DNA of 64,000 nucleotides from Streptomyces sp. SCUT-3 (GTDB taxonomy: Bacteria; Actinomycetota; Actinomycetes; Streptomycetales; Streptomycetaceae): assembly GCF_014083985.1 (NCBI RefSeq), contig NZ_CP046907.1, positions 5,900,501 to 5,964,500 on the forward strand, in the 5' to 3' direction. Of this stretch, positions 1 through 64,000 are shown in pieces. Position numbers and translations under genes: made by a program. Every line of letters starts with the position of its first letter. The first letter of the stretch is position 1. A model generated the notes under the pieces. The model saw only the letters and a list, made by a program, of their open reading frames with translations. It was not told where the DNA came from and made no database searches.

Positions 1-41
1 TCGACGACGCCGGGGGGCAGCTGAGTGTGCTGAGTGGTCAT
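1..41 (-). CDS. 5' end of a leftward gene (partial)
   Basis: On the minus strand an ATG at 41-39 opens a frame (MTTQHTQLPPGVVD) that runs off the left edge without a stop. A GGAG about eight bases upstream on that strand is a fair ribosome binding site, and the non-coding stretch to its right fits a promoter. Only about 13 residues are visible, so no family can be named. Confidence 0.4.
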   Translation of the reverse strand, partial: MTTQHTQLPPGVV

Positions 42-617
42 GCTCGTACTCCGTTCCTGCGTCCCGCCGCTTCAGGGGCGGGAGCGGTCTCCCTCAACTT
101 CCCCCCGCACGGGGGAAACCGCCTTCCGAACGGGGGACGGGCAGGGCCGTTCGGAGTACCACTGACTCGATGGTGTGAACCGTGCGTACGGGCGGGCCGG
201 GGCCCCGCCGAGGAGAGGGGGGAGAGGCCCTGCCGGATCCCCGGCCGCGGGCCGCCGGACGGAACCTGTGCCCGGTCGGTCTCCGAGGCGCGGTCGTGGG
301 ACGCCGCCGGCAGCGCGAGGACCTTGCCGAGCTGCTCGCGCGCCCCTTCGTCGGCGATGGTTCCGTCCGCGCCGGTGTGGCCGAGCACCGTCCGCAGCGT
401 GGCCTCCGCACCCCGCCCCCGGCCGGGGGGCGGCCGCGTTGACCCGGGCGGCCCGGTGCTCCGTAGGATTTCCGGGGACTCCGGGGGACCCGAACCGCAC
501 GGCCCGGGGGCGGTGCGCGCGCCCTGCGGCGCGCGGCCCGTCCGGCGTCTCCGTCCCGTACCGGGCGGGGTCGTGGGGCGTGGCACGGGCCCGCCGCACG
601 CCATCGGGAAGGATGCG
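42..617. other. Intergenic region with inverted repeat 126-154
   Basis: About 570 bases separate the leftward partial gene from the APH gene. The arms CCGAACGG (126-133) and CCGTTCGG (147-154) form a perfect 8-bp inverted repeat with a 13-base spacer, placed where an operator for the leftward gene could be. A frame on the minus strand around 430-250 reads a little like protein but has no convincing start or family. I see no other gene. Confidence 0.3.
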
Positions 618-1562
618 ATGACCGCCGACCGAACACGCCGCCGGCTCCAGGTGCCCGCAGCGCTGGCCGCCTCGCTGGCCGAGGACGGCCGGCGGGCCTG
701 GGCCGAGGCGCTGCCCGATCTGGCCGAGCGGTTTCTGGACCGCTGGGACCTGCGCCCGGACGGCCCTGCCATGCACGGTGCCGTGGCGCTGGTCCTCCCG
801 GTCCTGCGGCCGGACGGCACCCCCGCCGTCCTCAAGCTCCAGCCCGTCGACGAGGAGACCCGCGGCGAGCCCGCCGCCCTGCGCACGTGGGGCAACCGCC
901 TCGCCGTCGGCCTCCTCGACCACGACCCCGCCACCGGGACCATGCTCCTGGAACGCCTCGACGCTTCCCGGACGCTGGAGACGGTGCCGGACGGCATGCG
1001 GGCCCTGCGCGTCCTGTCGGAACTCCTCGCCCGGCTGACCGCGTCCCCGGCTCCTCCCGGTCTGCCGGGGCTGGCCGACATCGCACAGGACATGCTCGAC
1101 CGGTCGCCCGGCAGCGCGGACCGCCTGGCGGACCCGGCCGACCGGCGCCTGCTCGCCGCCTGCGCCGCCGCGACGAGGGAGGTGATGGACGAACCCGGCG
1201 ACCGCCTCCTGCACTGGGACCTCCACTACGCCAACGTCCTCGCCCCGCTCCCCGGGACGCCGGTGCAGGGGCGGGCCGACTGGGTCGCCATCGACCCCAA
1301 GCCCCTCGCCGGCGACCCCGGGTTCGAACTGCTGCCCGCCCTGCGCAACCGCTGGGACGACGTCGCCGGCGCCGCGGACGTCCCCCGGGCGGTGCGCCGC
1401 CGCTTCGACCTCATGACCGAGGTGGCGGGACTCGACCGCCGCCGCGCCGCCGCGTGGACCCTCGCCCGCGTCCTGCAGGACGCGCTCTGGGACATCGAGG
1501 ACGGGGCCACCGCGCTCGACGAGCAGCAGACCGCGGTCGCCGAGGCGCTGCTCGGGGGATGA
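618..1562 (+). CDS. Aminoglycoside/hydroxyurea phosphotransferase family protein (APH(6)-like)
   Basis: This 314-residue protein has the kinase C-lobe of the streptomycin 6-kinase/hydroxyurea kinase group. The catalytic loop reads LLHWDLHYANVL (H-x-D...N) and is followed by the metal-binding segment WVAIDPKPLAGDPGFE. Family members phosphorylate aminoglycosides or related small molecules with ATP in the cytoplasm. The ATG at 618 follows GGAAGGA closely, and codon usage upstream of it looks non-coding although the frame stays open. It stands alone between a non-coding stretch and the convergent PucR-type regulator. The substrate cannot be told from sequence: many actinomycetes carry such kinases without measurable resistance, so resistance is only a possibility. 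Confidence 0.85.
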   Translation: MTADRTRRRLQVPAALAASLAEDGRRAWAEALPDLAERFLDRWDLRPDGPAMHGAVALVLPVLRPDGTPAVLKLQPVDEETRGEPAALRTWGNRLAVGLLDHDPATGTMLLERLDASRTLETVPDGMRALRVLSELLARLTASPAPPGLPGLADIAQDMLDRSPGSADRLADPADRRLLAACAAATREVMDEPGDRLLHWDLHYANVLAPLPGTPVQGRADWVAIDPKPLAGDPGFELLPALRNRWDDVAGAADVPRAVRRRFDLMTEVAGLDRRRAAAWTLARVLQDALWDIEDGATALDEQQTAVAEALLGG

Positions 1563-1632
1563 CGGCGACCCCGGCGACCCCGGCGGGCCCGGCGGGCCCG
1601 GTGGCCCCGGCTCCCGGCCGCCCGGCACCTTC

Positions 1633-2955
1633 TCAGGCGGGCCGGCTGCGGGCGCACTCCAGGGCGAACAGGACGGTGGCGGCCTCCGCGGGCCTGACGG
1701 GGTGGTAGCCGGTGAGTTCGGCGAACCGGCCCAGCCGCTTGAGCACCGTGTTGCGGTGGCAGTACAGCGTGCGGGTGGTCTCGGTGATCGACCCGGTCGC
1801 GCAGTAGGCGGTGACGGTCTCCACCAGGCGTTCCCGGTCGTGCGGTGCCAGGGGTTCCAGCCCGGCGAGCACGGAGTCGGCCAGGACGTCGGCGAACGGG
1901 CCCAGTCGGGCGGCGGCCACCGGCATCCACGCGTCCTCCGGGCGGACCGGCCCGTCCGCCCGGCCGTCCATGGTCGCCGCGACCGCCTCGGCGACCCGCA
2001 CGGCGTCGGGGACGCGGGACAGGCCGCGCGCCACCGGGCCGACCGCGCACGCCACCCCGTCCAGCCACGGCTCCGGCACGGCGTGCGCCCCGTGCGGCAG
2101 TTGGACCACGAGCACCAGCATGCCGTTGTGCTGCTGCAGGTGGGACACCCGGCCCGTCAGCCGCGCGGAGACCGCCCGGCGCATCTTCTGCTGGGAGTCG
2201 GGGTGCGCCACCGCGACGGCGAAGTCCGACTGGGCGCCCACCTGCAGCAGGGTCGCGGCCTGGGCGACGAGCTGCTGGTCGCGGCCGTCCGAGGACAGCA
2301 GCCTGCCCATGAGCGCGGTCCGCTCCCGCTCCTGCTCGCGGGCGAGCACGGCGACCTGGTCCAGGTAAGCGGCGTGCACGTGCACCGTGTGGAACTCCAC
2401 GGCCTCCCACACCCGCACCGCGCCCCGGGTCAGCTGCGTCAGCTCCGCCGGTCCGGTGCGTTCCAGGAACGCGGTCCACAGCACGCGGAAGTCCATGCGC
2501 ACCGCCTGCAGCAGCCGCTCGAGGGGCATGCCCTGGCGGGCCCGGCGGCGCCCGAGCCGTTCGGGGACCCCGCGCTGCTCCTCGGACAGCGGCAGGCCGC
2601 CGATCAGGCGCAGGAGCAGCTCGAAGCAGTCGCGGGCGGTCTCGCGCAGGTCGTCGGGGGCGACGGTGGTGCCGTCGTAGCCCTCCAGGGCGGTGACCTC
2701 GGTGAGGTAGCGCCCGACGAGGGTGTCCAGGTCGTCGAGGCAGGTGCGGACCAGGGCGCGCAGTTCCGGGGAAACGGGCGCTCCCGTGCCCGGCGCCGCG
2801 GGGGCGGGCGGCACGGAGAGGGCGGCGGGGTCGGCGGCCTCGGTGGAGTCGGTGGGGACGACGGAGGCGGCGGGGTCGGTGGGGTCGACGGGGTCGGAGG
2901 GGCCCGCCGGGGCGGGGCGGGGAGTGTCGGAGACCGGCGGAGTGTGCATGTGCAC
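1633..2955 (-). CDS. PucR/CdaR-family transcriptional regulator
   Basis: A 440-residue regulator. The first 70 residues are a low-complexity Pro/Ala/Thr/Asp tail. A long middle region resembles the N-terminal sensing and GGDEF-like part of PucR/CdaR proteins, and the C-terminus carries the PucR helix-turn-helix (ETTRTLYCHRNTVLKRLGRF, near residues 393-412). Related regulators activate purine, allantoin or urea catabolism. It is transcribed divergently from the urease-like operon with about 117 bases between the starts, which makes it the obvious candidate controller. The start is a GTG at 2955, with an in-frame ATG at 2949 as alternative; neither has a strong ribosome binding site. The overlapping words TGTGCATGTGCACA at 2943-2956 are near-palindromic and could be part of an operator. 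Confidence 0.85.
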   Translation of the reverse strand: MHMHTPPVSDTPRPAPAGPSDPVDPTDPAASVVPTDSTEAADPAALSVPPAPAAPGTGAPVSPELRALVRTCLDDLDTLVGRYLTEVTALEGYDGTTVAPDDLRETARDCFELLLRLIGGLPLSEEQRGVPERLGRRRARQGMPLERLLQAVRMDFRVLWTAFLERTGPAELTQLTRGAVRVWEAVEFHTVHVHAAYLDQVAVLAREQERERTALMGRLLSSDGRDQQLVAQAATLLQVGAQSDFAVAVAHPDSQQKMRRAVSARLTGRVSHLQQHNGMLVLVVQLPHGAHAVPEPWLDGVACAVGPVARGLSRVPDAVRVAEAVAATMDGRADGPVRPEDAWMPVAAARLGPFADVLADSVLAGLEPLAPHDRERLVETVTAYCATGSITETTRTLYCHRNTVLKRLGRFAELTGYHPVRPAEAATVLFALECARSRPA

Positions 2956-3072
2956 ATTGTGGGGGCTCGGAGGGAGAGCATTTCGTCATTGTTCACCGCC
3001 ACTCCACCCGGCATGGTGTGTGCATGCCCTCGCACGGTCACCGGACCGTGCGCGTTCCCGAGGGGGATTCCC

Positions 3073-3651
3073 ATGCACCTGACCCCGCGCGAGCAGGAGA
3101 GGCTCACCCTCTTCTCCGCGGCCGGGCTCGCCCGCCGCCGGCTGGCGCGCGGCGCGCTGCTCGGCGCGACGGAGGCCGTCGCCCTGGTGTGCGACGAGAT
3201 CCTGGAGGCGGCCTGGGACGGCACCCCTCTGGAGGCCGTCGTCGAACTCGCCCGGGACGTCGTCCCGCGGGAGCGGCTGCTGCCGGGCGTCGCGGAGGCC
3301 GTGCCCGCGATCCAGGTCGAGGCGCTGTTCCCGCACGGATCCTCCCTGGTGCACGTCGACGAGCCGTTCGGCCCCGCGGACCCGGCCGGGCCCGGCGGGG
3401 TGCTGGTCGCCGAGGGGGACGTGGAGCTCGCCCCCGGCCGCCCCCGCACCGAACTGCGGGTCGTCAACCGGGGCCGCCGACCGGTGTGGGTGTCCTCCCA
3501 CTTCCCCCTGGAGGAGGCCAACGCCGTGCTGGAGTTCGACCGGGCGGCCGCCCGCGGGCACCGGCTGGACGTCCCCGCGGGGACGTCGGTGCGGTTCGAC
3601 CCCGACGAGCCCCGGACCGTCACCGCGGTGGCACGAGGAGGAGAGCGATGA
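3073..3651 (+). CDS. ureAB: Urease gamma/beta fusion subunit
   Basis: A 192-residue fusion of the two small urease subunits. Residues 1 to about 95 match urease gamma (LTPREQERLTLFSAAGLARR, then VALVCDEILEAAWDG), and the rest matches urease beta (LVHVDEPFG, ending in VSSHFPLEEAN and the RFDPDEPRTV beta-strand region). The small subunits scaffold the alpha subunit. The ATG at 3073 follows AGGGGGA. The gene overlaps the alpha-subunit gene by ATGA. The family identity is clear; function as a true urease is uncertain because no ureDEFG maturation genes are adjacent. Confidence 0.9.
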   Translation: MHLTPREQERLTLFSAAGLARRRLARGALLGATEAVALVCDEILEAAWDGTPLEAVVELARDVVPRERLLPGVAEAVPAIQVEALFPHGSSLVHVDEPFGPADPAGPGGVLVAEGDVELAPGRPRTELRVVNRGRRPVWVSSHFPLEEANAVLEFDRAAARGHRLDVPAGTSVRFDPDEPRTVTAVARGGER

Positions 3652-5336
3652 GCCGGATGTCCCGGCGCGCGTACGCGTCCCTGTACGGCCCGACCACCGG
3701 GGACCGGATCCGGCTCGCCGACACCGACCTGTGGGTGCGGGTCGAGGCCGACGACACCGAGCCCGGCGAGGAGATGCTGGGCGGCTGCGGCAAGACCGCC
3801 CGCGACGGACTGCTGGTGGCCGGCCGCGCCCCGCGCGACAGCGCACTGGACATGGTGGTCCTCGGCGTCGTCGTCATCGACCCGCTGATCGGCGTCCGCA
3901 AGACCAACATCGGCATCAAGGACGGCCGGATCGTCGGCATCGGCCGGGCGGGCAACCCGCACACCGCCGACGGGGTGGAACTGGTCGTCGACTCCCACAC
4001 CGCGATGGTCACCGGCGAGGGGATGATCGCCACGCCGGGCGTGGTGGACTCCCACGTCCACCTGTCCAGCCCCGAGGTGGTGCCCGCGGCCCTGGCGGCC
4101 GGCGTGACCTCGCTGGTCGGCATGGGCATCGGCGGGGTGTGGGACGTGGGCGCCAACCCCGCCCACAACCTGCACAGCCTCATCGAGGGCTGGCGCGACA
4201 CCCCGGTCAACGTGGCCTTCCTGGCCCGCGGCTCCTCCTCCTCGCAGGAGCTGCTGGAACGCGCGGTCCTCGCCGGGGCCGGCGGCTTCAAGATCCACGA
4301 GGACTGGGGGGCCACCCCCCGGATCGTCGACACCTGCCTGGGCGTGGCAGAGCAGGCCGACCTGCCGGTGGCCCTGCACACCGACACCCTCAACGAGTCC
4401 GGCTACCTGGCCGACACCCTCTCGGCCACCCGCTGCCGCACCGTGCACGCCTACCACGTCGAGGGCGGCGGCGGGCACCCCGACCTGCTGGAGATCGTCT
4501 CCCAGCCGCACGTGCTGCCCTCCTCGACCACGCCGACGCTGCCGCTGACCCCGGCCACCGTCGCCGAGCTGCTGCCGATGACGCTGACCGTCCACCGCGG
4601 CCACCACGGCCTCGACAGCGACCTCTCGATCGCCGCCGGGCGGGTGCGCGAGCACGCCGTTGCCGCGGAGAACGCCCTGCACGACCTGGGCGCGATCAGC
4701 ATCGTCAACTCCGACTCCATGGGCATGGGCCGCATCGCCGAGACCGCCCGCCGAACCTGGCAGCTGGCCCACGTCCAGGCCCACCTGGCCGGGGAGGCCG
4801 GCCCGGACGCGGACAACAACGCGCGGGTGCTGCGCTACCTCGCCAAGATCACGCTGAACCCGGCCGTCGCCCACGGCATGGCCGCCGAGGTCGGCTCCCT
4901 GCGCCCCGGGCGCCTCGCCGACATCGTGCTGTGGCGCCCGGCGACCTTCGGCGCCCAGCCCGAACTGGTCCTGAAGTCCGGCTTCGTGGCCTGGGGCCTG
5001 TCCGGCTCCGGGTCCGGCTCCACGCGGCTGACCCAGCCGCGGGTGATGCGGCCCTACTTCGGCGGACTGGGCGGGGCGCCGCGCAGGCTGTCCACGGTCT
5101 TCGTCTCCCGGGAGTGCCTGGACGACAGTGCCGCGGCCGGAGCCCTGCCCCGGGGGGTGCGCTACACGGCGCTGCGCGACAGCCGCGGCCTGACCCGGGC
5201 CGACATGGTCGCCAACACCGCCGTGCCGCACGTGCAGGTGCCCACCACCCCCGACGCGGTGCTGGTCGACGGCCGGCCGGTCCCCGTCCACCACGCCGCC
5301 GAACTGCCCCTGACCCGGCTGCAGAACCTGGCCTGA
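3648..5336 (+). CDS. ureC: Urease alpha subunit (non-canonical)
   Basis: This 562-residue protein aligns along its length with the nickel-dependent catalytic subunit of urease. Metal and substrate ligands are present: H136 and H138 (SHVH), K215 (the carbamylated lysine in GGFKIHEDWG), H217, H244 (VALHTDTLNESG), H270, and D356 (NSDSMGMGR). On the mobile flap the catalytic His is kept (H316 in TVHRG), but the neighbouring Cys of classical ureases (C319 in Klebsiella numbering) is valine (V315) and the following residues differ strongly. It is coupled to the gamma/beta gene by ATGA and followed by an amidohydrolase and a transporter, with no nickel-chaperone genes. It could hydrolyse urea with accessory proteins encoded elsewhere, or act on another ureido compound. 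Confidence 0.88.
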   Translation: MSRMSRRAYASLYGPTTGDRIRLADTDLWVRVEADDTEPGEEMLGGCGKTARDGLLVAGRAPRDSALDMVVLGVVVIDPLIGVRKTNIGIKDGRIVGIGRAGNPHTADGVELVVDSHTAMVTGEGMIATPGVVDSHVHLSSPEVVPAALAAGVTSLVGMGIGGVWDVGANPAHNLHSLIEGWRDTPVNVAFLARGSSSSQELLERAVLAGAGGFKIHEDWGATPRIVDTCLGVAEQADLPVALHTDTLNESGYLADTLSATRCRTVHAYHVEGGGGHPDLLEIVSQPHVLPSSTTPTLPLTPATVAELLPMTLTVHRGHHGLDSDLSIAAGRVREHAVAAENALHDLGAISIVNSDSMGMGRIAETARRTWQLAHVQAHLAGEAGPDADNNARVLRYLAKITLNPAVAHGMAAEVGSLRPGRLADIVLWRPATFGAQPELVLKSGFVAWGLSGSGSGSTRLTQPRVMRPYFGGLGGAPRRLSTVFVSRECLDDSAAAGALPRGVRYTALRDSRGLTRADMVANTAVPHVQVPTTPDAVLVDGRPVPVHHAAELPLTRLQNLA

Positions 5337-5454
5337 ACGCGCCGCCGCGCCGCCGCGCGGCCCGGCCGCGGCTGCCGCGCGGCCCGGCCGCGATGCCGCT
5401 CCCGTCCCCTCCCACCGCTCCCGCCCACTCGCCCGCACACCCGAAAGCCGACGC

Positions 5455-7155
5455 ATGCTCGACCTGAAACTGCGCAACGCCCGCATCCGCACGGTGGACG
5501 ACGACCGGCCGCACGCCCGCACCCTGGGCGTCCTGCACGGCCGCGTCGTCGGCCTCGACGAGGACGTCGAGGGCCTGCCGTCGCGCACCGTGCTGGACTG
5601 CCGCGGCGCCGTCGCCGTCCCCGGCTTCGGCGACGCCCACAACCACATGGCGTGGTTCGGCCAGTCCCTGGACGAGCTCGACCTGGAGCCTGCGGCCACC
5701 GTCGAGGAGGTGTACGACGCCGTCGCACGCCGGGCCGCCGCCCTGCCGGCCGACGCCTGGATCGTGGGCTCCGGCTACGACGACACCGTCCTGGGCGCCC
5801 ACCCGCACCGCCACGGCCTGGACCGGGCCGCGGGCGGGCGGGCGGTGTGGCTCAAGCACCGCTCCGGCCACATGTGCACGGTCAGCAGCCGGGTGCTGCA
5901 CCTCGCCGGGGTGCTGGACGGCCGCGCCGACGCCCCCGAGGGCGGGGCCGTGGTGCGCGACGCCGACGGCGCCCCCACCGGACTCCTCCAGGAACGCGCC
6001 CAGGAACTGGTCACCGCCCTGGTCATGCCCTACCCGGTGGACGGCCTGGCCGACGCCCTGGGCCGGGCCAGCGCCGTCTACGCCGCCGAGGGGCTCACTC
6101 ACGTCGTCGAGGCCGGCATCGGCCTCGGCCTGATCGGCCGCAGCCCCGTCGAGGCCGCCGCCTACCAGCTGGCCCGCGAACGCGGCACCCTGCTCAACCG
6201 GGTCGAGCTGATGGTCGCCGCGGACAACATGCACCCCCTGCGCGCCCACGCCGACGACGCCATCGCCACCGGCATCGACCTTGGGCTGCGCACCGGCTTC
6301 GGCGACGACCGGCTGCGGATCGGCCCGATGAAGATCTGGCTGGACGGCTCCCTGATCGGCCGCACCGCGGCGGTCTCCGAGCCCTTCTGCGGGCACGCCC
6401 ACGGCGGCGCCGTCCTCCAGGACGACCCGGGGCGCATGCGCCGCCTGGTGGTCGACGCCCATCGCGCCGGCTGGCGGGTGGCCGCCCACGCCATCGGCGA
6501 CAGCGCCGTCGACCTGGCGCTGGACGCCTTCGCCGAGGCCCAGCGCCTCGCCCCGCGGGCCGACGTGCGGCACCGCGTCGAGCACTCCGGGGTCGTCCGC
6601 CCCGACCAGCTCGACCGCTACGCCGAGCTCGGCGCGGTACCGGTGCCCCAGCCGCGGTTCCTGCACGCCGTCGGCGACGGCATGGCCCGCAGCCTCGGGC
6701 CCGAGCGCACCCGGTGGATGTACCGCCACCGGTCCTTCCTGGACCGGGGGGTCCGCGTCCCGGGCAGCTCCGACCGGCCGGTCGCCCCGGGCGCCCCGCT
6801 GCTCGGCATGCAGTCCATGGTCGAGCGCCTCAGCCGCGACGGCGTCGTCCTCGCCCCCGACGAGCGGGTGAGCGCCGAGCAGGCCCTGCGCGCCTACACG
6901 GTCGACGCGGCCTGGGCCAGCCACGACGAGCACCGCCGCGGCAGCATCACGCCGGGCAAGTACGCCGACTTCGTCCTGCTGTCCGACGACCCCGTCACCG
7001 TCGGCAGCGGTCGGATCGGGGCCCTGGACGTCCTCGCCACCTTCGTGGAGGGCGAGTGCGTCCACGGCTCCGGCACCCTGGGGGACGTCACAGCAGTGAC
7101 AGGTCCCCTCCCCACGGCCGGATCCCCGCGGCCGCACGCAAGGAGACACGGATGA
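5455..7155 (+). CDS. YtcJ-type amidohydrolase (amidohydrolase family 3)
   Basis: A 566-residue metal-dependent hydrolase of the YtcJ/N-substituted formamide deformylase group. It shows the metal-binding HxH (GFGDAHNHMAWFG, near residue 62), the KIWLDGSLIGRTA segment, a conserved His in WRVAAHAIGDSAVD, the RVEHSGVV motif, and the SSDRPVAPGAPLLGM loop containing the Asp. Family members hydrolyse C-N bonds of amides, carbamates or cyclic amides. It starts 118 bases after the urease alpha gene and overlaps the transporter gene by ATGA, so it is probably in the same operon. The reasonable inference is that it acts before or after the urease-like enzyme on an imported nitrogen compound. The last 25 residues, rich in Pro and Arg, lie beyond the usual domain. 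Confidence 0.85.
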   Translation: MLDLKLRNARIRTVDDDRPHARTLGVLHGRVVGLDEDVEGLPSRTVLDCRGAVAVPGFGDAHNHMAWFGQSLDELDLEPAATVEEVYDAVARRAAALPADAWIVGSGYDDTVLGAHPHRHGLDRAAGGRAVWLKHRSGHMCTVSSRVLHLAGVLDGRADAPEGGAVVRDADGAPTGLLQERAQELVTALVMPYPVDGLADALGRASAVYAAEGLTHVVEAGIGLGLIGRSPVEAAAYQLARERGTLLNRVELMVAADNMHPLRAHADDAIATGIDLGLRTGFGDDRLRIGPMKIWLDGSLIGRTAAVSEPFCGHAHGGAVLQDDPGRMRRLVVDAHRAGWRVAAHAIGDSAVDLALDAFAEAQRLAPRADVRHRVEHSGVVRPDQLDRYAELGAVPVPQPRFLHAVGDGMARSLGPERTRWMYRHRSFLDRGVRVPGSSDRPVAPGAPLLGMQSMVERLSRDGVVLAPDERVSAEQALRAYTVDAAWASHDEHRRGSITPGKYADFVLLSDDPVTVGSGRIGALDVLATFVEGECVHGSGTLGDVTAVTGPLPTAGSPRPHARRHG

Positions 7156-8483
7156 GCAAGAACGACCAGGCCACCGCCGCCGCCCCGCCGGGTTCCGCGG
7201 TCGTGGTCACCGGCCAGGACGCGGGGCGCGTCGCCTTCGCCGCCTTCGTCGGCACGGCGCTGGAGTGGTACGACTACTTCCTGTTCGGCACCGCCGCGGC
7301 CATCGTCTTCAACCGCCTGTACTTCACCACCCTGGACCCGGCCGCGGCCACCCTCGCCGCCTTCGCCACCTTCGGCGTCGGCTTCGCCGCCCGCCCGGTC
7401 GGAGCGCTGATCTTCGGCTGGCTCGGCGACCGCATAGGCCGCCGCCCCGCGCTGCTGATCACCGTGGTGATGATCGGCGCGGCCACCGGACTGATCGGCC
7501 TGCTGCCCGGCTACGAGGCCATCGGCGTGGCCGCGCCGCTGCTGCTGGTGCTGCTGCGCCTGCTGCAGGGCATCGCGGTCGGCGGGGAGTGGGGCGGCGC
7601 GGTCACCCTGGCCGTCGAGCACGCCCCGCCAGGCCGGCGCGAGCGGTACGCGGCCCTGCCGCAGGTCGGCTCGCCCGTCGGCACCCTGATGTCCTCCGGC
7701 GTCTTCGCCCTGGTCCTCCTGCTGCCGTCCGAGTCCTTCGACGCCTGGGGCTGGCGCATCCCCTTCCTCCTCGCCTTCCCGCTGCTGATCGTCGCGGTCT
7801 ACATCCGCCGCAGGGTGGAGGAGTCGCCGCTGTTCGACGAGATGCTCAAGCAGGACGAGCGCGCCAAGGTCCCCGCCCTGGAGGTCTTCCGCACGGCCTG
7901 GGGCAGGCTGCTGGTCGCCATGGCGTCGGCGGTGCTGGGCGTCGGCGGCTTCTACATACTGACCACCTTCATGATCAGCTACGGTGCCGACACCCTGGGG
8001 CTGTCCCGCACCCTGATGGTCAACGGCACCCTGGTCGCGGCGGTCGTCGAGATCGCGGTGATCCTGGTCGTCGGACGGATGGCGGAGCGCCTCGGCGCGG
8101 GACGCGTGACCCTCTGGGGCGGCCTGGCCACCGCCGCGCTCGCCTTCCCGGTCTTCTGGATGGTCGACACCAGGAACCCCGTCCTGGTCGTCCTGGCCAT
8201 GGCCCTCGGCATCGCCTTCCTGTCCGTCGCCTACGCAGTCTCCGGCGCCCTGCTGGCCGAGCTGTTCCCGGCCCGCCTGCGCTACAGCGGCGTGGCCCTG
8301 GCCTACAACCTCGCGGGCGCCCTCACCGGCTTCCTGCCGTTCGCGGCCACCGCCCTGCTGGACGTCGGCGGCGGCGCCTCCTGGCCCGCGGCCCTGCTCC
8401 TGATGGGGCTGTCGCTGATCACCGCCCTCGGCGGCTTCCTCGGGCAGCGGATGCGCGTGAAGGACAACGTCGTCGCCGCCTGA
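7152..8483 (+). CDS. MFS transporter, metabolite:H+ symporter (MHS) family
   Basis: A 443-residue protein with about 12 hydrophobic segments and MHS-family hallmarks: the opening TALEWYDYFLFG, the MFS signature GWLGDRIGRRPAL between helices 2 and 3, the GIAVGGEWGGA motif in helix 4, and a central cytoplasmic loop (RRRVEESPLFDEMLKQDERA). Known members carry shikimate, alpha-ketoglutarate, proline/betaine and similar acids with protons. Coupling to the amidohydrolase (ATGA overlap, AGGAGA ribosome site) suggests it imports the substrate or exports the product of the urease-like pathway. It is the last gene before a strong hairpin. Confidence 0.9.
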   Translation: MSKNDQATAAAPPGSAVVVTGQDAGRVAFAAFVGTALEWYDYFLFGTAAAIVFNRLYFTTLDPAAATLAAFATFGVGFAARPVGALIFGWLGDRIGRRPALLITVVMIGAATGLIGLLPGYEAIGVAAPLLLVLLRLLQGIAVGGEWGGAVTLAVEHAPPGRRERYAALPQVGSPVGTLMSSGVFALVLLLPSESFDAWGWRIPFLLAFPLLIVAVYIRRRVEESPLFDEMLKQDERAKVPALEVFRTAWGRLLVAMASAVLGVGGFYILTTFMISYGADTLGLSRTLMVNGTLVAAVVEIAVILVVGRMAERLGAGRVTLWGGLATAALAFPVFWMVDTRNPVLVVLAMALGIAFLSVAYAVSGALLAELFPARLRYSGVALAYNLAGALTGFLPFAATALLDVGGGASWPAALLLMGLSLITALGGFLGQRMRVKDNVVAA

Positions 8484-8510
8484 CCGCACCCCCGCCCGCA
8501 CCCCCTCCCG

Positions 8511-8549
8511 CGGCCGCGGGCCCCGGCATCCGCCCGGGGCCCGCGGCCG
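8511..8549 (+). terminator. Strong hairpin after the urease-like operon
   Basis: A perfect 16-bp GC-only stem (8511-8526 paired with 8534-8549) with a 7-base loop lies 27 bases after the transporter stop. There is no clear T-run, which is usual for actinobacterial terminators. It also lies downstream of the convergent gene at 8653, so it may serve both. Confidence 0.7.
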
Positions 8550-8652
8550 TTCCCGTGCGCGGTGCCGGGGAGGCTCCGGCCCCGCCGGATCCAGTGCCCG
8601 TCGTCACCGGTGTCGGCCCTGCGCGGCCCGAGGGCCCCGTTCGGTCGGAGGG

Positions 8653-9327
8653 TCACCCGAGGACGAACGGGAGCCTCGCGGCCAGCCCGCCCGGCCCGCC
8701 CAGTTCGGCCTTCTCGGCGGCGGTCGGGGCGCGCCGTCCGGTGCCGACCAGCAACGCCGCCTCGTCGGAGAACGAGGCGGGGAACGCGGCCCGGGCGATC
8801 CTCTCCAGCATCTCGCGCGACCGGGCAAGCCCCTCCGCGGGCGGTCCCGCCACGTTCGGGAGGTGCGCGACCAGGTCGAGGTGGTGCAGCGTCCACTCCA
8901 GGACGTACGCGGAGAGGTAGTCGCCCGCGGTGAGGACCTCCCCGCGGGTGGCGACCCGAAGGCCCGGGTCGGCGAGTTCGGCGGCGCGGCCGGCGGCGGA
9001 GCCGACGTCGTCCAGGTGGAACTTGAGCAGCCGCGGCTCCCGGTAGGCGGCGGCCAGCCGGACGGTCAGCGCGTCGAGCGGGTCGTCACCGGCCGGCGGC
9101 GTCCCGGTGACCTCCCAGTAGGTCACCGCGTCGCGGGTCGGTTCCGCCTCGGCGGGGGTCACGAGGGTGATCAGGACGTCCTGCGAGTCGACGACCAAGT
9201 GGCACGCCAGGTCCCGTACGAGCCAGCCGGTACAGCCGGACGGCTGCGCGAAGTCCTCGTCCGGCAGTTCGGCGACCGCCGTGCGCAGCGCCGTCCACGA
9301 GCGTGAGAAGAGATCCACATCCGGCAA
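8653..9327 (-). CDS. Maleylpyruvate isomerase-family (mycothiol-dependent, DinB-fold) protein
   Basis: A 224-residue protein of the actinobacterial mycothiol-dependent maleylpyruvate isomerase N-domain family. It begins with the typical WTALRTAVAELPDEDFAQPSGCTGW followed by VRDLACHLVVDSQDV. The His residues there and in LEWTLHHLDL (near residue 145) are the expected metal ligands of the DinB-like four-helix fold. Relatives use mycothiol as thiol cofactor in isomerisation, conjugation or resistance reactions. It is monocistronic and no pathway genes lie nearby, so the substrate is unknown. Confidence 0.8.
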   Translation of the reverse strand: MPDVDLFSRSWTALRTAVAELPDEDFAQPSGCTGWLVRDLACHLVVDSQDVLITLVTPAEAEPTRDAVTYWEVTGTPPAGDDPLDALTVRLAAAYREPRLLKFHLDDVGSAAGRAAELADPGLRVATRGEVLTAGDYLSAYVLEWTLHHLDLVAHLPNVAGPPAEGLARSREMLERIARAAFPASFSDEAALLVGTGRRAPTAAEKAELGGPGGLAARLPFVLG

Positions 9328-9416
9328 GGTAGTGCGGTGCCGGAACGACGGACAAGCACATTCCGGACGGCCGACTCATGTGCCTGGACGCCCGGCCCGA
9401 GCCGTCGGCGCGGAGA

Positions 9417-9505
9417 AGCCCGCGCGCCGCGCGGGGCCGAACCGACGGCAGGCGGTGGTCCGGTACCGGTGGACTGCCGGTACCGGACCGTCGTGCGTTC
9501 CGGCC
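9417..9505 (+). repeat. Relic of a DUF397 gene 3' end with its terminator
   Basis: From about 9426 the sequence follows the end of the DUF397 gene at 12086-12165: the last codons (GCCGCGCGGGG), the following GAACCGACGGCAG, the GGTACCGG-centred hairpin, and the tail GTGCGTTCCGGCCGGGG. The stem here is 9457-9469 with 9477-9489 (13 bp, 7-base loop). The rest of the gene is absent. It still probably works as a terminator for neighbouring transcripts. Confidence 0.6.
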
Positions 9506-9614
9506 GGGGGGCTCCGTGGGCTCCGGGGGCTCCGGGGGCTTCGGGGTGAGACCGGTGAGCTCACACGGTGGGGTGCCGCGTGTTCCTCGGGGGAGACGGG
9601 TGGTTCACCCGACC

Positions 9615-10772
9615 TCAGTCACAGGTGCGGGGGTTCGTCCACAGCTGCCGGAACTGGTCGATGTACCGGTTGGTGACCCACCCGTCGACGATGCGCAGCA
9701 TCGCGTCGTTGGCGCGGGTCGCCGAGTTCTCGGTGAGGTTGTAGGAACCGACGAACACGGCCTTGCGCCACTCGCCGGCGTACTTCGCGTCGAGCAGGAG
9801 CAGCTTGTTGTGGTTCCAGCCGTCGCAACTGACGTTGGTGGGGTCGATGCCGCCGGCCACCAGGGCGTCCCAGCCGGCCCCCTTCTGCACGACGACCTTG
9901 ACGTCGCAGCCGAGCGCTTCCAGCCGGTTCAGCTGGGCGACGATGCCGTCGGAGTAGGAGCTGGAGTCGAGCAGACTGGCCTCCATCCAGACGCGGTCGT
10001 TGCCGTCCGCGCACGCGCTGACGTTGCCCAGGACGTCGGCCACCCGTGTGCTGGAGGGCTGCGGGTAGAAGTACGCCTTGGACAGGTCGTTGCTGCCGTC
10101 GATGGTCCGCGATGCGTCCGTGCTCCAGGTGACGCCGTCGTAGGTCCAGCTCTTGGCGTACAGGCGGCGCCAGTAGTTGACGTACGCCGAGAACAGGGCG
10201 TCGTCGTCCCGGACGATCAGCATGTTCTGCGCGTGCTGGGCCTGCGTCGCGCCCAGGTTGCTGGACGACTGCAGGACCAGCTTCGTGGCGCCCTTCTTGA
10301 TCAGGAAGAACTTGTTGTGCATCGCGCCGGAGCCGGCGGTCATGCAGGCGTCGGCGCAGTAGGTGATGTCGATGTCGGCCTTGGCGAGTTCCGTCTTGAT
10401 GCCGGCCTCGGCGGTGCCGACGACCAGGCGGACGCTCACACCGCTCCTCGCGGCGTTCACCAGGGAACTGGCCAGGGACAGCCCGCCGCCGTCGACGTCC
10501 CAGTCGTAGAGGGCGACCCGTACGTAGTTGCCCGTCTCCCCGGCCGCCGCCGCGTCGGCGGTCGCGTCGATCTTGCCCTTGATCTTGGAGACGAGCAGGG
10601 TGTTCTCGGTCTCGCCGTAGATGAAGCAGGTCTCGTAGTTCCCGTACTCGTCGCAGCCCGCGGTGGCGGCCGACGCGCGCGGCACGACCACCACCGTGAG
10701 CAGCAGCGAGAGGACGAGCAGCAGGACCGGTCTCAGCGAACGCGATCTGTGAGTAAACCAGTTGACGATCAT
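9615..10772 (-). CDS. Secreted phospholipase D-like protein
   Basis: A 385-residue exported protein of the PLD superfamily. The chosen ATG at 10772 gives a classical signal peptide: basic start, hydrophobic LRPVLLLVLSLLLTVVVV, then a probable AxA cleavage near PRASA. Upstream codons in the same frame look non-coding. Two phosphodiesterase half-sites are visible. The first is MHNKFFLIKKG (H-x-K without the usual Asp) with SSSN; the second is NHNKLLLLDAKY (full H-x-K-x4-D) with VFVGSYNLTENS. The pairing of one complete and one reduced HKD motif is seen in small secreted Streptomyces PLD-like proteins. Cysteines near both ends suggest disulfides. Substrate (phospholipid, nucleic acid or wall polymer) is unknown. 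Confidence 0.85.
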   Translation of the reverse strand: MIVNWFTHRSRSLRPVLLLVLSLLLTVVVVPRASAATAGCDEYGNYETCFIYGETENTLLVSKIKGKIDATADAAAAGETGNYVRVALYDWDVDGGGLSLASSLVNAARSGVSVRLVVGTAEAGIKTELAKADIDITYCADACMTAGSGAMHNKFFLIKKGATKLVLQSSSNLGATQAQHAQNMLIVRDDDALFSAYVNYWRRLYAKSWTYDGVTWSTDASRTIDGSNDLSKAYFYPQPSSTRVADVLGNVSACADGNDRVWMEASLLDSSSYSDGIVAQLNRLEALGCDVKVVVQKGAGWDALVAGGIDPTNVSCDGWNHNKLLLLDAKYAGEWRKAVFVGSYNLTENSATRANDAMLRIVDGWVTNRYIDQFRQLWTNPRTCD

Positions 10773-11058
10773 TCGACTGATGATAGGAGAGCGTGTCCGC
10801 GTCAACTCCGTCTCTGCGCCCCTCCGTTTTCCGCAGCTCTGCCGCCGGCGGCCTCCGGGCAGCGGATGGCGCGGAACGGCCGGACGGGCCGGTGGACGTC
10901 CTGCGCCCTCTCGCACGGGTAATGGTTGTAGGGCTGCGCGGGGCGGTTTGTCGGGGGTGTAGGGCGCGTGGGGCGTGTGTTCTCGGTGGGTGAGGTCGTT
11001 AGTCGTGGGGGAGGCCGTGCGAGGGAGCGCGGTCGGGATGCGACGGAGGTGAAGGGCT

Positions 11059-11895
11059 GTGGCGGGTGCGGGACGACCCGATCAGCCGGAGGGGGACGGC
11101 TCGGGGGCCTTCCTGAGGTGTTTCGGCCGGCAGGTGAAGCTCTTCCGGGAGCGCGCCGGGTGGACGCAGGGCCAGCTGGGTGCACGGATGGGCTATGGGG
11201 AGGACATGGTCTCGGCGGTGGAGCAGGCCCGCCGTATCCCGAAGCCGGAGTTCGTCGACCGGGCGGACGAGGCCCTGGGCGCCGGCGGAGTGCTGTCCGC
11301 GATGAAGGAGGAAGTGGCCCGGGCCCGCTACCCGGCGTTCTTCCGGGACGCCGCGCGTCTGGAGGAAGAAGCGGTCGAGGTGCACGTCTACGCCAACCAT
11401 GTCGTGCCCGGTCTTCTCCAGACCGAGGAGTATGCGCGGGCGGTCTTCGCGATGTGGCGTCCGCGACTGGACGAGGAAACGCTGGAACGGCGTGTGGCGG
11501 CGCGGCTTGCGCGGCAGGACGTCTTCACCCGCCGGCCTGCTCCACTGGTGAGCTTCGTCGTCGAAGAGGTCGTCCTCCAGCGCCCCATCGGTGGAGCCGC
11601 GGTTCTGCGCGGGCAGTTGGAAAAGATCCTGCAGGCCGGGCGGGAACGCAACGTGGAGATCCAGGTCATGCCCACCGGACGGGAGGAGCACGCCGGGCTG
11701 GGCGGCCCCCTGACGTTGATCGAGACGAAGACGCAGCAGCGAATCGCGTACGTGGAGGTGCAGGAGGACAGCCGCCTGCTCACCGAACGCGCATCGGTAC
11801 GCCCGTTGGAGGCGCGGTACGGCATCATTCGAGCTCAGGCTCTCACCCCCTGGGAGTCGTTGGCGCCCATCGAGGAGCTGTTGGGAGCGGTATGA
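11059..11895 (+). CDS. XRE-family regulator with DUF5753 domain (copy A)
   Basis: A 278-residue protein with a Cro/C1-type helix-turn-helix near residues 22-75 (KLFRERAGWTQGQLGARMGY, MVSAVEQARRIPKPEF) followed by the DUF5753 domain (VVPGLLQTEEYARAVF, FVVEEVVLQRPIGG, VEIQVMPTGREEHAG). In Streptomyces such regulators are encoded beside a DUF397 protein and act in development or antibiotic control (the WhiJ/Scr1 type), partly like toxin-antitoxin pairs. The GTG at 11059 has a good site (GGAGGTGAAGGG). The stop overlaps the DUF397 start (ATGA). The paralogue at 14998 has an almost identical DNA-binding half, so both may bind the same operators. Confidence 0.9.
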   Translation: MAGAGRPDQPEGDGSGAFLRCFGRQVKLFRERAGWTQGQLGARMGYGEDMVSAVEQARRIPKPEFVDRADEALGAGGVLSAMKEEVARARYPAFFRDAARLEEEAVEVHVYANHVVPGLLQTEEYARAVFAMWRPRLDEETLERRVAARLARQDVFTRRPAPLVSFVVEEVVLQRPIGGAAVLRGQLEKILQAGRERNVEIQVMPTGREEHAGLGGPLTLIETKTQQRIAYVEVQEDSRLLTERASVRPLEARYGIIRAQALTPWESLAPIEELLGAV

Positions 11896-12098
11896 ACGTC
11901 GAGGAACCGTTCAAAGCGGAGTCGGGGCTCACCTGGTTCAAGAGCAGCTACAGCAGCGGTGCGGGCGGCGAGTGCGTCGAGGTGGCCGCCGGGCCCGGCG
12001 CCGTCCGTGTCCGGGACTCGAAGGACAAGGCGGGGCCGGTGCTCTCCTTCTCCCCGGAGGAGTGGGCCGCGTTCGTGGAGTTCGCCGCGCGGGGCTGA
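11892..12098 (+). CDS. DUF397 domain protein (copy A)
   Basis: A 68-residue DUF397 protein with the family signature: WFKSSYSSGAGGECVEVA at the N-terminus, VRVRDSKDKAGPVLSF in the middle and EEWAAFVEFA at the end. It is translationally coupled (ATGA) to the XRE regulator, the classical arrangement in which the small protein is thought to bind or modulate its partner. A long hairpin follows at once. Confidence 0.9.
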   Translation: MNVEEPFKAESGLTWFKSSYSSGAGGECVEVAAGPGAVRVRDSKDKAGPVLSFSPEEWAAFVEFAARG

Positions 12099-12110
12099 AC
12101 CGACGGCAGT

Positions 12111-12151
12111 CGGCGGGCCGGTACCGGCAGGCTGCCGGTACCGGCCCGCCG
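12111..12151 (+). terminator. Long perfect hairpin after cassette A
   Basis: Two perfect 20-base arms, 12111-12130 and 12132-12151, with one base between them (so an actual loop of about five bases) lie 12 bases after the DUF397 stop. The GGTACCGG core is shared with 9457-9489 and, in weaker form, 16052-16088. Confidence 0.75.
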
Positions 12152-12273
12152 TGCGTTCCGGCCGGGGTCCCCGACGGGGGATTCGCCGGAGGGCTTCCCG
12201 GTGCGGCCCGTCATGGGTGAGCGGTGGGGGATATTCCTTTGTGGGGCCGAAAGCACGGCCATAAGGTCCTGGC

Positions 12274-12636
12274 ATGTCCCTACGTACTCGTATGCGTCAG
12301 GCCCTCCCGGAAGCGATGCGCGCCCGCGACAAGGCCGCGGTGAGCGCCCTGCGCTCGACGCTCGCCGCACTGGACAACGCGGAAGCGGTGCCGGTGGGCG
12401 AAGCCGGGGCGCGCGGCTCGGCCCTCGAACAGTCACCGGTCGGCGCCGGTGCCACCGAGATGGCGCGACGTGAACTGAGCGAGTGCGGCGTGGTGGACAT
12501 CGTGCGGGCCGAGGTCGCCGAACGGCTCGAAGCCGCGGAGCAGTTGACCGCACCCGTCCACGCCGACCGAGTCGCGCGGCTCCGGGCGGAGGCCGCTGTG
12601 CTGCTTCGCTTCCTCGACGACCACGGCACCCCGTAG
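12274..12636 (+). CDS. GatB/YqeY-like protein
   Basis: A 120-residue protein that fits the GatB/YqeY domain family, known for its tRNA-binding tail domain in amidotransferases and as free-standing YqeY. The opening RTRMRQALPEAMRARDKAAVSALRSTLAAL and the later RAEVAERLEAAEQL are typical of short Streptomyces members. The start is preceded by a weak ribosome site. No functional partner is adjacent. Role in the cell is unknown. Confidence 0.65.
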   Translation: MSLRTRMRQALPEAMRARDKAAVSALRSTLAALDNAEAVPVGEAGARGSALEQSPVGAGATEMARRELSECGVVDIVRAEVAERLEAAEQLTAPVHADRVARLRAEAAVLLRFLDDHGTP

Positions 12637-12996
12637 GGCACGGCGGATCCGTTAGTGAACGGGAACGACCACCGTTTGAGCATCGGGGGCTGTGCGGACT
12701 CCTGAAGGCCGTGCTGCGGCCGAACAGCCGTGCGCCCTCCCGCCGGCCCGGTGCGACGCGGGGGAGGGTGGGGGGCGGCCCCGGGCCGGGAATCACTTGC
12801 CTCCGGCAGCCTTGAACATGTGGCCCTCGGTCTTCTCGCGGCCAGGAGCGTGGGCCGGTGAACAACTCCAGGAATGCCGCGCCTCGTAGTGGAGCGGGGC
12901 TGTCGGGCGCTGCTGTTGAAAAGGCGTGGCTGCCCGTCAGTCGTGGTGCGACAATCCGTCCGCATCTTGATCCAAATCCGCGTCCCGGAGGTTCGC
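12637..12996. other. Intergenic region, no gene recognised
   Basis: About 360 bases. The frames here show no convincing start and no coding-like composition. The only clear signal is CCCGGAG at 12984-12990, the ribosome site of the next gene. Confidence 0.5.
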
Positions 12997-13566
12997 ATGG
13001 ACATCGCCTCGCTGCTGCCGATGACCACGCCCCGATTGTCGCTGCGTCTGTTCACTCCCGACGACGCCGACGACCTGTACGCCTACCAGAGCCTGCCGAG
13101 CGTGGCGCGCTACTTGTACCGGCCGGCGCACACGCGGGAGCGCAGCGAACAGGTTGCGGCCGAGCGCGCGGCGCACTCGGTCTGGTGCGCCGACGGGGAC
13201 AAGCTGGCGCTTGCAGTGTGCCGACGCGATGAGCCCGGCCTACTTGGCGAGGTGACGCTCACCCTGGCCGACGCCCGCGCCGCCCAGGCCGAGATCGGCT
13301 GGACCCTCGACCCACGTCACCAGGGGCACGGCTATGCGACCGAGGCGGCCGCAGCGCTGGCCGGGTTTGCCTTCGACAGGCTGGGCGTGCACCGGCTCTA
13401 CGCACGGCTGGATGTGGAGAACACCGGGTCTGTGCGGGTTTGTGAGCGCCTCGGGATGCGTCGGGAGGCGCACCTGGTCGAGAACGACCTCGACGGGGAT
13501 CGCTGGGGCAGCGAGTACATCTACGCGGCGCTGGCCGCGGACATCGGCGGTCGATCAGGCAGTTGA
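12997..13566 (+). CDS. GNAT-family N-acetyltransferase (RimJ/RimL type)
   Basis: A 189-residue GNAT enzyme. It begins with TPRLSLRLFTPDDADDLYAY, as in RimJ/RimL acetyltransferases, and has the acetyl-CoA-binding motif A (IGWTLDPRHQGHGYATEAA, near residues 93-111) and motif B (LGVHRLYARLDVENTGSVRV, CERLGMRREAHLVEND). The enzyme moves an acetyl group from acetyl-CoA to an amine of unknown identity. ATG 12997 is preceded by CCCGGAG at good spacing; the frame is open further upstream but without coding character. Confidence 0.85.
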   Translation: MDIASLLPMTTPRLSLRLFTPDDADDLYAYQSLPSVARYLYRPAHTRERSEQVAAERAAHSVWCADGDKLALAVCRRDEPGLLGEVTLTLADARAAQAEIGWTLDPRHQGHGYATEAAAALAGFAFDRLGVHRLYARLDVENTGSVRVCERLGMRREAHLVENDLDGDRWGSEYIYAALAADIGGRSGS

Positions 13567-13578
13567 GCCCGGTGAACG

Positions 13579-13614
13579 GGGCTGTCCAGGACGGCTCCGA
13601 CGCCGTGATCACAC
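13579..13614 (+). repeat. 36-bp dispersed motif, copy 1
   Basis: GGGCTGTCCAGGACGG is followed six bases later by CGCCGTGATCAC. The same arrangement recurs at 16297-16335 (same strand) and 20440-20477 (opposite strand). All three lie beside IS debris or directly after a gene, which suggests element ends, but no transposase is clearly attached to this copy. Confidence 0.5.
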
Positions 13615-13691
13615 CAGCCCCAACCAAATCGTCCCAGCCGTCCTGTCATCCGATCCAAAGAGACGAGTGACCGTCGAGGGGGTAGACAGGG

Positions 13692-13898
13692 GTGGCCGCA
13701 GCACGCATGGCAGCAGCTGTGCTGGTGACATGGGCAGCGCTGATCGTGCTCCTGCTCGCGCCGTCGCCCCTGCCGGAGCAGTGGCGCTACCACATCCACT
13801 CTCCAGCGAGCGTGGGCCTGTGGCTGCTGGCCATGTTTGTCGCGCCCGTCGTGGTCTGTACAGTCAAATGGCCATGGATCAAGTCGGGCGGTAGGTGA
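13692..13898 (+). CDS. Small two-helix membrane protein (hypothetical)
   Basis: A GTG at 13692 opens a 68-residue frame with two clear hydrophobic stretches (AAAVLVTWAALIVLLLA, residues 7-23, and VGLWLLAMFVAPVVVC, residues 41-56) and a basic C-terminus. A GAGGGGG lies about 11 bases upstream. The composition fits a real membrane peptide, but there is no recognised family. Confidence 0.45.
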   Translation: MAAARMAAAVLVTWAALIVLLLAPSPLPEQWRYHIHSPASVGLWLLAMFVAPVVVCTVKWPWIKSGGR

Positions 13899-14023
13899 GC
13901 CCTCGACCTGCGTACAAGCTTGCGGACTACCCCGTAACGGCTGGTCATCGATAACGGGTCAGCTCGTTAGGACTTGTCCGGGCGATCATGTGACTGCTTC
14001 GTGCCCGAATCGCTGATGCAGGC

Positions 14024-14192
14024 ATGGGGCGGGGTGATTTGACGGACATGGGATGGGAATGGCTTCGGCCGTTTCTGCCGGTCGGCAACGGCCGTTGCGG
14101 TCGGTGGCGGGATCACCGGCAGGTGATCGACGGGATCTTGTACCGGGTGCGGACCGGGGTGCAGTGGCGTGACCTGCCCGCGTGGCGACGCC
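14024..14192 (+). pseudogene. IS5-family transposase, N-terminal fragment
   Basis: The frame from ATG 14024 reads LTDMGWEWLRPFLPVGN, then WRDHRQVIDGILYRVRTGVQW and RDLP, the usual start of IS5-family transposases. Family similarity stops near 14192, where the frame turns to low-complexity residues. Catalytic residues are absent, so this is a dead end-fragment. It abuts a second transposase N-terminus on the other strand. Confidence 0.75.
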
Positions 14193-14195
14193 GGC

Positions 14196-14286
14196 CACCA
14201 CCTTGCGGCCGCGACGGCGCTTCCGGCACCACGCGCTGGAACAACTGCCACAACTCGTCCGGCACCAGCCGCTCAACGATCCCCAC
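14196..14286 (-). pseudogene. Second IS5-type transposase N-terminal fragment, opposite strand
   Basis: Read from about 14286 leftwards the minus strand gives IVERLVPDELWQLFQRVVPE then APSRPQGGGR, the typical N-terminus of another IS5-like transposase of Streptomyces. It ends at about 14196, exactly where the plus-strand fragment ends. The junction therefore joins two different IS heads in opposite orientation, a sign of repeated insertion and deletion. Confidence 0.6.
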
Positions 14287-14323
14287 GCCGGAAGGCTACC
14301 GACCGCAAGGGGAAGGGCCGTAG

Positions 14324-14539
14324 TCAGCGGCCCATTCGGCGCTGCTTGTCGAACCGAAGCAACACCCGTACCAGACGCCACAGTCCGGCCACTGCTCCGA
14401 GCAGTGCGCCCCCCGCCAACACGTCCTTCTCCGCTGGACCAGAGAGGTCGACGACCTGGACGAGAGTCCAGGCGACAACAAAGATCACCCCGGCCAGCGC
14501 GGCGGCAGTCACCAGGGCAAAAACGATTTCCACCGTCAT
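14324..14539 (-). CDS. Small two-helix membrane protein (hypothetical)
   Basis: From ATG 14539 the frame gives 71 residues (84 from an upstream ATG at 14578). There are two hydrophobic segments, IVFALVTAAALAGVIFVVAW (first 23 residues) and VLAGGALLGAVAGLWRLV, and a basic tail (RFDKQRRMGR). No family is recognised. It lies next to IS debris, and its even codon use suggests it is real. Confidence 0.5.
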   Translation of the reverse strand: MTVEIVFALVTAAALAGVIFVVAWTLVQVVDLSGPAEKDVLAGGALLGAVAGLWRLVRVLLRFDKQRRMGR

Positions 14540-14578
14540 TGCGTCCTTTTCCCACCGTGACTCACGCCCCCTGTTCAT

Positions 14579-14865
14579 GCTGCAAGTCTCACAGCACGGT
14601 CAAGTCCACCGCGTCTGCGCCTGACCGCTGACTCTCACAGGCGGCTCGATCATCAATTGAGATGACGTCTGGTCCAGAGATGACGCAGCGAGGAGACCGC
14701 TGGAATCCCGTCCGTGCGTAATCGTGACGACACGCGCACATGGAGATCATGATTCCGTTTCGCAGGCGCAGGGTTTGCCCTGGAGCCCCCTCAGCTTCCT
14801 GGGACGGCGGCCGGGCACCCGTCCGGGGCGTCGGAGTCGGCCTGCGACCGTATCGGGGCGGGGGT
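14579..14865. other. Intergenic region, no gene recognised
   Basis: About 290 bases between the small membrane protein and the start of cassette B. Base composition is lower in GC than the surroundings in the first half. I see no coding frame, hairpin or repeat in it. Confidence 0.4.
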
Positions 14866-14997
14866 GCGGGTGATGGTTGTAGGGGGCGCACGCCGGGTTG
14901 TCGGGGTTGTGGGGCGTGTGTTCTCGGCGGGTGAGGTCGTTGGTCGTGGGGGAGGCCGTGCGAGGGAGCGCGGCCGGGATGCGACGGAGGTGGAGCT

Positions 14998-15834
14998 GTG
15001 GCGGGTGCGGGACGCCCCGACCAGCCGGAGGGGGACGGCTCGGGGGCCTTCCTGAGGTGTTTCGGCCGGCAGGTGAAGCTCTTCCGGGAGCGGGCCGGAT
15101 GGACACAGGGCCAGTTGGGGGCCCGGGTGGGGTACGGGGAGGACATGGTCGCTGCGGTGGAGCAGGCCCGCCGTATCCCGAAGCCGGAGTTCGTCGATCG
15201 GGCGGACGAGGTACTGGGCGCCGGCGGCGTGCTGTCCGCGATGAAGGAGGAAGTGGCACGGGCGCGTTACCCGGCCTTCTTTCGGGATTACGCGCGAATC
15301 GAGACGGAAGCCGTGGAGCTGCACGCGTACGCCGGCCAAGCTGTTCCCGGTCTGCTGCAGACCGAGGAGTACGCGCGAGCGGTCTTTCAGATGTGGCGTC
15401 CCCAGTTGGACGAGGCGACGGTGGAGCAGCGGGTGGCCGCTCGCCTGGCGCGCCAAGAGCTCTTCTCCCGGCGAGCAGTCCCGTTCCTGAGCTTCGTGAT
15501 CGAAGAGGTGGTTCTGAAGCGACCGTTCGGCGGAAGGCAGGTCCTGAAAGGCCAGCTGGAACAGGTGTTGGAGGCGGCTCGGCGGCGCAATGTCGAGGTC
15601 CAGGTCATGCCTACGGACCGGGAGGACAACGCCGGAGTGGACGGGCCGTTCACCTTGGTGACTCCCAGCGACGGAGAGCAACTCGCCTACCTTGAAGGGC
15701 AAGGACGTAGCACTCTGGTCACGAGGCGGGAAGAAGTCCGTGGGATTGCTCTCCGGTATGGAATCATCCGGGCGCAGGCTCTCACTCCCCGGGAGTCACT
15801 CGTCCTCATCGAGAAGTTGCTGGGAGAACGATGA
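14998..15834 (+). CDS. XRE-family regulator with DUF5753 domain (copy B)
   Basis: A 278-residue paralogue of the protein at 11059, same length. Residues 1-95 differ at only a few positions (including the helix-turn-helix KLFRERAGWTQGQLGARVGY). The DUF5753 part differs more, for example FLSFVIEEVVLKRPFGG against LVSFVVEEVVLQRPIGG and NAGVDGPFTLVTPSDGEQ against HAGLGGPLTLIETKTQQ. The pattern suggests the same DNA target but a changed ligand or partner surface. GTG start at 14998 with GACGGAGGTGGAG upstream; ATGA overlap with DUF397. Confidence 0.9.
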   Translation: MAGAGRPDQPEGDGSGAFLRCFGRQVKLFRERAGWTQGQLGARVGYGEDMVAAVEQARRIPKPEFVDRADEVLGAGGVLSAMKEEVARARYPAFFRDYARIETEAVELHAYAGQAVPGLLQTEEYARAVFQMWRPQLDEATVEQRVAARLARQELFSRRAVPFLSFVIEEVVLKRPFGGRQVLKGQLEQVLEAARRRNVEVQVMPTDREDNAGVDGPFTLVTPSDGEQLAYLEGQGRSTLVTRREEVRGIALRYGIIRAQALTPRESLVLIEKLLGER

Positions 15835-16037
15835 ACATCGAGGAATCCGCGGTCCATGGGGCGGAGTCGGCCTGGTTCAAGAGCAGCTACAGCGGCGGTG
15901 CGGGTGGCGAGTGCATAGAGGTAGCCGCTGATTCCTCCACCGTCCGTGTCCGGGATTCGAAGGACACGGCGGGGCCGGTGCTCTCCTTCTCCCCGGAGGA
16001 GTGGGCCGCGTTCGTGGAGTTCGCCGCACGGGACTGA
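15831..16037 (+). CDS. DUF397 domain protein (copy B)
   Basis: A 68-residue DUF397 protein that shares WFKSSYSGGAGGECIEVAA and VRVRDSKDTAGPVLSFSPEE with the protein at 11892. The differences lie mainly in the first 15 residues and in residues 34-38. It is coupled to its XRE partner by ATGA. Whether partners are specific or can cross-talk is a good question for this pair of cassettes. Confidence 0.9.
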   Translation: MNIEESAVHGAESAWFKSSYSGGAGGECIEVAADSSTVRVRDSKDTAGPVLSFSPEEWAAFVEFAARD

Positions 16038-16051
16038 ACCGCCGGTAGGCA

Positions 16052-16088
16052 GTGGGCCGGTACCAGTGATCCGCCAGTACCGGCCCAC
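16052..16088 (+). terminator. Hairpin after cassette B
   Basis: Arms GTGGGCCGGTAC (16052-16063) and GTACCGGCCCAC (16077-16088) form a perfect 12-bp stem with a 13-base loop, 14 bases after the DUF397 stop. It matches the position of the hairpin at 12111 but is less complete. Confidence 0.65.
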
Positions 16089-16105
16089 CGAGGTCTTCCG
16101 TTCCG

Positions 16106-16379
16106 CAGGCCGGCCCCCTGTCGCGCGGACGAATCCCACTGAGGCTTGTTCCGTAAAAGGGTTTTCGGGCGAACAGGGGCGTGACCAGCCAGTTTTTGCC
16201 CGCTTGTCCGTTCGGTGAGGGTGAGGTTGTGCAAGCGAACGGTGCCGCTCATCGCATGGTGGACGCTGTCGCCCTTCAATCGGCGGTCAACGAACTGGGC
16301 TGTCCAGGACGGGGCCAACGCCGTGATCACGCCAGTCGCATCATGATCATTTCACCTGCACGGCCAGGCCGGAGCAATG
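16106..16379. other. Non-coding region with 36-bp motif copy 2 (16297-16335)
   Basis: GGGCTGTCCAGGACGG starts at 16297 and CGCCGTGATCACGCC ends at 16335, the second copy of the dispersed motif. The minus strand has an open frame through much of this stretch, but it overlaps the DUF397 gene and terminator and has no recognised family. Possibly IS debris. Confidence 0.4.
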
Positions 16380-16847
16380 TCAGGGCTCCGGGATGATGGC
16401 GGGGTCAACACCCATCGCGGTAACGCCCTCGCGCACGGAGCGATCGAACTGCTTGATCTCCGCGACGAGAACATCCCAGGCGACGGGTGAGGTCCAGAGG
16501 TCCGGTGTGAAGATGGAGCCCATCCGCCAGCCCCCATCGGAGCTCACGATACGGATCAGCCTTTCCTCCGCCTGCATCGAGTCGAGCTCGAAGTCCTCAT
16601 GGCCGGCAGTTGGGCTCTGGAGCCAGAGCGCCAGGTGGTACGCCAACTCGGCCACGGGGAACGCCTCCTCGGACCACGCCTTTCGCCCCTGCTCCCAGAC
16701 GGACAGCTCTGCCTCGATATCGAGGAGCAGTGCCGCCAGGGGTGCCTCCTGCGGGGTGAGGCCGCGCCGCGGCAAGTCCGACAGCCCAAAGTTGCTGCAG
16801 ACGAACAGCACCGCCCGGCCCCCATGAGATCTGAGGCCCCTGACCAT
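16380..16847 (-). CDS. Hypothetical protein, 155 residues
   Basis: An uncharacterised acidic soluble protein. From about residue 13 it reads VLFVCSNFGLSDLPRRGLTP then QEAPLAALLLDIEAELSVWE, followed by FPVAELAYHLALWL and ending in MGVDPAIIPEP. An internal start near residue 13 is possible because the first residues are arginine- and glycine-rich. No catalytic motif or membrane segment is visible. Similar small proteins seem common in Streptomyces, but I cannot give a function. The IS3 element lies 47 bases to the right. Confidence 0.65.
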   Translation of the reverse strand: MVRGLRSHGGRAVLFVCSNFGLSDLPRRGLTPQEAPLAALLLDIEAELSVWEQGRKAWSEEAFPVAELAYHLALWLQSPTAGHEDFELDSMQAEERLIRIVSSDGGWRMGSIFTPDLWTSPVAWDVLVAEIKQFDRSVREGVTAMGVDPAIIPEP

Positions 16848-16921
16848 CCAGGCAGCCTAATGCGGACAACCCTGGCAACCGTTACAAGGCATCCTGAACC
16901 GCTCCGGGATCGGTGGAGGCT

Positions 16922-17870
16922 CTATGCGTTGACTCCAGCCGCCGGTTGGGGCTGGTGCTGAGCGTAGTGGTTGGTCTCGTGCTCGTGGGGCGGGATGTCG
17001 CCGATGGCGGTGTGGAGGCGCTGGTTGTTGAACCAGTCGACCCATTCCGCGGTGGCGAGTTCGACGTCGGCGAGGCCGTACCAGGGCCTGCGGGGCTTGA
17101 TCAGCTCCATTTTGTAAAGGCCGATCTGGGACTCCATGAGCGCGTTGTCCAGGGCATCACCGACGGTGCCGATCGAGGCGTCGATGCCGGCCTCGATGAG
17201 GTGGGCGGTGAACGCGAAAGACGTGTATTGACTGCCCGCGTCCGAGTGATGAATGAGCCCGGGGCCTGTGGGAATGCCGGCCCGGTCTCGGCGCCACAGG
17301 GCCATGTGGAGGGCGTCGAGAACGAGCTTGGCCCGCTTGCTGTTGGCGGCCGACCAGCCGACGATCGCCCGGGAGAACACGTCCACGACGAAGGCGACGT
17401 AGACGATGCCGGACCAGGTCGCGACATAGGTGAAGTCTGCGACTTCACCGCTCATTGGGGCGAGAAGCGGTGAAGTCGCGCCGCAGCAGGTCAGTGGCTC
17501 GTTCGTGGCCGTCGTCCCGGACGGTGGTACGGACTTTCTTTCCGCGTCGGACGCCCTCAAGGCCGAGGTCGCGCATCAGCCGGGCGACCGTGCAGCGGGC
17601 CACCGGGATGCCCTCGCGGTGCAGCTGCCGCCAGACTTTCCGCACTCCGTAGACACCGAAGTTGTCCGCGTGGACGCGACTGATCTGCGTCTTCAGCTCC
17701 GCGTCGCGGACCGCCCTGGCGCTGGGGGTGCGGTTCTTGGCGGCGTAGTAGGTGCTCGTCGCGATCTTCAGTCCGTGGCTGGTCAGGACTGTGCAGATCG
17801 GCTCGACTCCGAACACCTGCCGGTGGGCGTCGATGAACGCTACGAGCGCTTCGACGGCCGGTCGAGCTCG
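16922..17870 (-). pseudogene. IS3 transposase orfB, frameshifted
   Basis: The N-terminal part (VEALVAFIDAHRQVFGVEPI, VYGVRKVWRQLHREG, VARLMRDLGLEG, RRDFTASRPNER) ends in a stop near 17445. The rve/DDE integrase core follows in another frame: VADFTYVATWSGIVYVAFVV, GLIHHSDAGSQYTS, GDALDNALMES, WVDWFNNQRLHTAIG. The expected junction NERWVADFTYV is spoilt because the Trp codon plus one base reads TGAA. All three acidic residues (ADFTY, HHSDAG, and the Glu in ALMES) remain, so the damage is a single small lesion. Confidence 0.8.
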
Positions 17871-18166
17871 GCCGCGAAGAAAGCCGAGGCTGCCTTGAGG
17901 ATCTCGTTGGCTCGGCGCAGCTCGGCGTTCTCGGCCTTCAGCCGCTTGATCTCCGCGGCCTCCTCCGAGGTGACACCCGGGGGCCGGCCAGTGTCGACCT
18001 CCGCTTTGCGGACCCACGTCCGCACGGTCTCGGCGGCACCGATGCCCAGCTTCGCGGCCACTGCTTTCATCGCCGCCCATTCGGTCGGGTAGTTGGAGCG
18101 GATCTCCGCGACCATGCGCACCGCACGCTCGCGAAGCTCGACAGGGTAAGGGGACGGACGGGCCAT
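17840..18166 (-). CDS. IS3 transposase orfA
   Basis: A 108-residue DNA-binding subunit. An N-terminal helix-turn-helix (YPVELRERAVRMVAEIRSNY, then AAKLGIGAAETVRTWVRKAE) is followed by a leucine-zipper-like coiled coil (EIKRLKAENAELRRANEIL). Its end overlaps the start of orfB in a -1 frame, the usual place for programmed frameshifting in this family. It looks intact. Confidence 0.85.
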   Translation of the reverse strand: MARPSPYPVELRERAVRMVAEIRSNYPTEWAAMKAVAAKLGIGAAETVRTWVRKAEVDTGRPPGVTSEEAAEIKRLKAENAELRRANEILKAASAFFAAELDRPSKRS

Positions 18167-18217
18167 GACTCGATCCTCTCAGGGAATCGAGCCTCCATCA
18201 GGCCCGGAGCGGTTCAG

Positions 18218-19363
18218 TCAGTCCTGATCTTGGCTGTACTGGGCCGCGTACCAACTGGAGTCGATGGCGGGGTTGCGCAGCGCCCCCCAAAATCGGTCGT
18301 CCGGTATCGGTGGCAGTGGCGGATGGCCCAGGTCCGCATGCAGATCCGCACGCCAGTCGAGAGTGAAGTGACTCCGGGTCTCCGCGCTCTCGCACACAGA
18401 CCTGTACGGGGACCCCCAGATCCCGAGGGCTATCTGCTCCGCAGCCCACCTGCGCGTGCGGTCTCGGCCGGTGTCGGCCTGTGCGAGCACCGCGCGGAGT
18501 CGCAAGGCGAGCGGGCCGGTCTGGTCAGGCTGCGGCAGGGCCACACCGCACTCCCACGCGTCCAGGGCTGCCTTGACCTCCGGGTAGTTGTTCAGGCCCG
18601 TTTCGACCGCCAGTCTGCGCAACTGCTTCCGCGCGGCCTCGACCACCTGCTCATACGGCAGGGTCGCGATCAGTGCACCGAGTTCCTCATGTCCGTCCAG
18701 GTTGCTCACGTGGAGGAGGTCGGTGGGACTGTAGGAGAGGTCCAGCTCTGGCAGCTGCTCATCCGGTGCGGGAAGGGGCTCGTCGGCACTGTACTGCGGC
18801 CTGGCAGGCGGACGCGCCTCCCAGAACAGCCGGCCGTTGAAGGTGACGACACCGGCGTCCTGGCCGCGCTCAAGCGTGCCGGCCAGTTCGGCCAGATACT
18901 CACCCAGCGAGTCGGCCTCTCCGAAACTGGTGCCGGTCTCGTCGAAGAACCGCCCGATCGCGCCGAAGGAGTCCCGCCCAGTACGGCAATCCATCAGAAG
19001 ACCGTCCGACGTCACGTCGTAAGAACCGAACTTCACGTAATCGTGAAGCCAGTAGCCCCCGGTCTCCCCGTCGAGGCCCTGGTCGATGCCGCGCATGAAC
19101 CCGGTGTCCCCGAGGATTCCGCTCACTCCGAGCAGCCGATCGCCCGTGCTGAACCGGAAAGCTTCAGGTCCCTCCAGCGCCCCGTTGTGCCGTTGGAGTG
19201 AAGCGACCAGGTCCGGAGGAAAGGTGACCCCCAGTTCCTGTTGCGCTGCTGCGATCTCCTCGTCTCCTGCGGGCGGCCGAAGCGTGGCAAAAGTGCGGGG
19301 CGCGTGCTCGCGCAGCCACGCGTTGATGCGATTCCATGAGTCCTGGACCAGGTCTGATGTCAT
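18218..19363 (-). CDS. SMI1/KNR4 (SUKH) domain protein
   Basis: A 381-residue protein. The SUKH core lies in residues 1-170: SWNRINAWLREHAPRTFATL, PPAGDEEIAAAQQELGVTFP, PDLVASLQRHNGA and a later glycine-rich LLMDCRTGRDSFGAIGRFFD. The C-terminal 200 residues have no recognised domain. SUKH proteins are often immunity proteins against contact-dependent or polymorphic toxins, but no toxin gene is adjacent. ATG 19363 was preferred over an upstream GTG because family similarity begins there. Its stop codon directly abuts the right end of the IS3 element. Confidence 0.75.
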   Translation of the reverse strand: MTSDLVQDSWNRINAWLREHAPRTFATLRPPAGDEEIAAAQQELGVTFPPDLVASLQRHNGALEGPEAFRFSTGDRLLGVSGILGDTGFMRGIDQGLDGETGGYWLHDYVKFGSYDVTSDGLLMDCRTGRDSFGAIGRFFDETGTSFGEADSLGEYLAELAGTLERGQDAGVVTFNGRLFWEARPPARPQYSADEPLPAPDEQLPELDLSYSPTDLLHVSNLDGHEELGALIATLPYEQVVEAARKQLRRLAVETGLNNYPEVKAALDAWECGVALPQPDQTGPLALRLRAVLAQADTGRDRTRRWAAEQIALGIWGSPYRSVCESAETRSHFTLDWRADLHADLGHPPLPPIPDDRFWGALRNPAIDSSWYAAQYSQDQD

Positions 19364-19683
19364 AGGGCGGACCTTAGAGCCAGCGGCTGACAACAGCTTG
19401 ATCGTCGCTCACCGGCCTTGCCGCCGGGTTGGCGTTCAGGCCGGCAAGCTCGAGTAGACCCTTGTCCCGGCTCACCAAGCTGCTGGCACCGGACGCTGCA
19501 GCCGCCCGCTCGACACTGAAGCGCTCAGTCGCAATCACCCGATCGGTGGCCAACTCGAAGAAGCTAGAGGTTGTCCCGCAAAGAGAACAGGCTCAGCCAC
19601 GATGACGTTCCGAATCACGGAGGCTGAGTCTCCCGTGGCCTCCCACCTGCAGTGAACACATGGGCCACCGGCATGATGAACCC
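19364..19683. other. Intergenic region with a possible protein fragment on the minus strand
   Basis: On the minus strand around 19560-19370 one frame reads AAAASGASSLVSRDKGLLEL, loosely like the C-terminal part of a PIN-type ribonuclease, but no start or upstream domain is present. It may be a decayed gene. Nothing else is recognised. Confidence 0.25.
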
Positions 19684-20406
19684 GTGACAAACAGCGCAGA
19701 GACGCACCTGGACCAGATCCCGGGCTACCCGGGCGGCCCGCTTGTCCACCTTCCAGAGCTTCTCGACGAGCCCTTGTTCTGGTTGGGACACCTCTACCCC
19801 TGCGTGCTGCACAGCGAGGAGGCCGAGGAGCTCTTGTTCGGTGCGGACTACAAATCCGCGGAGGACTTCCATCGCCAGTTGTCCGGGCGCCCGGACTGGC
19901 CGACCTTCACCGTCCCCGTGGCCGTCGGCCGTCTGCACATCGTCCACCGCAACCTCAAGGGCGACGCGGGCACCGACTACCTCCTGCACCACCCCGACTG
20001 GGACCGTGCCGAACTTCTCGCCCGCAACGACGGCCACTTCATGGGCCCCGGCCTGTCCTGGCTCGAGTTGACAGCAGCTGCAGGCAACAGCCTGCCCGGT
20101 GGCTCCACCACCGACCCTGACAGCCGGCTGCTTCTTCTGTTGCCCGCGTTCGGAGACTTGGCCGTGCCCGACGCGGCAGCCGAGCGTCTTGCAGCCGCGC
20201 TACGCGCCCGCACCGCAGTCGAGAACCCCGAACAACTCGCTGCCATCCTGCTGGAAGACCAGGGTCCCTGTGGTCCCGCCCACTGGACCACAACCAACGA
20301 TGGACAACGGGTCAACGACGGCCACTACTCATACCGCAACCCCACCAACAACTTCGCCCTGCCGACGGAGCGGCTCGCCCGTGTGACGGCCGCGCTGGCT
20401 TCCTGA
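19684..20406 (+). CDS. Hypothetical protein, 240 residues
   Basis: A soluble acidic protein that starts at a GTG (TNSAETHLDQIPGYPGGPLV); an in-frame ATG lies 24 bases upstream. Recognisable but unnamed segments are LDEPLFWLGHLYPCVLHSEE, DWPTFTVPVAVGRLHIVHRN and FMGPGLSWLELTAAAG, with PTNNFALPTERLARVT at the end. No catalytic motif stands out. Like its SUKH neighbour it could belong to the conflict or immunity gene pool, but this is only inferred from location. The stop is followed at once by copy 3 of the 36-bp motif. Confidence 0.6.
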   Translation: MTNSAETHLDQIPGYPGGPLVHLPELLDEPLFWLGHLYPCVLHSEEAEELLFGADYKSAEDFHRQLSGRPDWPTFTVPVAVGRLHIVHRNLKGDAGTDYLLHHPDWDRAELLARNDGHFMGPGLSWLELTAAAGNSLPGGSTTDPDSRLLLLLPAFGDLAVPDAAAERLAAALRARTAVENPEQLAAILLEDQGPCGPAHWTTTNDGQRVNDGHYSYRNPTNNFALPTERLARVTAALAS

Positions 20407-20439
20407 TCACACTGCCCTGGGACCATCCTGCGGTGCGTA

Positions 20440-20477
20440 CCGTGATCACCGCCTCGCAGTCGTTCTGGACAGCCCGC
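20440..20477 (-). repeat. 36-bp dispersed motif, copy 3 (inverted)
   Basis: Read on the minus strand this is GCGGGCTGTCCAGAACG followed by GCGGTGATCACGG, matching 13579-13614 and 16297-16335 with a few changes. It lies 80 bases upstream of an IS5 transposase remnant. Confidence 0.5.
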
Positions 20478-20558
20478 TTTCAGCGGACTGAGAACTCCTG
20501 ACGGAATGATCTTCGAGGTGGTTGGATCACTCCGGAACCGACGATCCGGGGGTGTGGG

Positions 20559-20660
20559 GTGGCGCGGCCGAAGCCGTGGGAAGTCGACGACTAGCTGTGG
20601 GCGGTGATCGAGCCGCTGCTGCCGAAGGCCGAGCGCCGAGCCCGGCACCCTGGGCGCCCG
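20559..20660 (+). pseudogene. IS5-family transposase N-terminal remnant
   Basis: From GTG 20559 the frame reads ARPKPWEVDD, a TAG stop, then LWAVIEPLLPKAERRARHPG. Functional relatives have Glu-Leu-Trp here (DDELWAVIEPLLP), so GAG has become TAG. Similarity ends near 20660. The rest of the element is missing. Confidence 0.75.
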
Positions 20661-20733
20661 ACGTGCCGTCCTGCGCTGCACGCCGTCGCTTCATCGGGAG
20701 GCCGTCCGTTCACCGCGGACGGCAAAAGCCAAA

Positions 20734-20758
20734 GGCAAGGAGGTTCCCACTCCTTGCC
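20734..20758 (+). terminator. Hairpin upstream of the glycosyltransferase
   Basis: GGCAAGGAG (20734-20742) pairs with CTCCTTGCC (20750-20758) over a 7-base loop. It separates the IS remnant from the glycosyltransferase gene and could block read-through, or act in the glycosyltransferase leader. Confidence 0.4.
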
Positions 20759-20858
20759 GTGCTCAACGTACAGCGCACCGGGGGGCTTGCGGCAAGGCCC
20801 CCGTCAGGCCGCAGAATCGCCGACCGAGGCCAGTACCTGCAGAAACGGGAGTCGCGTA

Positions 20859-22082
20859 GTGCGTGTGTTGTTGTCGACGTATGGGTCGCGCGGGGATGTC
20901 GAACCGCTGGTGGCGCTGGCGGTGCGGTTACGGGAACTCGGCGCGCAGGTGAGGGTCTGTGCGCCGCCGGACGAGGTCTTCGCCCGGCTGCTGGCCAGGG
21001 TCGGCGTGGAACTGGTGGCGGTCGGCAGGCCGATGGGCACGATGACGGCGCCGTCGACAGAATCGGCGGCCTCCCGGCGTGTGACCGAGCTGGCCGCGCA
21101 GTTCGGCACGGTCGCCGCAGCCGCCGAGGGATGCGACGTCCTGCTGGCGACCGGTCTCGCTCACTTCTCCTCGCGGTCGGCGGCCGGGAAACTCGGTATC
21201 CCCTACGTGTACGCGACCTTCTGCCCGTTCCTGCTGCGGTCGCCGCACCAAGCGCCCCCCGCGCTGCTGGCGGGTCAGTCGTTCCCGCCGGAGGTGACCG
21301 ACAACCGGGCGCTGTGGGACCTGAACGCCCGGACCTTCAACGCGCTGCACGGCGGGGCGCTCAACGCCCACCGGGCCTCGGTCGGTCTGCCGCCGGTGGA
21401 CGACGTCTACGGTTTCATCTTCACCGACCGGCCGTGGCTGGCGTCGGACCCGGTCCTGGGTCCGTGGCGGGAGACCCCGGAGCTCGACGTCGTGCACACC
21501 GGGGCGTGGATCCTGCCGGACGAACGCCCGTTGGCGGACGACCTGCTGGAGTTCCTGGACACGGGCACACCTCCGGTGTTCGTCGGCTACGGCAGCATGC
21601 GCGGCGTCTCCGCGGACATCGCCCGGGTGTCCATCGAGGCGATCCGCGCGCACGGCCGCCGCGCACTCGTCGGCCGCGGCTGGGCCGAACTGGCTCTGAT
21701 TGACGACCGGGACGACTGTTTCGTCGTCGGCGAAGTCAACCAGCAGGCACTGTTCGGCAGGGTGGCCGCCGTCGTGCACCACGGCGGCGCGGGCACGACG
21801 ACGACGGCCGCCCGGGCCGGAGCGCCGCAGGTGGTAGTGCCCCAGGCGGCGGACCAGCCCTACTGGGCCGGCCGGGTGGCCGCCCTGGGCATCGGTGCGG
21901 CACACGACGGCTCGGCTCCGACCCCCCAGTCCCTGTCAGCCGCACTCGGGACGGCCCTCGGCCCCGAGACCCTCGCACGGGCACGGGCCGTGGCCGACGG
22001 CATCCGCACCGACGGAGCAGCAGTGGCCGCGAAACTACTGCTCGACACCGTCAGCCGAGAAAGGCCGTCGGTGCCCGCGTGA
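20859..22082 (+). CDS. GT1 glycosyltransferase, glycopeptide-antibiotic (Gtf) type
   Basis: A 407-residue enzyme with two Rossmann-like halves. It begins MRVLLSTYGSRGDVEPLVAL, the hallmark of GT1 enzymes such as vancomycin-type Gtf proteins, and has the C-terminal nucleotide-sugar motif VVHHGGAGTTTTAARAGAPQ near residues 302-321, followed by VVVPQAADQPYWAGRVAALG. Such enzymes move a sugar from an NDP-sugar to a natural product or xenobiotic aglycone. GTG 20859 has ACGGGAG about nine bases upstream. No biosynthetic genes for a glycopeptide are nearby and IS debris lies just upstream, so it may be an orphan for self-protection or a displaced cluster gene. Confidence 0.85.
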   Translation: MRVLLSTYGSRGDVEPLVALAVRLRELGAQVRVCAPPDEVFARLLARVGVELVAVGRPMGTMTAPSTESAASRRVTELAAQFGTVAAAAEGCDVLLATGLAHFSSRSAAGKLGIPYVYATFCPFLLRSPHQAPPALLAGQSFPPEVTDNRALWDLNARTFNALHGGALNAHRASVGLPPVDDVYGFIFTDRPWLASDPVLGPWRETPELDVVHTGAWILPDERPLADDLLEFLDTGTPPVFVGYGSMRGVSADIARVSIEAIRAHGRRALVGRGWAELALIDDRDDCFVVGEVNQQALFGRVAAVVHHGGAGTTTTAARAGAPQVVVPQAADQPYWAGRVAALGIGAAHDGSAPTPQSLSAALGTALGPETLARARAVADGIRTDGAAVAAKLLLDTVSRERPSVPA

Positions 22083-22491
22083 ACCCCCCCACGGGATCAC
22101 CGAGCCGGGAAAGTGCCCAGCGCCGGGCTGCACCGCCGACGCGGCATGCTCGAAGAGACCGGGTCTCCGCAGGGGCACGACCGCGGAGCGAGCAGGTGCC
22201 CGGCGAGCCTGGTACTGCGCACATCCGCCACTACGCGCTGACCGGCTTCGCCCAAACAGTCCTGGAGGCCGGCGAGAGCTGACAGCGGCCCCGTCGCAAG
22301 GCGGACCCGGACGGAACGGCGCAGGGCGCGGGGCGCAGGCGTGCGGCGGGGCGAGGGCCGCGGGCCGCGGGGCGCCGGTCCGGTCCCGGCCCGGGCGCCG
22401 GCGATTTGTGGCGCCGGACGCGCGGGCGGACGATGGGTGGGGAGCCGGCGCGACCGGCCGACGGCTCCTGCCGGTGCCGGCGAGGTGAGCG
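22083..22491. other. Intergenic region, no gene recognised
   Basis: About 410 bases of high GC. A short frame ending at 22282 gives AHIRHYALTGFAQTVLEAGE, which looks protein-like but has no start or family. Promoter for the ABC operon is expected here, but I cannot pick one out. Confidence 0.4.
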
Positions 22492-23571
22492 ATGGCGACA
22501 CCCGAATCGGGCAGTTTCCCGCCCCGGTCCACCCCGGGGCAGGCCGTCCCGCCCCTGCCCGATACGGGGGAGGTCGCCTCTGGGCAGGCCGTTCCGTGGC
22601 AGCCCGCCCCGAGGGAGTACGGCGCGGTGCCCGCGGTCCGCACCGCCGGCCTGACGAAGGTCTATCCGAAGGCGGACTTCGCGGCGGTGGACGGCGTCGA
22701 CCTGCTTGTGCGGCAGGGGGAGGTCTTCGGGCTGCTGGGGCCCAACGGGGCGGGAAAGTCCACCATGGTCGGGATGCTGACCACCCGCGTGGTGCCCACC
22801 TCGGGATCCGCCCGCATCGGGGACATCGACGTCGTCCGGCACCCGACGTTGGCCAAGCAGGTCATCGCCGTGGTCACCCAGCAGAACACCCTGGACCGCT
22901 CGCTGACGGTCTGGGAGAACCTCTACTTCCACGGGCTGCTGTTCGGCATCCCCCGACGCCGGTCGCGCCGCATCGCCGACGAACTCCTCGAGCGGTTCCA
23001 CCTGTCGCGGTGGCGGGACTCCTCGGTGAACGCCCTGTCCGGCGGTATGGCGCAGCGCCTCTCGGTGGCGCGGGCGATCTTCCACCGCCCGGCGGTGCTC
23101 TTCCTCGACGAGCCGACCGCCGGCCTGGACCCGCAGAGCCGGCTGGCCCTGTGGGACGTGCTGGCCCCCTTGGCCGCCGAGGGCCGGACCGTCTTCCTCA
23201 CCACGCACAACATGGAGGAGGCCGACCAGCACTGCGACCGCGTGGCGATCATCGACCACGGCCGGATCCTGGCCCTGGGCACCCCCGCCGAACTCAAGCA
23301 CGGCCTCGGCTCCGACACCGTCGTCACGGTCGTCGCCCGCGGCCGCCCGGAGGAGCTCGCCGCCCGGCTGCGCCGGGACGTCGGCGGCGTCGTCCGCACC
23401 CGCCTCGCCGGCGACGCGGTCGAGCTCCAGGTCAAGGGCGGCGACCGGCTGCTGCCCCGGGTCGTGCACAGCGCCGAGTCCGGCGGCTTCGACCTGGTCG
23501 ACCTCTCGGTCGCCGAGAGCACCCTGGAGACGGTGTTCATCAGCCTCACCGGAAAGGAGCTGAGGGACTGA
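22492..23571 (+). CDS. Drug-exporter ABC ATP-binding protein (DrrA type)
   Basis: A 359-residue ATPase with Walker A GPNGAGKST (83-91), Q-loop near VVTQQNTLD, signature LSGGMAQR (182-189), Walker B VLFLDEPT (202-209) and switch His in TTHNMEEAD. The C-terminal extension (VVARGRPEELAARLRRDVGG and ESTLETVFISLTGKEL) is that of daunorubicin-resistance DrrA-like proteins. It has an unusual Pro-rich N-terminal extension of about 45 residues. The stop overlaps the permease start (TGATG), so the two form one exporter. ATG follows GAGGTGAGCG. Confidence 0.9.
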   Translation: MATPESGSFPPRSTPGQAVPPLPDTGEVASGQAVPWQPAPREYGAVPAVRTAGLTKVYPKADFAAVDGVDLLVRQGEVFGLLGPNGAGKSTMVGMLTTRVVPTSGSARIGDIDVVRHPTLAKQVIAVVTQQNTLDRSLTVWENLYFHGLLFGIPRRRSRRIADELLERFHLSRWRDSSVNALSGGMAQRLSVARAIFHRPAVLFLDEPTAGLDPQSRLALWDVLAPLAAEGRTVFLTTHNMEEADQHCDRVAIIDHGRILALGTPAELKHGLGSDTVVTVVARGRPEELAARLRRDVGGVVRTRLAGDAVELQVKGGDRLLPRVVHSAESGGFDLVDLSVAESTLETVFISLTGKELRD

Positions 23572-24461
23572 TGGCCGCATTCGACACCTTCCCTCCGCCC
23601 GCCGGCCCGGCGGCGCACCGGGTCGGCGTGCTGCCGACGAGGTCCGCGGTGGCCTCGAGCCGCTCGGCGCTGGCCGCGCTCGTCCTCCGGGACCTGACCG
23701 TGCTGAGGAAGAACTTCGGCGAGTTCGCCCTCCGGGCCCTCATGCAGCCCTTCCTGCTCGTCTTCGTGTTCCTCTACGTCTTCCCCACTATCGGGCAGAG
23801 CGTGGGGGGTGGCGGGAGCACGGGCGGGGAGTCGCAGTTCGCCACCGTCCTGGTGCCGGGGGTGGTGTCCGTCGCGATCATGTTCCAGGGCATCCAGGCG
23901 GTCGCCGTCCAGATGTCCCAGGAGTTCGGCTTCACCCGGGAGATCGAGGACCGGGTGCAGGCTCCCTGCCCCATCTGGCTGGTGGCGGTGGCCAAGGTGC
24001 TCTCGGGAGCCGCCCAGGGGCTGACCTCGGCGCTCATCGTGCTGCCGATCGCGGCGGTGGTGCACGCGCCGGGCGTGCACCCGGACCTGTCGGTCCACTG
24101 GTGGGTCCTGGTCACCCTGGTCCCCCTGGGGTGCGTCGCGATGACCTCCCTCGGGCTGCTCCTGGGCACCTCGTTCCAGCCCCGCAACATCGGCGTCATG
24201 TTCGGGTTCGTGGTGCTGCCGATCGTCTTCCTCGGCGGCACCTACTACCAGTGGACCAGGCTGGCGCCGGTGGAGGTGGGAGGGTTCCCCTGGCTCCAGG
24301 TCCTGGTCAACCCGCTGATCTACCTCAGCGAGGGCATGCGGGCCGCGTTCACCGACCTCTCGCACATGTCCCTGTACGTCGTCTACCCGGCGCTCCTGGG
24401 GTTCTGCGTGCTCTTCCTCGGCCTGGGGCTGCGCAACTTCCGCCGCCGCGTGCTGTCCTGA
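23571..24461 (+). CDS. ABC-2 type permease (DrrB type)
   Basis: A 296-residue membrane protein with six predicted hydrophobic segments, among them LMQPFLLVFVFLYVFPTIG, VPGVVSVAIMFQGIQAVAV, MFGFVVLPIVFLGGTYY and VYPALLGFCVLFLGLGL. The cytoplasmic loop FGFTREIEDRVQAPCPIW and the NPLIYLSEGMRAAF segment are typical of DrrB-like permeases. It is translationally coupled to the ATPase, and together they should form an efflux pump for a drug-like or lipid substrate that cannot be named from sequence. Confidence 0.9.
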   Translation: MAAFDTFPPPAGPAAHRVGVLPTRSAVASSRSALAALVLRDLTVLRKNFGEFALRALMQPFLLVFVFLYVFPTIGQSVGGGGSTGGESQFATVLVPGVVSVAIMFQGIQAVAVQMSQEFGFTREIEDRVQAPCPIWLVAVAKVLSGAAQGLTSALIVLPIAAVVHAPGVHPDLSVHWWVLVTLVPLGCVAMTSLGLLLGTSFQPRNIGVMFGFVVLPIVFLGGTYYQWTRLAPVEVGGFPWLQVLVNPLIYLSEGMRAAFTDLSHMSLYVVYPALLGFCVLFLGLGLRNFRRRVLS

Positions 24462-24521
24462 ACGCGGCGGCCGGAGCCGCGGCCCCGGCCCGGCCCGCCC
24501 CGGTCCCGCCCGGTCCGGCGG

Positions 24522-25568
24522 TCAGTACGTCACGGTGATCCGGCGGGCCGGGCCGTCCACCCGCACCTCGCCGCCGTACGGGATCACCAGCTGCGGATCG
24601 GTGTGCCCGAGGTCCACGTCGAAGACGGCCGTGGTGTCCGGGGCGTAGGCCGCCAGGGCACGCAGCACCGCCTCGCGCTGCCCGTCGGCGTAGCGCCGCT
24701 TCGCCCCGGCGTCGTTGGGCTGCTCGAAGGACCACGCCTTGGGGCGGCCCATCAGCAGCGCGGGGAAACGGGAGAGCAGGCCGCGCTCGCCCATGCATCG
24801 CAGGACGCGGAACACCTCCTCGGCGCGGGGCAGCTCCTCGGAGGTCTCCAGGAACAGGACACCGCCCTCGTACGCGGCGGGGTCGCGTTCGATCTCGCGG
24901 TCGGCCATCAGCAGCCAGGACAGGATCTCGAGGTTGCCGCCCCAGGCGCGGCCCTCGACGACCCGCTCCGGCCCGTGCCAGGTCCAGCCCTCGGCGGGCT
25001 GCGAGTCCGGTTCGGCGTCGAAGGTGGCCGGGTCGGCCCAGTCGCGGTCGGTGTCGCGGTAGCGCGCGGCGGGGCGCAGCTCGTACGGGCCCGGGGTGAA
25101 CAGCGCCGCGCGCAGCGAGTCCGCGGTCATCGGGTGGAGCGAGTGCGGGCGGCCGAGCTCGGTCATCACGCAGGCGCCGTGGTAGCCGACGATCCCCAGA
25201 TTGCGCAGGAGGAGCAGCAGGTTGGTGTTGTCGCTGTAGCCGAAGAACGGCTTGGGGTTGGCGCGGATCAGCTCCCGGTCCAGCAGCGGCAGCACGGTGA
25301 TCTGGTCGTCGCCGCCGACGGTGGCGATCACCGCCTTGACCGTGGGGTCGGCGAACGCGGCGTGCAGGTCGTCGGCTCGCTCCTGCGGCGTGGAGCCCGC
25401 CCTGCGCGTCGCCGGGTACTCCACCGGCTCCAGGCCGAACTCCTCGCGCAGCCGCACGAGCCCCAGCTCGTACGGGCGCGGGAGGACCCCGGCGAGCCCC
25501 GAGGAGGGGGAGACGACCGCCACGCGGTCGCCGGGCACGGGCTTGGACGGGTACACGGGCGGCCTCAT
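24522..25568 (-). CDS. S66-family LD-carboxypeptidase/MccF-like peptidase
   Basis: A 348-residue serine peptidase of the S66 family. The Ser-Glu-His triad can be assigned: Ser in FFGYSDNTN (near residue 111), Glu in WGGNLEILSW (near 213) and His in DVDLGHTDPQLVIPYG (near 325). S66 members cut LD-bonds in murein peptides or, as in MccF, inactivate microcin C-like compounds by removing an acyl-adenylate. The length and the PKPFFGYSDNTNLLL segment are closer to MccF-like members. It converges on the ABC operon and appears to be a single gene. Confidence 0.88.
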   Translation of the reverse strand: MRPPVYPSKPVPGDRVAVVSPSSGLAGVLPRPYELGLVRLREEFGLEPVEYPATRRAGSTPQERADDLHAAFADPTVKAVIATVGGDDQITVLPLLDRELIRANPKPFFGYSDNTNLLLLLRNLGIVGYHGACVMTELGRPHSLHPMTADSLRAALFTPGPYELRPAARYRDTDRDWADPATFDAEPDSQPAEGWTWHGPERVVEGRAWGGNLEILSWLLMADREIERDPAAYEGGVLFLETSEELPRAEEVFRVLRCMGERGLLSRFPALLMGRPKAWSFEQPNDAGAKRRYADGQREAVLRALAAYAPDTTAVFDVDLGHTDPQLVIPYGGEVRVDGPARRITVTY

Positions 25569-25775
25569 GGGGGCGAGGGTAGGGGGCGCGGCCGGTCCCG
25601 GGCATCCCGGTTTCCGCCGGGGCGCCCCCGCGGTGCCGCCGGCCGGCCGCGTGCACCGGCCCGGTCCCGGAGGACCGCCCGGCCGCGATGTCGTGGGTGT
25701 GCGCGACCTGTGCCGGCCTCGTCGTCCGTGGTGGGCGTGCGCGTCGGCCCGCCCGGCCGGACCGGATGTGGCCGG

Positions 25776-26567
25776 TCAGCGTCTGACGATCCGGTCGAGG
25801 ACGGTGGCGACGGCGGACTTGACCGCGTCGCGGTGGTGGAGGGGCTGTGCGGGCAGTTCGCTGGTGGGGCGCACGCCGCGGTCGGCGAGGATGTAGAGCA
25901 GGCGCAGGGTGCGCAGGCAGTTGCTGATGTGGGCGGGCACCGGGACGCTGATGCGGTCGGCCCCGAAGCGGTCGGCGATCGGGTCCAGCCAGCCGACGGC
26001 GTCGCGTTCGCTCAGGTCGGTGCGGGTGAGAACACGGGCAATCGCCCGGGCCAGGCGGTCGTCCTCCAGCTGGTCGTAGACGTGGTCGGTGGGCGCCGTC
26101 AGCCGCGCGGCGGCGAGGTCCAGCATCCGCACCGGTGCCACCTCGGGGTGGTGGCCGAAGCCGGCGAGCAGGTCCGCGCCGTGGGCCACCGCGTGCAGCC
26201 AGCCGAGCTTCTCGTCGTGGCCGCGCAGATCCCGCTCGGCCGGGTACCAGCGCTCGAACGCGTCCACCCAGCCGGCCTTGAAGTCCCCCGCGGTCACCAG
26301 CATGTTGAGCACGAGTGGGGCGAAAGTACGGGCCTCGACCCGCGGGTCGGTGAACCGGAGGGCCATCTCGTCGCCCAGCTCCAGCCGCCGGGACTTCCCG
26401 ATCACGCCTCGGGCGATCCAGGTCGCGAGGACGGTGTGGGGCGCGCCGTCCCGGACCAGCGGATCGGGATCCGCCAGCGCGCGGGACAGCTCGCGGACGA
26501 GGTCGTCCATGGGCCGGTCTGCGGGCACGGCGCAGTCGGCGGCCTCGATGCTCTTCCAGTTGATCAT
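25776..26567 (-). CDS. DUF2785 domain protein
   Basis: A 263-residue soluble protein matching the DUF2785 pattern: LVRELSRALADPDPLVRDGA, APHTVLATWIARGVI, RTFAPLVLNMLVTAGDF, and WYPAERDLRGHDEKLGWLHA followed by VAHGADLLAGFGHHPE. The helical-repeat character and the conserved His residues are family features; no activity is known. It is monocistronic, with about 200 featureless bases towards the S66 gene. Confidence 0.8.
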   Translation of the reverse strand: MINWKSIEAADCAVPADRPMDDLVRELSRALADPDPLVRDGAPHTVLATWIARGVIGKSRRLELGDEMALRFTDPRVEARTFAPLVLNMLVTAGDFKAGWVDAFERWYPAERDLRGHDEKLGWLHAVAHGADLLAGFGHHPEVAPVRMLDLAAARLTAPTDHVYDQLEDDRLARAIARVLTRTDLSERDAVGWLDPIADRFGADRISVPVPAHISNCLRTLRLLYILADRGVRPTSELPAQPLHHRDAVKSAVATVLDRIVRR

Positions 26568-26982
26568 GACGGGCAGGATAGGTCCTTGCCGTTGCCGCGC
26601 ACCTGCGAATTATGTCCAGGCAACCACCTCAATCCGTCGGTTCCCCGACCGGACCCGACAGTTCTGGCGTTTGTATCATGCTGCCCGCCGGAGCCGGACA
26701 GCATGACGCGCGGCGGCTCGGTCCAGCGCGCCGCCGCCGCGGGTTCGTGACCGGCCGAAGCCGGACCGCTGGTCACGCGGTGGTCTGCTGGTGAGGACGC
26801 GTAGTCAACTGTCGCGTGTTCCCGGTGTTGGTGAGCCTGGCAGTGACTTTTCGTGATCTCGGGGCGTGTCGGCTCCATGTCCCGCTGGCCTCGTTAAGGA
26901 GCCGACTTCCAGGCCGATGCTGGCAGCCACCTGGGGGTAACACGGCAAAAACCTTGCGTCGGCCGTGCCTGGTCAGGGTTGA
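26568..26982. other. Region holding a recombinase 3'-end relic and the pentapeptide gene leader
   Basis: About 415 bases. Bases 26777-26900 are homologous to the 3' end of the recombinase pseudogene at 28310-29844. The remainder shows no coding frame. GC content drops toward the right, before the pentapeptide gene. Confidence 0.6.
26777..26900 (-). repeat. Direct repeat flanking the pentapeptide gene, left copy
   Basis: Read on the minus strand this encodes LLNEASGTWSRHAPRSRKVT, matching RLRNETGGTWSRYAPGDHG at the end of the recombinase-like pseudogene. Nucleotide similarity to 28283-28405 covers about 120 bases, including the sequence just after the recombinase stop (CAACTGTCGC, CTGGTG). 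Confidence 0.6.
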
Positions 26983-28146
26983 ATGATGACCATGGTCAGG
27001 GGGACATCCCGGGGAGGGACTCACAGCGCTCGACTTCGGCGCATTGGTTCCAGGCTCCAGTCAGGCACTCGCGTGACCGACACGGCAGCCGTCGCGTCAG
27101 ATGAGGCAACGGCGGTCGGGCCACCAGGTCAGGGCGTCGACTGGGTGCGACGGGTCGAATTAGCGGGCGTGCTGGTGGCAATGATCGTGGGCATCGTGTC
27201 CATCTGGCATACCGAGAGATCGGTAAATCAGGTGCAGGAGGAGTTGAGTATCAGCCGGGAGGAGTTGCGCGCTACTCGGGAAGGGCAGATCACTGACCGC
27301 TACACGGCCGCAGTAGAGAATCTCGGTGATGATTCCCTTGATGTACGACTTGGTGGTATCTACGCGTTGAAGCGCATCATGCAGGACTCGCCACGGGATC
27401 AGGGCACCGTGGTAGATGTGTTGGCCGCGTATGTCCGCGCGCATGCGGTGCCGCCGAAGTCTGGGCAGAAGAGCCCTGAGTATCTGGACCGAGACGTGGC
27501 TGCTGCTGTCACAGTACTTGCGACGAGAGACCAGAGCCACGACCCACAGTCCCAGCTATACGATGGACTGTACCTCATCGACTTGAGTGGAACATGGCTG
27601 AAGGGCCTTGTCCTGCGCAAGGCCGACCTGCGTGGCGTGTACCTGAGGAATTCGAACCTCAGCGGCTCAGAACTACATGACGTCGACCTGGGCGGAGCTA
27701 CCCTCATCGGGTCAAACATGCGCAATGTGAACTTCTTTAAAGTAAATCTGGAAGATGCGGTGATGGACGGCGCCGACCTTCAGAACGCCAAATTGACTGC
27801 GAATCTGCAAGCAGCGGCACTGCGAGGTGCGAATCTCCGCCATGCCTACCTAGAATCGGCCATGCTACAAGGTGCAAACCTGGACAGGGCCGACCTGCGC
27901 GACACGCGAATGTGCACGACAACGTGCACATTCGAGGAACACTCCATTCAGGATGCCTGGCTGGTTGGGGCCGACCTCCGAGGGTCGAACATCAACGCAA
28001 AGAAACTTCTCAACGCAGCTTTCAACCACACGACTCGGCTGCCGGATTCGCTGGCGAACCACCCGAAAATCAAGCAGAGATTGGCCCAGTTGCACGGGCG
28101 ACTACCCGAGTGGAACAAGTCGGAGTGGGACGACTCGCCGGGCTGA
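26983..28146 (+). CDS. Membrane-anchored pentapeptide-repeat protein
   Basis: A 387-residue protein. One membrane segment lies near residues 58-75 (VELAGVLVAMIVGIVSIW). A coiled region follows (VQEELSISREELRATREGQI), then the conserved RYTAAVENLGDDSLDVRLGG with YALKRIMQDSPRDQGTV, and a right-handed beta-helix of A(D/N)LxG pentapeptides from about 195 to 310 (KADLRGVYLRNSNLSGSEL, GADLQNAKL, RGANLRHAYLESAMLQGANL). The architecture recurs in actinomycetes and has no proven role; it may be a membrane sensor or scaffold. Codon use is visibly poorer in GC than its neighbours, a sign of transfer. Starts at 26983, 26986 or GTG 27073 are all possible. It lies between two direct repeats. Confidence 0.8.
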   Translation: MMTMVRGTSRGGTHSARLRRIGSRLQSGTRVTDTAAVASDEATAVGPPGQGVDWVRRVELAGVLVAMIVGIVSIWHTERSVNQVQEELSISREELRATREGQITDRYTAAVENLGDDSLDVRLGGIYALKRIMQDSPRDQGTVVDVLAAYVRAHAVPPKSGQKSPEYLDRDVAAAVTVLATRDQSHDPQSQLYDGLYLIDLSGTWLKGLVLRKADLRGVYLRNSNLSGSELHDVDLGGATLIGSNMRNVNFFKVNLEDAVMDGADLQNAKLTANLQAAALRGANLRHAYLESAMLQGANLDRADLRDTRMCTTTCTFEEHSIQDAWLVGADLRGSNINAKKLLNAAFNHTTRLPDSLANHPKIKQRLAQLHGRLPEWNKSEWDDSPG

Positions 28147-28282
28147 CAGCGTTCGATGCAAGGCAGCCCGCGCCCTGGCCCGCCGCATGCGCAGATTCCG
28201 ACTCCACTTCAAGGTCGAGTGCACCCTCGGTGGCAGCACCGCCATGCCCATGAAAATCGTGTCACCCGCTGCGAACAGGACT

Positions 28283-28405
28283 CGGCGGCTTACTGGTGGG
28301 CTCGCGGATTCAACTGTCGCCGGTTCCCCAGGGAGTCCAGCCCGTTGGTGACCTTCCGTGATCTCCGGGGGCGTATCGGCTCCATGTGCCGCCGGTCTCG
28401 TTGCG
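28283..28405 (-). repeat. Direct repeat flanking the pentapeptide gene, right copy
   Basis: This is the real 3' end of the recombinase-like pseudogene plus about 27 bases beyond its stop, and it matches 26777-26900 in the same orientation. The pentapeptide gene is therefore bracketed by two recombinase 3' ends. Confidence 0.6.
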
Positions 28406-29844
28406 GAGTCGGGTGGTGGCCTTGTGGTGGTAGCCGAGCGCGTTCGCGACCACGGGGGCGGGCATGTCGAGGAGCGGATGGCGGCGCCGCGGGCAGCTGA
28501 GGCCGGGACCCCGATCTCGTTCAGCAGAGCGGACAGGTGATCGGGGCGGGTTGGCTGGTCGGCCCTGCGGCCGGGGAAGAGCAGGCGGGACGCCGGGTTG
28601 GTCGCGGTGTTCATGTTGCCGCGGTTCGCGATGTGCTTCAGCAGCAGGTCAGCGACCGGCTCGGGGCTCGGTGCGGGTGACTCCCCGAGCCGTAGCAGCA
28701 CCGTGTCGCCGTCGCGGATGATGTCGTCGAGGGTGAGTCGGACGATGCGGCTCACGGGCTGCGCGTAGAGGAACACAATGATTCCGGCGACCCGGAGCCG
28801 CGTCGGTGTCTCCGTGTCGGTCAGCAGTCGGCCGAGGACTTCGAGGCGCTCCTCGTCGCTCATTGCGGCCCGCCAGGAGACCTTCATGGCCAGGATGGAG
28901 AGGAAGCCTGGGCAGTGGCGGGTCTGCGTGGCCCAGTTGAGGAAGGCTCGCAAGCAGGTGCGGCCGTGTTCGGTGTTCTCGGCCCACCACGCGTCGATGT
29001 CGAGCTGGCCGCAGGATGCGAGGGTGGTGTTCCGCTCGCCGAGCCAGTGCAGGAATGCGGTCGCGTACTTGATCTGTTCGGCGGCGAACCGTCGGATGCT
29101 CGTTGTGATGTGGCTCCGTTCGGCGCGAGCCCTCAGCCGAGGGAGAACGCGCCAGGTTGCGTAGAGCTTGATCGTTTTGGCGTGCTCGGGGTCGGCGATG
29201 CCAGCCGGATGCCCGGGAAGCCAGCGCTGAAAGGAGCAGAGGTACTTGTCGGCCGCGGTAAGGACTCCGCACGCCATCAGGAGTTCTTCCAGGTGGGCGG
29301 CGGCCCGCCAGGGCTGGAGCTCGTGAAGGGCGTCGTGGGTCAGGGGGATTTCGCCGAGGCCGAGCCGATGCAGGAGTTGTGAGGCGTTTCCAGGCTGGCT
29401 GCGGCGCACCTCCAGCCAGGCCAGCCCGCTCCTGGGCTTGTCCATTGCCACCAGCAGGTCGAACAGCGGGACCAGCGCGGGACGGATGCGGCCGGTGCCG
29501 TCGTCCAGGAGCGCGGTGAGGCGGTCGGTGAGCGTGCAACGTTCGCAGAGCCGTCCGCGCAGGAGCTTGCCCTCGAAGCCGCAGCGTGAGCAGCCGAAGG
29601 TCTGGGAGAAGCCGGCGCAGGTGGTGCAGATCGCTGCCCCATCACCGGGGCGGAGCCCGGGAAGGGCTCGGGCCTGGCCGCATCGTGGGCAAGTACCGCG
29701 TGTCCGGACGGCGTGGTCCGAGCAGGTTCGGCAGACGTATCCGTCCGGCCAGGTGCCGGCTTTGTGCCTGCGGCGGCCGCAGCGGCAGCACTCGGCCATG
29801 TACCAACGTTCGTACTGTTTGTCGGTGGCGTAGGTGCGGGTCAT
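28310..29844 (-). pseudogene. Zinc-ribbon/tyrosine-recombinase-like protein, frameshifted at the 3' end
   Basis: The N-terminal third has several CxxC zinc-ribbon knuckles (CCRCGRRRH, CRTC, CPRCGQ, CTTC, CSRCG, CERC). The C-terminal half resembles a degenerate tyrosine recombinase (YAQPVSRIVRLTLDDII). After GVPASAARGAAIR the frame shifts by one base near 28470-28480. In the corrected frame the expected end appears: LLDMPAPVVANALGYHHKAT, then TRLRNETGGTWSRYAPGDHG, and a stop at 28310. It is the last of three genes joined by ATGA overlaps and resembles the third member of actinobacterial recombinase trios. The native role in integration is inferred. Confidence 0.7.
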
Positions 29845-30176
29845 GCGTCGGGCAGGATGCGAGCGGCGCGGGGCCGCAGCTTCGCGACGTTCGCGGGCGG
29901 GGCGGGCAGGTCGCCGGTGGCGGTCTTGCGGACTCCGGCGTTCTCGGCGGTGGTGACCACCAGGTCAGCCGGGGTGCAGGAGAGGATGTCGCAGAGCGCG
30001 GCCATGACCTGCAACGACAGACGTTCCGGGGTGCCGGAGACCAGGCGGTGGACCTGGGAGGCGGACAGGTCGATGCCGCGCTCGCGCAGCAGTGGCACCA
30101 GCTCGGTCGTGGTGAAGATCTGGTGCTGGGCCATGACCTCGCGCAGCCGCCAGGTGTAGCCGACCTTGCGTTTCAT
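29841..30176 (-). CDS. XRE-family protein of the recombinase trio
   Basis: A 111-residue helix-turn-helix protein of Cro/C1 type (WRLREVMAQHQIFTTTELVP, LLRERGIDLSASQVHRLVSG, ERLSLQVMAALCDILSCTPA, DLV) with a Pro/Ala-rich tail. It overlaps its two neighbours by four bases on each side, so it is co-translated with the recombinases and may control them or act as directionality factor. It is the only member of the trio without visible damage. Confidence 0.8.
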   Translation of the reverse strand: MKRKVGYTWRLREVMAQHQIFTTTELVPLLRERGIDLSASQVHRLVSGTPERLSLQVMAALCDILSCTPADLVVTTAENAGVRKTATGDLPAPPANVAKLRPRAARILPDA

Positions 30177-31300
30177 GCGTGCTTCCCGGGCTGGGTCTCA
30201 AGGGCCGCGGCGATGGTGGAGTCCAGGTGCCGCCGCAGGGTGCGGGTGCGGAAGCCCGAGGACACGCAGGTGTAGAGCGAGGTGGTGCCGGCGTGCTCAT
30301 GACCGACCTGCTCCTGGACGAAGCGCGGGTCCCAGCCGTCCTCGAGCAGGTGGGTGACGTAGGACCTGCGGAGAAAGTGGAAGTCGAGTCCGTCGTCCAG
30401 GCCGAGGGCCTTGCGGTAGGCGATGAAGCGGGAGTTGATCTGCTGGCATCCGAGCCGCAGGCCCCGTTCGGAAGGCCAGGCTGCCGGGTTGTTGTCGGTG
30501 CCGAACAGCGGGCGAACCTTGGTGAACCACTTGTTCAGGACGTCCGGGGTCCAGTCGAAGACGGTCAGCACCCCGCGGCGTTTGGGCGGGGATCCCTTCT
30601 TGGCCTTGCCGAATCGGACCTGGCCGCGGCCGTACTGGCCGAACTCGCCGCCGTGCGGGTTGCGGCCGAAGTCGGCGGCGTCGAGCATGCGCGTCTCGTT
30701 GCGTCGCAGACCGTAGGCGTAGGCGGTCTTGAACAGGGTCGCGTCGCGGAAGGCGGGGAGCCAGCCCTTGCGGCCGAAGGCTCGGATGCGGGCTACCTCA
30801 TCGTCGCAGTGTGCAAAGAAGGCGTGCAGCTCGGCCTTGGTGAATGCGCGCTTCTTCGCGTCCGCCTCGTTGTCCTGGACGTGCACCGCGGTGTTCCACT
30901 CGTGCACCACTTGGACCGGGTGGGTGCTGAACCGCTCCTCGCAGGTCGCCGTCCACTCGTAGAGCGGATCGGTGATGAAGTGGCAGAAAGCCCGCACGGC
31001 CTCGGAGCGCGAGCGGATCGTCGAGCGCTTCAGGTCCCGCAGGGAGCGATGGTCACCGAGCCACTCGTCGACCATCGCCGGCGTCCACAGTCACGGGTGG
31101 GCGTTCACGTAGGTCGCGAATGCCTTCACCGTGTTCTCCCGGCCCTCCACAGTTGTCCGGGCCAGATTTCGGGAGAGCTGCTGGTTAGCGAAGCCGGTCA
31201 GCATCGCCGCGAAGACCTGTTCCTCCGGCCGCAGCAGAGGCACCCTGTCGACCAGGTGCAGTCCCGCCGCCCCTGGCACCGGCCCGCTGAACCCCACCAT
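30173..31300 (-). pseudogene. Tyrosine recombinase/integrase with internal TGA
   Basis: The core-binding part (VPLLRPEEQVFAAMLTGFAN, QQLSRNLARTTVEGRENTVK) ends at a TGA at 31093-31091 after YVNAHP. The same frame then continues LWTPAMVDEWLGDHRSLRDL through the catalytic domain: Arg in AYGLRRNETRML, HFLRRSYVTHLL, GHEHAGTTSLYT (His and Tyr). Relatives have Trp where the TGA stands (HPWLWTPAM), so one G-to-A change explains it. ATG 31300 follows GAGGGTGGCGGA. Translation could restart at the GTG/ATG near 31075, giving a 300-residue protein with the whole catalytic domain but no arm-binding part. Confidence 0.8.
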
Positions 31301-31457
31301 TCCGCCACCCTCCGTCACTCGCATTAGGTGCGAGAAAACCGCATCCGATGCGAGAGGGCGGCAAATCCGCAGGCCAGCCATCCATACGAGTGACACAGCT
31401 GGCAACCACGATCCGAGCCCCGGTAGCGTCAGGTCCTGCTTCGAGCTCGTAACACGA

Positions 31458-31961
31458 TCATGAGTTGGCCTTCTTGAGGCGTCTCCAGCAGATGAGGCTG
31501 CAGGCGAGGGAGACGAAGGCGTCGTGGAGCTCGGTGCGGCGTTCCCAGCGGACGGCGAGGCGCTTGAACTGGTGGAGGAGGGCGAAGGTCTGCTCGACGA
31601 CGTAGCGGAGCTTGCCCAGGCCCTTGATGTTAGGCCTGCCCTTGCGGGAGATGACCGGCAGGATCCGGCGTTTGCGCAGTTCGCGGCGGTTGGGGTTGGA
31701 GTCGTAGCCCTTGTCTCCGAGGAGGGCCTCGGGGCGCCGGCGGGGTCGGCCCGGGCGGCCGGCGACGGGTGGGACTCCGTCGACCAGGGCGAGGGTCTGG
31801 GTGACGTCGTTGACGTTGGCCGCGGTGGTGATGACCTTGAGCGGGGTGCCGCGTCCGTCGCAGATCAGGTGGTGTTTGCTGCCCGTCTTCCGCCGGTCGA
31901 CCGGCGACGGACCGGTGTCGGCTCCCCCTTTTTGGCGCGGACGTGGGAACCGTCGACGCAT
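31458..31961 (-). CDS. IS5 transposase, C-terminal frame
   Basis: This frame carries the rest of the DDE domain: KGGADTGPSPVDRRKTGSKH (region after the first Asp), ICDGRGTPLKVITTAANVND, LLGDKGYDSNPNRRELRKRR (second Asp) and RYVVEQTFALLHQFKRLAVR (Glu). It has no good start of its own. A -1 slip at the AAAAAG of the upstream frame would give the uninterrupted family sequence HVRAKKGGADTGPSP. Confidence 0.85.
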   Translation of the reverse strand: MRRRFPRPRQKGGADTGPSPVDRRKTGSKHHLICDGRGTPLKVITTAANVNDVTQTLALVDGVPPVAGRPGRPRRRPEALLGDKGYDSNPNRRELRKRRILPVISRKGRPNIKGLGKLRYVVEQTFALLHQFKRLAVRWERRTELHDAFVSLACSLICWRRLKKANS

Positions 31962-32266
31962 GCTCTGGACCAGTCCAGCTCGCCGGCCGCGTGCAGCCTG
32001 GCGAGCAGGACGCGGTGCAGTTGGTCGAAGACTCCGGCCTGTTGCCAGCGCTCGAGGCGCCGCCAGCAGGTCTGACCAGAGCCGAACCCCAGCTCAAGGG
32101 GGAGCAGTTGCCAGGCGATGTCGTTGTACAGGACGTAGAGGATGCCCTGCAGGCACAACCGGTCCGACACGGGCCGTGGACCGGGAGCCTTCTCGGGCCA
32201 GGGTGGCAGGAGCGGCTCGATCAGCGCCCACAGGTCATCGTCCACGATCCACGGCCGGGTAGTCAC
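31865..32266 (-). CDS. IS5 transposase, N-terminal frame
   Basis: A 133-residue frame with the N-terminal domain (WIVDDDLWALIEPLLPPWPE, LCLQGILYVLYNDIAWQLLP, LGFGSGQTCWRRLERW) and the first catalytic Asp (RACVDGSHVRAKKG). After the GCC-AAA-AAG-GGG-GAG codons it leaves the family sequence and stops. The heptamer-like CAAAAAG is where ribosomes would slip by -1 into the second frame (plus-strand positions 31924-31935). Confidence 0.85.
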   Translation of the reverse strand: MTTRPWIVDDDLWALIEPLLPPWPEKAPGPRPVSDRLCLQGILYVLYNDIAWQLLPLELGFGSGQTCWRRLERWQQAGVFDQLHRVLLARLHAAGELDWSRACVDGSHVRAKKGEPTPVRRRSTGGRRAANTT

Positions 32267-32509
32267 ACCCTCTCGAACGGCCGAATCGTCACACCGGGCA
32301 CGGCCTACCAGGGCAGTTCAACAAGATCGTGTTACGAGCTCTTCAGGACCACAATCACCCTGGTTACGGCGATGAATTCGGCATCCTGCCAGGTCAAATC
32401 ACCGACCATCGCGAGTTCGCATCCGATGCAATTGGCGGGGCTCGGCACATCGGTACAGCGGTTGACGCCAAGCCGGTGATCATGGGCTTGGGGACCGCTG
32501 TTGACGGGC

Positions 32510-33053
32510 CTACCGCAGCTTGGTGTTCGGGCGGGGCTGGACTTGGAGGCAGTCGCGGAGGTCGATCTCCTCAGGAGTGAGCGGGGCCTCGGCCCGGCGG
32601 ATGTGGACGGGCTTGGGGCGCAGCGGCAGGCCGTCGTCCACCGTGGCGGCATCGGTATCGGCGAGGGCTCGGTAGAGCTGGGCAACCGAAGGGGACTTGC
32701 CCGCGTTCTTCCCGGTCTTGGCGGTGAGCTTCTTGGCGATCTCGGGGACGGGGACGCCCTTGTCCTTGAGCGCGACGGCGAAGGTCAGCATGTCATCGTC
32801 GATGACCTTCGGGCGTCCGCCGTGGTTGCCCTTCCTTGGAGGCGGCGATGACCTGGCCTTCAAAAGTCTTCTCCCGGATGTAGTTGCGCCCGATCTGCCC
32901 GGCGACGGCGAGCACAGCGAAAAAAACATGGCGCCCATGCCGTTGGGGTCGTAGATCCCGGTGAGGGGGGCCGGTGAGGAGTTCGAGCTGGATGCCGCCG
33001 GCCTGGAGCTCGGCGGACAGCGTCATCGGCTCGGCCGCGTTGCGCGCGAGGCG
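32510..33053 (-). pseudogene. Serine recombinase (Tn3-type resolvase/invertase), multiply frameshifted
   Basis: Fragments in successive frames assemble into the middle and C-terminal parts of a resolvase: RLARNAAEPMTLSAELQAGG, IQLELLTGP, FFAVLAVAGQIGRNYIREKT, FEGQVIAASK, GNHGGRPKVIDDDMLTFAVA and KDKGVPVPEIAKKL (helix-turn-helix). Frame changes fall at an extra C in LLTGP, at a T-run in ATGTTTTTTT, and at AAGGAAGGG. The N-terminal catalytic Ser region is missing. Together with the transposase fragment at 34322 it indicates an old Tn3-family insertion. Confidence 0.8.
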
Positions 33054-33341
33054 CTTATGAGAATGTCCGTGTGTGACGCCCGTGGCTCTGGGGTCGCCGG
33101 TGGCGCCGGATTTCGTTTCGATGTACTGCGGGCCCCGTTTGGGCAGGTTGGGATGTGGTGCGTGCGGCAGGCCAAATTCTGTTGTCGGTCATTCGATCAC
33201 GCTGTTACGCTCCGCTCGCGTCCTCGACTGCAAAAAGGAGGTGGGAACCGTGAGTCAGCTGACTCTCATGCGCTCCCACCCCGTTCCGAGGACGCCGAGG
33301 ATCTGAAGGGGAGCGCGTCGCTACCCGGAAGGACCTCTCAC
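33054..33341. other. Intergenic region, no gene recognised
   Basis: About 290 bases between the resolvase remnant and the GNAT gene. AAAAAGGAGGTGGGAACCGTGAG at 33233-33251 looks like a ribosome site with a GTG start, but the frame ends after about 20 residues (QLTLMRSHPVPRTPRI), so it is either a short leader peptide or chance. Confidence 0.4.
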
Positions 33342-34250
33342 GTGACCGATCTGGTCATCCGCCCCCTCGCCACAGGCGAGGAAGCACTTTTCGAATCCCT
33401 GCCCGATCCTGGCCTGGTCGGCTTCGCCGCCTTCGGCGACACCTACAGCGGGATGGCCGCCGCCGGTGAGTACCGCCCTGAGTGGACCTGGGTGGCTCTG
33501 CGTGACAGCGTCGTCGTTGCGCGGGCAGCTTGGTGGGCCGGGCCCAAGGACGACAAGCCGGTCGCTCTGGACTGGTTCGACTTCACGGACGCCAGTGCGG
33601 CCGTACAACTGCTCCGCGACTCGCCGCTGCAGGCCGAGTACTCACTCAAACTGCCGCCCGGCTGGCGCGATGTCCCCGCAGTCCGGGAGCAGGCCCAGGC
33701 CCGGATCGACGCGGTCATCGCCGCAGGAATGTCTCCTCTGGTCGAGCGGTTCCGCTACCGCTGGACACCGGACTGCGGCGTGCCCGCGCGCCCGGGCCGC
33801 CTCGAATTCCGTCCCGAGCCCGACGACGCGGCGATCCTCGACGTCTTCCGTCGTATTCACCAGGGCAGTCTCGACGCCCATGTGCGCCGCACCGTCGCCG
33901 CATCCGGGCTGGAGGTGGCCGCCCAGGAAGAACTGGACTATCTGCGCTGGTTGCCGAGCCCGCGCGAGTGGTGACGCCTTGCCTACAACCCTGCCGGGGA
34001 ACTCGTCGGCCTGAGCGTCCCCGCCCGCAGCTACGGAGATCCTCTCATCGGCTACATCGGTGTCGTTCCCGAGTATCGCGGCCACGGATACGCCTATGAC
34101 CTGCTCGTCGAGGCCACTCATAAGCTCGCTGACGAGGGTGTGGACCGCATCGTGGCCGGGACGGACCAGACCAACGTTCCGATGGCCGCCCACTTCGCGA
34201 GGGTCGGCTACCCCATCGCCCAGGAACGCATCGATCTGATCTGCCCCAGA
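33342..34250 (+). pseudogene. GNAT-family acetyltransferase with internal TGA
   Basis: From GTG 33342 (site GGAAGGACC) the frame reads TDLVIRPLATGEEALFESLP and 200 more residues, then TGA at 33972-33974 after PSPREW. The same frame continues RLAYNPAGELVGLSVPARSY, DPLIGYIGVVPEYRGHGYAY (acetyl-CoA motif A) and TDQTNVPMAAHFARVGYPIA, a perfect GNAT C-terminal domain. Relatives have a second Trp (REWW), so TGG has become TGA. Without read-through the protein lacks its acetyl-CoA site. The native stop is also lost or altered near 34250, as the frame runs through a hairpin at 34263. Confidence 0.75.
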
Positions 34251-34262
34251 GACAGGAATCAG

Positions 34263-34296
34263 TGTGGGGCTCGGGGTGTGACAACCGAGCCCCACA
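34263..34296. terminator. Hairpin between GNAT and Tn3 transposase remnants
   Basis: TGTGGGGCTCGG (34263-34274) pairs perfectly with CCGAGCCCCACA (34285-34296), with a 10-base loop. It could end transcription from both convergent remnants. Confidence 0.6.
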
Positions 34297-34321
34297 GCTC
34301 GCTCCTGCGACTCCTGCCGGG

Positions 34322-34610
34322 CTACCCACGGGTGAGCTCCGCGCCGTCCTCGTCGTCGAGTTCCAGTGCCTCCGGGTTGCGCAGGGGCCGCAGTGCGTCG
34401 GCGGCTGGGGTGGAGGCGGTGAAGCTGTAGCGGTCGAGCACGTTGAGGTTGCGTGCTTGAGCGGGGACAACCGGGCGATGTCCCAGTCCTGGATCTCGTG
34501 ACCCTCGGCACGGAGTCGGGCGACGGCGGCGTCGATGTAGCGAGTCGCCCGGGGCACGATGGCGTTGAGGGCCAGGCCGAGCGAGCCGAGTTGGTCTTAT
34601 CCGAACTAGC
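34322..34610 (-). pseudogene. Tn3-family transposase, C-terminal fragment
   Basis: The minus strand encodes LGSLGLALNAIVPRATRYID, AAVARLRAEGHEIQDWDIAR, LSPLKH and, after a one-base deletion near 34455, RNLNVLDRYSFTASTPAADA. This is the conserved end of Tn3-type TnpA proteins. About 90 of the usual 1000 residues remain. The 3' end is next to the GNAT remnant. Confidence 0.8.
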
Positions 34611-34766
34611 CCAGCCGACGGCCCGGCAGGGGTATGCGCGGGTCGATCCACTGAAAGTAATTGTCTGAAACCTTGGAGCCCTGGAGTGTCCGGGTGTGTC
34701 GCGCGCCGCTGCGTTCTGCATGTTCACCTGTGACAAGGCGTCCGGGACCAGGCGACAATCCCGCAT

Positions 34767-35351
34767 ATGGATGACGCGTTCACACTCCTTCGCCAAGCCG
34801 TTGACGTACTGCCGGAGGACGCCATGGCAGAGAACGGCCAGACGGTTGGAGATGTTCGCAAGGAGATCGAGCTCCAGGAGTGGGAGATGGCGCTCGATGT
34901 GCTCATCGAGATCGCGGATGTCCATCCGGTATCCCTCACGTTCTGGGAGATGCTCTCCGAGGCTGCTGGGCAGATGATGCTCGACCGCAGCCGCCGTTGG
35001 TGCGAGTGGCGGGGCTGGGAAGTCAAGCACGGCACGATCCGTGCCACCTTGACCTTTCTGGAAGCCGACGAGAGCGGACGCCAGAGTGCCTTCTCAGGGG
35101 ACGGCCAGCTCAGACCTCTGTGGGACATCGGTCACCGCACCGCAGACGGACAGCAAGATCTGAACATCGCGCGCCTCTGGGTGGAGTTCGAGCTGCAGCT
35201 CGGCCCTGGAGAGACAGCCGACGTTCGCCTGGCTCCGCTGCAGCCCGAGCAATGGCAGCATCTGAAGCCCGGTGACGTGATCACCATGCACGAGGCCCAA
35301 CCGGCCGCTGGCATCGCCGAAATCATCGAAGTCCTGCCGCCTCGCGCCTGA
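34767..35351 (+). CDS. Hypothetical protein with EF-Tu C-domain-like tail
   Basis: A 194-residue acidic protein. Residues 1-75 are helical (GQTVGDVRKEIELQEWEMAL, DVLIEIADVHPVSLTFWEML). The second half, with WGWEVK-like strands, ends in ARLWVEFELQLGPGETADVR then LAPLQPEQWQHLKPGDVITM and HEAQPAAGIAEIIEVLPP, which recalls the last beta-barrel domain of EF-Tu. The function is unknown; the N-terminal part looks like small immunity or regulatory proteins of actinomycetes. No operon partner is present. Confidence 0.6.
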   Translation: MDDAFTLLRQAVDVLPEDAMAENGQTVGDVRKEIELQEWEMALDVLIEIADVHPVSLTFWEMLSEAAGQMMLDRSRRWCEWRGWEVKHGTIRATLTFLEADESGRQSAFSGDGQLRPLWDIGHRTADGQQDLNIARLWVEFELQLGPGETADVRLAPLQPEQWQHLKPGDVITMHEAQPAAGIAEIIEVLPPRA

Positions 35352-35542
35352 GACCAGGGCAGCCGGGGCGGAGGGCCCTTGGTCGGACGGCTGTCAGCCG
35401 CTGCGAGAGCTGTCGGTGAGTCGGCCGGCGCTGGTGCGGAAGTCGGGCATGCCGAGGTGGACTTTGGTATGCCGGGCTGCGAGGGCCCGCAGCAGCTCGC
35501 CCCGCTCGTCCTGCCTGCCCTGTACCGCGTTCTCCGAGGTTG

Positions 35543-37747
35543 TCACGGCCGAACGACAGGGCGCGTCGAGGACGGTTCCGGTCCTCGGCGAGGGGACTCT
35601 CCGCCTCCTCCGCCCCGCCGTCCGAGAGAGCGGAACGCCGCGTGGAAGGCCCAGGCCACTGCGGCCCCCGCGGAGGGCACCGTGAACGCCCAGAGGGCCT
35701 GGCTGCCGGAGGGGTGCACCCGGCACGGGCCCGTGCCCACCAGGCAGCTCGTGAGAGCCTGCGCGACCGTGAACATGACCAGCCCGGCCGTCGCCCCCGC
35801 GCCGTACGCGGCGAGCACGCCCCGGGCCAGGGACAGCGGCGCGTAGCCCCGGCCGGCCCACAGGGCGGCGATCACCTGGCCCGCACAGATCAGCACCACG
35901 GCACCCCAGGAGGGGACGACCAGCAGCGCCGGCACGCAGACGAGGGCCACCGCGAGGCCCGCGGGCAGACCGAGGCGGACGACGCGCCCGGCCGCCGGCC
36001 GGAGCGGCCCGAAACCCGTGAAGGTGCGCTCCATGCCCCTGCGCCATGCGACGCGCTGCCCGACGAGCGGCACCGCCGCGGCGGTCAGGACCAGCGGTGT
36101 CAGCAGGGAGCCCGCCCGGTTCACGGCCAGGTAGGCGGTACCGGCGACGAACACCAGCGCTCCCGGGAAGGAGGGGGCGATGAAGGACGCCGCGTACAGC
36201 GTCATGGACGGCAGGGTCATCAGGAAGTCGAACGCGGGGACGAGACCGGCGGCGGACGCCCCCAGGACCGCGCAGAGCACCGGTCGCGGGCGGCGGTTGC
36301 GGGCCACGACCGGCGTCCACGTCCGGGCGGCCAGGGTCAGCCACCGCGCCAGGGCCCAGCCGCACAGGCACATCAGCGCGGCGTAGGGGAAGACCAGCGT
36401 GAGCCCCCTGCCCCCCAGCATCACGGCACTGGACGCGCCCGTCGGCGACAGCAGGCGCACCGCGCACAACCCCAGGCCGAGGCCGACCCCCGCCTGCCGC
36501 ACCTGCGCGGGGGAGGGGCCGCCGAAGGGCTGTGCCGACGCCCGCCACAGCACCGTCCCCGCCGCACCGACGAGCAGCGCGGTCCCCAGCACGGCCGCCA
36601 CCGTCTCCGTGACGGGAGACGCCAGGCTGCCCCCGCCGATCGGCCCCAGCCGCACGACGTCGTAGAGGAACGCCACCGCCGCCCCCACCGCGCACATGTC
36701 CCAGAAGCCCGTGCCGGACAGGAGGCGGTCGTCGCCCAGTGCCCTGACGCGCAGGGCGAGCGGCGGATGGACGCGCAGTACGGCCGGCCGTCCGCCCGCA
36801 GCCGTGTGCGGGGCGGAGCCCAGGCCGTAGCCGGCGAACAGCCGGTGCAGCGGCTCCGCGGAGCCCTCCCACTGCTTCACGCGTGCGTCCGCGTACAGCT
36901 CGCGGCTGCGCAGCACGGCGTTCTTGAGAAGGGTGACCAGCACGGCCAGGAGGACCGTCCCGACGCAGAAGGCGAGGACGGCGGCCGTGAGGGCCGGTTG
37001 GACGGGCAGGAGGAGGAGGCCGGCCGGGGCGGCCACGGCCGATGCGACCAGCAGGGGCGGTCCGCTCATCCGCCACACGATCATGGTGAGGAAGGCGATG
37101 TCCAGGTCCCGGTTGCGGATGTGCGCGAGCTCGTGGAGGACGACGGTGCGGAACGCGCCGCGGTCGCGGGCGAAGAGCGTGAGCAGCCCGCCGCTGAGCA
37201 CCACCCGCCGCTGCCGCACGCGCCCGAAGGCCAGCGCGGCGACCTTGGGGTTGAGGGGCTCCACGAGGAACGTGACCTTGGTGCGCACGCCCGACTCGTC
37301 CAGCAGGCCCTCCAGGCAGGCGGACAGCTGCGGCATGCCGGCCGGCTCGCGGTAGCCGCGCCGCCGCGTCCGCCACGCGGGCAGCCAGGCGTAGACGCAG
37401 GCGACGACCGCCAGGAGGCACGCCGAGGCGACGGAGGGGATCACCCAGCCCGTGCCGGCCCGCGGATCACGGCAGTCGGCCGCGAACGAGGGAGGGATGC
37501 CCACGGTCGGGTCCGCGGCCCGGCGGCGGGCCGCGTCCGCCGTCGCGCGGGCCATGCACTCGTAGTACTCCCCGGCCTCCAACGGGTTCACCGAGGTGAA
37601 GACCATGGCCGAGACCCCGTTCACCAGGATCGCCGTCACCGCGGCCACCGCCGTGATCAGCAGCACGAAACGCACCGTGGTGCCGGAGGGCAGCTCCAGA
37701 GGGTCCGGGCCCTCCCGCCGTCCGGACGGTGACGCGGGCACGGTCAC
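35543..37747 (-). CDS. Membrane-bound M48-family zinc metallopeptidase, extended
   Basis: A 734-residue protein. After one membrane helix (residues 25-48) and a cysteine-containing outer segment, the catalytic domain shows HELAH at 205-209 and the third zinc ligand in RELYAD (E283). Ten or more further hydrophobic segments follow to residue 700, far beyond the 300-residue core of HtpX/Ste24-like enzymes. M48 proteases act in membrane-protein quality control or maturation of exported factors. The GTG start overlaps the stop of the preceding 185-residue protein (GTGA), so the two are co-translated and probably act together. Confidence 0.85.
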   Translation of the reverse strand: MTVPASPSGRREGPDPLELPSGTTVRFVLLITAVAAVTAILVNGVSAMVFTSVNPLEAGEYYECMARATADAARRRAADPTVGIPPSFAADCRDPRAGTGWVIPSVASACLLAVVACVYAWLPAWRTRRRGYREPAGMPQLSACLEGLLDESGVRTKVTFLVEPLNPKVAALAFGRVRQRRVVLSGGLLTLFARDRGAFRTVVLHELAHIRNRDLDIAFLTMIVWRMSGPPLLVASAVAAPAGLLLLPVQPALTAAVLAFCVGTVLLAVLVTLLKNAVLRSRELYADARVKQWEGSAEPLHRLFAGYGLGSAPHTAAGGRPAVLRVHPPLALRVRALGDDRLLSGTGFWDMCAVGAAVAFLYDVVRLGPIGGGSLASPVTETVAAVLGTALLVGAAGTVLWRASAQPFGGPSPAQVRQAGVGLGLGLCAVRLLSPTGASSAVMLGGRGLTLVFPYAALMCLCGWALARWLTLAARTWTPVVARNRRPRPVLCAVLGASAAGLVPAFDFLMTLPSMTLYAASFIAPSFPGALVFVAGTAYLAVNRAGSLLTPLVLTAAAVPLVGQRVAWRRGMERTFTGFGPLRPAAGRVVRLGLPAGLAVALVCVPALLVVPSWGAVVLICAGQVIAALWAGRGYAPLSLARGVLAAYGAGATAGLVMFTVAQALTSCLVGTGPCRVHPSGSQALWAFTVPSAGAAVAWAFHAAFRSLGRRGGGGGESPRRGPEPSSTRPVVRP

Positions 37748-38301
37748 TGCCCGGCTTCGTCCGGCTCCTCCTCCGAGCCGTCCCGTTCGGCAGGGCCCCG
37801 GGTCATGGTGGCCAGCTCCGCCACGATCCCGTCCGCGATCGTCCGGGCCTGCGCCTCGGAGACCTGCAACCGCATCGCCGCCTGCACGGCGACCAGTCGC
37901 ACCTCGGCCAACTGCTCGGCGGACAGCCGCTCGACCGCTGCCCCGACGGCCGCGGCCCCGGTGATCGCGGCCCCGCCTGCCGCGGCCTCGCGGCGGCGCC
38001 GCCGGAACCGGGGCAGCACACGCCGCTGCACGGTCTCGACGGCACGCCCGGCGGCCTGCTGGGAGATGTGGTCAAGGACCTGGACCGCCGCGGCGAGCGC
38101 GGCGGCGCTGAGCAGGGCGGCGACCGTCTCCAGCCCGAGCCCCAGCGGCTCGTCCCGCGTACCGACCATGAGCCGCCGGTACGGAGAGGTGCTGTGGAAC
38201 GCCTCGGCCGTCATCGCGAACTGCGGCAGCTCCTGCGGCGCGGCCTGCTCCACCGCGCGCCGCGCGAGCCGGTCCGCCACGGCCCTGTCGTACTCGTGCA
38301 T
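37744..38301 (-). CDS. Hypothetical protein coupled to the M48 peptidase
   Basis: A 185-residue protein without a recognised family. Residues 55-75 are hydrophobic (GLETVAALLSAAALAAAVQV) and a second Ala/Gly-rich stretch lies near 108-123 (AAAGGAAITGAAAVGAAVER), so one or two membrane contacts are possible. The C-terminal part is helical and acidic (SAEQLAEVRLVAVQAAMRLQ, SEEEPDEAGQ). It precedes the peptidase by a 4-base overlap and may be its regulator or substrate adaptor. Confidence 0.65.
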   Translation of the reverse strand: MHEYDRAVADRLARRAVEQAAPQELPQFAMTAEAFHSTSPYRRLMVGTRDEPLGLGLETVAALLSAAALAAAVQVLDHISQQAAGRAVETVQRRVLPRFRRRRREAAAGGAAITGAAAVGAAVERLSAEQLAEVRLVAVQAAMRLQVSEAQARTIADGIVAELATMTRGPAERDGSEEEPDEAGQ

Positions 38302-38369
38302 GCCGAATTCCCCCGTTCAGCAGCGGCCCCGCCGTGTCCCCGGGCGCAGGGCACTCGTCCTCGTCGAGG

Positions 38370-39140
38370 CTAACCGGCGGCCGCGCCCCGGGTGGCGGCC
38401 TTGTCCGTCCTGTGACCGCGGAGGCCGTCCGCGTGCCCGGAGCGCGCGGCGTGCCCGGAGCGTGCGACGCGGAAGCCCACGTCCTCGACGCGGAAGGTGG
38501 GATGGCTGCGGCGCCGCGCGGAGGCCCGGCAGCTCCAGTGCTCGTCGAACCAGCCGCCGCCGCGCAGCACCCGGTAACTCCCGTAGACCTCGGGGTCGTA
38601 GAGGTCCCAGCACCAGTCCCAGACGTTGCCGAGCATGTCGTACAGGCCCCACGCGTTGGGCCGCCTGCCTCCCACGTCGTGGATCCGCTCGTGCGAGTTG
38701 CCGCGGTACCAGGCGATCTCGTCGAGCGGCCCGTAGCGCGGTCCGGTCGTACCGGCACGGCAGGCGTGCTCCCACTCGGCCTCGGTCGGCAGCCGGTACC
38801 CGTCGGCGGAGGCGTCCCACTCGACGTCGGCGCCCTCGGCGTCGCAGCCTTCGGAGTCGGAGCCGATGCGGTAGGCGGGCGTCAGCCCGTCGCACAGGGA
38901 CAGGGCGTTGCAGAACCGGACCGCGTCCCCCCAGGAGACGCCCTCGACGGGCAGCCGGTCGCCCCGGGCCGTGCTCGGCCGCTCACCGGTGACCCGGGTG
39001 TACAGGGCCTGGGTGACGGGGAACGGGGAGAGCTCGTAGGGCGCGAGGTCGACCGTCCAGCTGCGCTGCGTCCGCCGGTCCGACAGCGTCACCCGCCCGG
39101 GCGGGACGGCGACCGTCTCGATGTGTTCCTGTAAGTCCAT
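38370..39140 (-). CDS. SUMF1/formylglycine-generating-enzyme-like protein
   Basis: A 256-residue protein with the FGE-sulfatase (SUMF1/EgtB) fold: LSPFPVTQALYTRVTGERPS, PVEGVSWGDAVRFCNALS, GYRLPTEAEWEHACRAGTTG, GLYDMLGNVWDWCWDLYDPE and RVLRGGGWFDEHWSCRASAR with VGFRVA. True formylglycine-generating enzymes have two copper-binding cysteines in the GGS(Y/W)xCxxxxC segment; only the second (SCRASAR) is present. It is thus unlikely to oxidise cysteine and may be a binding or other-activity member. A short Gly/Ala/His tail follows. No sulfatase is nearby. Confidence 0.8.
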   Translation of the reverse strand: MDLQEHIETVAVPPGRVTLSDRRTQRSWTVDLAPYELSPFPVTQALYTRVTGERPSTARGDRLPVEGVSWGDAVRFCNALSLCDGLTPAYRIGSDSEGCDAEGADVEWDASADGYRLPTEAEWEHACRAGTTGPRYGPLDEIAWYRGNSHERIHDVGGRRPNAWGLYDMLGNVWDWCWDLYDPEVYGSYRVLRGGGWFDEHWSCRASARRRSHPTFRVEDVGFRVARSGHAARSGHADGLRGHRTDKAATRGAAAG

Positions 39141-39187
39141 GATCGGGCGATCCTACCGGCGGCCGTGCGCCACAGGGCCCCTTCGGG

Positions 39188-39982
39188 TCACAGGTCGGGG
39201 TAGGGCATCGGCAGGTTGGAGGCGAGCAGCCCGCCGTCGACCGCCAGGACCTGGCCGGTGACGTAGGAGGAGGCGGGGGAGGCGAGGTAGAGCACGGCGG
39301 CCGCGATGTCCTCCGGGGTGCCGATGCGGCGCAGCTGCGCGGCGCGTTCCATGGCCGTCCCGGCGGAGGGGTCGGCGGCGGTGAAGGCGTCCAGGGCCTC
39401 GGTGCGGACGGCGCCCGGCGCGATCGCGTTGATCCTGATCCTCGGGTTGAGCTCGTCGGCGAGGAGGCGCACCGCGTGGTCCAGGGCCGCCTTGCCGGCG
39501 CCGTAGGCGACGTAGCCGCGCCCGACGAGGTGGCCGATGGCGCTGGAGATCATCACGACCGAGGCGCCGTCGGAGTGCACCAGGTGCGGCACGGCCTCGC
39601 GCACCAGGCGCAGTCCGTGCACCACGTTGCGGTCGAAGGCGTCGCGCAGCGCGTCGTCGCCCGTCCTGAGGAACGGCTTCGGGCCGGAGCCGCCGGTGAC
39701 GCAGACGACGGTGTCCAGCCGGCCGAGTTCGCGCACGGCGGTGGCGACGGCCTCCGCGGTGTCCTCGGGGCTGCCCGCGTCGGCGCGGACCGCCACGGCG
39801 CGGCGGCCCAGGGCCCGTACCCGGTCGGCGATGTCGTCGATCTGCTCCTGGGTGCGGGCCAGGACGGCGACGTCCGCGCCGGCCTCGGCCAGGGCCAGGG
39901 CGCTGGCGGCGCCGATGCCGCGGCCGGCGCCGGAGACCAGCGCCACCCGGCCGTCGAGCCGGAAGTGGGAGAGGACGCTCAT
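39188..39982 (-). CDS. Short-chain dehydrogenase/reductase
   Basis: A 264-residue SDR with the cofactor motif SGAGRGIGAAS (residues 17-27), the catalytic Ser in VVMISSAIGH and YGAGK-type YVAYGAGKAA (Tyr/Lys), and the end VTGQVLAVDGGLLA. It is transcribed in the same direction as the kstR2-like regulator, 82 bases downstream of that gene, and so may share its promoter. It probably oxidises or reduces a hydroxy/keto intermediate of the steroid pathway, but the exact step is unknown. Confidence 0.8.
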   Translation of the reverse strand: MSVLSHFRLDGRVALVSGAGRGIGAASALALAEAGADVAVLARTQEQIDDIADRVRALGRRAVAVRADAGSPEDTAEAVATAVRELGRLDTVVCVTGGSGPKPFLRTGDDALRDAFDRNVVHGLRLVREAVPHLVHSDGASVVMISSAIGHLVGRGYVAYGAGKAALDHAVRLLADELNPRIRINAIAPGAVRTEALDAFTAADPSAGTAMERAAQLRRIGTPEDIAAAVLYLASPASSYVTGQVLAVDGGLLASNLPMPYPDL

Positions 39983-40064
39983 GGAAAGCCTGCCTTGTCC
40001 GGTAGGGGTGGTCGGGGCGCGGTCCGGCGCGCGGCGAACACCCCGGCGGAGCGGGGCGGGCGGC

Positions 40065-40682
40065 TCAGGTGCCGGAGCCGGGGCCGGTCGCGCGGACCGT
40101 GGCGTAGCCGTCGAGGAAGGTGCTCAGCAGTTCCTCGGCGAGCTTGTCGACGGGACGTTCGGGAGTGGGCCGGTACCAGCGCACCGAGAGGAACACGGCG
40201 TCGCGCAGCAGCCGGTGGAACAGTTTGGCGTCGAGGTCGGAGCGGAACTCGCCCGCGGCGACACCGCTGTCGATGACCTCCGCCCAGGAGCGGTGGACGT
40301 CGCCCGCGGCCTGCCCGATCGACTCGTACCGGGGCAGGGTGCGCAGGAAGACGAGTTCGTTCTGGTAGATCTGCGTGGCGTTGGGGTGGGCCTCGGCCAC
40401 CTCCAGCGAGGCGGTGACCAGCCGGCGCAGGCGCTCGCGGGCGGTCCCGGCCAGGGCGGCCGACTCCCGGGACCGTTCGCGCAGGTCCTGCAGGTAGTTC
40501 ATGACGATCTCCTGGACCATCGAGTCCTTGGAGTCGAAGTGGTGGTAGAGACTGCCGGAGAGGATTCCCACCTCGTCGGCGATCTCGCGCACCGTGGTCG
40601 AGGCGACGCCGTTGCGGGCGAACAGTGCGGCCGCCTGCTGGAGGATGACCCCTCGACGCGTTGTGCTGCCGGCCACCGTCAC
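40065..40682 (-). CDS. kstR2: TetR-family repressor, KstR2 type
   Basis: A 205-residue TetR protein. The DNA-binding domain is residues 9-55 (AAALFARNGVASTTVREIAD, EVGILSGSLYHHFDSKDSMV), and the C-terminal part (YQNELVFLRTLPRYESI) fits KstR2. In mycobacteria and rhodococci KstR2 represses the genes for steroid rings C/D until the HIP-CoA ligand binds. Here it is divergent from the MaoC gene and lies in a cluster containing nearly the whole KstR2 regulon; palindromes close to the known operator are at 40799, 41697 and 54989. The assignment rests on both sequence and context. Confidence 0.85.
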   Translation of the reverse strand: MTVAGSTTRRGVILQQAAALFARNGVASTTVREIADEVGILSGSLYHHFDSKDSMVQEIVMNYLQDLRERSRESAALAGTARERLRRLVTASLEVAEAHPNATQIYQNELVFLRTLPRYESIGQAAGDVHRSWAEVIDSGVAAGEFRSDLDAKLFHRLLRDAVFLSVRWYRPTPERPVDKLAEELLSTFLDGYATVRATGPGSGT

Positions 40683-40765
40683 CCTCGTCCTCCCGCTCTC
40701 GCTGCCGCGCTCACGATAGCCGAACGGGGGCGCCCGTCCGCCCGGTCCGGGCTCGCGGACAGCCG

Positions 40766-40816
40766 TTGACTCCGGTCTGCCGGAGGCCTAGCCTCCCCAC
40801 CAAGCTAGCGCTTGGT
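40766..40816 (+). promoter_or_regulatory. Promoter with KstR2-like operator at the start site
   Basis: TTGACT (40766-40771) and TAGCCT (40789-40794) are 17 bases apart, a good sigma-70-type promoter toward the MaoC gene. Directly after it, ACCAAG-CTAGCG-CTTGGT (40799-40816) is a perfect two-arm palindrome. Relative to the known operator AnCAAGnnCTTGnT the spacer is longer, though the right part AGCTAGCGCTTGGT fits with one mismatch. Binding there would cover the start site. Confidence 0.65.
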
Positions 40817-40829
40817 AGGAGGTATGGCA

Positions 40830-41672
40830 ATGGACACGGAAGAGTTCCGGAAGCTCCCGGCACGGGAGTCCGCGGACCACTGGCGGGGCCGCCGGCTGGG
40901 CACCCGCACGGTGGCCTACGAGGAGAAGGACGCGATCCTCTACGCCCTCGCGGTGGGCGCCCGCCCCACCGACCTGGACCTGGTCTTCGAACGCGGCCTG
41001 AGGGTGCTGCCCACCTTCGCCCTCACCCTCGCCCAGTGGGCCCCGGACGTCCTCGCCGCAGAGGGCGCCTTCGACACGGCCACCGCCCTGCACGGCTCCC
41101 AGCGGCTCGCCGTCAAACGGCCGCTGCCGCCCGCCGGCGAGCTGACCTGCTCCGCGAGCGTCACCGACGTGTGGGACAAGGGCGGCGCCGCGGTCTTCGA
41201 CGTCACCGTGGACAGCGAGTACTTCACCGCCGTCTGGTCGATCTTCGCCCCCGGCCGCGGAGGCTTCGGCGGGGAGCGCGGACCGGGCCGCCCCGCCGCG
41301 CCCCAGGGCGGTCCCACCCACCGGGAGCAGGTGGAGACCCGCCCGGAGCAGGCGGCCCTGTACCGGCTCACCGGGGACCGGCACCTCATCCACATCGACC
41401 CGGAGGCCGCCGCCGCCATCGGGCAGCCCCGGCCGATCCTGCACGGCCTGTGCACCCTGGCCGCCGCCGTGCTGCGCCTCGCCGACACCCTCGGCGCCCA
41501 CCCCGCCGACCTGGCCGAACTCGACGGCCGGTTCGCCGCCCCCGTCCTGCCCGGCGAGGTCCTCGACCTCGCCGCGTGGCAGGACGCTCCGGGCGGGGCC
41601 GCCTTCGAGGTCACCGCGGCCGGCCGGCCCGTCCTCTCCGGCGGCCGGGCCCGTTTCGGGCGGTCCCACTGA
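40830..41672 (+). CDS. MaoC-type (R)-specific enoyl-CoA hydratase, double hotdog
   Basis: A 280-residue hydratase of the peroxisomal hydratase-2/Hsd4B type. The N-terminal hotdog is degenerate (YALAVGARPTDLDLVFERGL); the C-terminal one has the catalytic motif YRLTGDRHLIHIDPEAAAAI (Asp/His pair) followed by PILHGLCTLAAA. It adds water to trans-2-enoyl-CoA thioesters. ATG 40830 is preferred to ATG 40824 because AGGAGG ends at 40822, too near the first. Its position under the operator at 40799 places it in the KstR2 regulon. It probably works with one of the SDRs in beta-oxidation of a ring-derived acyl-CoA. Confidence 0.8.
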   Translation: MDTEEFRKLPARESADHWRGRRLGTRTVAYEEKDAILYALAVGARPTDLDLVFERGLRVLPTFALTLAQWAPDVLAAEGAFDTATALHGSQRLAVKRPLPPAGELTCSASVTDVWDKGGAAVFDVTVDSEYFTAVWSIFAPGRGGFGGERGPGRPAAPQGGPTHREQVETRPEQAALYRLTGDRHLIHIDPEAAAAIGQPRPILHGLCTLAAAVLRLADTLGAHPADLAELDGRFAAPVLPGEVLDLAAWQDAPGGAAFEVTAAGRPVLSGGRARFGRSH

Positions 41673-41696
41673 GCGGGAACGGCCCACGGGCCCCCT

Positions 41697-41710
41697 ACCA
41701 AGCGCTTGTT
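41697..41710 (+). promoter_or_regulatory. KstR2-like operator upstream of ipdA
   Basis: ACCAAGCGCTTGTT matches the published KstR2 consensus AnCAAGnnCTTGnT at every defined position. It lies 40 bases before the ipdA start in a 77-base gap, so the ipdA-echA20 genes have their own regulated promoter. Confidence 0.8.
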
Positions 41711-41749
41711 AACGTCCCGGACGTGGACCGGACAAAGAGTGGACGAACC

Positions 41750-42622
41750 GTGATCGACAAGCGGATGACGGAGGACCAGGTCGTCGCGGAGCTGCGCTCC
41801 GGAATGACGATCGGCATCGGGGGCTGGGGCTCGCGGCGCAAGCCCATGTCCCTGGTGCGGGCCATCCTACGGTCCGACCTCACCGACCTGACCGTGGTCA
41901 CCTACGGCGGACCCGACGTGGGCCTGCTGTGCGCGGCCGGCAAGGTCTCCCGCCTGGTGTACGGCTTCGTCTCGCTGGACTCGATCCCGCTGGAGCCGCA
42001 CTTCCGGGCCGCCCGCCAGAGCGGCGCGGTCGAGGTCACCGAGTGGGACGAGGGCATGCTGCAGGCAGGCCTGTACGCCGCCGCCCAGCGGCTGCCGTTC
42101 CTGCCCCTGCGGGCCGGACTCGGCTCCGACGTGATGCGGTTCGACCCCGGACTGCGCACCGTCACCTCCCCCTACGCGGACGGCGAGGAACTGGTCGCGG
42201 TGCCCGCGCTGCACCTGGACGCCGCCCTGGTGCACCTCAACCGGGCCGACGCCGCCGGCAACGCCCAGTTCCTCGGCCCCGACCCGTACTTCGACGACCT
42301 GTACTGCCAGGCCGCCGACCGGGCCTACGTCTCCTGCGAGCAGATCGTCCCCACCGAGGAACTGACCGCACGGACCGACGTCACCCGGCTGCGGATCCAC
42401 CGCTGGATGGTCTCCGGAGTCGTCGAGGCCCCCAACGGCGCCCACTTCACCTCCTGCGCCCCCGACTACGGCCGCGACGAGTCCTTCCAGCGCGAGTACG
42501 CCGCCGCGGCCGGGGACCCCGAGGCCTGGGAGCGGTTCCGCGCCACCTACCTGTCCGGCACCGAGCAGGACTACCAGCGCGCCGTGGAGGCCCGCGGCGC
42601 GACGACGGGAGTGCAGGCATGA
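41750..42622 (+). CDS. ipdA: Ring-opening CoA hydrolase subunit IpdA
   Basis: A 290-residue class I CoA-transferase-like subunit that matches mycobacterial IpdA: LRSGMTIGIGGWGSRRKPMS, LTVVTYGGPDVGLLCAAGKV, YGFVSLDSIP, EWDEGMLQAGLYAAAQRLPF and VEAPNGAHFTSCAPDYGRDE. IpdAB acts as a hydrolase that opens the last steroid ring (COCHEA-CoA) rather than as a transferase; the Glu in WDEGML is the probable catalytic residue. GTG 41750 is chosen because VIDKR fits the family start. The stop overlaps ipdB (ATGA). Confidence 0.9.
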   Translation: MIDKRMTEDQVVAELRSGMTIGIGGWGSRRKPMSLVRAILRSDLTDLTVVTYGGPDVGLLCAAGKVSRLVYGFVSLDSIPLEPHFRAARQSGAVEVTEWDEGMLQAGLYAAAQRLPFLPLRAGLGSDVMRFDPGLRTVTSPYADGEELVAVPALHLDAALVHLNRADAAGNAQFLGPDPYFDDLYCQAADRAYVSCEQIVPTEELTARTDVTRLRIHRWMVSGVVEAPNGAHFTSCAPDYGRDESFQREYAAAAGDPEAWERFRATYLSGTEQDYQRAVEARGATTGVQA

Positions 42623-43377
42623 GCGAGTTCACCAGGGCCGAGGTCTGCGCCGCGGCCTGCGCCGACGCCTGGCGCGGCGACGGCGAGATCATGGCCGGCC
42701 CCATGGGGCTGACCCCCTCCATCGGCGCCCGCCTGGCCCGCGCCACCTTCGAGCCCGGCCTGCTGCTCTCCGACGGCGAGGCCACCCTGGTCGCCGGCGT
42801 CTGGGCGGTCGACGCGCCGCCGCCGGCCACCGCCGAGGGCTGGGTGCCCTTCCGCACCATCTTCGACCTGCTGGCCACCGGCCGCCGCCACGTGATGATG
42901 GGCCCCAGCCAGATCGACCGGTACGGCAACGCCAACATCTCCGCCATCGGCGACTTCGCCCGCCCGAAGCGGCAACTGCTCGGCGTGCGCGGCGCCCCCG
43001 GCAACACCGTCAACCACCCCACCAGCTACTGGGTGCCCAAGCACACCACCCGCACCTTCGTCGAGCGCGTCGACGTGGTCTGCGGCGTCGGCAACGACAG
43101 CGCCGCGGCGGCCGGCCCGTCCGCCTCCCGCTTCCACGAGCTGCGGCGCGTCGTCACCAACCTGGCCGTGCTCGACTTCGGCGGCCCCGGCGGCACCATG
43201 CGGCTCGTCTCCGTCCACCCCGGCGTCACCGTCGAGGAGGTCACGGCCAACACCGGCTTCGCCCTTCACGTCGACGGCGAGGTTCCCGAGACCCGCACCC
43301 CCACCGACGAGGAACTCGTCCTGATCCGCGAGGTCATCGACCCCAACGGGCGGCGCGACCGGGAGGTCCCGGCATGA
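42619..43377 (+). CDS. ipdB: Ring-opening CoA hydrolase subunit IpdB
   Basis: The 252-residue partner of IpdA. Family segments are MGLTPSIGARLARATFEPGL, GWVPFRTIFDLLATGRRHVM, GPSQIDRYGNANISAIGDF, GAPGNTVNHPTSYWVPKH and TNLAVLDFGGPGGTMRLVSV. It lacks the CoA-transferase glutamate, as known for IpdB, and completes the active site of the heterodimer. Start overlaps ipdA and stop overlaps ipdC (both ATGA), so the three are made in stoichiometric order. Confidence 0.9.
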   Translation: MSEFTRAEVCAAACADAWRGDGEIMAGPMGLTPSIGARLARATFEPGLLLSDGEATLVAGVWAVDAPPPATAEGWVPFRTIFDLLATGRRHVMMGPSQIDRYGNANISAIGDFARPKRQLLGVRGAPGNTVNHPTSYWVPKHTTRTFVERVDVVCGVGNDSAAAAGPSASRFHELRRVVTNLAVLDFGGPGGTMRLVSVHPGVTVEEVTANTGFALHVDGEVPETRTPTDEELVLIREVIDPNGRRDREVPA

Positions 43378-44546
43378 CCGCGCCCCCGCCCGGTGCACCG
43401 CGCCCCGCCCCCGTCCCGGCCCGCGCCCCGCACCCCGCGCTGCACACCGCCCTGTGCGAACTCGTCGGCGTCCGGTACCCGATCGTGCAGACCGGCATGG
43501 GCTGGGTCTCCGGACCCGAGCTGACCGCCGCCACCGCCGAGGCCGGCGGCCTGGGCATCCTGGCCAGTGCCACCCTCTCCCTGGAGGAGACCCGCACCGC
43601 AGTCCGCGCCGTCCGCGAGCGCACCGGCGCCCCCTTCGGGGTCAACCTGCGCGGCGACGCCCCCGACGTGCTCGAACGCGCCGACCTGCTGGTGCGCGAG
43701 GGCGTCAGGGTCGCCTCCTTCGCCCTCGCCCCCGGCGAGCGGGTCGTCCGGCGGCTGAAGGACTCCGGCCTGGTCGTCATCCCCTCCGTCGGCGCCCGCC
43801 GCCACGCGGAGAAGGTCCAGGCCTGGGGCGTGGACGCGGTGGTGGTGCAGGGCGCGGAGGGCGGCGGGCACACCGGCGCCGTCCCCACCTCCGTCCTGCT
43901 CCCGCAGGTCGTCGACGCCGTCGACATCCCCGTCGTCGCCGCCGGCGGCTTCCACGACGGACGCGGCCTGGTCGCCGCCCTCGCCCAGGGCGCCGTCGGC
44001 ATCGCCATGGGCACCCGCTTCCTGCTCACCAGCGACAGCACCGTCCCGGACCCCGTCAAACGCGAGTACCTGGCGCGCGGCGTCACCGACACCGTCGTCA
44101 CCTCCGTCCTCGACGGCGTCCCCCAGAGGGTGCTGCGCACCGAACTGGTGGACCGGCTGGTCGAGGCCGGCCCCCTGTCCCGGCTCGGCCGCTCCCTCCG
44201 GCACGCCCTCGCCTTCCGGCGGATGTCCGGCATCCCCTGGAGCGACATGGTCCGCGAGGGCCTGGCCATGCGCCGCAGCCACGAACTGGGCTGGACCCAG
44301 GTGCTCATGGCCGCCAACACCCCGATGATGCTGCGCTCGAGCATGGTCGACGGCCGCACCGACCTGGGCACCCTCGCCTCCGGCCAGGTCGCCGGCCTCA
44401 TCGACGACCTACCCAGCTGCGCCGAGCTCGTCGACCGCATCGTCACCGGGGCGACCGACGTCCTCGAACGCCTCACCGCGGCCCCCGCCGTTCGCCCCGC
44501 CCCCGCAGCCCCCGCCCCCGCCCCCGCAGCCGGAGGAGAGTCATGA
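43374..44546 (+). CDS. ipdC: Flavin-dependent oxidoreductase IpdC (NMO family)
   Basis: A 390-residue TIM-barrel flavoprotein of the nitronate monooxygenase family. It matches IpdC from ring C/D catabolism: YPIVQTGMGWVSGPELTAAT, AEAGGLGILASATLSLEE, REGVRVASFALAPGERVV, VVVQGAEGGGHTGAVPTSVL (FMN phosphate loop), AAGGFHDGRGLVAALAQGAV, GTRFLLTSDSTVPDPVKREY and GQVAGLIDDLPSCAELVD. It reduces or dehydrogenates an indanone CoA-ester before ring opening. The last 25 residues are a Pro/Ala tail. ATGA overlaps on both sides. Confidence 0.9.
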   Translation: MTAPPPGAPRPAPVPARAPHPALHTALCELVGVRYPIVQTGMGWVSGPELTAATAEAGGLGILASATLSLEETRTAVRAVRERTGAPFGVNLRGDAPDVLERADLLVREGVRVASFALAPGERVVRRLKDSGLVVIPSVGARRHAEKVQAWGVDAVVVQGAEGGGHTGAVPTSVLLPQVVDAVDIPVVAAGGFHDGRGLVAALAQGAVGIAMGTRFLLTSDSTVPDPVKREYLARGVTDTVVTSVLDGVPQRVLRTELVDRLVEAGPLSRLGRSLRHALAFRRMSGIPWSDMVREGLAMRRSHELGWTQVLMAANTPMMLRSSMVDGRTDLGTLASGQVAGLIDDLPSCAELVDRIVTGATDVLERLTAAPAVRPAPAAPAPAPAAGGES

Positions 44547-45331
44547 CCGCGCCCGTACCGGCCCCCCGCCCCCACCCCGGCCACGGACTGCTGACCGGCC
44601 GCACCGCCCTGGTCACCGCGGCCGCCGGCACCGGCATCGGCTTCGCCACCGCCCGCCGCCTCGCCGAGGAGGGCGCCCGCGTCGCCATCAGCGACCGCCA
44701 CGAGCGCCGCCTGGCCGAGGCCGCCGACCGGCTGGCCGAGGTCACCGGCAGCAGGCCCCCGGCGATTGTCTGCGACGTCACCTCCCAGGACGACGTCGAC
44801 CGGATGTTCGCCACCGCGATCGGCGAACTCGGCCACCTCGACGTCCTCGTCAACAACGCCGGCCTCGGCGGCACCGCGGAGCTCGTCGACATGACCGACG
44901 AGCAGTGGTCCACCGTCCTGGACGTCTCCCTCAACGGCACCTTCCGCTGCACCCGCGCCGCCCTGCGGCACATGGTCCCCCGCGGCACCGGGGCCGTCGT
45001 CAACAACGCCTCGGTGATCGGCTGGCGCGCCCAGCGCGGCCAGGCCCACTACGCCGCCGCCAAGGCCGGCGTGATGGCGCTCACCCGCTGCGCCGCCGTC
45101 GAGGTCGGCCGCTCCGGGGTCCGGGTCAACGCCGTCGCCCCCAGCATCGCCATGCACCCCCACCTGGCCAAGGTCACCAGCGACGAACTGCTGGACAGGC
45201 TCGCCGCCGACGAGGCATTCGGCCGCGCCGCCGAACCGTGGGAGGTCGCCGACGTCATCGTCTTCCTCGCCAGCGACTACTCCTCGTACATGACCGGCGA
45301 GGTCGTCTCGGTGAGCAGTCAGCACCCCTGA
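44543..45331 (+). CDS. ipdF: SDR dehydrogenase IpdF
   Basis: A 262-residue SDR that matches mycobacterial IpdF closely: GHGLLTGRTALVTAAAGTGI (cofactor site with the unusual AAAGTGIG), ISDRHERRLAEAADRL, VLVNNAGLGGTAELVDMTDE, NNASVIGWRAQRGQAHYAAA (Ser/Tyr/Lys centre) and FGRAAEPWEVADVIVFLASD ending SSQHP. IpdF oxidises the 5-hydroxy group of 5-OH-HIP-CoA-type intermediates. It is coupled to ipdC. Confidence 0.9.
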   Translation: MTAPVPAPRPHPGHGLLTGRTALVTAAAGTGIGFATARRLAEEGARVAISDRHERRLAEAADRLAEVTGSRPPAIVCDVTSQDDVDRMFATAIGELGHLDVLVNNAGLGGTAELVDMTDEQWSTVLDVSLNGTFRCTRAALRHMVPRGTGAVVNNASVIGWRAQRGQAHYAAAKAGVMALTRCAAVEVGRSGVRVNAVAPSIAMHPHLAKVTSDELLDRLAADEAFGRAAEPWEVADVIVFLASDYSSYMTGEVVSVSSQHP

Positions 45332-45445
45332 GCCCCCGTCCGAGCCCCCGTCGGGACCACGCGCCGGCACCCCCGGCCCCCGACACCGGCCCCCGACACC
45401 TGCCGGCCGGCCCCGACCCGGCCGGCCCCGACCCAGGAGACACAC

Positions 45446-46243
45446 ATGGGCGCAGAGATCATCAGGACCGGAGTCGACGAACGCGGCATCGCCGAGGTCG
45501 TCGTCGACTGCCCGCCGGTCAACGCCCTGCCGGTGGCCGGCTGGTACCGGCTCGCGGAGGCGCTCACCTCCCTCGGCCGCGACCCCCGGGTGCGGGTGGT
45601 GGTGCTGCGCGCCGAGGGCCGCGGCTTCAACGCCGGCGTCGACATCAAGGAGATCCAGGCCGACGACGGCCACACCGCCCTGATCGGCGCCAACCGCGGA
45701 TGCTTCGCCGCCTTCGCCGCCGTCTACGACTGCCCGGTGCCGGTGATCTCGGCGGTCAACGGCTTCTGCCTCGGCGGCGGCATCGGCCTGGTCGGCAACT
45801 CGGACATCGTCGTCGCCGCCGAGGACGCCGTCTTCGGCCTGCCCGAGGTGGACCGCGGCGCCCTCGGCGCCGCCACCCACCTGTCCCGCCTGGTGCCGCT
45901 GCACAAGGCCAGGGCCATGATGTACACCTCCGCCACCGCCACCGCCGCCGAACTGCACGCCTTCGGCTCCGTGCTGGAGGTCGTGCCGAACGACCGGCTG
46001 CGCGAGCGGGCCCTCGCCCTCGCCGCCGGGATCGCCGCGAAGAACCCGGTGGTGGTCCGTGCCGCCAAGGAGGCCTTCACCGGCATCGACCTGTGGGACG
46101 TCAAGCGCAGCTACCGCTACGAGCAGGGCTTCACCTTCGAGCTCAACCTCTCCGGAGTCGCCGACGAGGTCCGCGACACCTTCGGCCGCGGCGCCGCCGG
46201 CAACGGCACCGCCGACCGCACCACCGCGGGCGGGGAGGGCTGA
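45446..46243 (+). CDS. echA20: Crotonase-family ring-D hydrolase EchA20
   Basis: A 265-residue crotonase with oxyanion-hole segments RGFNAGVDIKEIQADDG and LGGGIGLVGNSDIVVAAEDA, plus VFGLPEVDRGALGAATHLSR and PLHKARAMMYTSATATAAEL. This is the EchA20 pattern. EchA20 opens ring D of HIEC-CoA by hydrolysis, giving the substrate of IpdAB. It starts 115 bases after ipdF with AGGAGA at the usual distance. The C-terminal 15 residues are a Gly/Thr-rich tail. Confidence 0.85.
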   Translation: MGAEIIRTGVDERGIAEVVVDCPPVNALPVAGWYRLAEALTSLGRDPRVRVVVLRAEGRGFNAGVDIKEIQADDGHTALIGANRGCFAAFAAVYDCPVPVISAVNGFCLGGGIGLVGNSDIVVAAEDAVFGLPEVDRGALGAATHLSRLVPLHKARAMMYTSATATAAELHAFGSVLEVVPNDRLRERALALAAGIAAKNPVVVRAAKEAFTGIDLWDVKRSYRYEQGFTFELNLSGVADEVRDTFGRGAAGNGTADRTTAGGEG

Positions 46244-46244
46244 G

Positions 46245-47381
46245 ATGGACCTGACCTGGAGCCCCGAGGACGAGGCGTTCCGCGCCGAGGCGAGGGCCTG
46301 GCTGGAGGCCAACGTGCCGCGGCGGCCGCTGCCCTCCGGCGACACCCGCGAGGGGTTCGCCGCCCACCTGGAGTGGGAGCGCACGCTGTTCGACGCCCGC
46401 TGGGCCGTGGTCTCCTGGCCCGAGGAGTACGGCGGCCGGGACGCCTCCATCTGGCAGTGGCTGATCTTCGAGGAGGAGTACTACCGCGCCGGGGCCCCGC
46501 AGCGGGTCACCCAGAACGGCATCTTCCTGCTCGCCCCCACCGTCTTCGAGTTCGGCACCCCCGAGCAGCAGCGGCGCATCCTGCCCCGGATGGCGGCCGC
46601 CCGGGACCTGTGGGCCCAGGGCTGGTCCGAGCCCGGCGCCGGAAGCGACCTGGCGGGCATCCGCAGCCGCGCCGTCCGCGACGAGGCCGCCGGCGGCTGG
46701 CGCCTGACCGGCCAGAAGACGTGGACCACCCGCGGAGCCTTCTGCACCCACCTGTTCGGCCTGTTCCGCACCGACCCCGAGGCGCAGCGCCACCGCGGCC
46801 TGACCTACTTCCTGGTCCCGCTGGACGCCCCCGGAGTCACCGTGCGCGGCTTCGAACGCCTCGACGGTGACGAGGGGTTCGCCGAGGTCTTCCTCGACGA
46901 CGTCTTCGTCCCCGACACGGACGTCCTCGGCGGCGTCGACCGGGGCTGGTCGGTGGCCATGGCCACCACCGGCTCCGAGCGCGGCCTGACCCTGCGCTCG
47001 CCCGGCCGCTTCCTCACCGCCGCCGAACGCCTGCTCGACCTGGCGCGCTCCCTCCCGGACGGCCCCGGTGCGCACCGCGACCGGGTGGTGCAGTCCTGGA
47101 TCGACGCCCAGGCCTACCAGCTGTTCACCCTCGAACAGGTCACCGCCCTCGCCGAGGGCCGGCCGGCCGGCGCGGAGTCCAGCCTCAACAAGCTCTTCTG
47201 GTCCGAACTGGACATACGGCTGCACGAGACCGCGCTCGACCTGCTCGGCCCCGCGGCCGAGACCGACGGCCCGTGGAGCAAGGGGTTCCTCTTCTCGCTG
47301 GCCGGCCCGATCTACGCGGGCACCAACGAGATCCAGCGCAACATCGTCGCCGAGCGGCTGCTCGGCCTGCCGAGGAGGTGA
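46245..47381 (+). CDS. Acyl-CoA dehydrogenase, FadE31-like
   Basis: A 378-residue flavoprotein that begins just after the echA20 stop. It matches the FadE31 type: PEEYGGRDASIWQWLIFEEE, YYRAGAPQRVTQNGIFLLAP, DLWAQGWSEPGAGSDLAGIR, TGQKTWTTRGAFCTHLFGLF, GLTYFLVPLDAPGV, and the FAD/CoA end YAGTNEIQRNIVAERLLGLP. It should dehydrogenate a ring-derived acyl-CoA, probably as a heterodimer with the shorter dehydrogenase that follows, as steroid acyl-CoA dehydrogenases form alpha2beta2 complexes. Confidence 0.85.
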   Translation: MDLTWSPEDEAFRAEARAWLEANVPRRPLPSGDTREGFAAHLEWERTLFDARWAVVSWPEEYGGRDASIWQWLIFEEEYYRAGAPQRVTQNGIFLLAPTVFEFGTPEQQRRILPRMAAARDLWAQGWSEPGAGSDLAGIRSRAVRDEAAGGWRLTGQKTWTTRGAFCTHLFGLFRTDPEAQRHRGLTYFLVPLDAPGVTVRGFERLDGDEGFAEVFLDDVFVPDTDVLGGVDRGWSVAMATTGSERGLTLRSPGRFLTAAERLLDLARSLPDGPGAHRDRVVQSWIDAQAYQLFTLEQVTALAEGRPAGAESSLNKLFWSELDIRLHETALDLLGPAAETDGPWSKGFLFSLAGPIYAGTNEIQRNIVAERLLGLPRR

Positions 47382-47388
47382 CCGCCGG

Positions 47389-48402
47389 ATGCGCTTCTCG
47401 ACAGCCGAGAACGACGCGGCCCTGGCCGGGGCCGTGGCCGACCTGCTGGCCAAGGAGGCCGGCCCCGAGGAGATCCGGGCCGGCTGGCCGGGAGGCCGCA
47501 GCGAACGGGTCGACGCCGTGTGGCGCAAGCTCGCCGGGGTCGGCGTGGCGGGCACCCTCGTCCCGGAGGCCGACGACGGCCTGGGCCTGGACGAGAACGC
47601 CCTGCCGCCGCTGCTGACCGAACTGGGCCGCTCCGGCCTGCCGGTGCCCGCCGCGGAGACCGTCGCCGTCGGCGCGCCGCTGCTGGCCGCGGCCGGAGCC
47701 CCGCAGCTGGCCGGCGTCCTGGCCGGGGACCTGCTGCTCACCGCGTCCGCGGACCCCGGTGCCCCGGTGCCCTTCGGGACCCGCGCCGACCTGTTCGTCC
47801 TGCGCACCGGCGAGCAGCTGCGGCTGTACGGGCGCGACGAGGTCGACGCCGAGCCGGTCGGCTCGGCCGACGGATCCCGGGCCCTGGCCCGGGTGACCGC
47901 CCCGCCCGGCGGCGGACTGCTGCTGGCCGAGGGGCCGGACGCCGTCGCGGCGGCGTGGCGGCACGGCGTGCTGGGCACCGCCGCGCTGCTGGTCGGACTG
48001 GGGGAGCGGATGGTCGAACTCACCGTCGCCTACGTCGCGGAGCGCCACCAGTTCGGGGTGCCCGTCGGCTCCTTCCAGGCCGTCAAGCACGCCCTGGCCG
48101 ACGCCGAGCTCGCCGTGCGGTTCGCCCGCCCGGCGGTGATGGCGGCCGGCTGGGCGCAGGCCGCAGGCGACCCCGGGGCGGCGGTGCGCACCTCCATGGC
48201 CAAGGTGCTGGCCTCCGACGCGGCGCGGCTGGCCGCCCGCACCGCGATCCAGTGCCACGGCGCCATCGGCTACACCACCGAGTACGACCTCCACCTGTAC
48301 GCCAAGCGGGCCTGGGCGCTGGCTGCCGCCTGGGGCGGCCCCTCGGACCACCGGGAGCTGATCGCCCGCGAACTGGACCTGACGAGAGTGGGACGAGCAT
48401 GA
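47389..48402 (+). CDS. Acyl-CoA dehydrogenase, short partner subunit
   Basis: A 337-residue acyl-CoA dehydrogenase-like protein, shorter than the usual 380. Visible family parts are GVAGTLVPEADDGLGLDENA, GERMVELTVAYVAERHQFGV, PVGSFQAVKHALADAELAV and IQCHGAIGYTTEYDLHLYAK. The middle beta domain is reduced. ATG 47389 has CGAGGAGG before it. With 7 bases to the previous gene, it is the likely beta subunit of an alpha2beta2 complex like FadE31/32. The stop overlaps the next gene (ATGA). Confidence 0.85.
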   Translation: MRFSTAENDAALAGAVADLLAKEAGPEEIRAGWPGGRSERVDAVWRKLAGVGVAGTLVPEADDGLGLDENALPPLLTELGRSGLPVPAAETVAVGAPLLAAAGAPQLAGVLAGDLLLTASADPGAPVPFGTRADLFVLRTGEQLRLYGRDEVDAEPVGSADGSRALARVTAPPGGGLLLAEGPDAVAAAWRHGVLGTAALLVGLGERMVELTVAYVAERHQFGVPVGSFQAVKHALADAELAVRFARPAVMAAGWAQAAGDPGAAVRTSMAKVLASDAARLAARTAIQCHGAIGYTTEYDLHLYAKRAWALAAAWGGPSDHRELIARELDLTRVGRA

Positions 48403-49304
48403 CCGAGCCTTCGCCGACCGATCCGGCCGCGGACGGGCCCGCGCCCGACGGGTCCGCGCCCGACGAGGAGGTCGTGCGCTACGAGCGCCGCGGCCCCGTC
48501 GCGGTGGTGACGATGAACCGCCCGCAGTACCGCAACGCCCAGAACTCGGCGATGACCTACGCCCTCGACGACGCCTTCTACCGGGCCGCCGCCGACGACG
48601 AGGTCAAGGTGGTGGTGCTGGCCGGAGCAGGAAAGCACTTCTCCGCCGGGCACGACATCGGCACCCCCGGCCGGGACGTGGACCGCTCCTTCGACCGCCG
48701 CGCCGGACTGTGGTGGGACCACGTGGGCCGCCCCGGCGGCGAGGGCCGCTTCGCCCGCGAGCAGGAGGTCTACCTCGGCATGTGCCGGCGGTGGCGGGAA
48801 CTGCCCAAACCGGTGATCGCCCAGGTGCAGGGCGCCTGCGTGGCCGGCGGGCTGATGCTCGCCTGGGCGTGCGACCTGATCGTCGCCTCCGACGACGCCT
48901 TCTTCGCCGACCCCGTGGTGCGCATGGGCATCCCCGGCGTGGAGTACTTCGCGCACCCGTGGGTCATGGGCCCCAGGTTCGCCAAGGAGTTCCTCTTCCT
49001 GGGCGAGCGCGTCCCCGCCGACCGGGCGCTCGCCCTGGGCATGGTCAACCGGGTCGTCCCGCGCGACCGGCTTGAGGAGGAGGTGGCCTCCGTCGCCGGG
49101 CGCATCGCGCAGATGCCCCGGATGGGCCTGTCCCTGACCAAGAAGGCCGTCAACCAGGCCGAGGACCTGATGGGCCTGCAGGCCGGCATGGACTCCGTCT
49201 TCGGCCTGCACCACTTCGCCCACGCCCACAACGCCGAGGTCGGCGCCGACTCGCTGGCCGGCCACGACGCCCGCTCCATGCGCGACGCCCAGCGCCGCGA
49301 CTGA
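48399..49304 (+). CDS. Enoyl-CoA hydratase/crotonase family
   Basis: A 301-residue crotonase. After a 25-residue Pro/Asp-rich lead come GPVAVVTMNRPQYRNAQNSA, GAGKHFSAGHDIGTPGRDVD, GACVAGGLMLAWACDLIVAS, DPVVRMGIPGVEYFAHPWVM and RMGLSLTKKAVNQAEDLMGL. The GTPGRDVD...WWDHVGRPGG insertion is typical of larger actinobacterial members. It would hydrate an unsaturated CoA-ester or hydrolyse a beta-dicarbonyl in the cluster pathway. It is not one of the named Ipd proteins, so its step is open. Confidence 0.85.
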   Translation: MTEPSPTDPAADGPAPDGSAPDEEVVRYERRGPVAVVTMNRPQYRNAQNSAMTYALDDAFYRAAADDEVKVVVLAGAGKHFSAGHDIGTPGRDVDRSFDRRAGLWWDHVGRPGGEGRFAREQEVYLGMCRRWRELPKPVIAQVQGACVAGGLMLAWACDLIVASDDAFFADPVVRMGIPGVEYFAHPWVMGPRFAKEFLFLGERVPADRALALGMVNRVVPRDRLEEEVASVAGRIAQMPRMGLSLTKKAVNQAEDLMGLQAGMDSVFGLHHFAHAHNAEVGADSLAGHDARSMRDAQRRD

Positions 49305-49328
49305 CACCCCGTGAGGAGAGAGACCGAC

Positions 49329-50204
49329 GTGAGGGGAATCTGCCAGGACCGCGTGGTCGTCGTCACCGGAGCCGGCCAGGGACTGGGGCGCGAGCACGCC
49401 CTGGCGCTGGCCGCCGAGGGCGCGAAGGTCGTGGTCAACGACCTCGGCGACGCGGCCGCGGCCGTGGCCGGGGAGATCAACGCCTCCGGCGGCACCGCCG
49501 TCGCCGACTCCGGCGACGTCAGCGACTGGGCGTACGCGAAGGCCCTGGTCGACCGGGCGGTCGCCGAGTTCGGAACACTGGACGCACTGGTCAACAACGC
49601 AGGCATCAACCGCGACCGGATGCTGGTGTCGATGACCGAGGAGGAGTGGGACCTGGTCCTGAAGGTCGACCTCAAGGGCCACTTCGCCCCCATGCGGCAC
49701 GCGGCCGCCCACTGGCGCGAGCAGAGCAAGCAGGGCCGCCCGGTCGCCGCCCGCATCGTCAACACCAGCTCGGGCGCCGGGCTGATGGGCAGCGTCGGCC
49801 AGGGCAACTACGGTGCGGCCAAGGCCGGCATCGCGGCCCTGACCGTGACCGCCGCCGCGGAGCTGGCCCGCTACGGCGTCACCGTCAACGCCATCGCCCC
49901 GGCCGCCCGCACCCCCATGACCGAGGCGGTCTTCGCCGAGAGGATGCGGGCGCCCGAGGACGGCTTCGACGCCATGCACCCGGGCAACGTCTCGCCCCTG
50001 GTCGTCTGGCTGGCCGCGGCCGACTCCGCCGACGTCACCGGCCGGGTCTTCGAGGTCGAGGGCGGCACGATCGGCGTGGCCGACGGCTGGCAGTACGGTC
50101 CCCGGACCGTCCGCGACCGGCGCTGGGCCCCCGCCGAGGTCGGCCCGGCCGTCCGCGGCCTGATCGCGAAGGCCCCCGCCCCGGCCCCGGTCTACGGCGC
50201 CTGA
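49329..50204 (+). CDS. SDR dehydrogenase, HSD17B4 N-domain type
   Basis: A 291-residue SDR with VVVVTGAGQGLGREHALALA, VVVNDLGDAAAAVAGEINAS (the NDLG after strand 2 is typical of (R)-3-hydroxyacyl-CoA dehydrogenases), VNNAGINRDRMLVSMTEEEW, IVNTSSGAGLMGSVGQGNYG and AAKAG. GTG 49329 has GAGGAGAGAG before it and is preferred to GTG 49311. With the MaoC hydratase at 40830 it could complete an (R)-specific beta-oxidation turn. It ends the rightward operon before a terminator. Confidence 0.85.
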   Translation: MRGICQDRVVVVTGAGQGLGREHALALAAEGAKVVVNDLGDAAAAVAGEINASGGTAVADSGDVSDWAYAKALVDRAVAEFGTLDALVNNAGINRDRMLVSMTEEEWDLVLKVDLKGHFAPMRHAAAHWREQSKQGRPVAARIVNTSSGAGLMGSVGQGNYGAAKAGIAALTVTAAAELARYGVTVNAIAPAARTPMTEAVFAERMRAPEDGFDAMHPGNVSPLVVWLAAADSADVTGRVFEVEGGTIGVADGWQYGPRTVRDRRWAPAEVGPAVRGLIAKAPAPAPVYGA

Positions 50205-50420
50205 GCGGGCCGGGCCCGCACCCCGACGGACGCCGACACCGCGGTGGCCGGTCCCCGACCGGCCGCCGCGCAGCGTTTCCCCCCGGGCCGCGTCTTCGCG
50301 GAAGGCCCGTGTCCGGTGCGGCCCGTGCCCGGTGCGGCCCGGGACCGCCCGCCCTGCCCGGTCCGCGCCCGTCCCGATCCGCTCGATCCGCCCGTCCGCG
50401 CCCGTCCCGCGACACGACTG

Positions 50421-50450
50421 CGGCCCCCCGGCACATCTGCCGGGGGGCCG
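50421..50450. terminator. Bidirectional hairpin between convergent operons
   Basis: CGGCCCCCCGGCA (50421-50433) pairs perfectly with TGCCGGGGGGCCG (50438-50450) over a 4-base loop. It lies between the rightward operon that ends at 50204 and the leftward fadE30 end at 50547, so it can serve both. Confidence 0.8.
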
Positions 50451-50546
50451 TTCTCGCGTCGCCGGGCGGAGCCGAACGCCCGGCGACGCGGCCCGGTGCC
50501 CGGAGTGCCGGGCGCCGGGGTCCGTGGACGCCGGTGGCGCGGGGCG

Positions 50547-51725
50547 TCAGGGGCGGGGTTCGCGGGGCAGGCCCAGGACCCGTTCGGCGATGATGTTGCG
50601 CTGGATCTCGTTGGAGCCGGCGTAGATGGTGTCGGAGCGGGAGAACAGGTACAGCCGCTGCCAGTCGTCCAGGTCGTGGTCCGGCCCGGTCAGGGTCGAG
50701 GCGGTGCCGCACACGTCCACGGCCAGTTCGCCCAGGGAGCGGTGCCAGGTGGCCCAGAAGATCTTGCCGATGGACGCCTCGGGGCCGGGGGCGCCGGAGG
50801 CCACGCCGTCCATGGTGCGCAGCGCGGTCGCCCGCATGGCTTCCAGGCCGATCCACGCCCGGACCAGGCGGTCGCGGATCAGCGGGTCCTCGGCCGCGCC
50901 GTTGCGCCTGGCCAGGTCGGTGACGGCCTGCAGTTCGCGGCGGAAGCCGACCTGCTGGCCGAGGGTGGAGACGCCGCGCTCGAAGCCGAGGGTGGCCATG
51001 GCGATCCTCCAGCCGTCGCCGGGCGCGCCGACGACGTTGCCGGCGGCGGTGCGGGCACCGTCGAAGAACACCTCGTTGAACTCGCTGGTGCCGGTGAGCT
51101 GGACGATCGGCCTGACCTCGACACCCTCCTGGTGCATCGGCACCAGCAGGTAGGACAGGCCGGCGTGGCGGGCCGAGCCGGGCTCGGTGCGGGCGACGAC
51201 GAAGCACCAGTCGGCCTCGTGGGCGAGCGAGGTCCACACCTTCTGCCCCGTCACCACCCACTCGTCGCCGTCGGGTTCGGCCCGGGTGCGGACGTTCGCC
51301 AGGTCGGAGCCGGCGTCCGGCTCCGAGTAGCCCTGGCACCACATCTCCTCCACCGAGACGATCCGCGGCAGGAACCGCTCGCGCTGCTCGGGCGTGCCGA
51401 AGGCGATGAGGGTCGGGCCGAGGAGCTGCTCGCCGATGTGGTTGACCCGCGCGGGCGCGTCGGCCAGCGCGTACTCCTCGTGGAAGGCGATCTGCTGCTC
51501 GAGGGTGGCACCCCGGCCGCCGTACTCCTCGGGCCAGCCGACGCACGTCCAGCCCGCGGCTGCCATGTGCCGCTCCCAGGCGAGCCGTTCGGCGTGCACC
51601 TCGTGCTCGCGGCCCGGGCCGCCGCGCCCGCGCAGACCGGCGAATTCGCCGGTGAGGTTGGACCGCAGCCAGTCGCGGACCTCGGCCCGGAACTCGCTCG
51701 TGCCGCGTTCCTCGGCCCTGCTCAT
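50547..51725 (-). CDS. fadE30: Acyl-CoA dehydrogenase FadE30
   Basis: A 392-residue flavoprotein that matches mycobacterial FadE30 nearly throughout: AEVRDWLRSNLTGEFAGLRG, RGGPGREHEVHAERLAWERH, ADAPARVNHIGEQLLGPTLI, EEMWCQGYSEPDAGSDLANV, PIVQLTGTSEFNEVFFDGAR, LGFERGVSTLGQQVGFRREL and IYAGSNEIQRNIIAERVLGL. FadE30 dehydrogenates the side chain of (5-OH-)HIP-CoA. ATG 51725 is chosen because MSRAEERGTSEFRAEV directly precedes the domain. A degenerate KstR2-like site lies 47 bases upstream. Confidence 0.9.
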   Translation of the reverse strand: MSRAEERGTSEFRAEVRDWLRSNLTGEFAGLRGRGGPGREHEVHAERLAWERHMAAAGWTCVGWPEEYGGRGATLEQQIAFHEEYALADAPARVNHIGEQLLGPTLIAFGTPEQRERFLPRIVSVEEMWCQGYSEPDAGSDLANVRTRAEPDGDEWVVTGQKVWTSLAHEADWCFVVARTEPGSARHAGLSYLLVPMHQEGVEVRPIVQLTGTSEFNEVFFDGARTAAGNVVGAPGDGWRIAMATLGFERGVSTLGQQVGFRRELQAVTDLARRNGAAEDPLIRDRLVRAWIGLEAMRATALRTMDGVASGAPGPEASIGKIFWATWHRSLGELAVDVCGTASTLTGPDHDLDDWQRLYLFSRSDTIYAGSNEIQRNIIAERVLGLPREPRP

Positions 51726-51771
51726 GGACGACTCCCTCGACCCTGTTCGATGTCGGACTGCATGGTGACCT

Positions 51772-51785
51772 GCCAAGCGCGTGCT
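51772..51785 (-). promoter_or_regulatory. Degenerate KstR2-like site upstream of fadE30
   Basis: GCCAAGCGCGTGCT differs from AnCAAGnnCTTGnT at two positions (first A and the second-arm CTTG). It lies in the 104-base gap upstream of fadE30. It may be a weak operator, or a decayed one if fadE30 is now driven from the fadA6 promoter. Confidence 0.35.
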
Positions 51786-51829
51786 GGGGGACGGTTCTGT
51801 GTGCGCGGCCGGCCGGCCGCGGGGTGTTC

Positions 51830-52906
51830 TCAGACGGCGGGCGCGAGACCGAGGTCCGCGGCCAGTCGGCGGCGGTGCGAGGAGGGCGTGCCCAGGAGCA
51901 GGGCGGAGCCGTGCGCGCGTTTGAAGTAGCGGTGGGCGTCGTGCTCCCAGGTGATGCCGATGCCGCCGTGCAGCTGGATCATCTCGCCGGCCACCGCGGA
52001 GAACGCCTCCGAGCAGGCGGAGGCGGCCGCAGCCGCCAGCCGCGGCAGCTCCGGCGAGTCGTCCGCCGAGGCGAAGGCCGCGGCCAGGGCCAGCGACCGG
52101 GCGGACTCCACCATCACGTAGCAGTCGGCCAGGCGGTGCTTGACCGCCTGGAAGGACCCGATGGCGCGGCCGAACTGCACCCGGGCCTTCGCGTACTCCA
52201 CCGTGGCCTCCAGGGCCCGGGAAGCGGCGCCGACCTGCTCCGCGGCGAGCGCGACGGCGCCCTCGTCCAAGGCCCGCGCCAGTGCTCGGCCGCCGTCGCC
52301 GTCCGCCCCGACCGGCCGGGCCCGGGCCCCGTCGAGCCGCACCCGCGCCTGGGGGCGGGTCAGGTCCATCGTCCCGACCGCCTCCCGGACCACTCCGGGG
52401 CCGTCCGCGGGCACCTGGAACAGCGAGCAGCCGGCGGCCGAGCCCGCCGTGACCAGCAGCACGTCGGCGTCCGCCCCGTGCAGGACGTGCTCCTTGACCC
52501 CGGTCAGCCGCCAGGTGCCGTCCGGCTCCTGCTCGGCCCGGGTGCGCGGCGAGGCCGGGTCCGACGGGCCGGGCTCGGCCCAGGCCAGCGCCCCCACCGC
52601 GGTGCCGGCCGCCAGGCCGGGCAGCAGGTCGCCGCAGGCGGCCGCGTCGCCGGAGGCCAGCAGCGCCCGCACGGCGAGCACCGCCGAGCCGAGGAACGGC
52701 ACCGGGCTGAGCACCCGTCCCAGTTCCTCCGTCACCACGTGGACCTCCAGCGCGCCGCAGCCGGCCCCGCCGTACTCCTCTGGCACGGCCAGGCCCGCGG
52801 CGCCGATCTGCTCGACCAGGGGGCGCCAGGCGGCCGCGCCCTCGTGGCGGGCCAGCAGGGACCGCACCGCGGCCCGCAGCTCCTCCTGCTCGTCGCCGAG
52901 TCTCAC
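51830..52906 (-). CDS. Acyl-CoA dehydrogenase, partner subunit
   Basis: A 358-residue acyl-CoA dehydrogenase-like protein (DEQEELRAAVRSLLARHEGA, IGAAGLAVPEEYGGAGCGAL, VEYAKARVQFGRAIGSFQAV, KHRLADCYVMVESARSLALA, MIQLHGGIGITWEHDAHRYF). It resembles the FadE32/33 type, which pairs with a larger dehydrogenase. GTG start overlaps the stop of the SDR upstream by 4 bases. The partner is likely to be FadE30 next door or the FadE31-like protein across the terminator. Confidence 0.85.
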   Translation of the reverse strand: MRLGDEQEELRAAVRSLLARHEGAAAWRPLVEQIGAAGLAVPEEYGGAGCGALEVHVVTEELGRVLSPVPFLGSAVLAVRALLASGDAAACGDLLPGLAAGTAVGALAWAEPGPSDPASPRTRAEQEPDGTWRLTGVKEHVLHGADADVLLVTAGSAAGCSLFQVPADGPGVVREAVGTMDLTRPQARVRLDGARARPVGADGDGGRALARALDEGAVALAAEQVGAASRALEATVEYAKARVQFGRAIGSFQAVKHRLADCYVMVESARSLALAAAFASADDSPELPRLAAAAASACSEAFSAVAGEMIQLHGGIGITWEHDAHRYFKRAHGSALLLGTPSSHRRRLAADLGLAPAV

Positions 52907-53754
52907 CGGTCCTCACTTCCTTCCGGGGAACGGACGTCCGGGCAACAGACGTCCTGGGGACGGACTTCCTGGGGACGGACTTCCTGGGAACGGGCGGCCA
53001 GGTAGCGGCCGGGGTGCTCGCCGCCGCCGTGGACGGCCAGGTCCGCGCCGTTGACGTACGAGGCCAGCGGGGAGCACAGGTACAGGCAGGCGGCGGCCAC
53101 GTCCTCGGGGACGGCCATCCGGCCCATCGGGATGATGCCGGCGACGGCGGCGCCGCCGTCCGGGCCGTACACGCCGGCGGCGGCCTCCGTGCGCACCAGG
53201 CCGGTCGTGATGTGGTTGACGCGCACGGCGGGGGCCCACTCCAGGGCGAGCGCCCGGGTGAGGGCGAGCAGCCCGGCCTTGGCGGCGGTGTAGGCGGCGG
53301 TGCCGGGCTGCGGGTCGTGCGCGGAGACGCTGCCGATGTTGACGACCGCCCCGCCGCCGGGCTGCTCGCGCATCACCCGGTTGGCGGCCTGCGCGACGTA
53401 GAACGGCGCCAGCAGGTTCAGCTGGACGATCTTCTCCACGAACCGCGGGGAGACCGTGGCCGCGTCCGCGTCGGGGGAGCCGCCGGCGTTGTTGACCAGG
53501 GCGTCGAGGCGGCCGAAGCGCCGCACCGCGGTGTCGGCCAGGTGTGCCGCGGCCGCCGGGTCGCGCACGTCGGCGGCGGCGAAGACGGCGGTGCGGCCGT
53601 TCGCCGCGGGGAGTTCCGCCGGTTCGTTGCGGCCGCACACCAGGACGTCCGCGCCGGCGGCGAGGAACGCCTCGGCGACGGCGCGGCCGATCCCCTTGGT
53701 GCCGCCGGTGACGATCACGGCCCGTCCGGTGAAGTCCACCGGGTTGCTGCTCAT
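52903..53754 (-). CDS. SDR dehydrogenase with repeat tail
   Basis: A 283-residue SDR (GRAVIVTGGTKGIGRAVAEA, VCGRNEPAELPAANGRTA, LVNNAGGSPDADAATVSPRF, VNIGSVSAHDPQPGTAAYTA, AKAG), similar to SDRs found in actinobacterial ring C/D clusters. The catalytic Ser-Tyr-Lys set is complete. The last 25 residues (RSQEVRPQEVRPQDV and CCPDVRSPEG) come from five 15-bp tandem units and lie beyond the SDR fold. It lies between fadA6 and the partner dehydrogenase in a leftward operon. Confidence 0.85.
   Translation of the reverse strand: MSSNPVDFTGRAVIVTGGTKGIGRAVAEAFLAAGADVLVCGRNEPAELPAANGRTAVFAAADVRDPAAAAHLADTAVRRFGRLDALVNNAGGSPDADAATVSPRFVEKIVQLNLLAPFYVAQAANRVMREQPGGGAVVNIGSVSAHDPQPGTAAYTAAKAGLLALTRALALEWAPAVRVNHITTGLVRTEAAAGVYGPDGGAAVAGIIPMGRMAVPEDVAAACLYLCSPLASYVNGADLAVHGGGEHPGRYLAARSQEVRPQEVRPQDVCCPDVRSPEGSEDR
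52922..52996 (+). repeat. Five tandem 15-bp units in the 3' end of the SDR gene
   Basis: Units begin at 52922, 52937, 52952, 52967 and 52982; the third and fourth are identical (TCCTGGGGACGGACT) and the others differ by a few bases. They add exact multiples of five codons (R-P-Q-E-V type), so copy number can change without breaking the frame. Confidence 0.85.
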
Positions 53755-53789
53755 GCTGCTGCCTTCCGAAGGGGGAGGGGCACCCGGCC

Positions 53790-54941
53790 TCAGCCGAGCC
53801 GCTCCACGATGGTCACGTTGGCCTGCCCGCCGCCCTCGCACATGGTCAGCAGGCCGTACCGGCCGCCGCGCCGCTCCAGCTCGCCCAGCAGGCTCGTCAT
53901 CAGCCGGGCGCCGGTGGCGCCGAGGGGGTGGCCGAGCGCGATGGCGCCGCCGTTGACGTTGACCCGCTCCGGGTCGGCGCCGGTCTCGGCGGTCCAGGCC
54001 AGCACGACGGAGGCGAACGCCTCGTTGATCTCCACCAGGTCGATGTCGTCCAGCGTCATGCCGGCCCTGCGCAGCGCGTGCTCGGTGGCCGGAATGGGCG
54101 CGGTGAGCATCCACACCGGGTCGGCGGCGCGGACGGACAGGTGGTGGATGCGGGCGCGGGGGGTCAGGCCGTGGTCGCGCAGCCCGCGCTCGTTGACGAT
54201 CAGCAGTGCGGCGGAGGCGTCGGAGATCTGGCTGGCGCAGGCGGCGGTCAGCCGGCCGCCCTCGACCAGGGCGGGCAGCGAGCGGATCTTGTCCCAGTCG
54301 GGCACCCGCGGGCACTCGTCGCGCTCCAGCCCCGCGCAGGGGACGGTCTCGGCGTCGAACAGGCCCTGCTCGCGGGCGCGCAGCGCGCGCTCGTGGGAGC
54401 GGACGGCGAAGGCCTCCATCTCGTCCCGGCCCAGCGACCACTTCTCGGCGATCATCTCCGCCGCCCGGAACTGGGAGACCTCCTGCAGCCCGTAGCGGTC
54501 CCGCCAGCCGACGGATCCGGAGAACGGGTCGTCGAAGCCGTAGGCCCGACCGGCCGTCATGGCCGAGGAGATCGGCAGGCTGCTCATGCTCTGCAGGCCG
54601 CCGGCCACCACCACGTCGCAGGTGCCGCTCATCACGGCCTGGGCCGCGAAGTGGATCGCCTGCTGGGAGGAGCCGCACTGCCGGTCGACGGTGACGCCGG
54701 GGACGTGCTCGGGCAGGCCCGCCGCCAGCCAGGCGGTGCGGGCGACGTCCCCGGCCTGCGGGCCGATGGTGTCCACGCAGCCGAGGACCACGTCCTCGAC
54801 GGCGCCCGGGTCGATGCCGGTGCGCCGCATCAGCGCGGTCAGCGACGCGGCACCCAGGTCGGCGGGGTGTACGGCGGCGAGGGCGCCGCCGCGGCGGCCG
54901 ACGGGGGTGCGCACCGCGTCGACGATGTAGGCCTCGGTCAT
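53790..54941 (-). CDS. fadA6: Thiolase FadA6
   Basis: A 383-residue thiolase that matches mycobacterial FadA6: TEAYIVDAVRTPVGRRGGAL, PGVTVDRQCGSSQQAIHFAA (nucleophilic Cys89), LPISSAMTAGRAYGF, SQFRAAEMIAEKWSLGRDEM, LTAACASQISDASAALLIV, EINEAFASVVLAW, GGAIALGHPLGATGARL (His) and MCEGGGQANVTIVERL (second Cys). FadA6 removes acetyl-CoA in the last steps after ring opening. It is divergent from fadD3 across a KstR2-type operator and heads the leftward operon. Confidence 0.92.
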   Translation of the reverse strand: MTEAYIVDAVRTPVGRRGGALAAVHPADLGAASLTALMRRTGIDPGAVEDVVLGCVDTIGPQAGDVARTAWLAAGLPEHVPGVTVDRQCGSSQQAIHFAAQAVMSGTCDVVVAGGLQSMSSLPISSAMTAGRAYGFDDPFSGSVGWRDRYGLQEVSQFRAAEMIAEKWSLGRDEMEAFAVRSHERALRAREQGLFDAETVPCAGLERDECPRVPDWDKIRSLPALVEGGRLTAACASQISDASAALLIVNERGLRDHGLTPRARIHHLSVRAADPVWMLTAPIPATEHALRRAGMTLDDIDLVEINEAFASVVLAWTAETGADPERVNVNGGAIALGHPLGATGARLMTSLLGELERRGGRYGLLTMCEGGGQANVTIVERLG

Positions 54942-54988
54942 GGTCTCCCGCTTCCACTGCGACGTTGTATCAGAATGAATTTCACCCT

Positions 54989-55002
54989 ACCAAGCGCTTG
55001 CT
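54989..55002. promoter_or_regulatory. KstR2-like operator between fadA6 and fadD3
   Basis: ACCAAGCGCTTGCT matches AnCAAGnnCTTGnT at every defined position. It lies in the 122-base gap between the divergent starts and can control both. Confidence 0.8.
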
Positions 55003-55063
55003 TCGGGCGCTAGGGTGGCGCCCAGGGTCCCGACGGCCACACGTGACACACAAGGAGAACCGG

Positions 55064-56614
55064 ATGAGCGACGGAGAGCAGGCCACCACCGTTCCCGGCG
55101 TGCTGGCGGCCGCGGCCGCCGGCCGCCCCGAGGCCGAGGCCCTGGTCGACGGCCCGGTCCGGCTGACCTACCGGCAACTGCGAGAGGAGGTGAGGCGCGC
55201 CGCCGCCGCGACGATCGCCTCCGGCGTCGGACCGGGCGAACGGGTCGCCGTGTGGGCGCCCAACGGCCACCGCTGGGTGGTCGCCGCCCTCGGCGCCCTG
55301 GCCGCCGGCGCGGTACTCGTCCCCGTCAACACCCGCTACAAGGGCGAGGAGGCGGCCTGGCTGCTGGAGCGCAGCGGGGCGCGGCTGCTGCTGGTGGCCA
55401 ACGGCTTCCTCGGGCACGACTACCTCGCGATGCTCGACCGGGCCGGGCGCCTCCCCGCGCTGCGCCGCACCGTCGTCCTCACCGACGACGAAAACTGGAA
55501 CGAATTCCTCGAAAGCGGCGAGGCCGTGCCGGCCGGGGTCCTCGACGCCCGGACCGCGGCCGTCGGCCCGGACGACATCTCCGACATGCTCTTCACCTCC
55601 GGCACCACCGGCCGCCCCAAGGGCGCGCTGACCGCCCACGCCCAGAACGTCCGGGCCGCGGGCGCCTGGAGCAGCCGCGCCGGACTCCGCCCCGAGGACC
55701 GCTACCTCGTCGTCAACCCGCTGTTCCACACCTTCGGGTGGAAGGCCGGGGTCATCGCCTGCCTCACCCGGGGCGCCACCATGGTGCTCCAGCAGGTCTT
55801 CGACGCCGACGAGACGCTGCGGCTGGTCGGACGGGAACGGATCACCGTGCTGCCCGGCCCGCCCACCGTGTACACCTCGCTCCTGGACCACCCCGACCGC
55901 GCCGCCCACGACCTGTCCTCGCTGCGCGTCGCCGTCACCGGCGCCGCCGTCGTCCCCGTCGCCCTGGTCGAGCGGATGCAGGCCGAACTGTGCCCCGAGG
56001 TCCTCACCGCCTACGGGCTCACCGAGAGCTGCGGCATGGTCTCCATGTGCACCGCGGAAGACTCCCCGGAGACCATCGCCCGCACCGCCGGCCGCGCCGT
56101 CGACGGCATCGAGCTCGCCGTGGCCGACCCCTCCGGCCGGCACCTGGGACCGGGCGAGCCCGGCGAGATCGTCGTCCGCGGCTACAACGTGATGCGCGGC
56201 TACCACGACGACCCGGCAGCCACCGCCGAGGCCCTCGACGCCGACGGCTGGCTGCACACCGGCGACGTCGGGCACCTCGACGAGCAGGGCAACCTCACCA
56301 TCACCGACCGGCTCAAGGACATGTTCGTCGTCGGCGGCTTCAACGTGTACCCGGCCGAGGTCGAGCAACTGCTCGCCCGGCACCCGGGGATCTCCGAGGC
56401 GGCGGTCGTCGGGGTGCCCGACGCCCGGATGGGCGAGGTGGGCCGCGCCTACGTCACCCCGCGCCCCGGAGCCGACGTGGACCCCGACGAGGTCGTCGCC
56501 TTCGTCCGCGCCCGGCTGGCCAACTTCAAGGTCCCCCGCGAGGTCGTGGTCCTCGACCGGCTTCCCCGCAACGCCGCGGGCAAGGTCGTCAAGAACGGCC
56601 TGCGCACCGCCTGA
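55064..56614 (+). CDS. fadD3: HIP-CoA synthetase FadD3
   Basis: A 516-residue acyl-CoA synthetase. It has the ATP-binding P-loop LFTSGTTGRPKG (176-187), VVNPLFHTFGWKAGVIACLT, TAYGLTESCGMVSMCTAED, GYNVMRGYHDDPAATAEALD, GWLHTGDVGHLDEQGNLTIT and the catalytic Lys in LPRNAAGKVVKNGLR. These features and the divergent position to fadA6 fit FadD3, which activates the propionate of HIP as the entry reaction of the ring C/D pathway. ATG 55064 has AAGGAGAA seven bases upstream. Confidence 0.9.
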   Translation: MSDGEQATTVPGVLAAAAAGRPEAEALVDGPVRLTYRQLREEVRRAAAATIASGVGPGERVAVWAPNGHRWVVAALGALAAGAVLVPVNTRYKGEEAAWLLERSGARLLLVANGFLGHDYLAMLDRAGRLPALRRTVVLTDDENWNEFLESGEAVPAGVLDARTAAVGPDDISDMLFTSGTTGRPKGALTAHAQNVRAAGAWSSRAGLRPEDRYLVVNPLFHTFGWKAGVIACLTRGATMVLQQVFDADETLRLVGRERITVLPGPPTVYTSLLDHPDRAAHDLSSLRVAVTGAAVVPVALVERMQAELCPEVLTAYGLTESCGMVSMCTAEDSPETIARTAGRAVDGIELAVADPSGRHLGPGEPGEIVVRGYNVMRGYHDDPAATAEALDADGWLHTGDVGHLDEQGNLTITDRLKDMFVVGGFNVYPAEVEQLLARHPGISEAAVVGVPDARMGEVGRAYVTPRPGADVDPDEVVAFVRARLANFKVPREVVVLDRLPRNAAGKVVKNGLRTA

Positions 56615-56677
56615 CCGCCCCCCGCCCCCCGAACTGCCCGAACCCCTCGAACTCCGAGACCACACAGGAGGACCACC

Positions 56678-57895
56678 GTGTCCCACGCAGTCATAGTCGC
56701 CGCGAGCCGGTCCCCGATCGGCCGCGCCCGCAAGGGATCGCTGAAGGACCTGCGCGCCGACGACCTTGCCGCCACCATCGTCCGGTCGGCCCTGGAGCAG
56801 GTGCCCCAGCTGGACCCGAACAGCATCGACGAACTGCTCCTCGGCTGCGCCCAGCCCGCCGGCGAGCAGGGCTACGGGCTGGGACGCGTCGTCGCCACCC
56901 TGCTCGGCCTCGACGGCGTCCCCGCCGCCACCGTGCAGCGCTACTGCGCCTCCAGCCTGCAGACCACCCGGATGGCCGACCAGGCGATCCGCTGCGGCGA
57001 CGGCGACGTGTACGTCTCGGCCGGCGTCGAGACGGTCTCCCGCTTCGCCCGGGGCAAGTCCGACGGCCTGCCCGACACCCACAACCCGCTCTTCGCCGCA
57101 GCCCGGCAGCGCACCGCGGACCTCGTCGCGGCCGGCGGCACCTGGACCGACCCCCGCGCCGCCGGAGAACTGCCCGACGCCTACATTGCCATGGGCCACA
57201 CCGCCGAGCACGTCGCCCGGCTGCACGGCGTCAGCCGCGCCGACCAGGACGCCTGGGCGCTGCTCAGCCAGCAGCGCGCCGAGAAGTCGGCCGCCGACGG
57301 CTTCTGGAAGCAGGACATCACCCCGGTCGCCCTGCCCGACGGCACCGTCGTCGACACCGACGACTGCCCGCGCCTCGGCACCACCGCCGAGGGCCTGGCC
57401 GCCCTCGAACCCGTCTTCCACCCCGAGGGCACCGTCACCGCCGGCAACTGCTGCCCGCTCAACGACGGAGCAGCCGCAGTGGTCATCATGTCGGAGACCC
57501 GCGCCGCGGAACTCGGCATCACCCCGCTCGCCCGCATCCTCTCCACCGCCGTCTCCGCCGTCTCGCCCGAGATCATGGGCATCACCCCGGTCGAGGCGTC
57601 CCGCCGGGCGCTGGCCCGGGCGGGGCTGACCATGGGCGACGTGGACCTGGTCGAGATGAACGAGGCGTTCGCCGCCCAGGTCGTGGCCTCCCGGCGGGCC
57701 CTGGACATCGACGAGGACAAGCTCAACGTCCACGGCGGCGCCATCGCCGTCGGCCACCCCTTCGGCATGACCGGGGCCCGGATCACCACCACCCTGCTGA
57801 ACGCGCTGCGCCACGGCGACAAGGAGATCGGCCTGGAGACCATGTGCGCGGCCGGCGGCCAGGGCATGGCGATGGTCGTCCAGCGCCTGTCCTGA
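56678..57895 (+). CDS. Acetyl-CoA acetyltransferase (second thiolase)
   Basis: A 405-residue thiolase from GTG 56678 (ACAGGAGG upstream). The nucleophile lies in TVQRYCASSLQTTRMADQAI (Cys near 90), with VEMNEAFAAQVVASRRALDI, GGAIAVGHPFGMTGARITTT (His) and ETMCAAGGQGMAMVVQRLS (second Cys). It is neither FadA6- nor FadA5-like in detail; YCASS is a form found in many actinobacterial thiolases. It follows fadD3 by 63 bases and is likely co-transcribed, acting on a short-chain product such as a methyl-branched 3-oxoacyl-CoA. Confidence 0.88.
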   Translation: MSHAVIVAASRSPIGRARKGSLKDLRADDLAATIVRSALEQVPQLDPNSIDELLLGCAQPAGEQGYGLGRVVATLLGLDGVPAATVQRYCASSLQTTRMADQAIRCGDGDVYVSAGVETVSRFARGKSDGLPDTHNPLFAAARQRTADLVAAGGTWTDPRAAGELPDAYIAMGHTAEHVARLHGVSRADQDAWALLSQQRAEKSAADGFWKQDITPVALPDGTVVDTDDCPRLGTTAEGLAALEPVFHPEGTVTAGNCCPLNDGAAAVVIMSETRAAELGITPLARILSTAVSAVSPEIMGITPVEASRRALARAGLTMGDVDLVEMNEAFAAQVVASRRALDIDEDKLNVHGGAIAVGHPFGMTGARITTTLLNALRHGDKEIGLETMCAAGGQGMAMVVQRLS

Positions 57896-58117
57896 CCACC
57901 GCGGCACACGGCGGCGCCCCCGCGTCCGGGACCTCCGGGCCGGGGGCACCGCTCAGCCGTCCAGGCGGGGGACGACGAGGAGCCGGAGCGCAGCGCCGGC
58001 GCGCGGCCCGGCGTCCACGGCCCGGGGGCCGCCCGCCACGCACCGGCGGCCCCCGTCCGCCGGGGGCACCGCCGGGCGGCGGGCCGGGGCGACCACCGGA
58101 CGGGCCGTGAACACCGC

Positions 58118-58159
58118 CGGGCGGCGGGCCGTGAACACCGCCGCCCGGCCCGCCGCCCG
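58118..58159. terminator. Hairpin between convergent thiolase and NTF2-like genes
   Basis: CGGGCGGCGGGCC (58118-58130) pairs with GGCCCGCCGCCCG (58147-58159), 13 bp with a 16-base loop. The left arm lies in a 24-base unit (GGGCCGTGAACACCGC core) present twice in tandem from 58102. Confidence 0.55.
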
Positions 58160-58164
58160 CCCGG

Positions 58165-58659
58165 TCACGCCGTCCCCGCGAGCAGGGAGGCCAGCAGCGC
58201 AGGCGACTCCGGACGGCCGTCCAGCACCCGGCTGGTGCGGACGGCGACCCGCCAGCCGTCCGGCCCCCGGCGCAGCCGCCAGTGGTTGGCGGTGGCACGG
58301 CGCACGGTGCAGGCACCGTCCTCGCGGACCACCATCAGCGAGTGGCACACCGCCACCGCCTCGTCGCCGTCCACCGTCACGTGCGCGGGGCCCACGACGT
58401 GCGCGCAGCCGCCGGCGATCCACCCCCGGTGGGCGTCCGAGCGGACCATGGCGGTGATCTCCTCCCGCCCGCGCATGAGCAGCTCGTCCACGTCGTACAC
58501 GCCGTCCGGCTCCCACAGCGCCGCCACGGCCTCCGCGCTGCCGCTGTCCACCAGCGGCCCGTAGGCGGCGATCAGCCGGGCCACCGCCCGCTCGTCCTCC
58601 AGGTGCGCCAGACGCCGCTCCAGCCTGGCCAGCCGCTCCTGCGCAGTTCCCTCCGTCAT
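58165..58659 (-). CDS. SnoaL/NTF2-like protein
   Basis: A 164-residue protein with the NTF2-like cone fold: a helical start (LERRLAHLEDERAVARLIAA), YGPLVDSGSAEAVAALWEPD, GVYDVDELLMRGREEITAMV, CAHVVGPAHVTVDGDEAVAV and TANHWRLRRGPDGWRVAVRT. Such proteins include polyketide cyclases, ketosteroid isomerases and dehydratases. Overlap with the LLM oxidoreductase (ATGA) shows co-translation, so it may handle the same substrate. A ketosteroid-isomerase-like role is possible given the steroid cluster nearby, but not shown. Confidence 0.8.
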   Translation of the reverse strand: MTEGTAQERLARLERRLAHLEDERAVARLIAAYGPLVDSGSAEAVAALWEPDGVYDVDELLMRGREEITAMVRSDAHRGWIAGGCAHVVGPAHVTVDGDEAVAVCHSLMVVREDGACTVRRATANHWRLRRGPDGWRVAVRTSRVLDGRPESPALLASLLAGTA

Positions 58660-59534
58660 GCCTCCTCCTCCAGTTCGCAGCCGGACTCCAGGGCCAGCGC
58701 GCGCAGCGCTTCCAACTGCTCGCAGTAGTGGGCGGCGGACGACGCCGCGACGGTCGCGCTCGCGACGGTGGCACCCGCCTGCGCCACCCGGCTCAGGGCC
58801 TGCACCGCCGCCTCCGGGGCGCCGAGCGGGTCCAGCGGCTTCCCGGCGCTGAGCACCACCTCGAAACCGTCCGGAAGGTCCGCGCCCCCGAGCATCTGCG
58901 CCAGCCGGTCCAGCGGCAGCCCGAACGGCACCCAGCCGTCGCCGTGGGCCACCGCCCGCCGCAGCGACCGCGGAGTGCGGCCCCCGATCCACAGCGGCAC
59001 CCGGGGCTGGACCGCGTGCGGCTCCACCACGAAGCCCTCGAAGTCGTAGAACTTCCCGTGGAACTTGGGGGTGCGCCGCGACAGCGACGCGCGCAGCGCC
59101 TCCAGGGCCTCGTCGGCGCGCGCCCCGCGGCCCTCGAAGGGGACGCCCAGCAGCTCGAACTCCTCCTGGAGGGAGCCCACGCCCAGCCCCAGCACGACCC
59201 GTCCGCCGCTGATGCGGTCCACGGTGCCGTACCGCTTGGCGATCTGCAGCGGGTGGTGGTAGCCGAGCACCAGCACCTGGGTGGCCAGCCGGATCCGGGA
59301 GGTCCGCGCGGCCAGGTAGCCCAGTGTCGCCGCCGGGTCCCAGTAGGTGCCGCCGCGTTCCTCGGCGATCGGCTCGGGAACGGCCGTGTGCTCGCTGCAG
59401 GTGAGGTGGTGGAACCCCAGCCGGTCGGCGGTCCCGGCGATCAGGCCCAGCTCCTCGACGCCCGCGTCGCGCTCCCACTCGGAGCGGACGCCCGGCAGTT
59501 GGACGACCACGGGGGAGACGATCCCGACCTTCAT
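58656..59534 (-). CDS. LLM-class F420-dependent oxidoreductase
   Basis: A 292-residue luciferase-like TIM barrel of the F420-type group: DRLGFHHLTCSEHTAVPEPI, YWDPAATLGYLAARTSRIRL, ATQVLVLGYHHPLQIAKRYG, TVDRISGGRVVLGLGVGSLQ, EEFELLGVPFEGRGARADEA and PLWIGGRTPRSLRRAVAHGD. It uses a reduced deazaflavin (F420) or FMN to reduce or oxygenate an unknown compound. Similar proteins accompany steroid or lipid catabolic genes in actinobacteria, which fits the location. Confidence 0.85.
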   Translation of the reverse strand: MKVGIVSPVVVQLPGVRSEWERDAGVEELGLIAGTADRLGFHHLTCSEHTAVPEPIAEERGGTYWDPAATLGYLAARTSRIRLATQVLVLGYHHPLQIAKRYGTVDRISGGRVVLGLGVGSLQEEFELLGVPFEGRGARADEALEALRASLSRRTPKFHGKFYDFEGFVVEPHAVQPRVPLWIGGRTPRSLRRAVAHGDGWVPFGLPLDRLAQMLGGADLPDGFEVVLSAGKPLDPLGAPEAAVQALSRVAQAGATVASATVAASSAAHYCEQLEALRALALESGCELEEEA

Positions 59535-59759
59535 GCGCAACCTCCTGCGATGGGAACCCGAAGAACCGTTCCTAACGCCCAGGGCGGGGCGGCCGGCCGT
59601 TCCTCCCGGTGAGCGGGACGGGGCGGCCGGCGCCGCCGCCCGGCCGGCCCCGCACTCCGCCGGCCCCGTGTCCCGGTCACCGGGACGCGGGACCGGCGGG
59701 CCGGGGCGGGCGGTTAGCGTCTGGGCGTCCAGGAGGTGCACGGAGCGGAGGAACCGGAC

Positions 59760-60506
59760 GTGAACAGGTTCGAGGGCAGCAAGGTCCTCCTCACCGGGGC
59801 GGGCTCCGGGATCGGCCGGGCGACCGCGCTGCGACTGGTCTCCGAGGGCGCCGCCGTCCTCGCCGTGGACCGCAGCCCGGAGGGCCTCGCCGAAACCGTG
59901 CGGGCCGCGGCCGGGCCCGGGCGGATCACCCCGCACACCGCCGACGTGGCGGACGAGCGGTCCGTCGTCGCGGCGGTGGACGCGGCCGCCGCCGAACTCG
60001 GCGGCCTGGACGCCCTGGTCAACGTCGCAGGCGTCCACCGCACCACCCCGATCGCCGACCTCACCGTCGACGACCTGCGCCGCCTCTTCGACGTCAACCT
60101 GGTCGGCACGGCACTGTTCTGCCGCGAGGCACTGCGCCACCTGCCCGACGGCACGGGCGTGATCGTGAACGTGGCCTCCAGCGCCGCGGCCCACGGCAAC
60201 CCGTACATGACCGCCTACTCGGCGAGCAAGGGAGCGGTGCTGGGCTTCACCCTCAGCCTCGCCGCGGAGGTCGCGGGCCGCGGCATCCGCGTGGTCGCCG
60301 TCTCCCCGGGCAGCGTCGCCACCCCGCTGACCGCCTCCGGTGTCCTGCCGCCCGGCCTGGACCGCAGCTACTACGCGCGCATCGCCCCGCCCTTCGGCGC
60401 CGCGGCCCCCGAGCAGATCGCCGGCACCATCGCCTACGCGGCCTCCTCCGACGCCGGCCACCTCACCGGGGTCGACCTCCGCGTGGACGGCGGCGCCCAC
60501 ATCTGA
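59760..60506 (+). CDS. Short-chain dehydrogenase/reductase
   Basis: A 248-residue SDR: GSKVLLTGAGSGIGRATALR (cofactor site), DALVNVAGVHRTTPIADLTV, VIVNVASSAAAHGNPYMTAY (Ser and Tyr), SASKGAVLGFTLSLAAEVAG (Lys) and AGHLTGVDLRVDGGAHI. GTG 59760 follows GCGGAGGA at good distance. It diverges from the LLM gene. The substrate is unknown; it may assist the steroid pathway. Confidence 0.85.
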   Translation: MNRFEGSKVLLTGAGSGIGRATALRLVSEGAAVLAVDRSPEGLAETVRAAAGPGRITPHTADVADERSVVAAVDAAAAELGGLDALVNVAGVHRTTPIADLTVDDLRRLFDVNLVGTALFCREALRHLPDGTGVIVNVASSAAAHGNPYMTAYSASKGAVLGFTLSLAAEVAGRGIRVVAVSPGSVATPLTASGVLPPGLDRSYYARIAPPFGAAAPEQIAGTIAYAASSDAGHLTGVDLRVDGGAHI

Positions 60507-60640
60507 CCCCGGCCCCGGCCCCCGGGCACCGACACCGGCGTGCGACGGCCCGCCGGTGCGGGCGCCCGTCCGCCTCCCCGCGGCATTGTCAGAGTCATGT
60601 GGTGGGATCCCGTTCGTCGCACGGTGCGAGGACGAACGGG

Positions 60641-63268
60641 GTGTGGTGCACGGTGACGGGGGACGAGCGGGCGCAGCGGGACGTGCTGTCCTTGCTGGTG
60701 CCGGGCGTACCGGCCGGGGAACTGCCGCGGTTGCGCGAGAGGTTGGGCGGCGAGGGGCTTCCGCGGCCCGCGGCCGGGTCCGGGCCCGGAGGCGGCGGCT
60801 GCGGTACCGACGGCGGCGCCCCGTCCCCGGCCGGGGCGCTGCGCGCGGCCCTCGCCGCGCCGCGCCCCTCGGGGCTGGGGCCGCTCGCCGCCGCCGCGCG
60901 GAAGGCCGGCCCGCTCGACGACGACCTCGTCCTCGCCCTGCTGGAACGCGCCCGCCCCGCCCGCACGCTGCCCGCCCTGCTCGGCGAGGAAGTGCGGCCG
61001 GACGGCCTGACGGCCGCACGGCTGCGCGAACTGGCCGCCCGCCACCCGGGCGCCGACCCGGCCCGCTGGCGCGGGCTGCACGACGCGCTGGCGACCCACC
61101 GCGGCACCCTGCCCGAACTCCTCGCCGCGGAACCGGAGGCGGCGCCGGAACCGGCCGACGGCCCGGCGCCCCTCCCGCCGAGGAGCGTGCCGGCCACCCT
61201 GGCCCTGCTGCTGGAGCACACCGCACCCGAGCAGACGGCCGCAGCCCTGCGGGCCCTGCCCGACGCCGCCGTGCGCGAACTGCTCGCAGGCGGCTCCCTC
61301 CCCGGCCCGGCCCTCACCGCCGCCGTCGCCGGGCACGGCGACAGCCGCAGCCGCACCGCCCTGGCCGCGCACCCCCGACTGGACGCGCGCGTCCTCAAGC
61401 AGCTGGTGGCCGCCGACGACCCGGCCGTCAACGCCGCCGTCTACCGCAACCCCCGCTGCACCCCCTCGCTGCGCCGCGCGATCGCCCACCGGCTGGACCG
61501 CGTGCCGCTGGACGAGGGGCTGCGCGCCGAACTGCTGTCCCCCGGGGCCGACGTCCCCGCCACCTGGCACACCCCGCTCCTGGCCTGCGGCGACCCCGGA
61601 CTCGTCGCCCGGGCCCTGCGCCGGGGCGTGCGCAGGGCGGCGCAGCGCCACGCCCTGGTGCGCGTGTGGGAGAGCCGCGGCCCCGACGCCGTCCGGCGCC
61701 TGCTCTCCGACGCCTCCGCGCGGCCGCACCTGCACGCACAGGTCCGGGCCGAGGCCGAAGCCGCGCTGGAGGAACCGGACGGTGCCGCCCGGCTGCGCGC
61801 CGACGGCGAGCCCTACGACGACCCGGCCGCCCTCCCGCGCCTGCTGCGCACCGTCCGCGGCACCAGCACGCTGCGCGACCTGCTGAACGAGCCCTACGCC
61901 CACGACTTCCCGGCACTGGCCGCCGCCCACCGGCAGAGCCCGTTCATGCCGAAGGCCGCCGAGGAACTCCTCCGCCACGAGGACGCCACCGACGCAGACC
62001 GCGCCGACCTCCTGCTGAACGTGCTGAACGCGCCGTGGCGCACCGGCGGCCGGTACGGGGGCAACACCGCTCCGCCCGCCCGGCGGCTCGCGGACGAACC
62101 GCTGGACGACGCGGCCCCCGAGTGGGCCGAGGGCATGGTTCGCGCCGGCCTCCTGGACCCCGCCGCGCTCGTGCACCCGGCCCGCCCCGCCGCCCGCGCG
62201 GCCGGCGCCCTGGCCGCCCTGGCGGAGCGCGGCCTGCTGACCGACGACGCGCGCCGCGCCCTGCACTCCGCGGTACGCGACCACCTGGCGGGCCGCCCCG
62301 ACGCCTGGGCGGCACTGCTGCGGATGCTCCCCGGCTTCACCGGCAGCTTGGCCGAGCTGGTCGCCGCGGCGGGGCAGGCCGCCGCCCCCACCCCGCCCGC
62401 CGCCCCGCCCGCCGCCCCGGACTCCGCCGCCCCGGACTCCGGCGCCCCCGCAGGCCGGCCGCGGCGCCCCGGCCCCGCGGCCGTGCGTGCCCAAACCCCC
62501 GGGACCCCCGAATTCCCCGGCGAGCCGCGCGGCGAGCGCCAACGGGCGGCGCTGGGCGCACTGGACCTGCTGATCCGTCTCGCCCCGGGCGACGCGCCCC
62601 TGCCCGACGACCCGGGCAGCCTGCGCTACCTCGCCCGTCACCACCCCGCCGACAACCCCGGAGGGGAGTCCCCGGCCTGGCTGGTCAAGGCGTGCGAGGC
62701 CGCGGGCATCGCCCCCGAGGACGGCTGGCACACCCCGCCGCCCCGGGCTCAGGCACTGGCGGAACCGGCCCGCGCGCGCGACGCCGGCGCGGCCGGGCAC
62801 ACCCTCGAGACCGCCTACCTGCACGGGGTGCTCCGGGCGGACGACCTCCTGCGCACCCTCCCCGCTCCGTGGCTGGTCCGCCGCCCCCACGACTGGTACC
62901 GGCTCGCCTTCCCCGTGGCCTGGGAGAACGCCCTGGCCGCCTTCCTCGACCACGAACTGGGCGACGACCCGGACGCCTGGCTGTACCTGGCCGCGGCCGC
63001 CCGCGAGGAGATGCGGACCGAGACCCGGCGCCCGCCGCACGGGGCGACCTGGCCCGAACTCCTCGAACGCTCCCGTACCCGAACCGGCGCCCCGCGCCGG
63101 AGGACTGGGCGCCCATGGCGGACCACGCGACCGTCGATCACGGCCCGTCCTCCCGCAACCCCGCGCCCACCACCCCCGACGAGGCCCTGCGGCTCCTCGC
63201 CCACGGCAACCACCTGTGGCTGTGGCCACTGGGCACCCTGCTGGGCCTGGCGGGGCCCCGCGCCCTGA
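60641..63268 (+). CDS. Long Ala/Leu/Arg-rich repeat protein, frame broken near 63.1 kb
   Basis: About 820 coding-like residues from GTG 60641 (GAGGA eight bases upstream; GTG 60653 is an alternative). The sequence is made of helical units such as SRTALAAHPRLDARVLKQLV, AADDPAVNAAVYRNPRCTPS and LRRAIAHRL, similar to variant leucine-rich/HEAT-like repeats (x-NPxCxPxxLRR). A disordered Pro/Ala stretch lies near residue 580. After GATWPELLERS (about 63080) the frame turns to out-of-frame-like Arg/Pro/Thr residues up to the stop at 63268, while coding character continues in another frame (next entry). It is probably one protein with a frameshift. Function unknown. Confidence 0.65.
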   Translation: MWCTVTGDERAQRDVLSLLVPGVPAGELPRLRERLGGEGLPRPAAGSGPGGGGCGTDGGAPSPAGALRAALAAPRPSGLGPLAAAARKAGPLDDDLVLALLERARPARTLPALLGEEVRPDGLTAARLRELAARHPGADPARWRGLHDALATHRGTLPELLAAEPEAAPEPADGPAPLPPRSVPATLALLLEHTAPEQTAAALRALPDAAVRELLAGGSLPGPALTAAVAGHGDSRSRTALAAHPRLDARVLKQLVAADDPAVNAAVYRNPRCTPSLRRAIAHRLDRVPLDEGLRAELLSPGADVPATWHTPLLACGDPGLVARALRRGVRRAAQRHALVRVWESRGPDAVRRLLSDASARPHLHAQVRAEAEAALEEPDGAARLRADGEPYDDPAALPRLLRTVRGTSTLRDLLNEPYAHDFPALAAAHRQSPFMPKAAEELLRHEDATDADRADLLLNVLNAPWRTGGRYGGNTAPPARRLADEPLDDAAPEWAEGMVRAGLLDPAALVHPARPAARAAGALAALAERGLLTDDARRALHSAVRDHLAGRPDAWAALLRMLPGFTGSLAELVAAAGQAAAPTPPAAPPAAPDSAAPDSGAPAGRPRRPGPAAVRAQTPGTPEFPGEPRGERQRAALGALDLLIRLAPGDAPLPDDPGSLRYLARHHPADNPGGESPAWLVKACEAAGIAPEDGWHTPPPRAQALAEPARARDAGAAGHTLETAYLHGVLRADDLLRTLPAPWLVRRPHDWYRLAFPVAWENALAAFLDHELGDDPDAWLYLAAAAREEMRTETRRPPHGATWPELLERSRTRTGAPRRRTGRPWRTTRPSITARPPATPRPPPPTRPCGSSPTATTCGCGHWAPCWAWRGPAP

Positions 63269-64000
63269 CCGCCGTGCTGCCCCGGCTCGGCCCCGACGGC
63301 CCCTGGCTGCTCGCCGCCCACCTGCTCCGCCACCGGCCCACGCCGCGCGCCGCGTTCGACCACCTCCTGCGGCAGCGCGACCCGCAGGCCCTGCGCGTCC
63401 TCGCAGTGCAGGGGCGGTGGCTCGACGACGGACTGGAGCAGCGGCTGGCCGACCTCCGCGACCCGGACGCCGACCTGGCCCTGCTGCACCACACCCAGGA
63501 CCGCCACGTCCGCCGGCGGATCGTCACCGCTCCCGGGCCGGTGGCGGGCCGCCTCCTCCCCGGACTGCGCGACGACCCGTCAGCCGTCCCTCCCGGGGGC
63601 GCCCTGTGGCTGGAGTCGGCCGAACCCGACCTGATCGAGGCCGTCCTCGTTCGCACCGGTCGGCACCTCGACCTCGCGCAGCAGCTCACCGGATGCCTCA
63701 ACCTCCTGCGCCACGGCGGTCCGCGGCGCCTGGGCGACCTCGTCGGCCGCGGTGTCCTCGGCCAGGCCGCCACCCGGCTGTGCCAGAAGGCACTGGCCGG
63801 ACCGGACCCCGCCGCGGCGCTCCGCGCCCGCCTCGACCGCGAGCTGTCCCCGGCCCGGCTCGCCGCACGGCTGCGCCGCAGCGACCACCCGTGGCGCACC
63901 GCCGAACTCCTCGGAAGCCGGCCCGCCGCATGGGACTGGTACGGGCTGGAGGCCGAGCACCACAAGGACCCCGTCCCCCACTGGGCGGAGGTGGTCCGCC
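63115..64000 (+). CDS. Continuation of the long repeat protein, or separate gene (partial)
   Basis: From ATG 63115 (ADHATVDHGPSSRNPAPTTP) a frame stays open to the window end: DEALRLLAHGNHLWLWPLGT, LLGLAGPRALTAVLPRLGPD, GPWLLAAHLLRHRPTPRAAF, RQRDPQALRVLAVQGRWLDD and GSRPAAWDWYGLEAEHHKDP. Coding character in this frame is already visible before the ATG (EDWAP at about 63100), so it is more likely the second half of the protein at 60641 than an independent gene. No stop is reached within the window. Confidence 0.65.
   Translation, partial: MADHATVDHGPSSRNPAPTTPDEALRLLAHGNHLWLWPLGTLLGLAGPRALTAVLPRLGPDGPWLLAAHLLRHRPTPRAAFDHLLRQRDPQALRVLAVQGRWLDDGLEQRLADLRDPDADLALLHHTQDRHVRRRIVTAPGPVAGRLLPGLRDDPSAVPPGGALWLESAEPDLIEAVLVRTGRHLDLAQQLTGCLNLLRHGGPRRLGDLVGRGVLGQAATRLCQKALAGPDPAAALRARLDRELSPARLAARLRRSDHPWRTAELLGSRPAAWDWYGLEAEHHKDPVPHWAEVVR

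Follow-up and report, generated by a model that had tools for sequence, protein, structure and literature searches.

A pentapeptide-repeat gene between two recombinase-type ends

The window analyzed here, a stretch of 64,000 nucleotides from the genome of Streptomyces sp. SCUT-3, contains a three-gene operon on its minus strand. It is composed of intA, a tyrosine recombinase of approximately 390 aa in relatives (30173..31405; PF00589, E 6e-16), a gene for a small Cro/C1-type protein of 111 aa (29841..30176; HTH_26, PF13443, E 6e-18) and a recombinase-like gene, here called recB, whose in-frame part is located at 28467..29844. The 3' end of recB forms a right-end site (RE1, 28291..28386; RE profile match E 3e-22) with its CCAGTA end at 28291, and a second, outer site on the same strand (RE2, 26786..26879; E 9e-14) has a CCAGCA end at 26786. 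Between both sites, antisense to the operon, there is a gene (26983..28146, plus strand) for a 387-aa pentapeptide-repeat protein (Pfam Pentapeptide, PF00805, E 1e-26), which inspection of the letters by eye suggests to be membrane anchored. This cargo gene and RE2 make up the proposed cassette, bounded by the ends of RE1 and RE2 (26786..28290, minus strand, 1,505 bp), whose GC content (60.4%) is below those of the window (72.7%) and the operon (68.4%).

A preliminary description of this DNA had already recognized a low-GC pentapeptide gene between two direct repeats of ~120 bp, adjoining a recombinase-like gene that belongs to a three-gene set, and all of these observations hold. The repeats (within 28290-28415 and at ~26788-26904) share 75% identity over ~119 bp (E 2.7e-15 in a search of the 6.08-Mb genome) and are the only two significant matches there, the next best having an E value of 0.004. 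Both had been described as copies of the recombinase 3' end, and they do contain the last recB codons plus 19 bp past the stop, but they are not recent duplicates of each other, since their identity is just 75%; the left copy is closer to a site of another Streptomyces (L048, 83%) than to the right one. The left repeat is itself an RE-type site and not part of an unrelated intact gene, the alternative named in that description.

None of the 29 other loci with a homolog of the pentapeptide gene had an RE (up to eight mismatches, within the match and ~1.5 kb on each side), a result that gave no support to cassettes as a general vehicle of the pentapeptide family. A distant pentapeptide-like gene was found beside an RE in one case (L142, in genome G244). 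The DNA just outside the window RE2 (26600-26785) is 82% identical to a segment that is likewise beside an RE (G050:C1:828110-828287), and similar DNA was found in 4 of 119 genomes, in two of them as short partial matches; it is possibly another unit or another type of target.

On the other side of the operon, the alignment with relatives identified a left end (LE) consisting of an outer part (32342..32446, core at 32416-32433) and a remainder (~31094-31442), split by an IS5-type insertion sequence that is not part of the system (31443..32341; DUF4096, IS5 family, TTC flank on each side). LE is directly bordered on its outer side by the inner segment of a Tn3-type terminal inverted repeat (TIR; 32447..32488, E 1e-4 with a TIR profile trained on 16 left-end flanks and 4 intact repeats, 1/20 mismatches), all of these features being on the minus strand. 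No Tn3 tip was found at the window RE2, though the inner part is present at the left end, which counts against reading the locus as a cassette. Furthermore, intA has an in-frame stop (31091-31093), and the listed 580-aa recB ORF departs from the family frame near residue 460, a frameshift with respect to the 513-aa proteins of the relatives, which match up to query residue 457-460. Because of the intA stop, the recB frame break, the IS-split left end and the missing Tn3 tip at RE2, the window copy is probably inactive and represents a decayed example.

Ends, recombinases and cargo in related loci

The recombinase relatives comprised 25 loci plus a genome search in which 92 of 293 genomes gave a recB match (E <= 1e-10); further loci came from Nonomuraea, Sinosporangium, and Kitasatospora. 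The element in these relatives is laid out as intA-HTH-recB operon, RE1, short cargo, and RE2. The RE covers ~100 bp formed by the last recB codons, the stop codon and 19 bp ending in CCAGTA, so that the stop of the 513-aa recB is inside the repeat, 19 bp before its end. Its most constant part is the last ~35 bp (consensus AACTGGCGACAGTTGAATACGCGAGCCCACCAGTA), and a CTCGCG/CGCGAG inverted repeat is often present. Similarity between loci ends at LE, which lies ~470 bp upstream of the ATG used for intA, the first one in frame. Many relatives have a second RE 0.5 to 4.5 kb beyond the first; L059 has three REs and L048 four, and three consecutive cargo segments were found in one locus. Two RE-like ends in inverted orientation, ~3 kb apart, are present in a genome from a different family of the same order (L119, G013:C21:157500-161100), and REs of opposite orientation directly abut or overlap in L123 (3579-3708) and L138 (9532-9693).

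IntA (PF00589) has the conserved residues R, H-x-x-R, H and Y, which we take to be the tyrosine-recombinase motifs. RecB, a long, cysteine-rich protein, matched no Pfam or NCBIfam family; a profile search against the PDB gave a weak match to XerD (E 0.016), a recB-intA profile comparison gave none, and the structure predicted from 10 related sequences had a mean pLDDT of 37.9. The terminal tyrosine is kept in most aligned relatives, and those that are 30% identical are long proteins (755 to 865 aa for the intact ones aligned) from genomes of the Streptomyces group. RecB is a putative tyrosine recombinase, on account of its likeness to published long recombinases, the conserved terminal tyrosine and the weak XerD match; the absence of a firmer match counts against the cassette reading.

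The preliminary description had proposed that cargo is captured at a recombination site lying in the 3' end of the recombinase gene, and had suggested comparing the cargo found at the same site in relatives. We found 16 cargo groups in the 25 loci with at least two REs (L011, at the same place as L039, was left out), and the cargo was unrelated in 93 of 107 pairs with recB at least 85% identical, pairs that are not independent of each other. The 3,242 bp that extend from LE to RE1 are 96.9% identical in L044 and L050, and the DNA between RE1 and RE2 is unrelated; cargo is also unrelated in L041/L052 and in L059/L063 (backbones 96 to 98% identical), in L053/L048 (89.6%) and in L039/L049 (89.8%), while L047 lacks the cargo of L045 (backbone 92%). 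The window and L010 are 94.4% identical over 3,061 bp, with the similarity stopping exactly at the end of RE1. Where the complete element of a pair was aligned, the cargo switches at the end of RE1 or within ~20 bp of it, and the invariance among relatives that would have spoken against the proposal did not occur. A crossover within the GCGACAGTT core was discarded: the methyltransferase cassette takes along the outer 20 bp of RE2, and the backbones switch near CCAGTA.

The reverse situation, the same cargo with a different backbone, was found in six pairs (recB 66 to 68% identical, cargo 86 to 93%). The methyltransferase cargo of L014 is common to five loci (86 to 93%) whose recB genes are 67 to 68% identical to that of L014, and the cargo of L026 is 89% identical to that of L041 at a recB identity of 66%. 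Sharing that merely follows the backbone, as in L042/L043/L058, counts against the cassette reading, and so do four similar plasmids (L182, L191, L192, and L193) that, by annotation, show no polymorphism and have the same genes beside the RE. The cargo genes, found on both strands, include members of the families NUDIX, NTP_transf_2, Aminoglyc_resit, Peptidase_S41, methyltransferases, DUF6228, DUF6650, and alpha/beta hydrolase; several cargo proteins had no family match. Taken together, these comparisons support the idea of cargo capture, in a form broader than the one proposed. Read from the sequences, the refinement is that RE sites with cargo exist without the operon and that the whole unit sits inside a Tn3-family TIR.

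Tn3 ends and sites without the operon

The Tn3-type inner part was found outside LE in 15 of 18 left ends versus 154 of 40,000 random positions; two of the 20 loci (L040 and L050) had no LE by the motif used for this count, yet it is present in the left-end alignment. At the other end, the 9-bp tip CCGAGGCCG or TCANNCCCC follows 44 of 66 outermost REs ("outermost" meaning the last within the stretch examined; L010, L011, and L022, repeats of longer loci, were left out) versus 0.98% at random, and 10 of 41 internal ones. The 22 outermost REs without a tip count against the cassette reading. Since the 52 sites used to train the RE profile include many of the scored ones and the profile reaches 2 to 3 bases past CCAGTA, the tip was counted separately at sites found without using the flank, where it was present in 23 of 30 versus 608 of 60,000 random positions.

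The sequence of uninterrupted repeats is ...CGATGTTCC-CCGAGGCCG, with a 5-bp target duplication next to it in L115 and in L116, and a second type reads ...CGATGTTCC-TCAATCCCC in L182; both types fit an insertion 9 bp from the tip. The identification as Tn3 comes from a transposase (PF01526) enclosed by one TIR pair. With the inner part at the left ends and the tip at the outermost REs, the units therefore appear to enter one fixed point inside the TIRs of Tn3-family transposons. Another Tn3-family transposon (L175, G064:C12:194400-202100) carries a TetR regulator and an FAD monooxygenase-like gene.

A search with an RE 30-mer (up to three mismatches) found 53 sites in 37 of the 293 genomes, and the reversed pattern used as a control gave none among the matches listed. 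Of the 53, 18 were preceded on the same strand by a recB match at a distance of up to 10 kb, a count that used 28 recB places chosen from genomes also containing an RE. A complete recB was absent from 20 of the 37 RE-bearing genomes; when these 20 were searched again with a profile, 13 had no recB match at E 1e-5 and seven had pieces of residues 314 to 513 only, and a partial close intA was present in one of the 20. One cassette (96.7% identity over 853 bp) is located behind a recombinase-type RE in G187 and behind a Tn3 inner end in G210, while L141 and L134 show the Tn3 inner end, CAGTA, and then cargo ending in an RE. Among the operon-less cassettes, only these three (G210, L141, and L134) have cargo immediately preceded by a credible Tn3 inner end, and by the rule applied only L141 among them has a Tn3 tip after the RE; both facts count against the cassette reading. 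The search for joined empty sites gave half matches for the most part, plus a single decayed joint (L117/L098 in G057). This joint (L117, G057:C33:3000-6000, ~1400-1494), located within a Tn3-type repeat, connects LE directly with the decayed tail of a right end and may be the scar of an excision.

Cassette exchange, its alternatives and known systems

We assign a probability of about 0.6 to the reading in which the pentapeptide gene is the cargo of a cassette within a tyrosine-recombinase mobile element, RE1 being located in the recB 3' end and the cassette ending in its own RE. The operon would span from LE to RE1, which is built into the recB 3' end, a cassette would be one or a few genes ending in their own RE, and the operon itself would be one such unit that happens to encode the enzymes. 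We infer that the recombinases would act at the CCAGTA end of the RE, with the last ~5 bp (CAGTA) as an exchangeable overlap, and that a circle made of cargo and RE would then insert behind RE1 or directly into a Tn3 end, with later loss also being possible, the order of these events being part of the same reconstruction. More tentatively, at slightly under even odds, Streptomyces and related actinomycetes would have a natural gene-cassette system of their own, the second one besides integrons and independent of them, in which intA-HTH-recB collects, exchanges, and lines up cassettes at its own 3' end, stores them in Tn3 ends, and leaves operon-less cassettes behind.

Much of the same data would be explained by the main rival, which we regard as less likely: an ordinary Tn554-like transposon that moves from LE to whichever RE and, having landed beside a leftover RE, takes the DNA in between, so that cassettes never move alone and operons come and go in front of them. 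Units that extend from LE to the outermost RE within a single Tn3 end, flanked by the two halves of its inverted repeat, agree with this view, as does the frequent decay of RE1 next to an intact outermost RE (exact CCAGTA in 14 of 41 internal versus 54 of 66 outermost sites), and the Tn3 inner end-CAGTA-cargo arrangement may be what an operon left behind when it moved out of L141 and L134. However, the genomes with REs but without a complete recB, and the several cargo segments in a row in L048 and L059, need extra steps under this explanation, with which they are nonetheless compatible.

The cargo might also be flanking DNA left over from neighboring insertions of full elements, the second of which was then largely deleted, with no cassette logic at all. 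Longer recB pieces do persist in some second copies (residues 315 to 457 in L120 of G088, residues 422 to 458 in L048), and the Tn3 tips after some internal REs are what separate insertions would show. However, the cargo starts at the RE1 tip with no left-end sequence in between in L016, L042, L043, and L052 (GAAGGCCAT) and likewise in L058 (GAGGGCCAT), and the same cargo is found behind recB genes only 66 to 68% identical, which makes this tandem decay distinctly improbable. A duplicate of the recB 3' end produced by chance or gene conversion, with no role in mobility, finds nothing in its favor beyond the window itself, and given the recurrence of the arrangement in 25 loci with varied cargo and at Tn3 ends we consider it extremely improbable.

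If cassettes do move, this would be gene capture by interchangeable cassettes outside integrons, in bacteria that make many antibiotics, and the cargo seen includes aminoglycoside-nucleotidyltransferase-like, methyltransferase, and NUDIX genes. An insertion site inside the recombinase gene would tie the enzyme of the platform to its own site, with Tn3 ends serving the cassettes as a target and possibly as a vehicle.

Integrons carry short cargo, often a single gene, with each cassette ending in a site of ~100 bp and forming arrays, and integron sites without an integrase nearby are known as CALINs. The elements described here resemble them in their short, often single-gene cargo that ends each time in a ~100-bp site, in their arrays, in the presence of sites without a recombinase nearby, in nucleotidyltransferase-like and methyltransferase cargo, and in cassettes of one or a few genes plus a site that appear to be exchanged between platforms (16 groups in 25 loci, shared at recB identities of 66 to 68%). 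However, there is a three-gene operon instead of IntI: the window intA scored 37.5 bits against integrase_gron (TIGR02249), whose cutoff is 265, and recB matched no family. In addition, the site is in the 3' end of the last recombinase gene, whereas attI lies beside the 5' end of intI; the cargo genes point both ways, the host site is a Tn3 end, and the arrays are short. Attachment sites that fold as single strands, similar to attC, were rejected here: the eight REs analyzed gave z values from -2.27 to +1.81 and no common structure, only one of them folding clearly better than its own shuffles, and recombination of double strands is therefore likelier than the integron route. Judged by these features, the system is integron-like in how it appears to work but is not an integron.

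As in Tn554-like transposons, insertion appears to be directed to a specific attachment site, which here is one point inside Tn3-type inverted repeats and differs from the attachment site of Tn554. The small gene codes for an HTH_26 protein rather than a TnpC-like one, as judged by family and position and not by direct comparison with TnpC. The Tn554-like transposons of actinobacteria, which pair a long tyrosine recombinase with a typical one, are similar in having an integrase of typical size, a longer partner, and a small third gene; here, however, this gene (HTH_26) is between the other two and recB has 513 aa, and the part of that account consulted describes neither element ends nor a Tn3 target or cassettes (PMC3414803). 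GInts, as far as the portion of their description consulted goes, consist of three integrases plus a small protein and carry 2.5 to 70 kb of cargo (PMC5385486). They share with our elements an operon of integrases and a small HTH-type protein, variable cargo, a short 3' end, imperfect direct repeats, and variants of the attachment site, but the window and the relatives inspected have two large genes and a small one, and that portion does not present GInts as small cassettes at a recombinase 3' end or as specific for Tn3 ends (PMC5385486).

Site-specific insertion inside a TIR of the Tn3 superfamily is shared with the IS110-type insertion sequences that target the TIRs of the Tn21 family, which, in the sections of that report consulted, have neither an intA-HTH-recB operon nor cassettes (PMC8269217). 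PAISt of Streptomyces turgidiscabies is likewise a mobile element with modular excision, which makes use of a copy of the attachment site inside the element, but the excerpt consulted describes it as a large conjugative island with an 8-bp palindromic site (PMC4057263). We found no description of recombinase-3'-end cassettes in the parts of the open literature consulted, a weak absence given that most subscription journals lie outside it.

Sequences related to recB are also present in 258 plasmid records, 125 of them from Streptomyces, and RE-like sequences in 60, of which 57 are from Streptomyces. In two plasmids (L184 and L185), the recB match is in two pieces over ~2.4 kb, as if interrupted by an insert. 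A third (L186, 4545-9077) has REs and a methyltransferase gene upstream of an annotated integrase-HTH-recB operon and another RE downstream of it.
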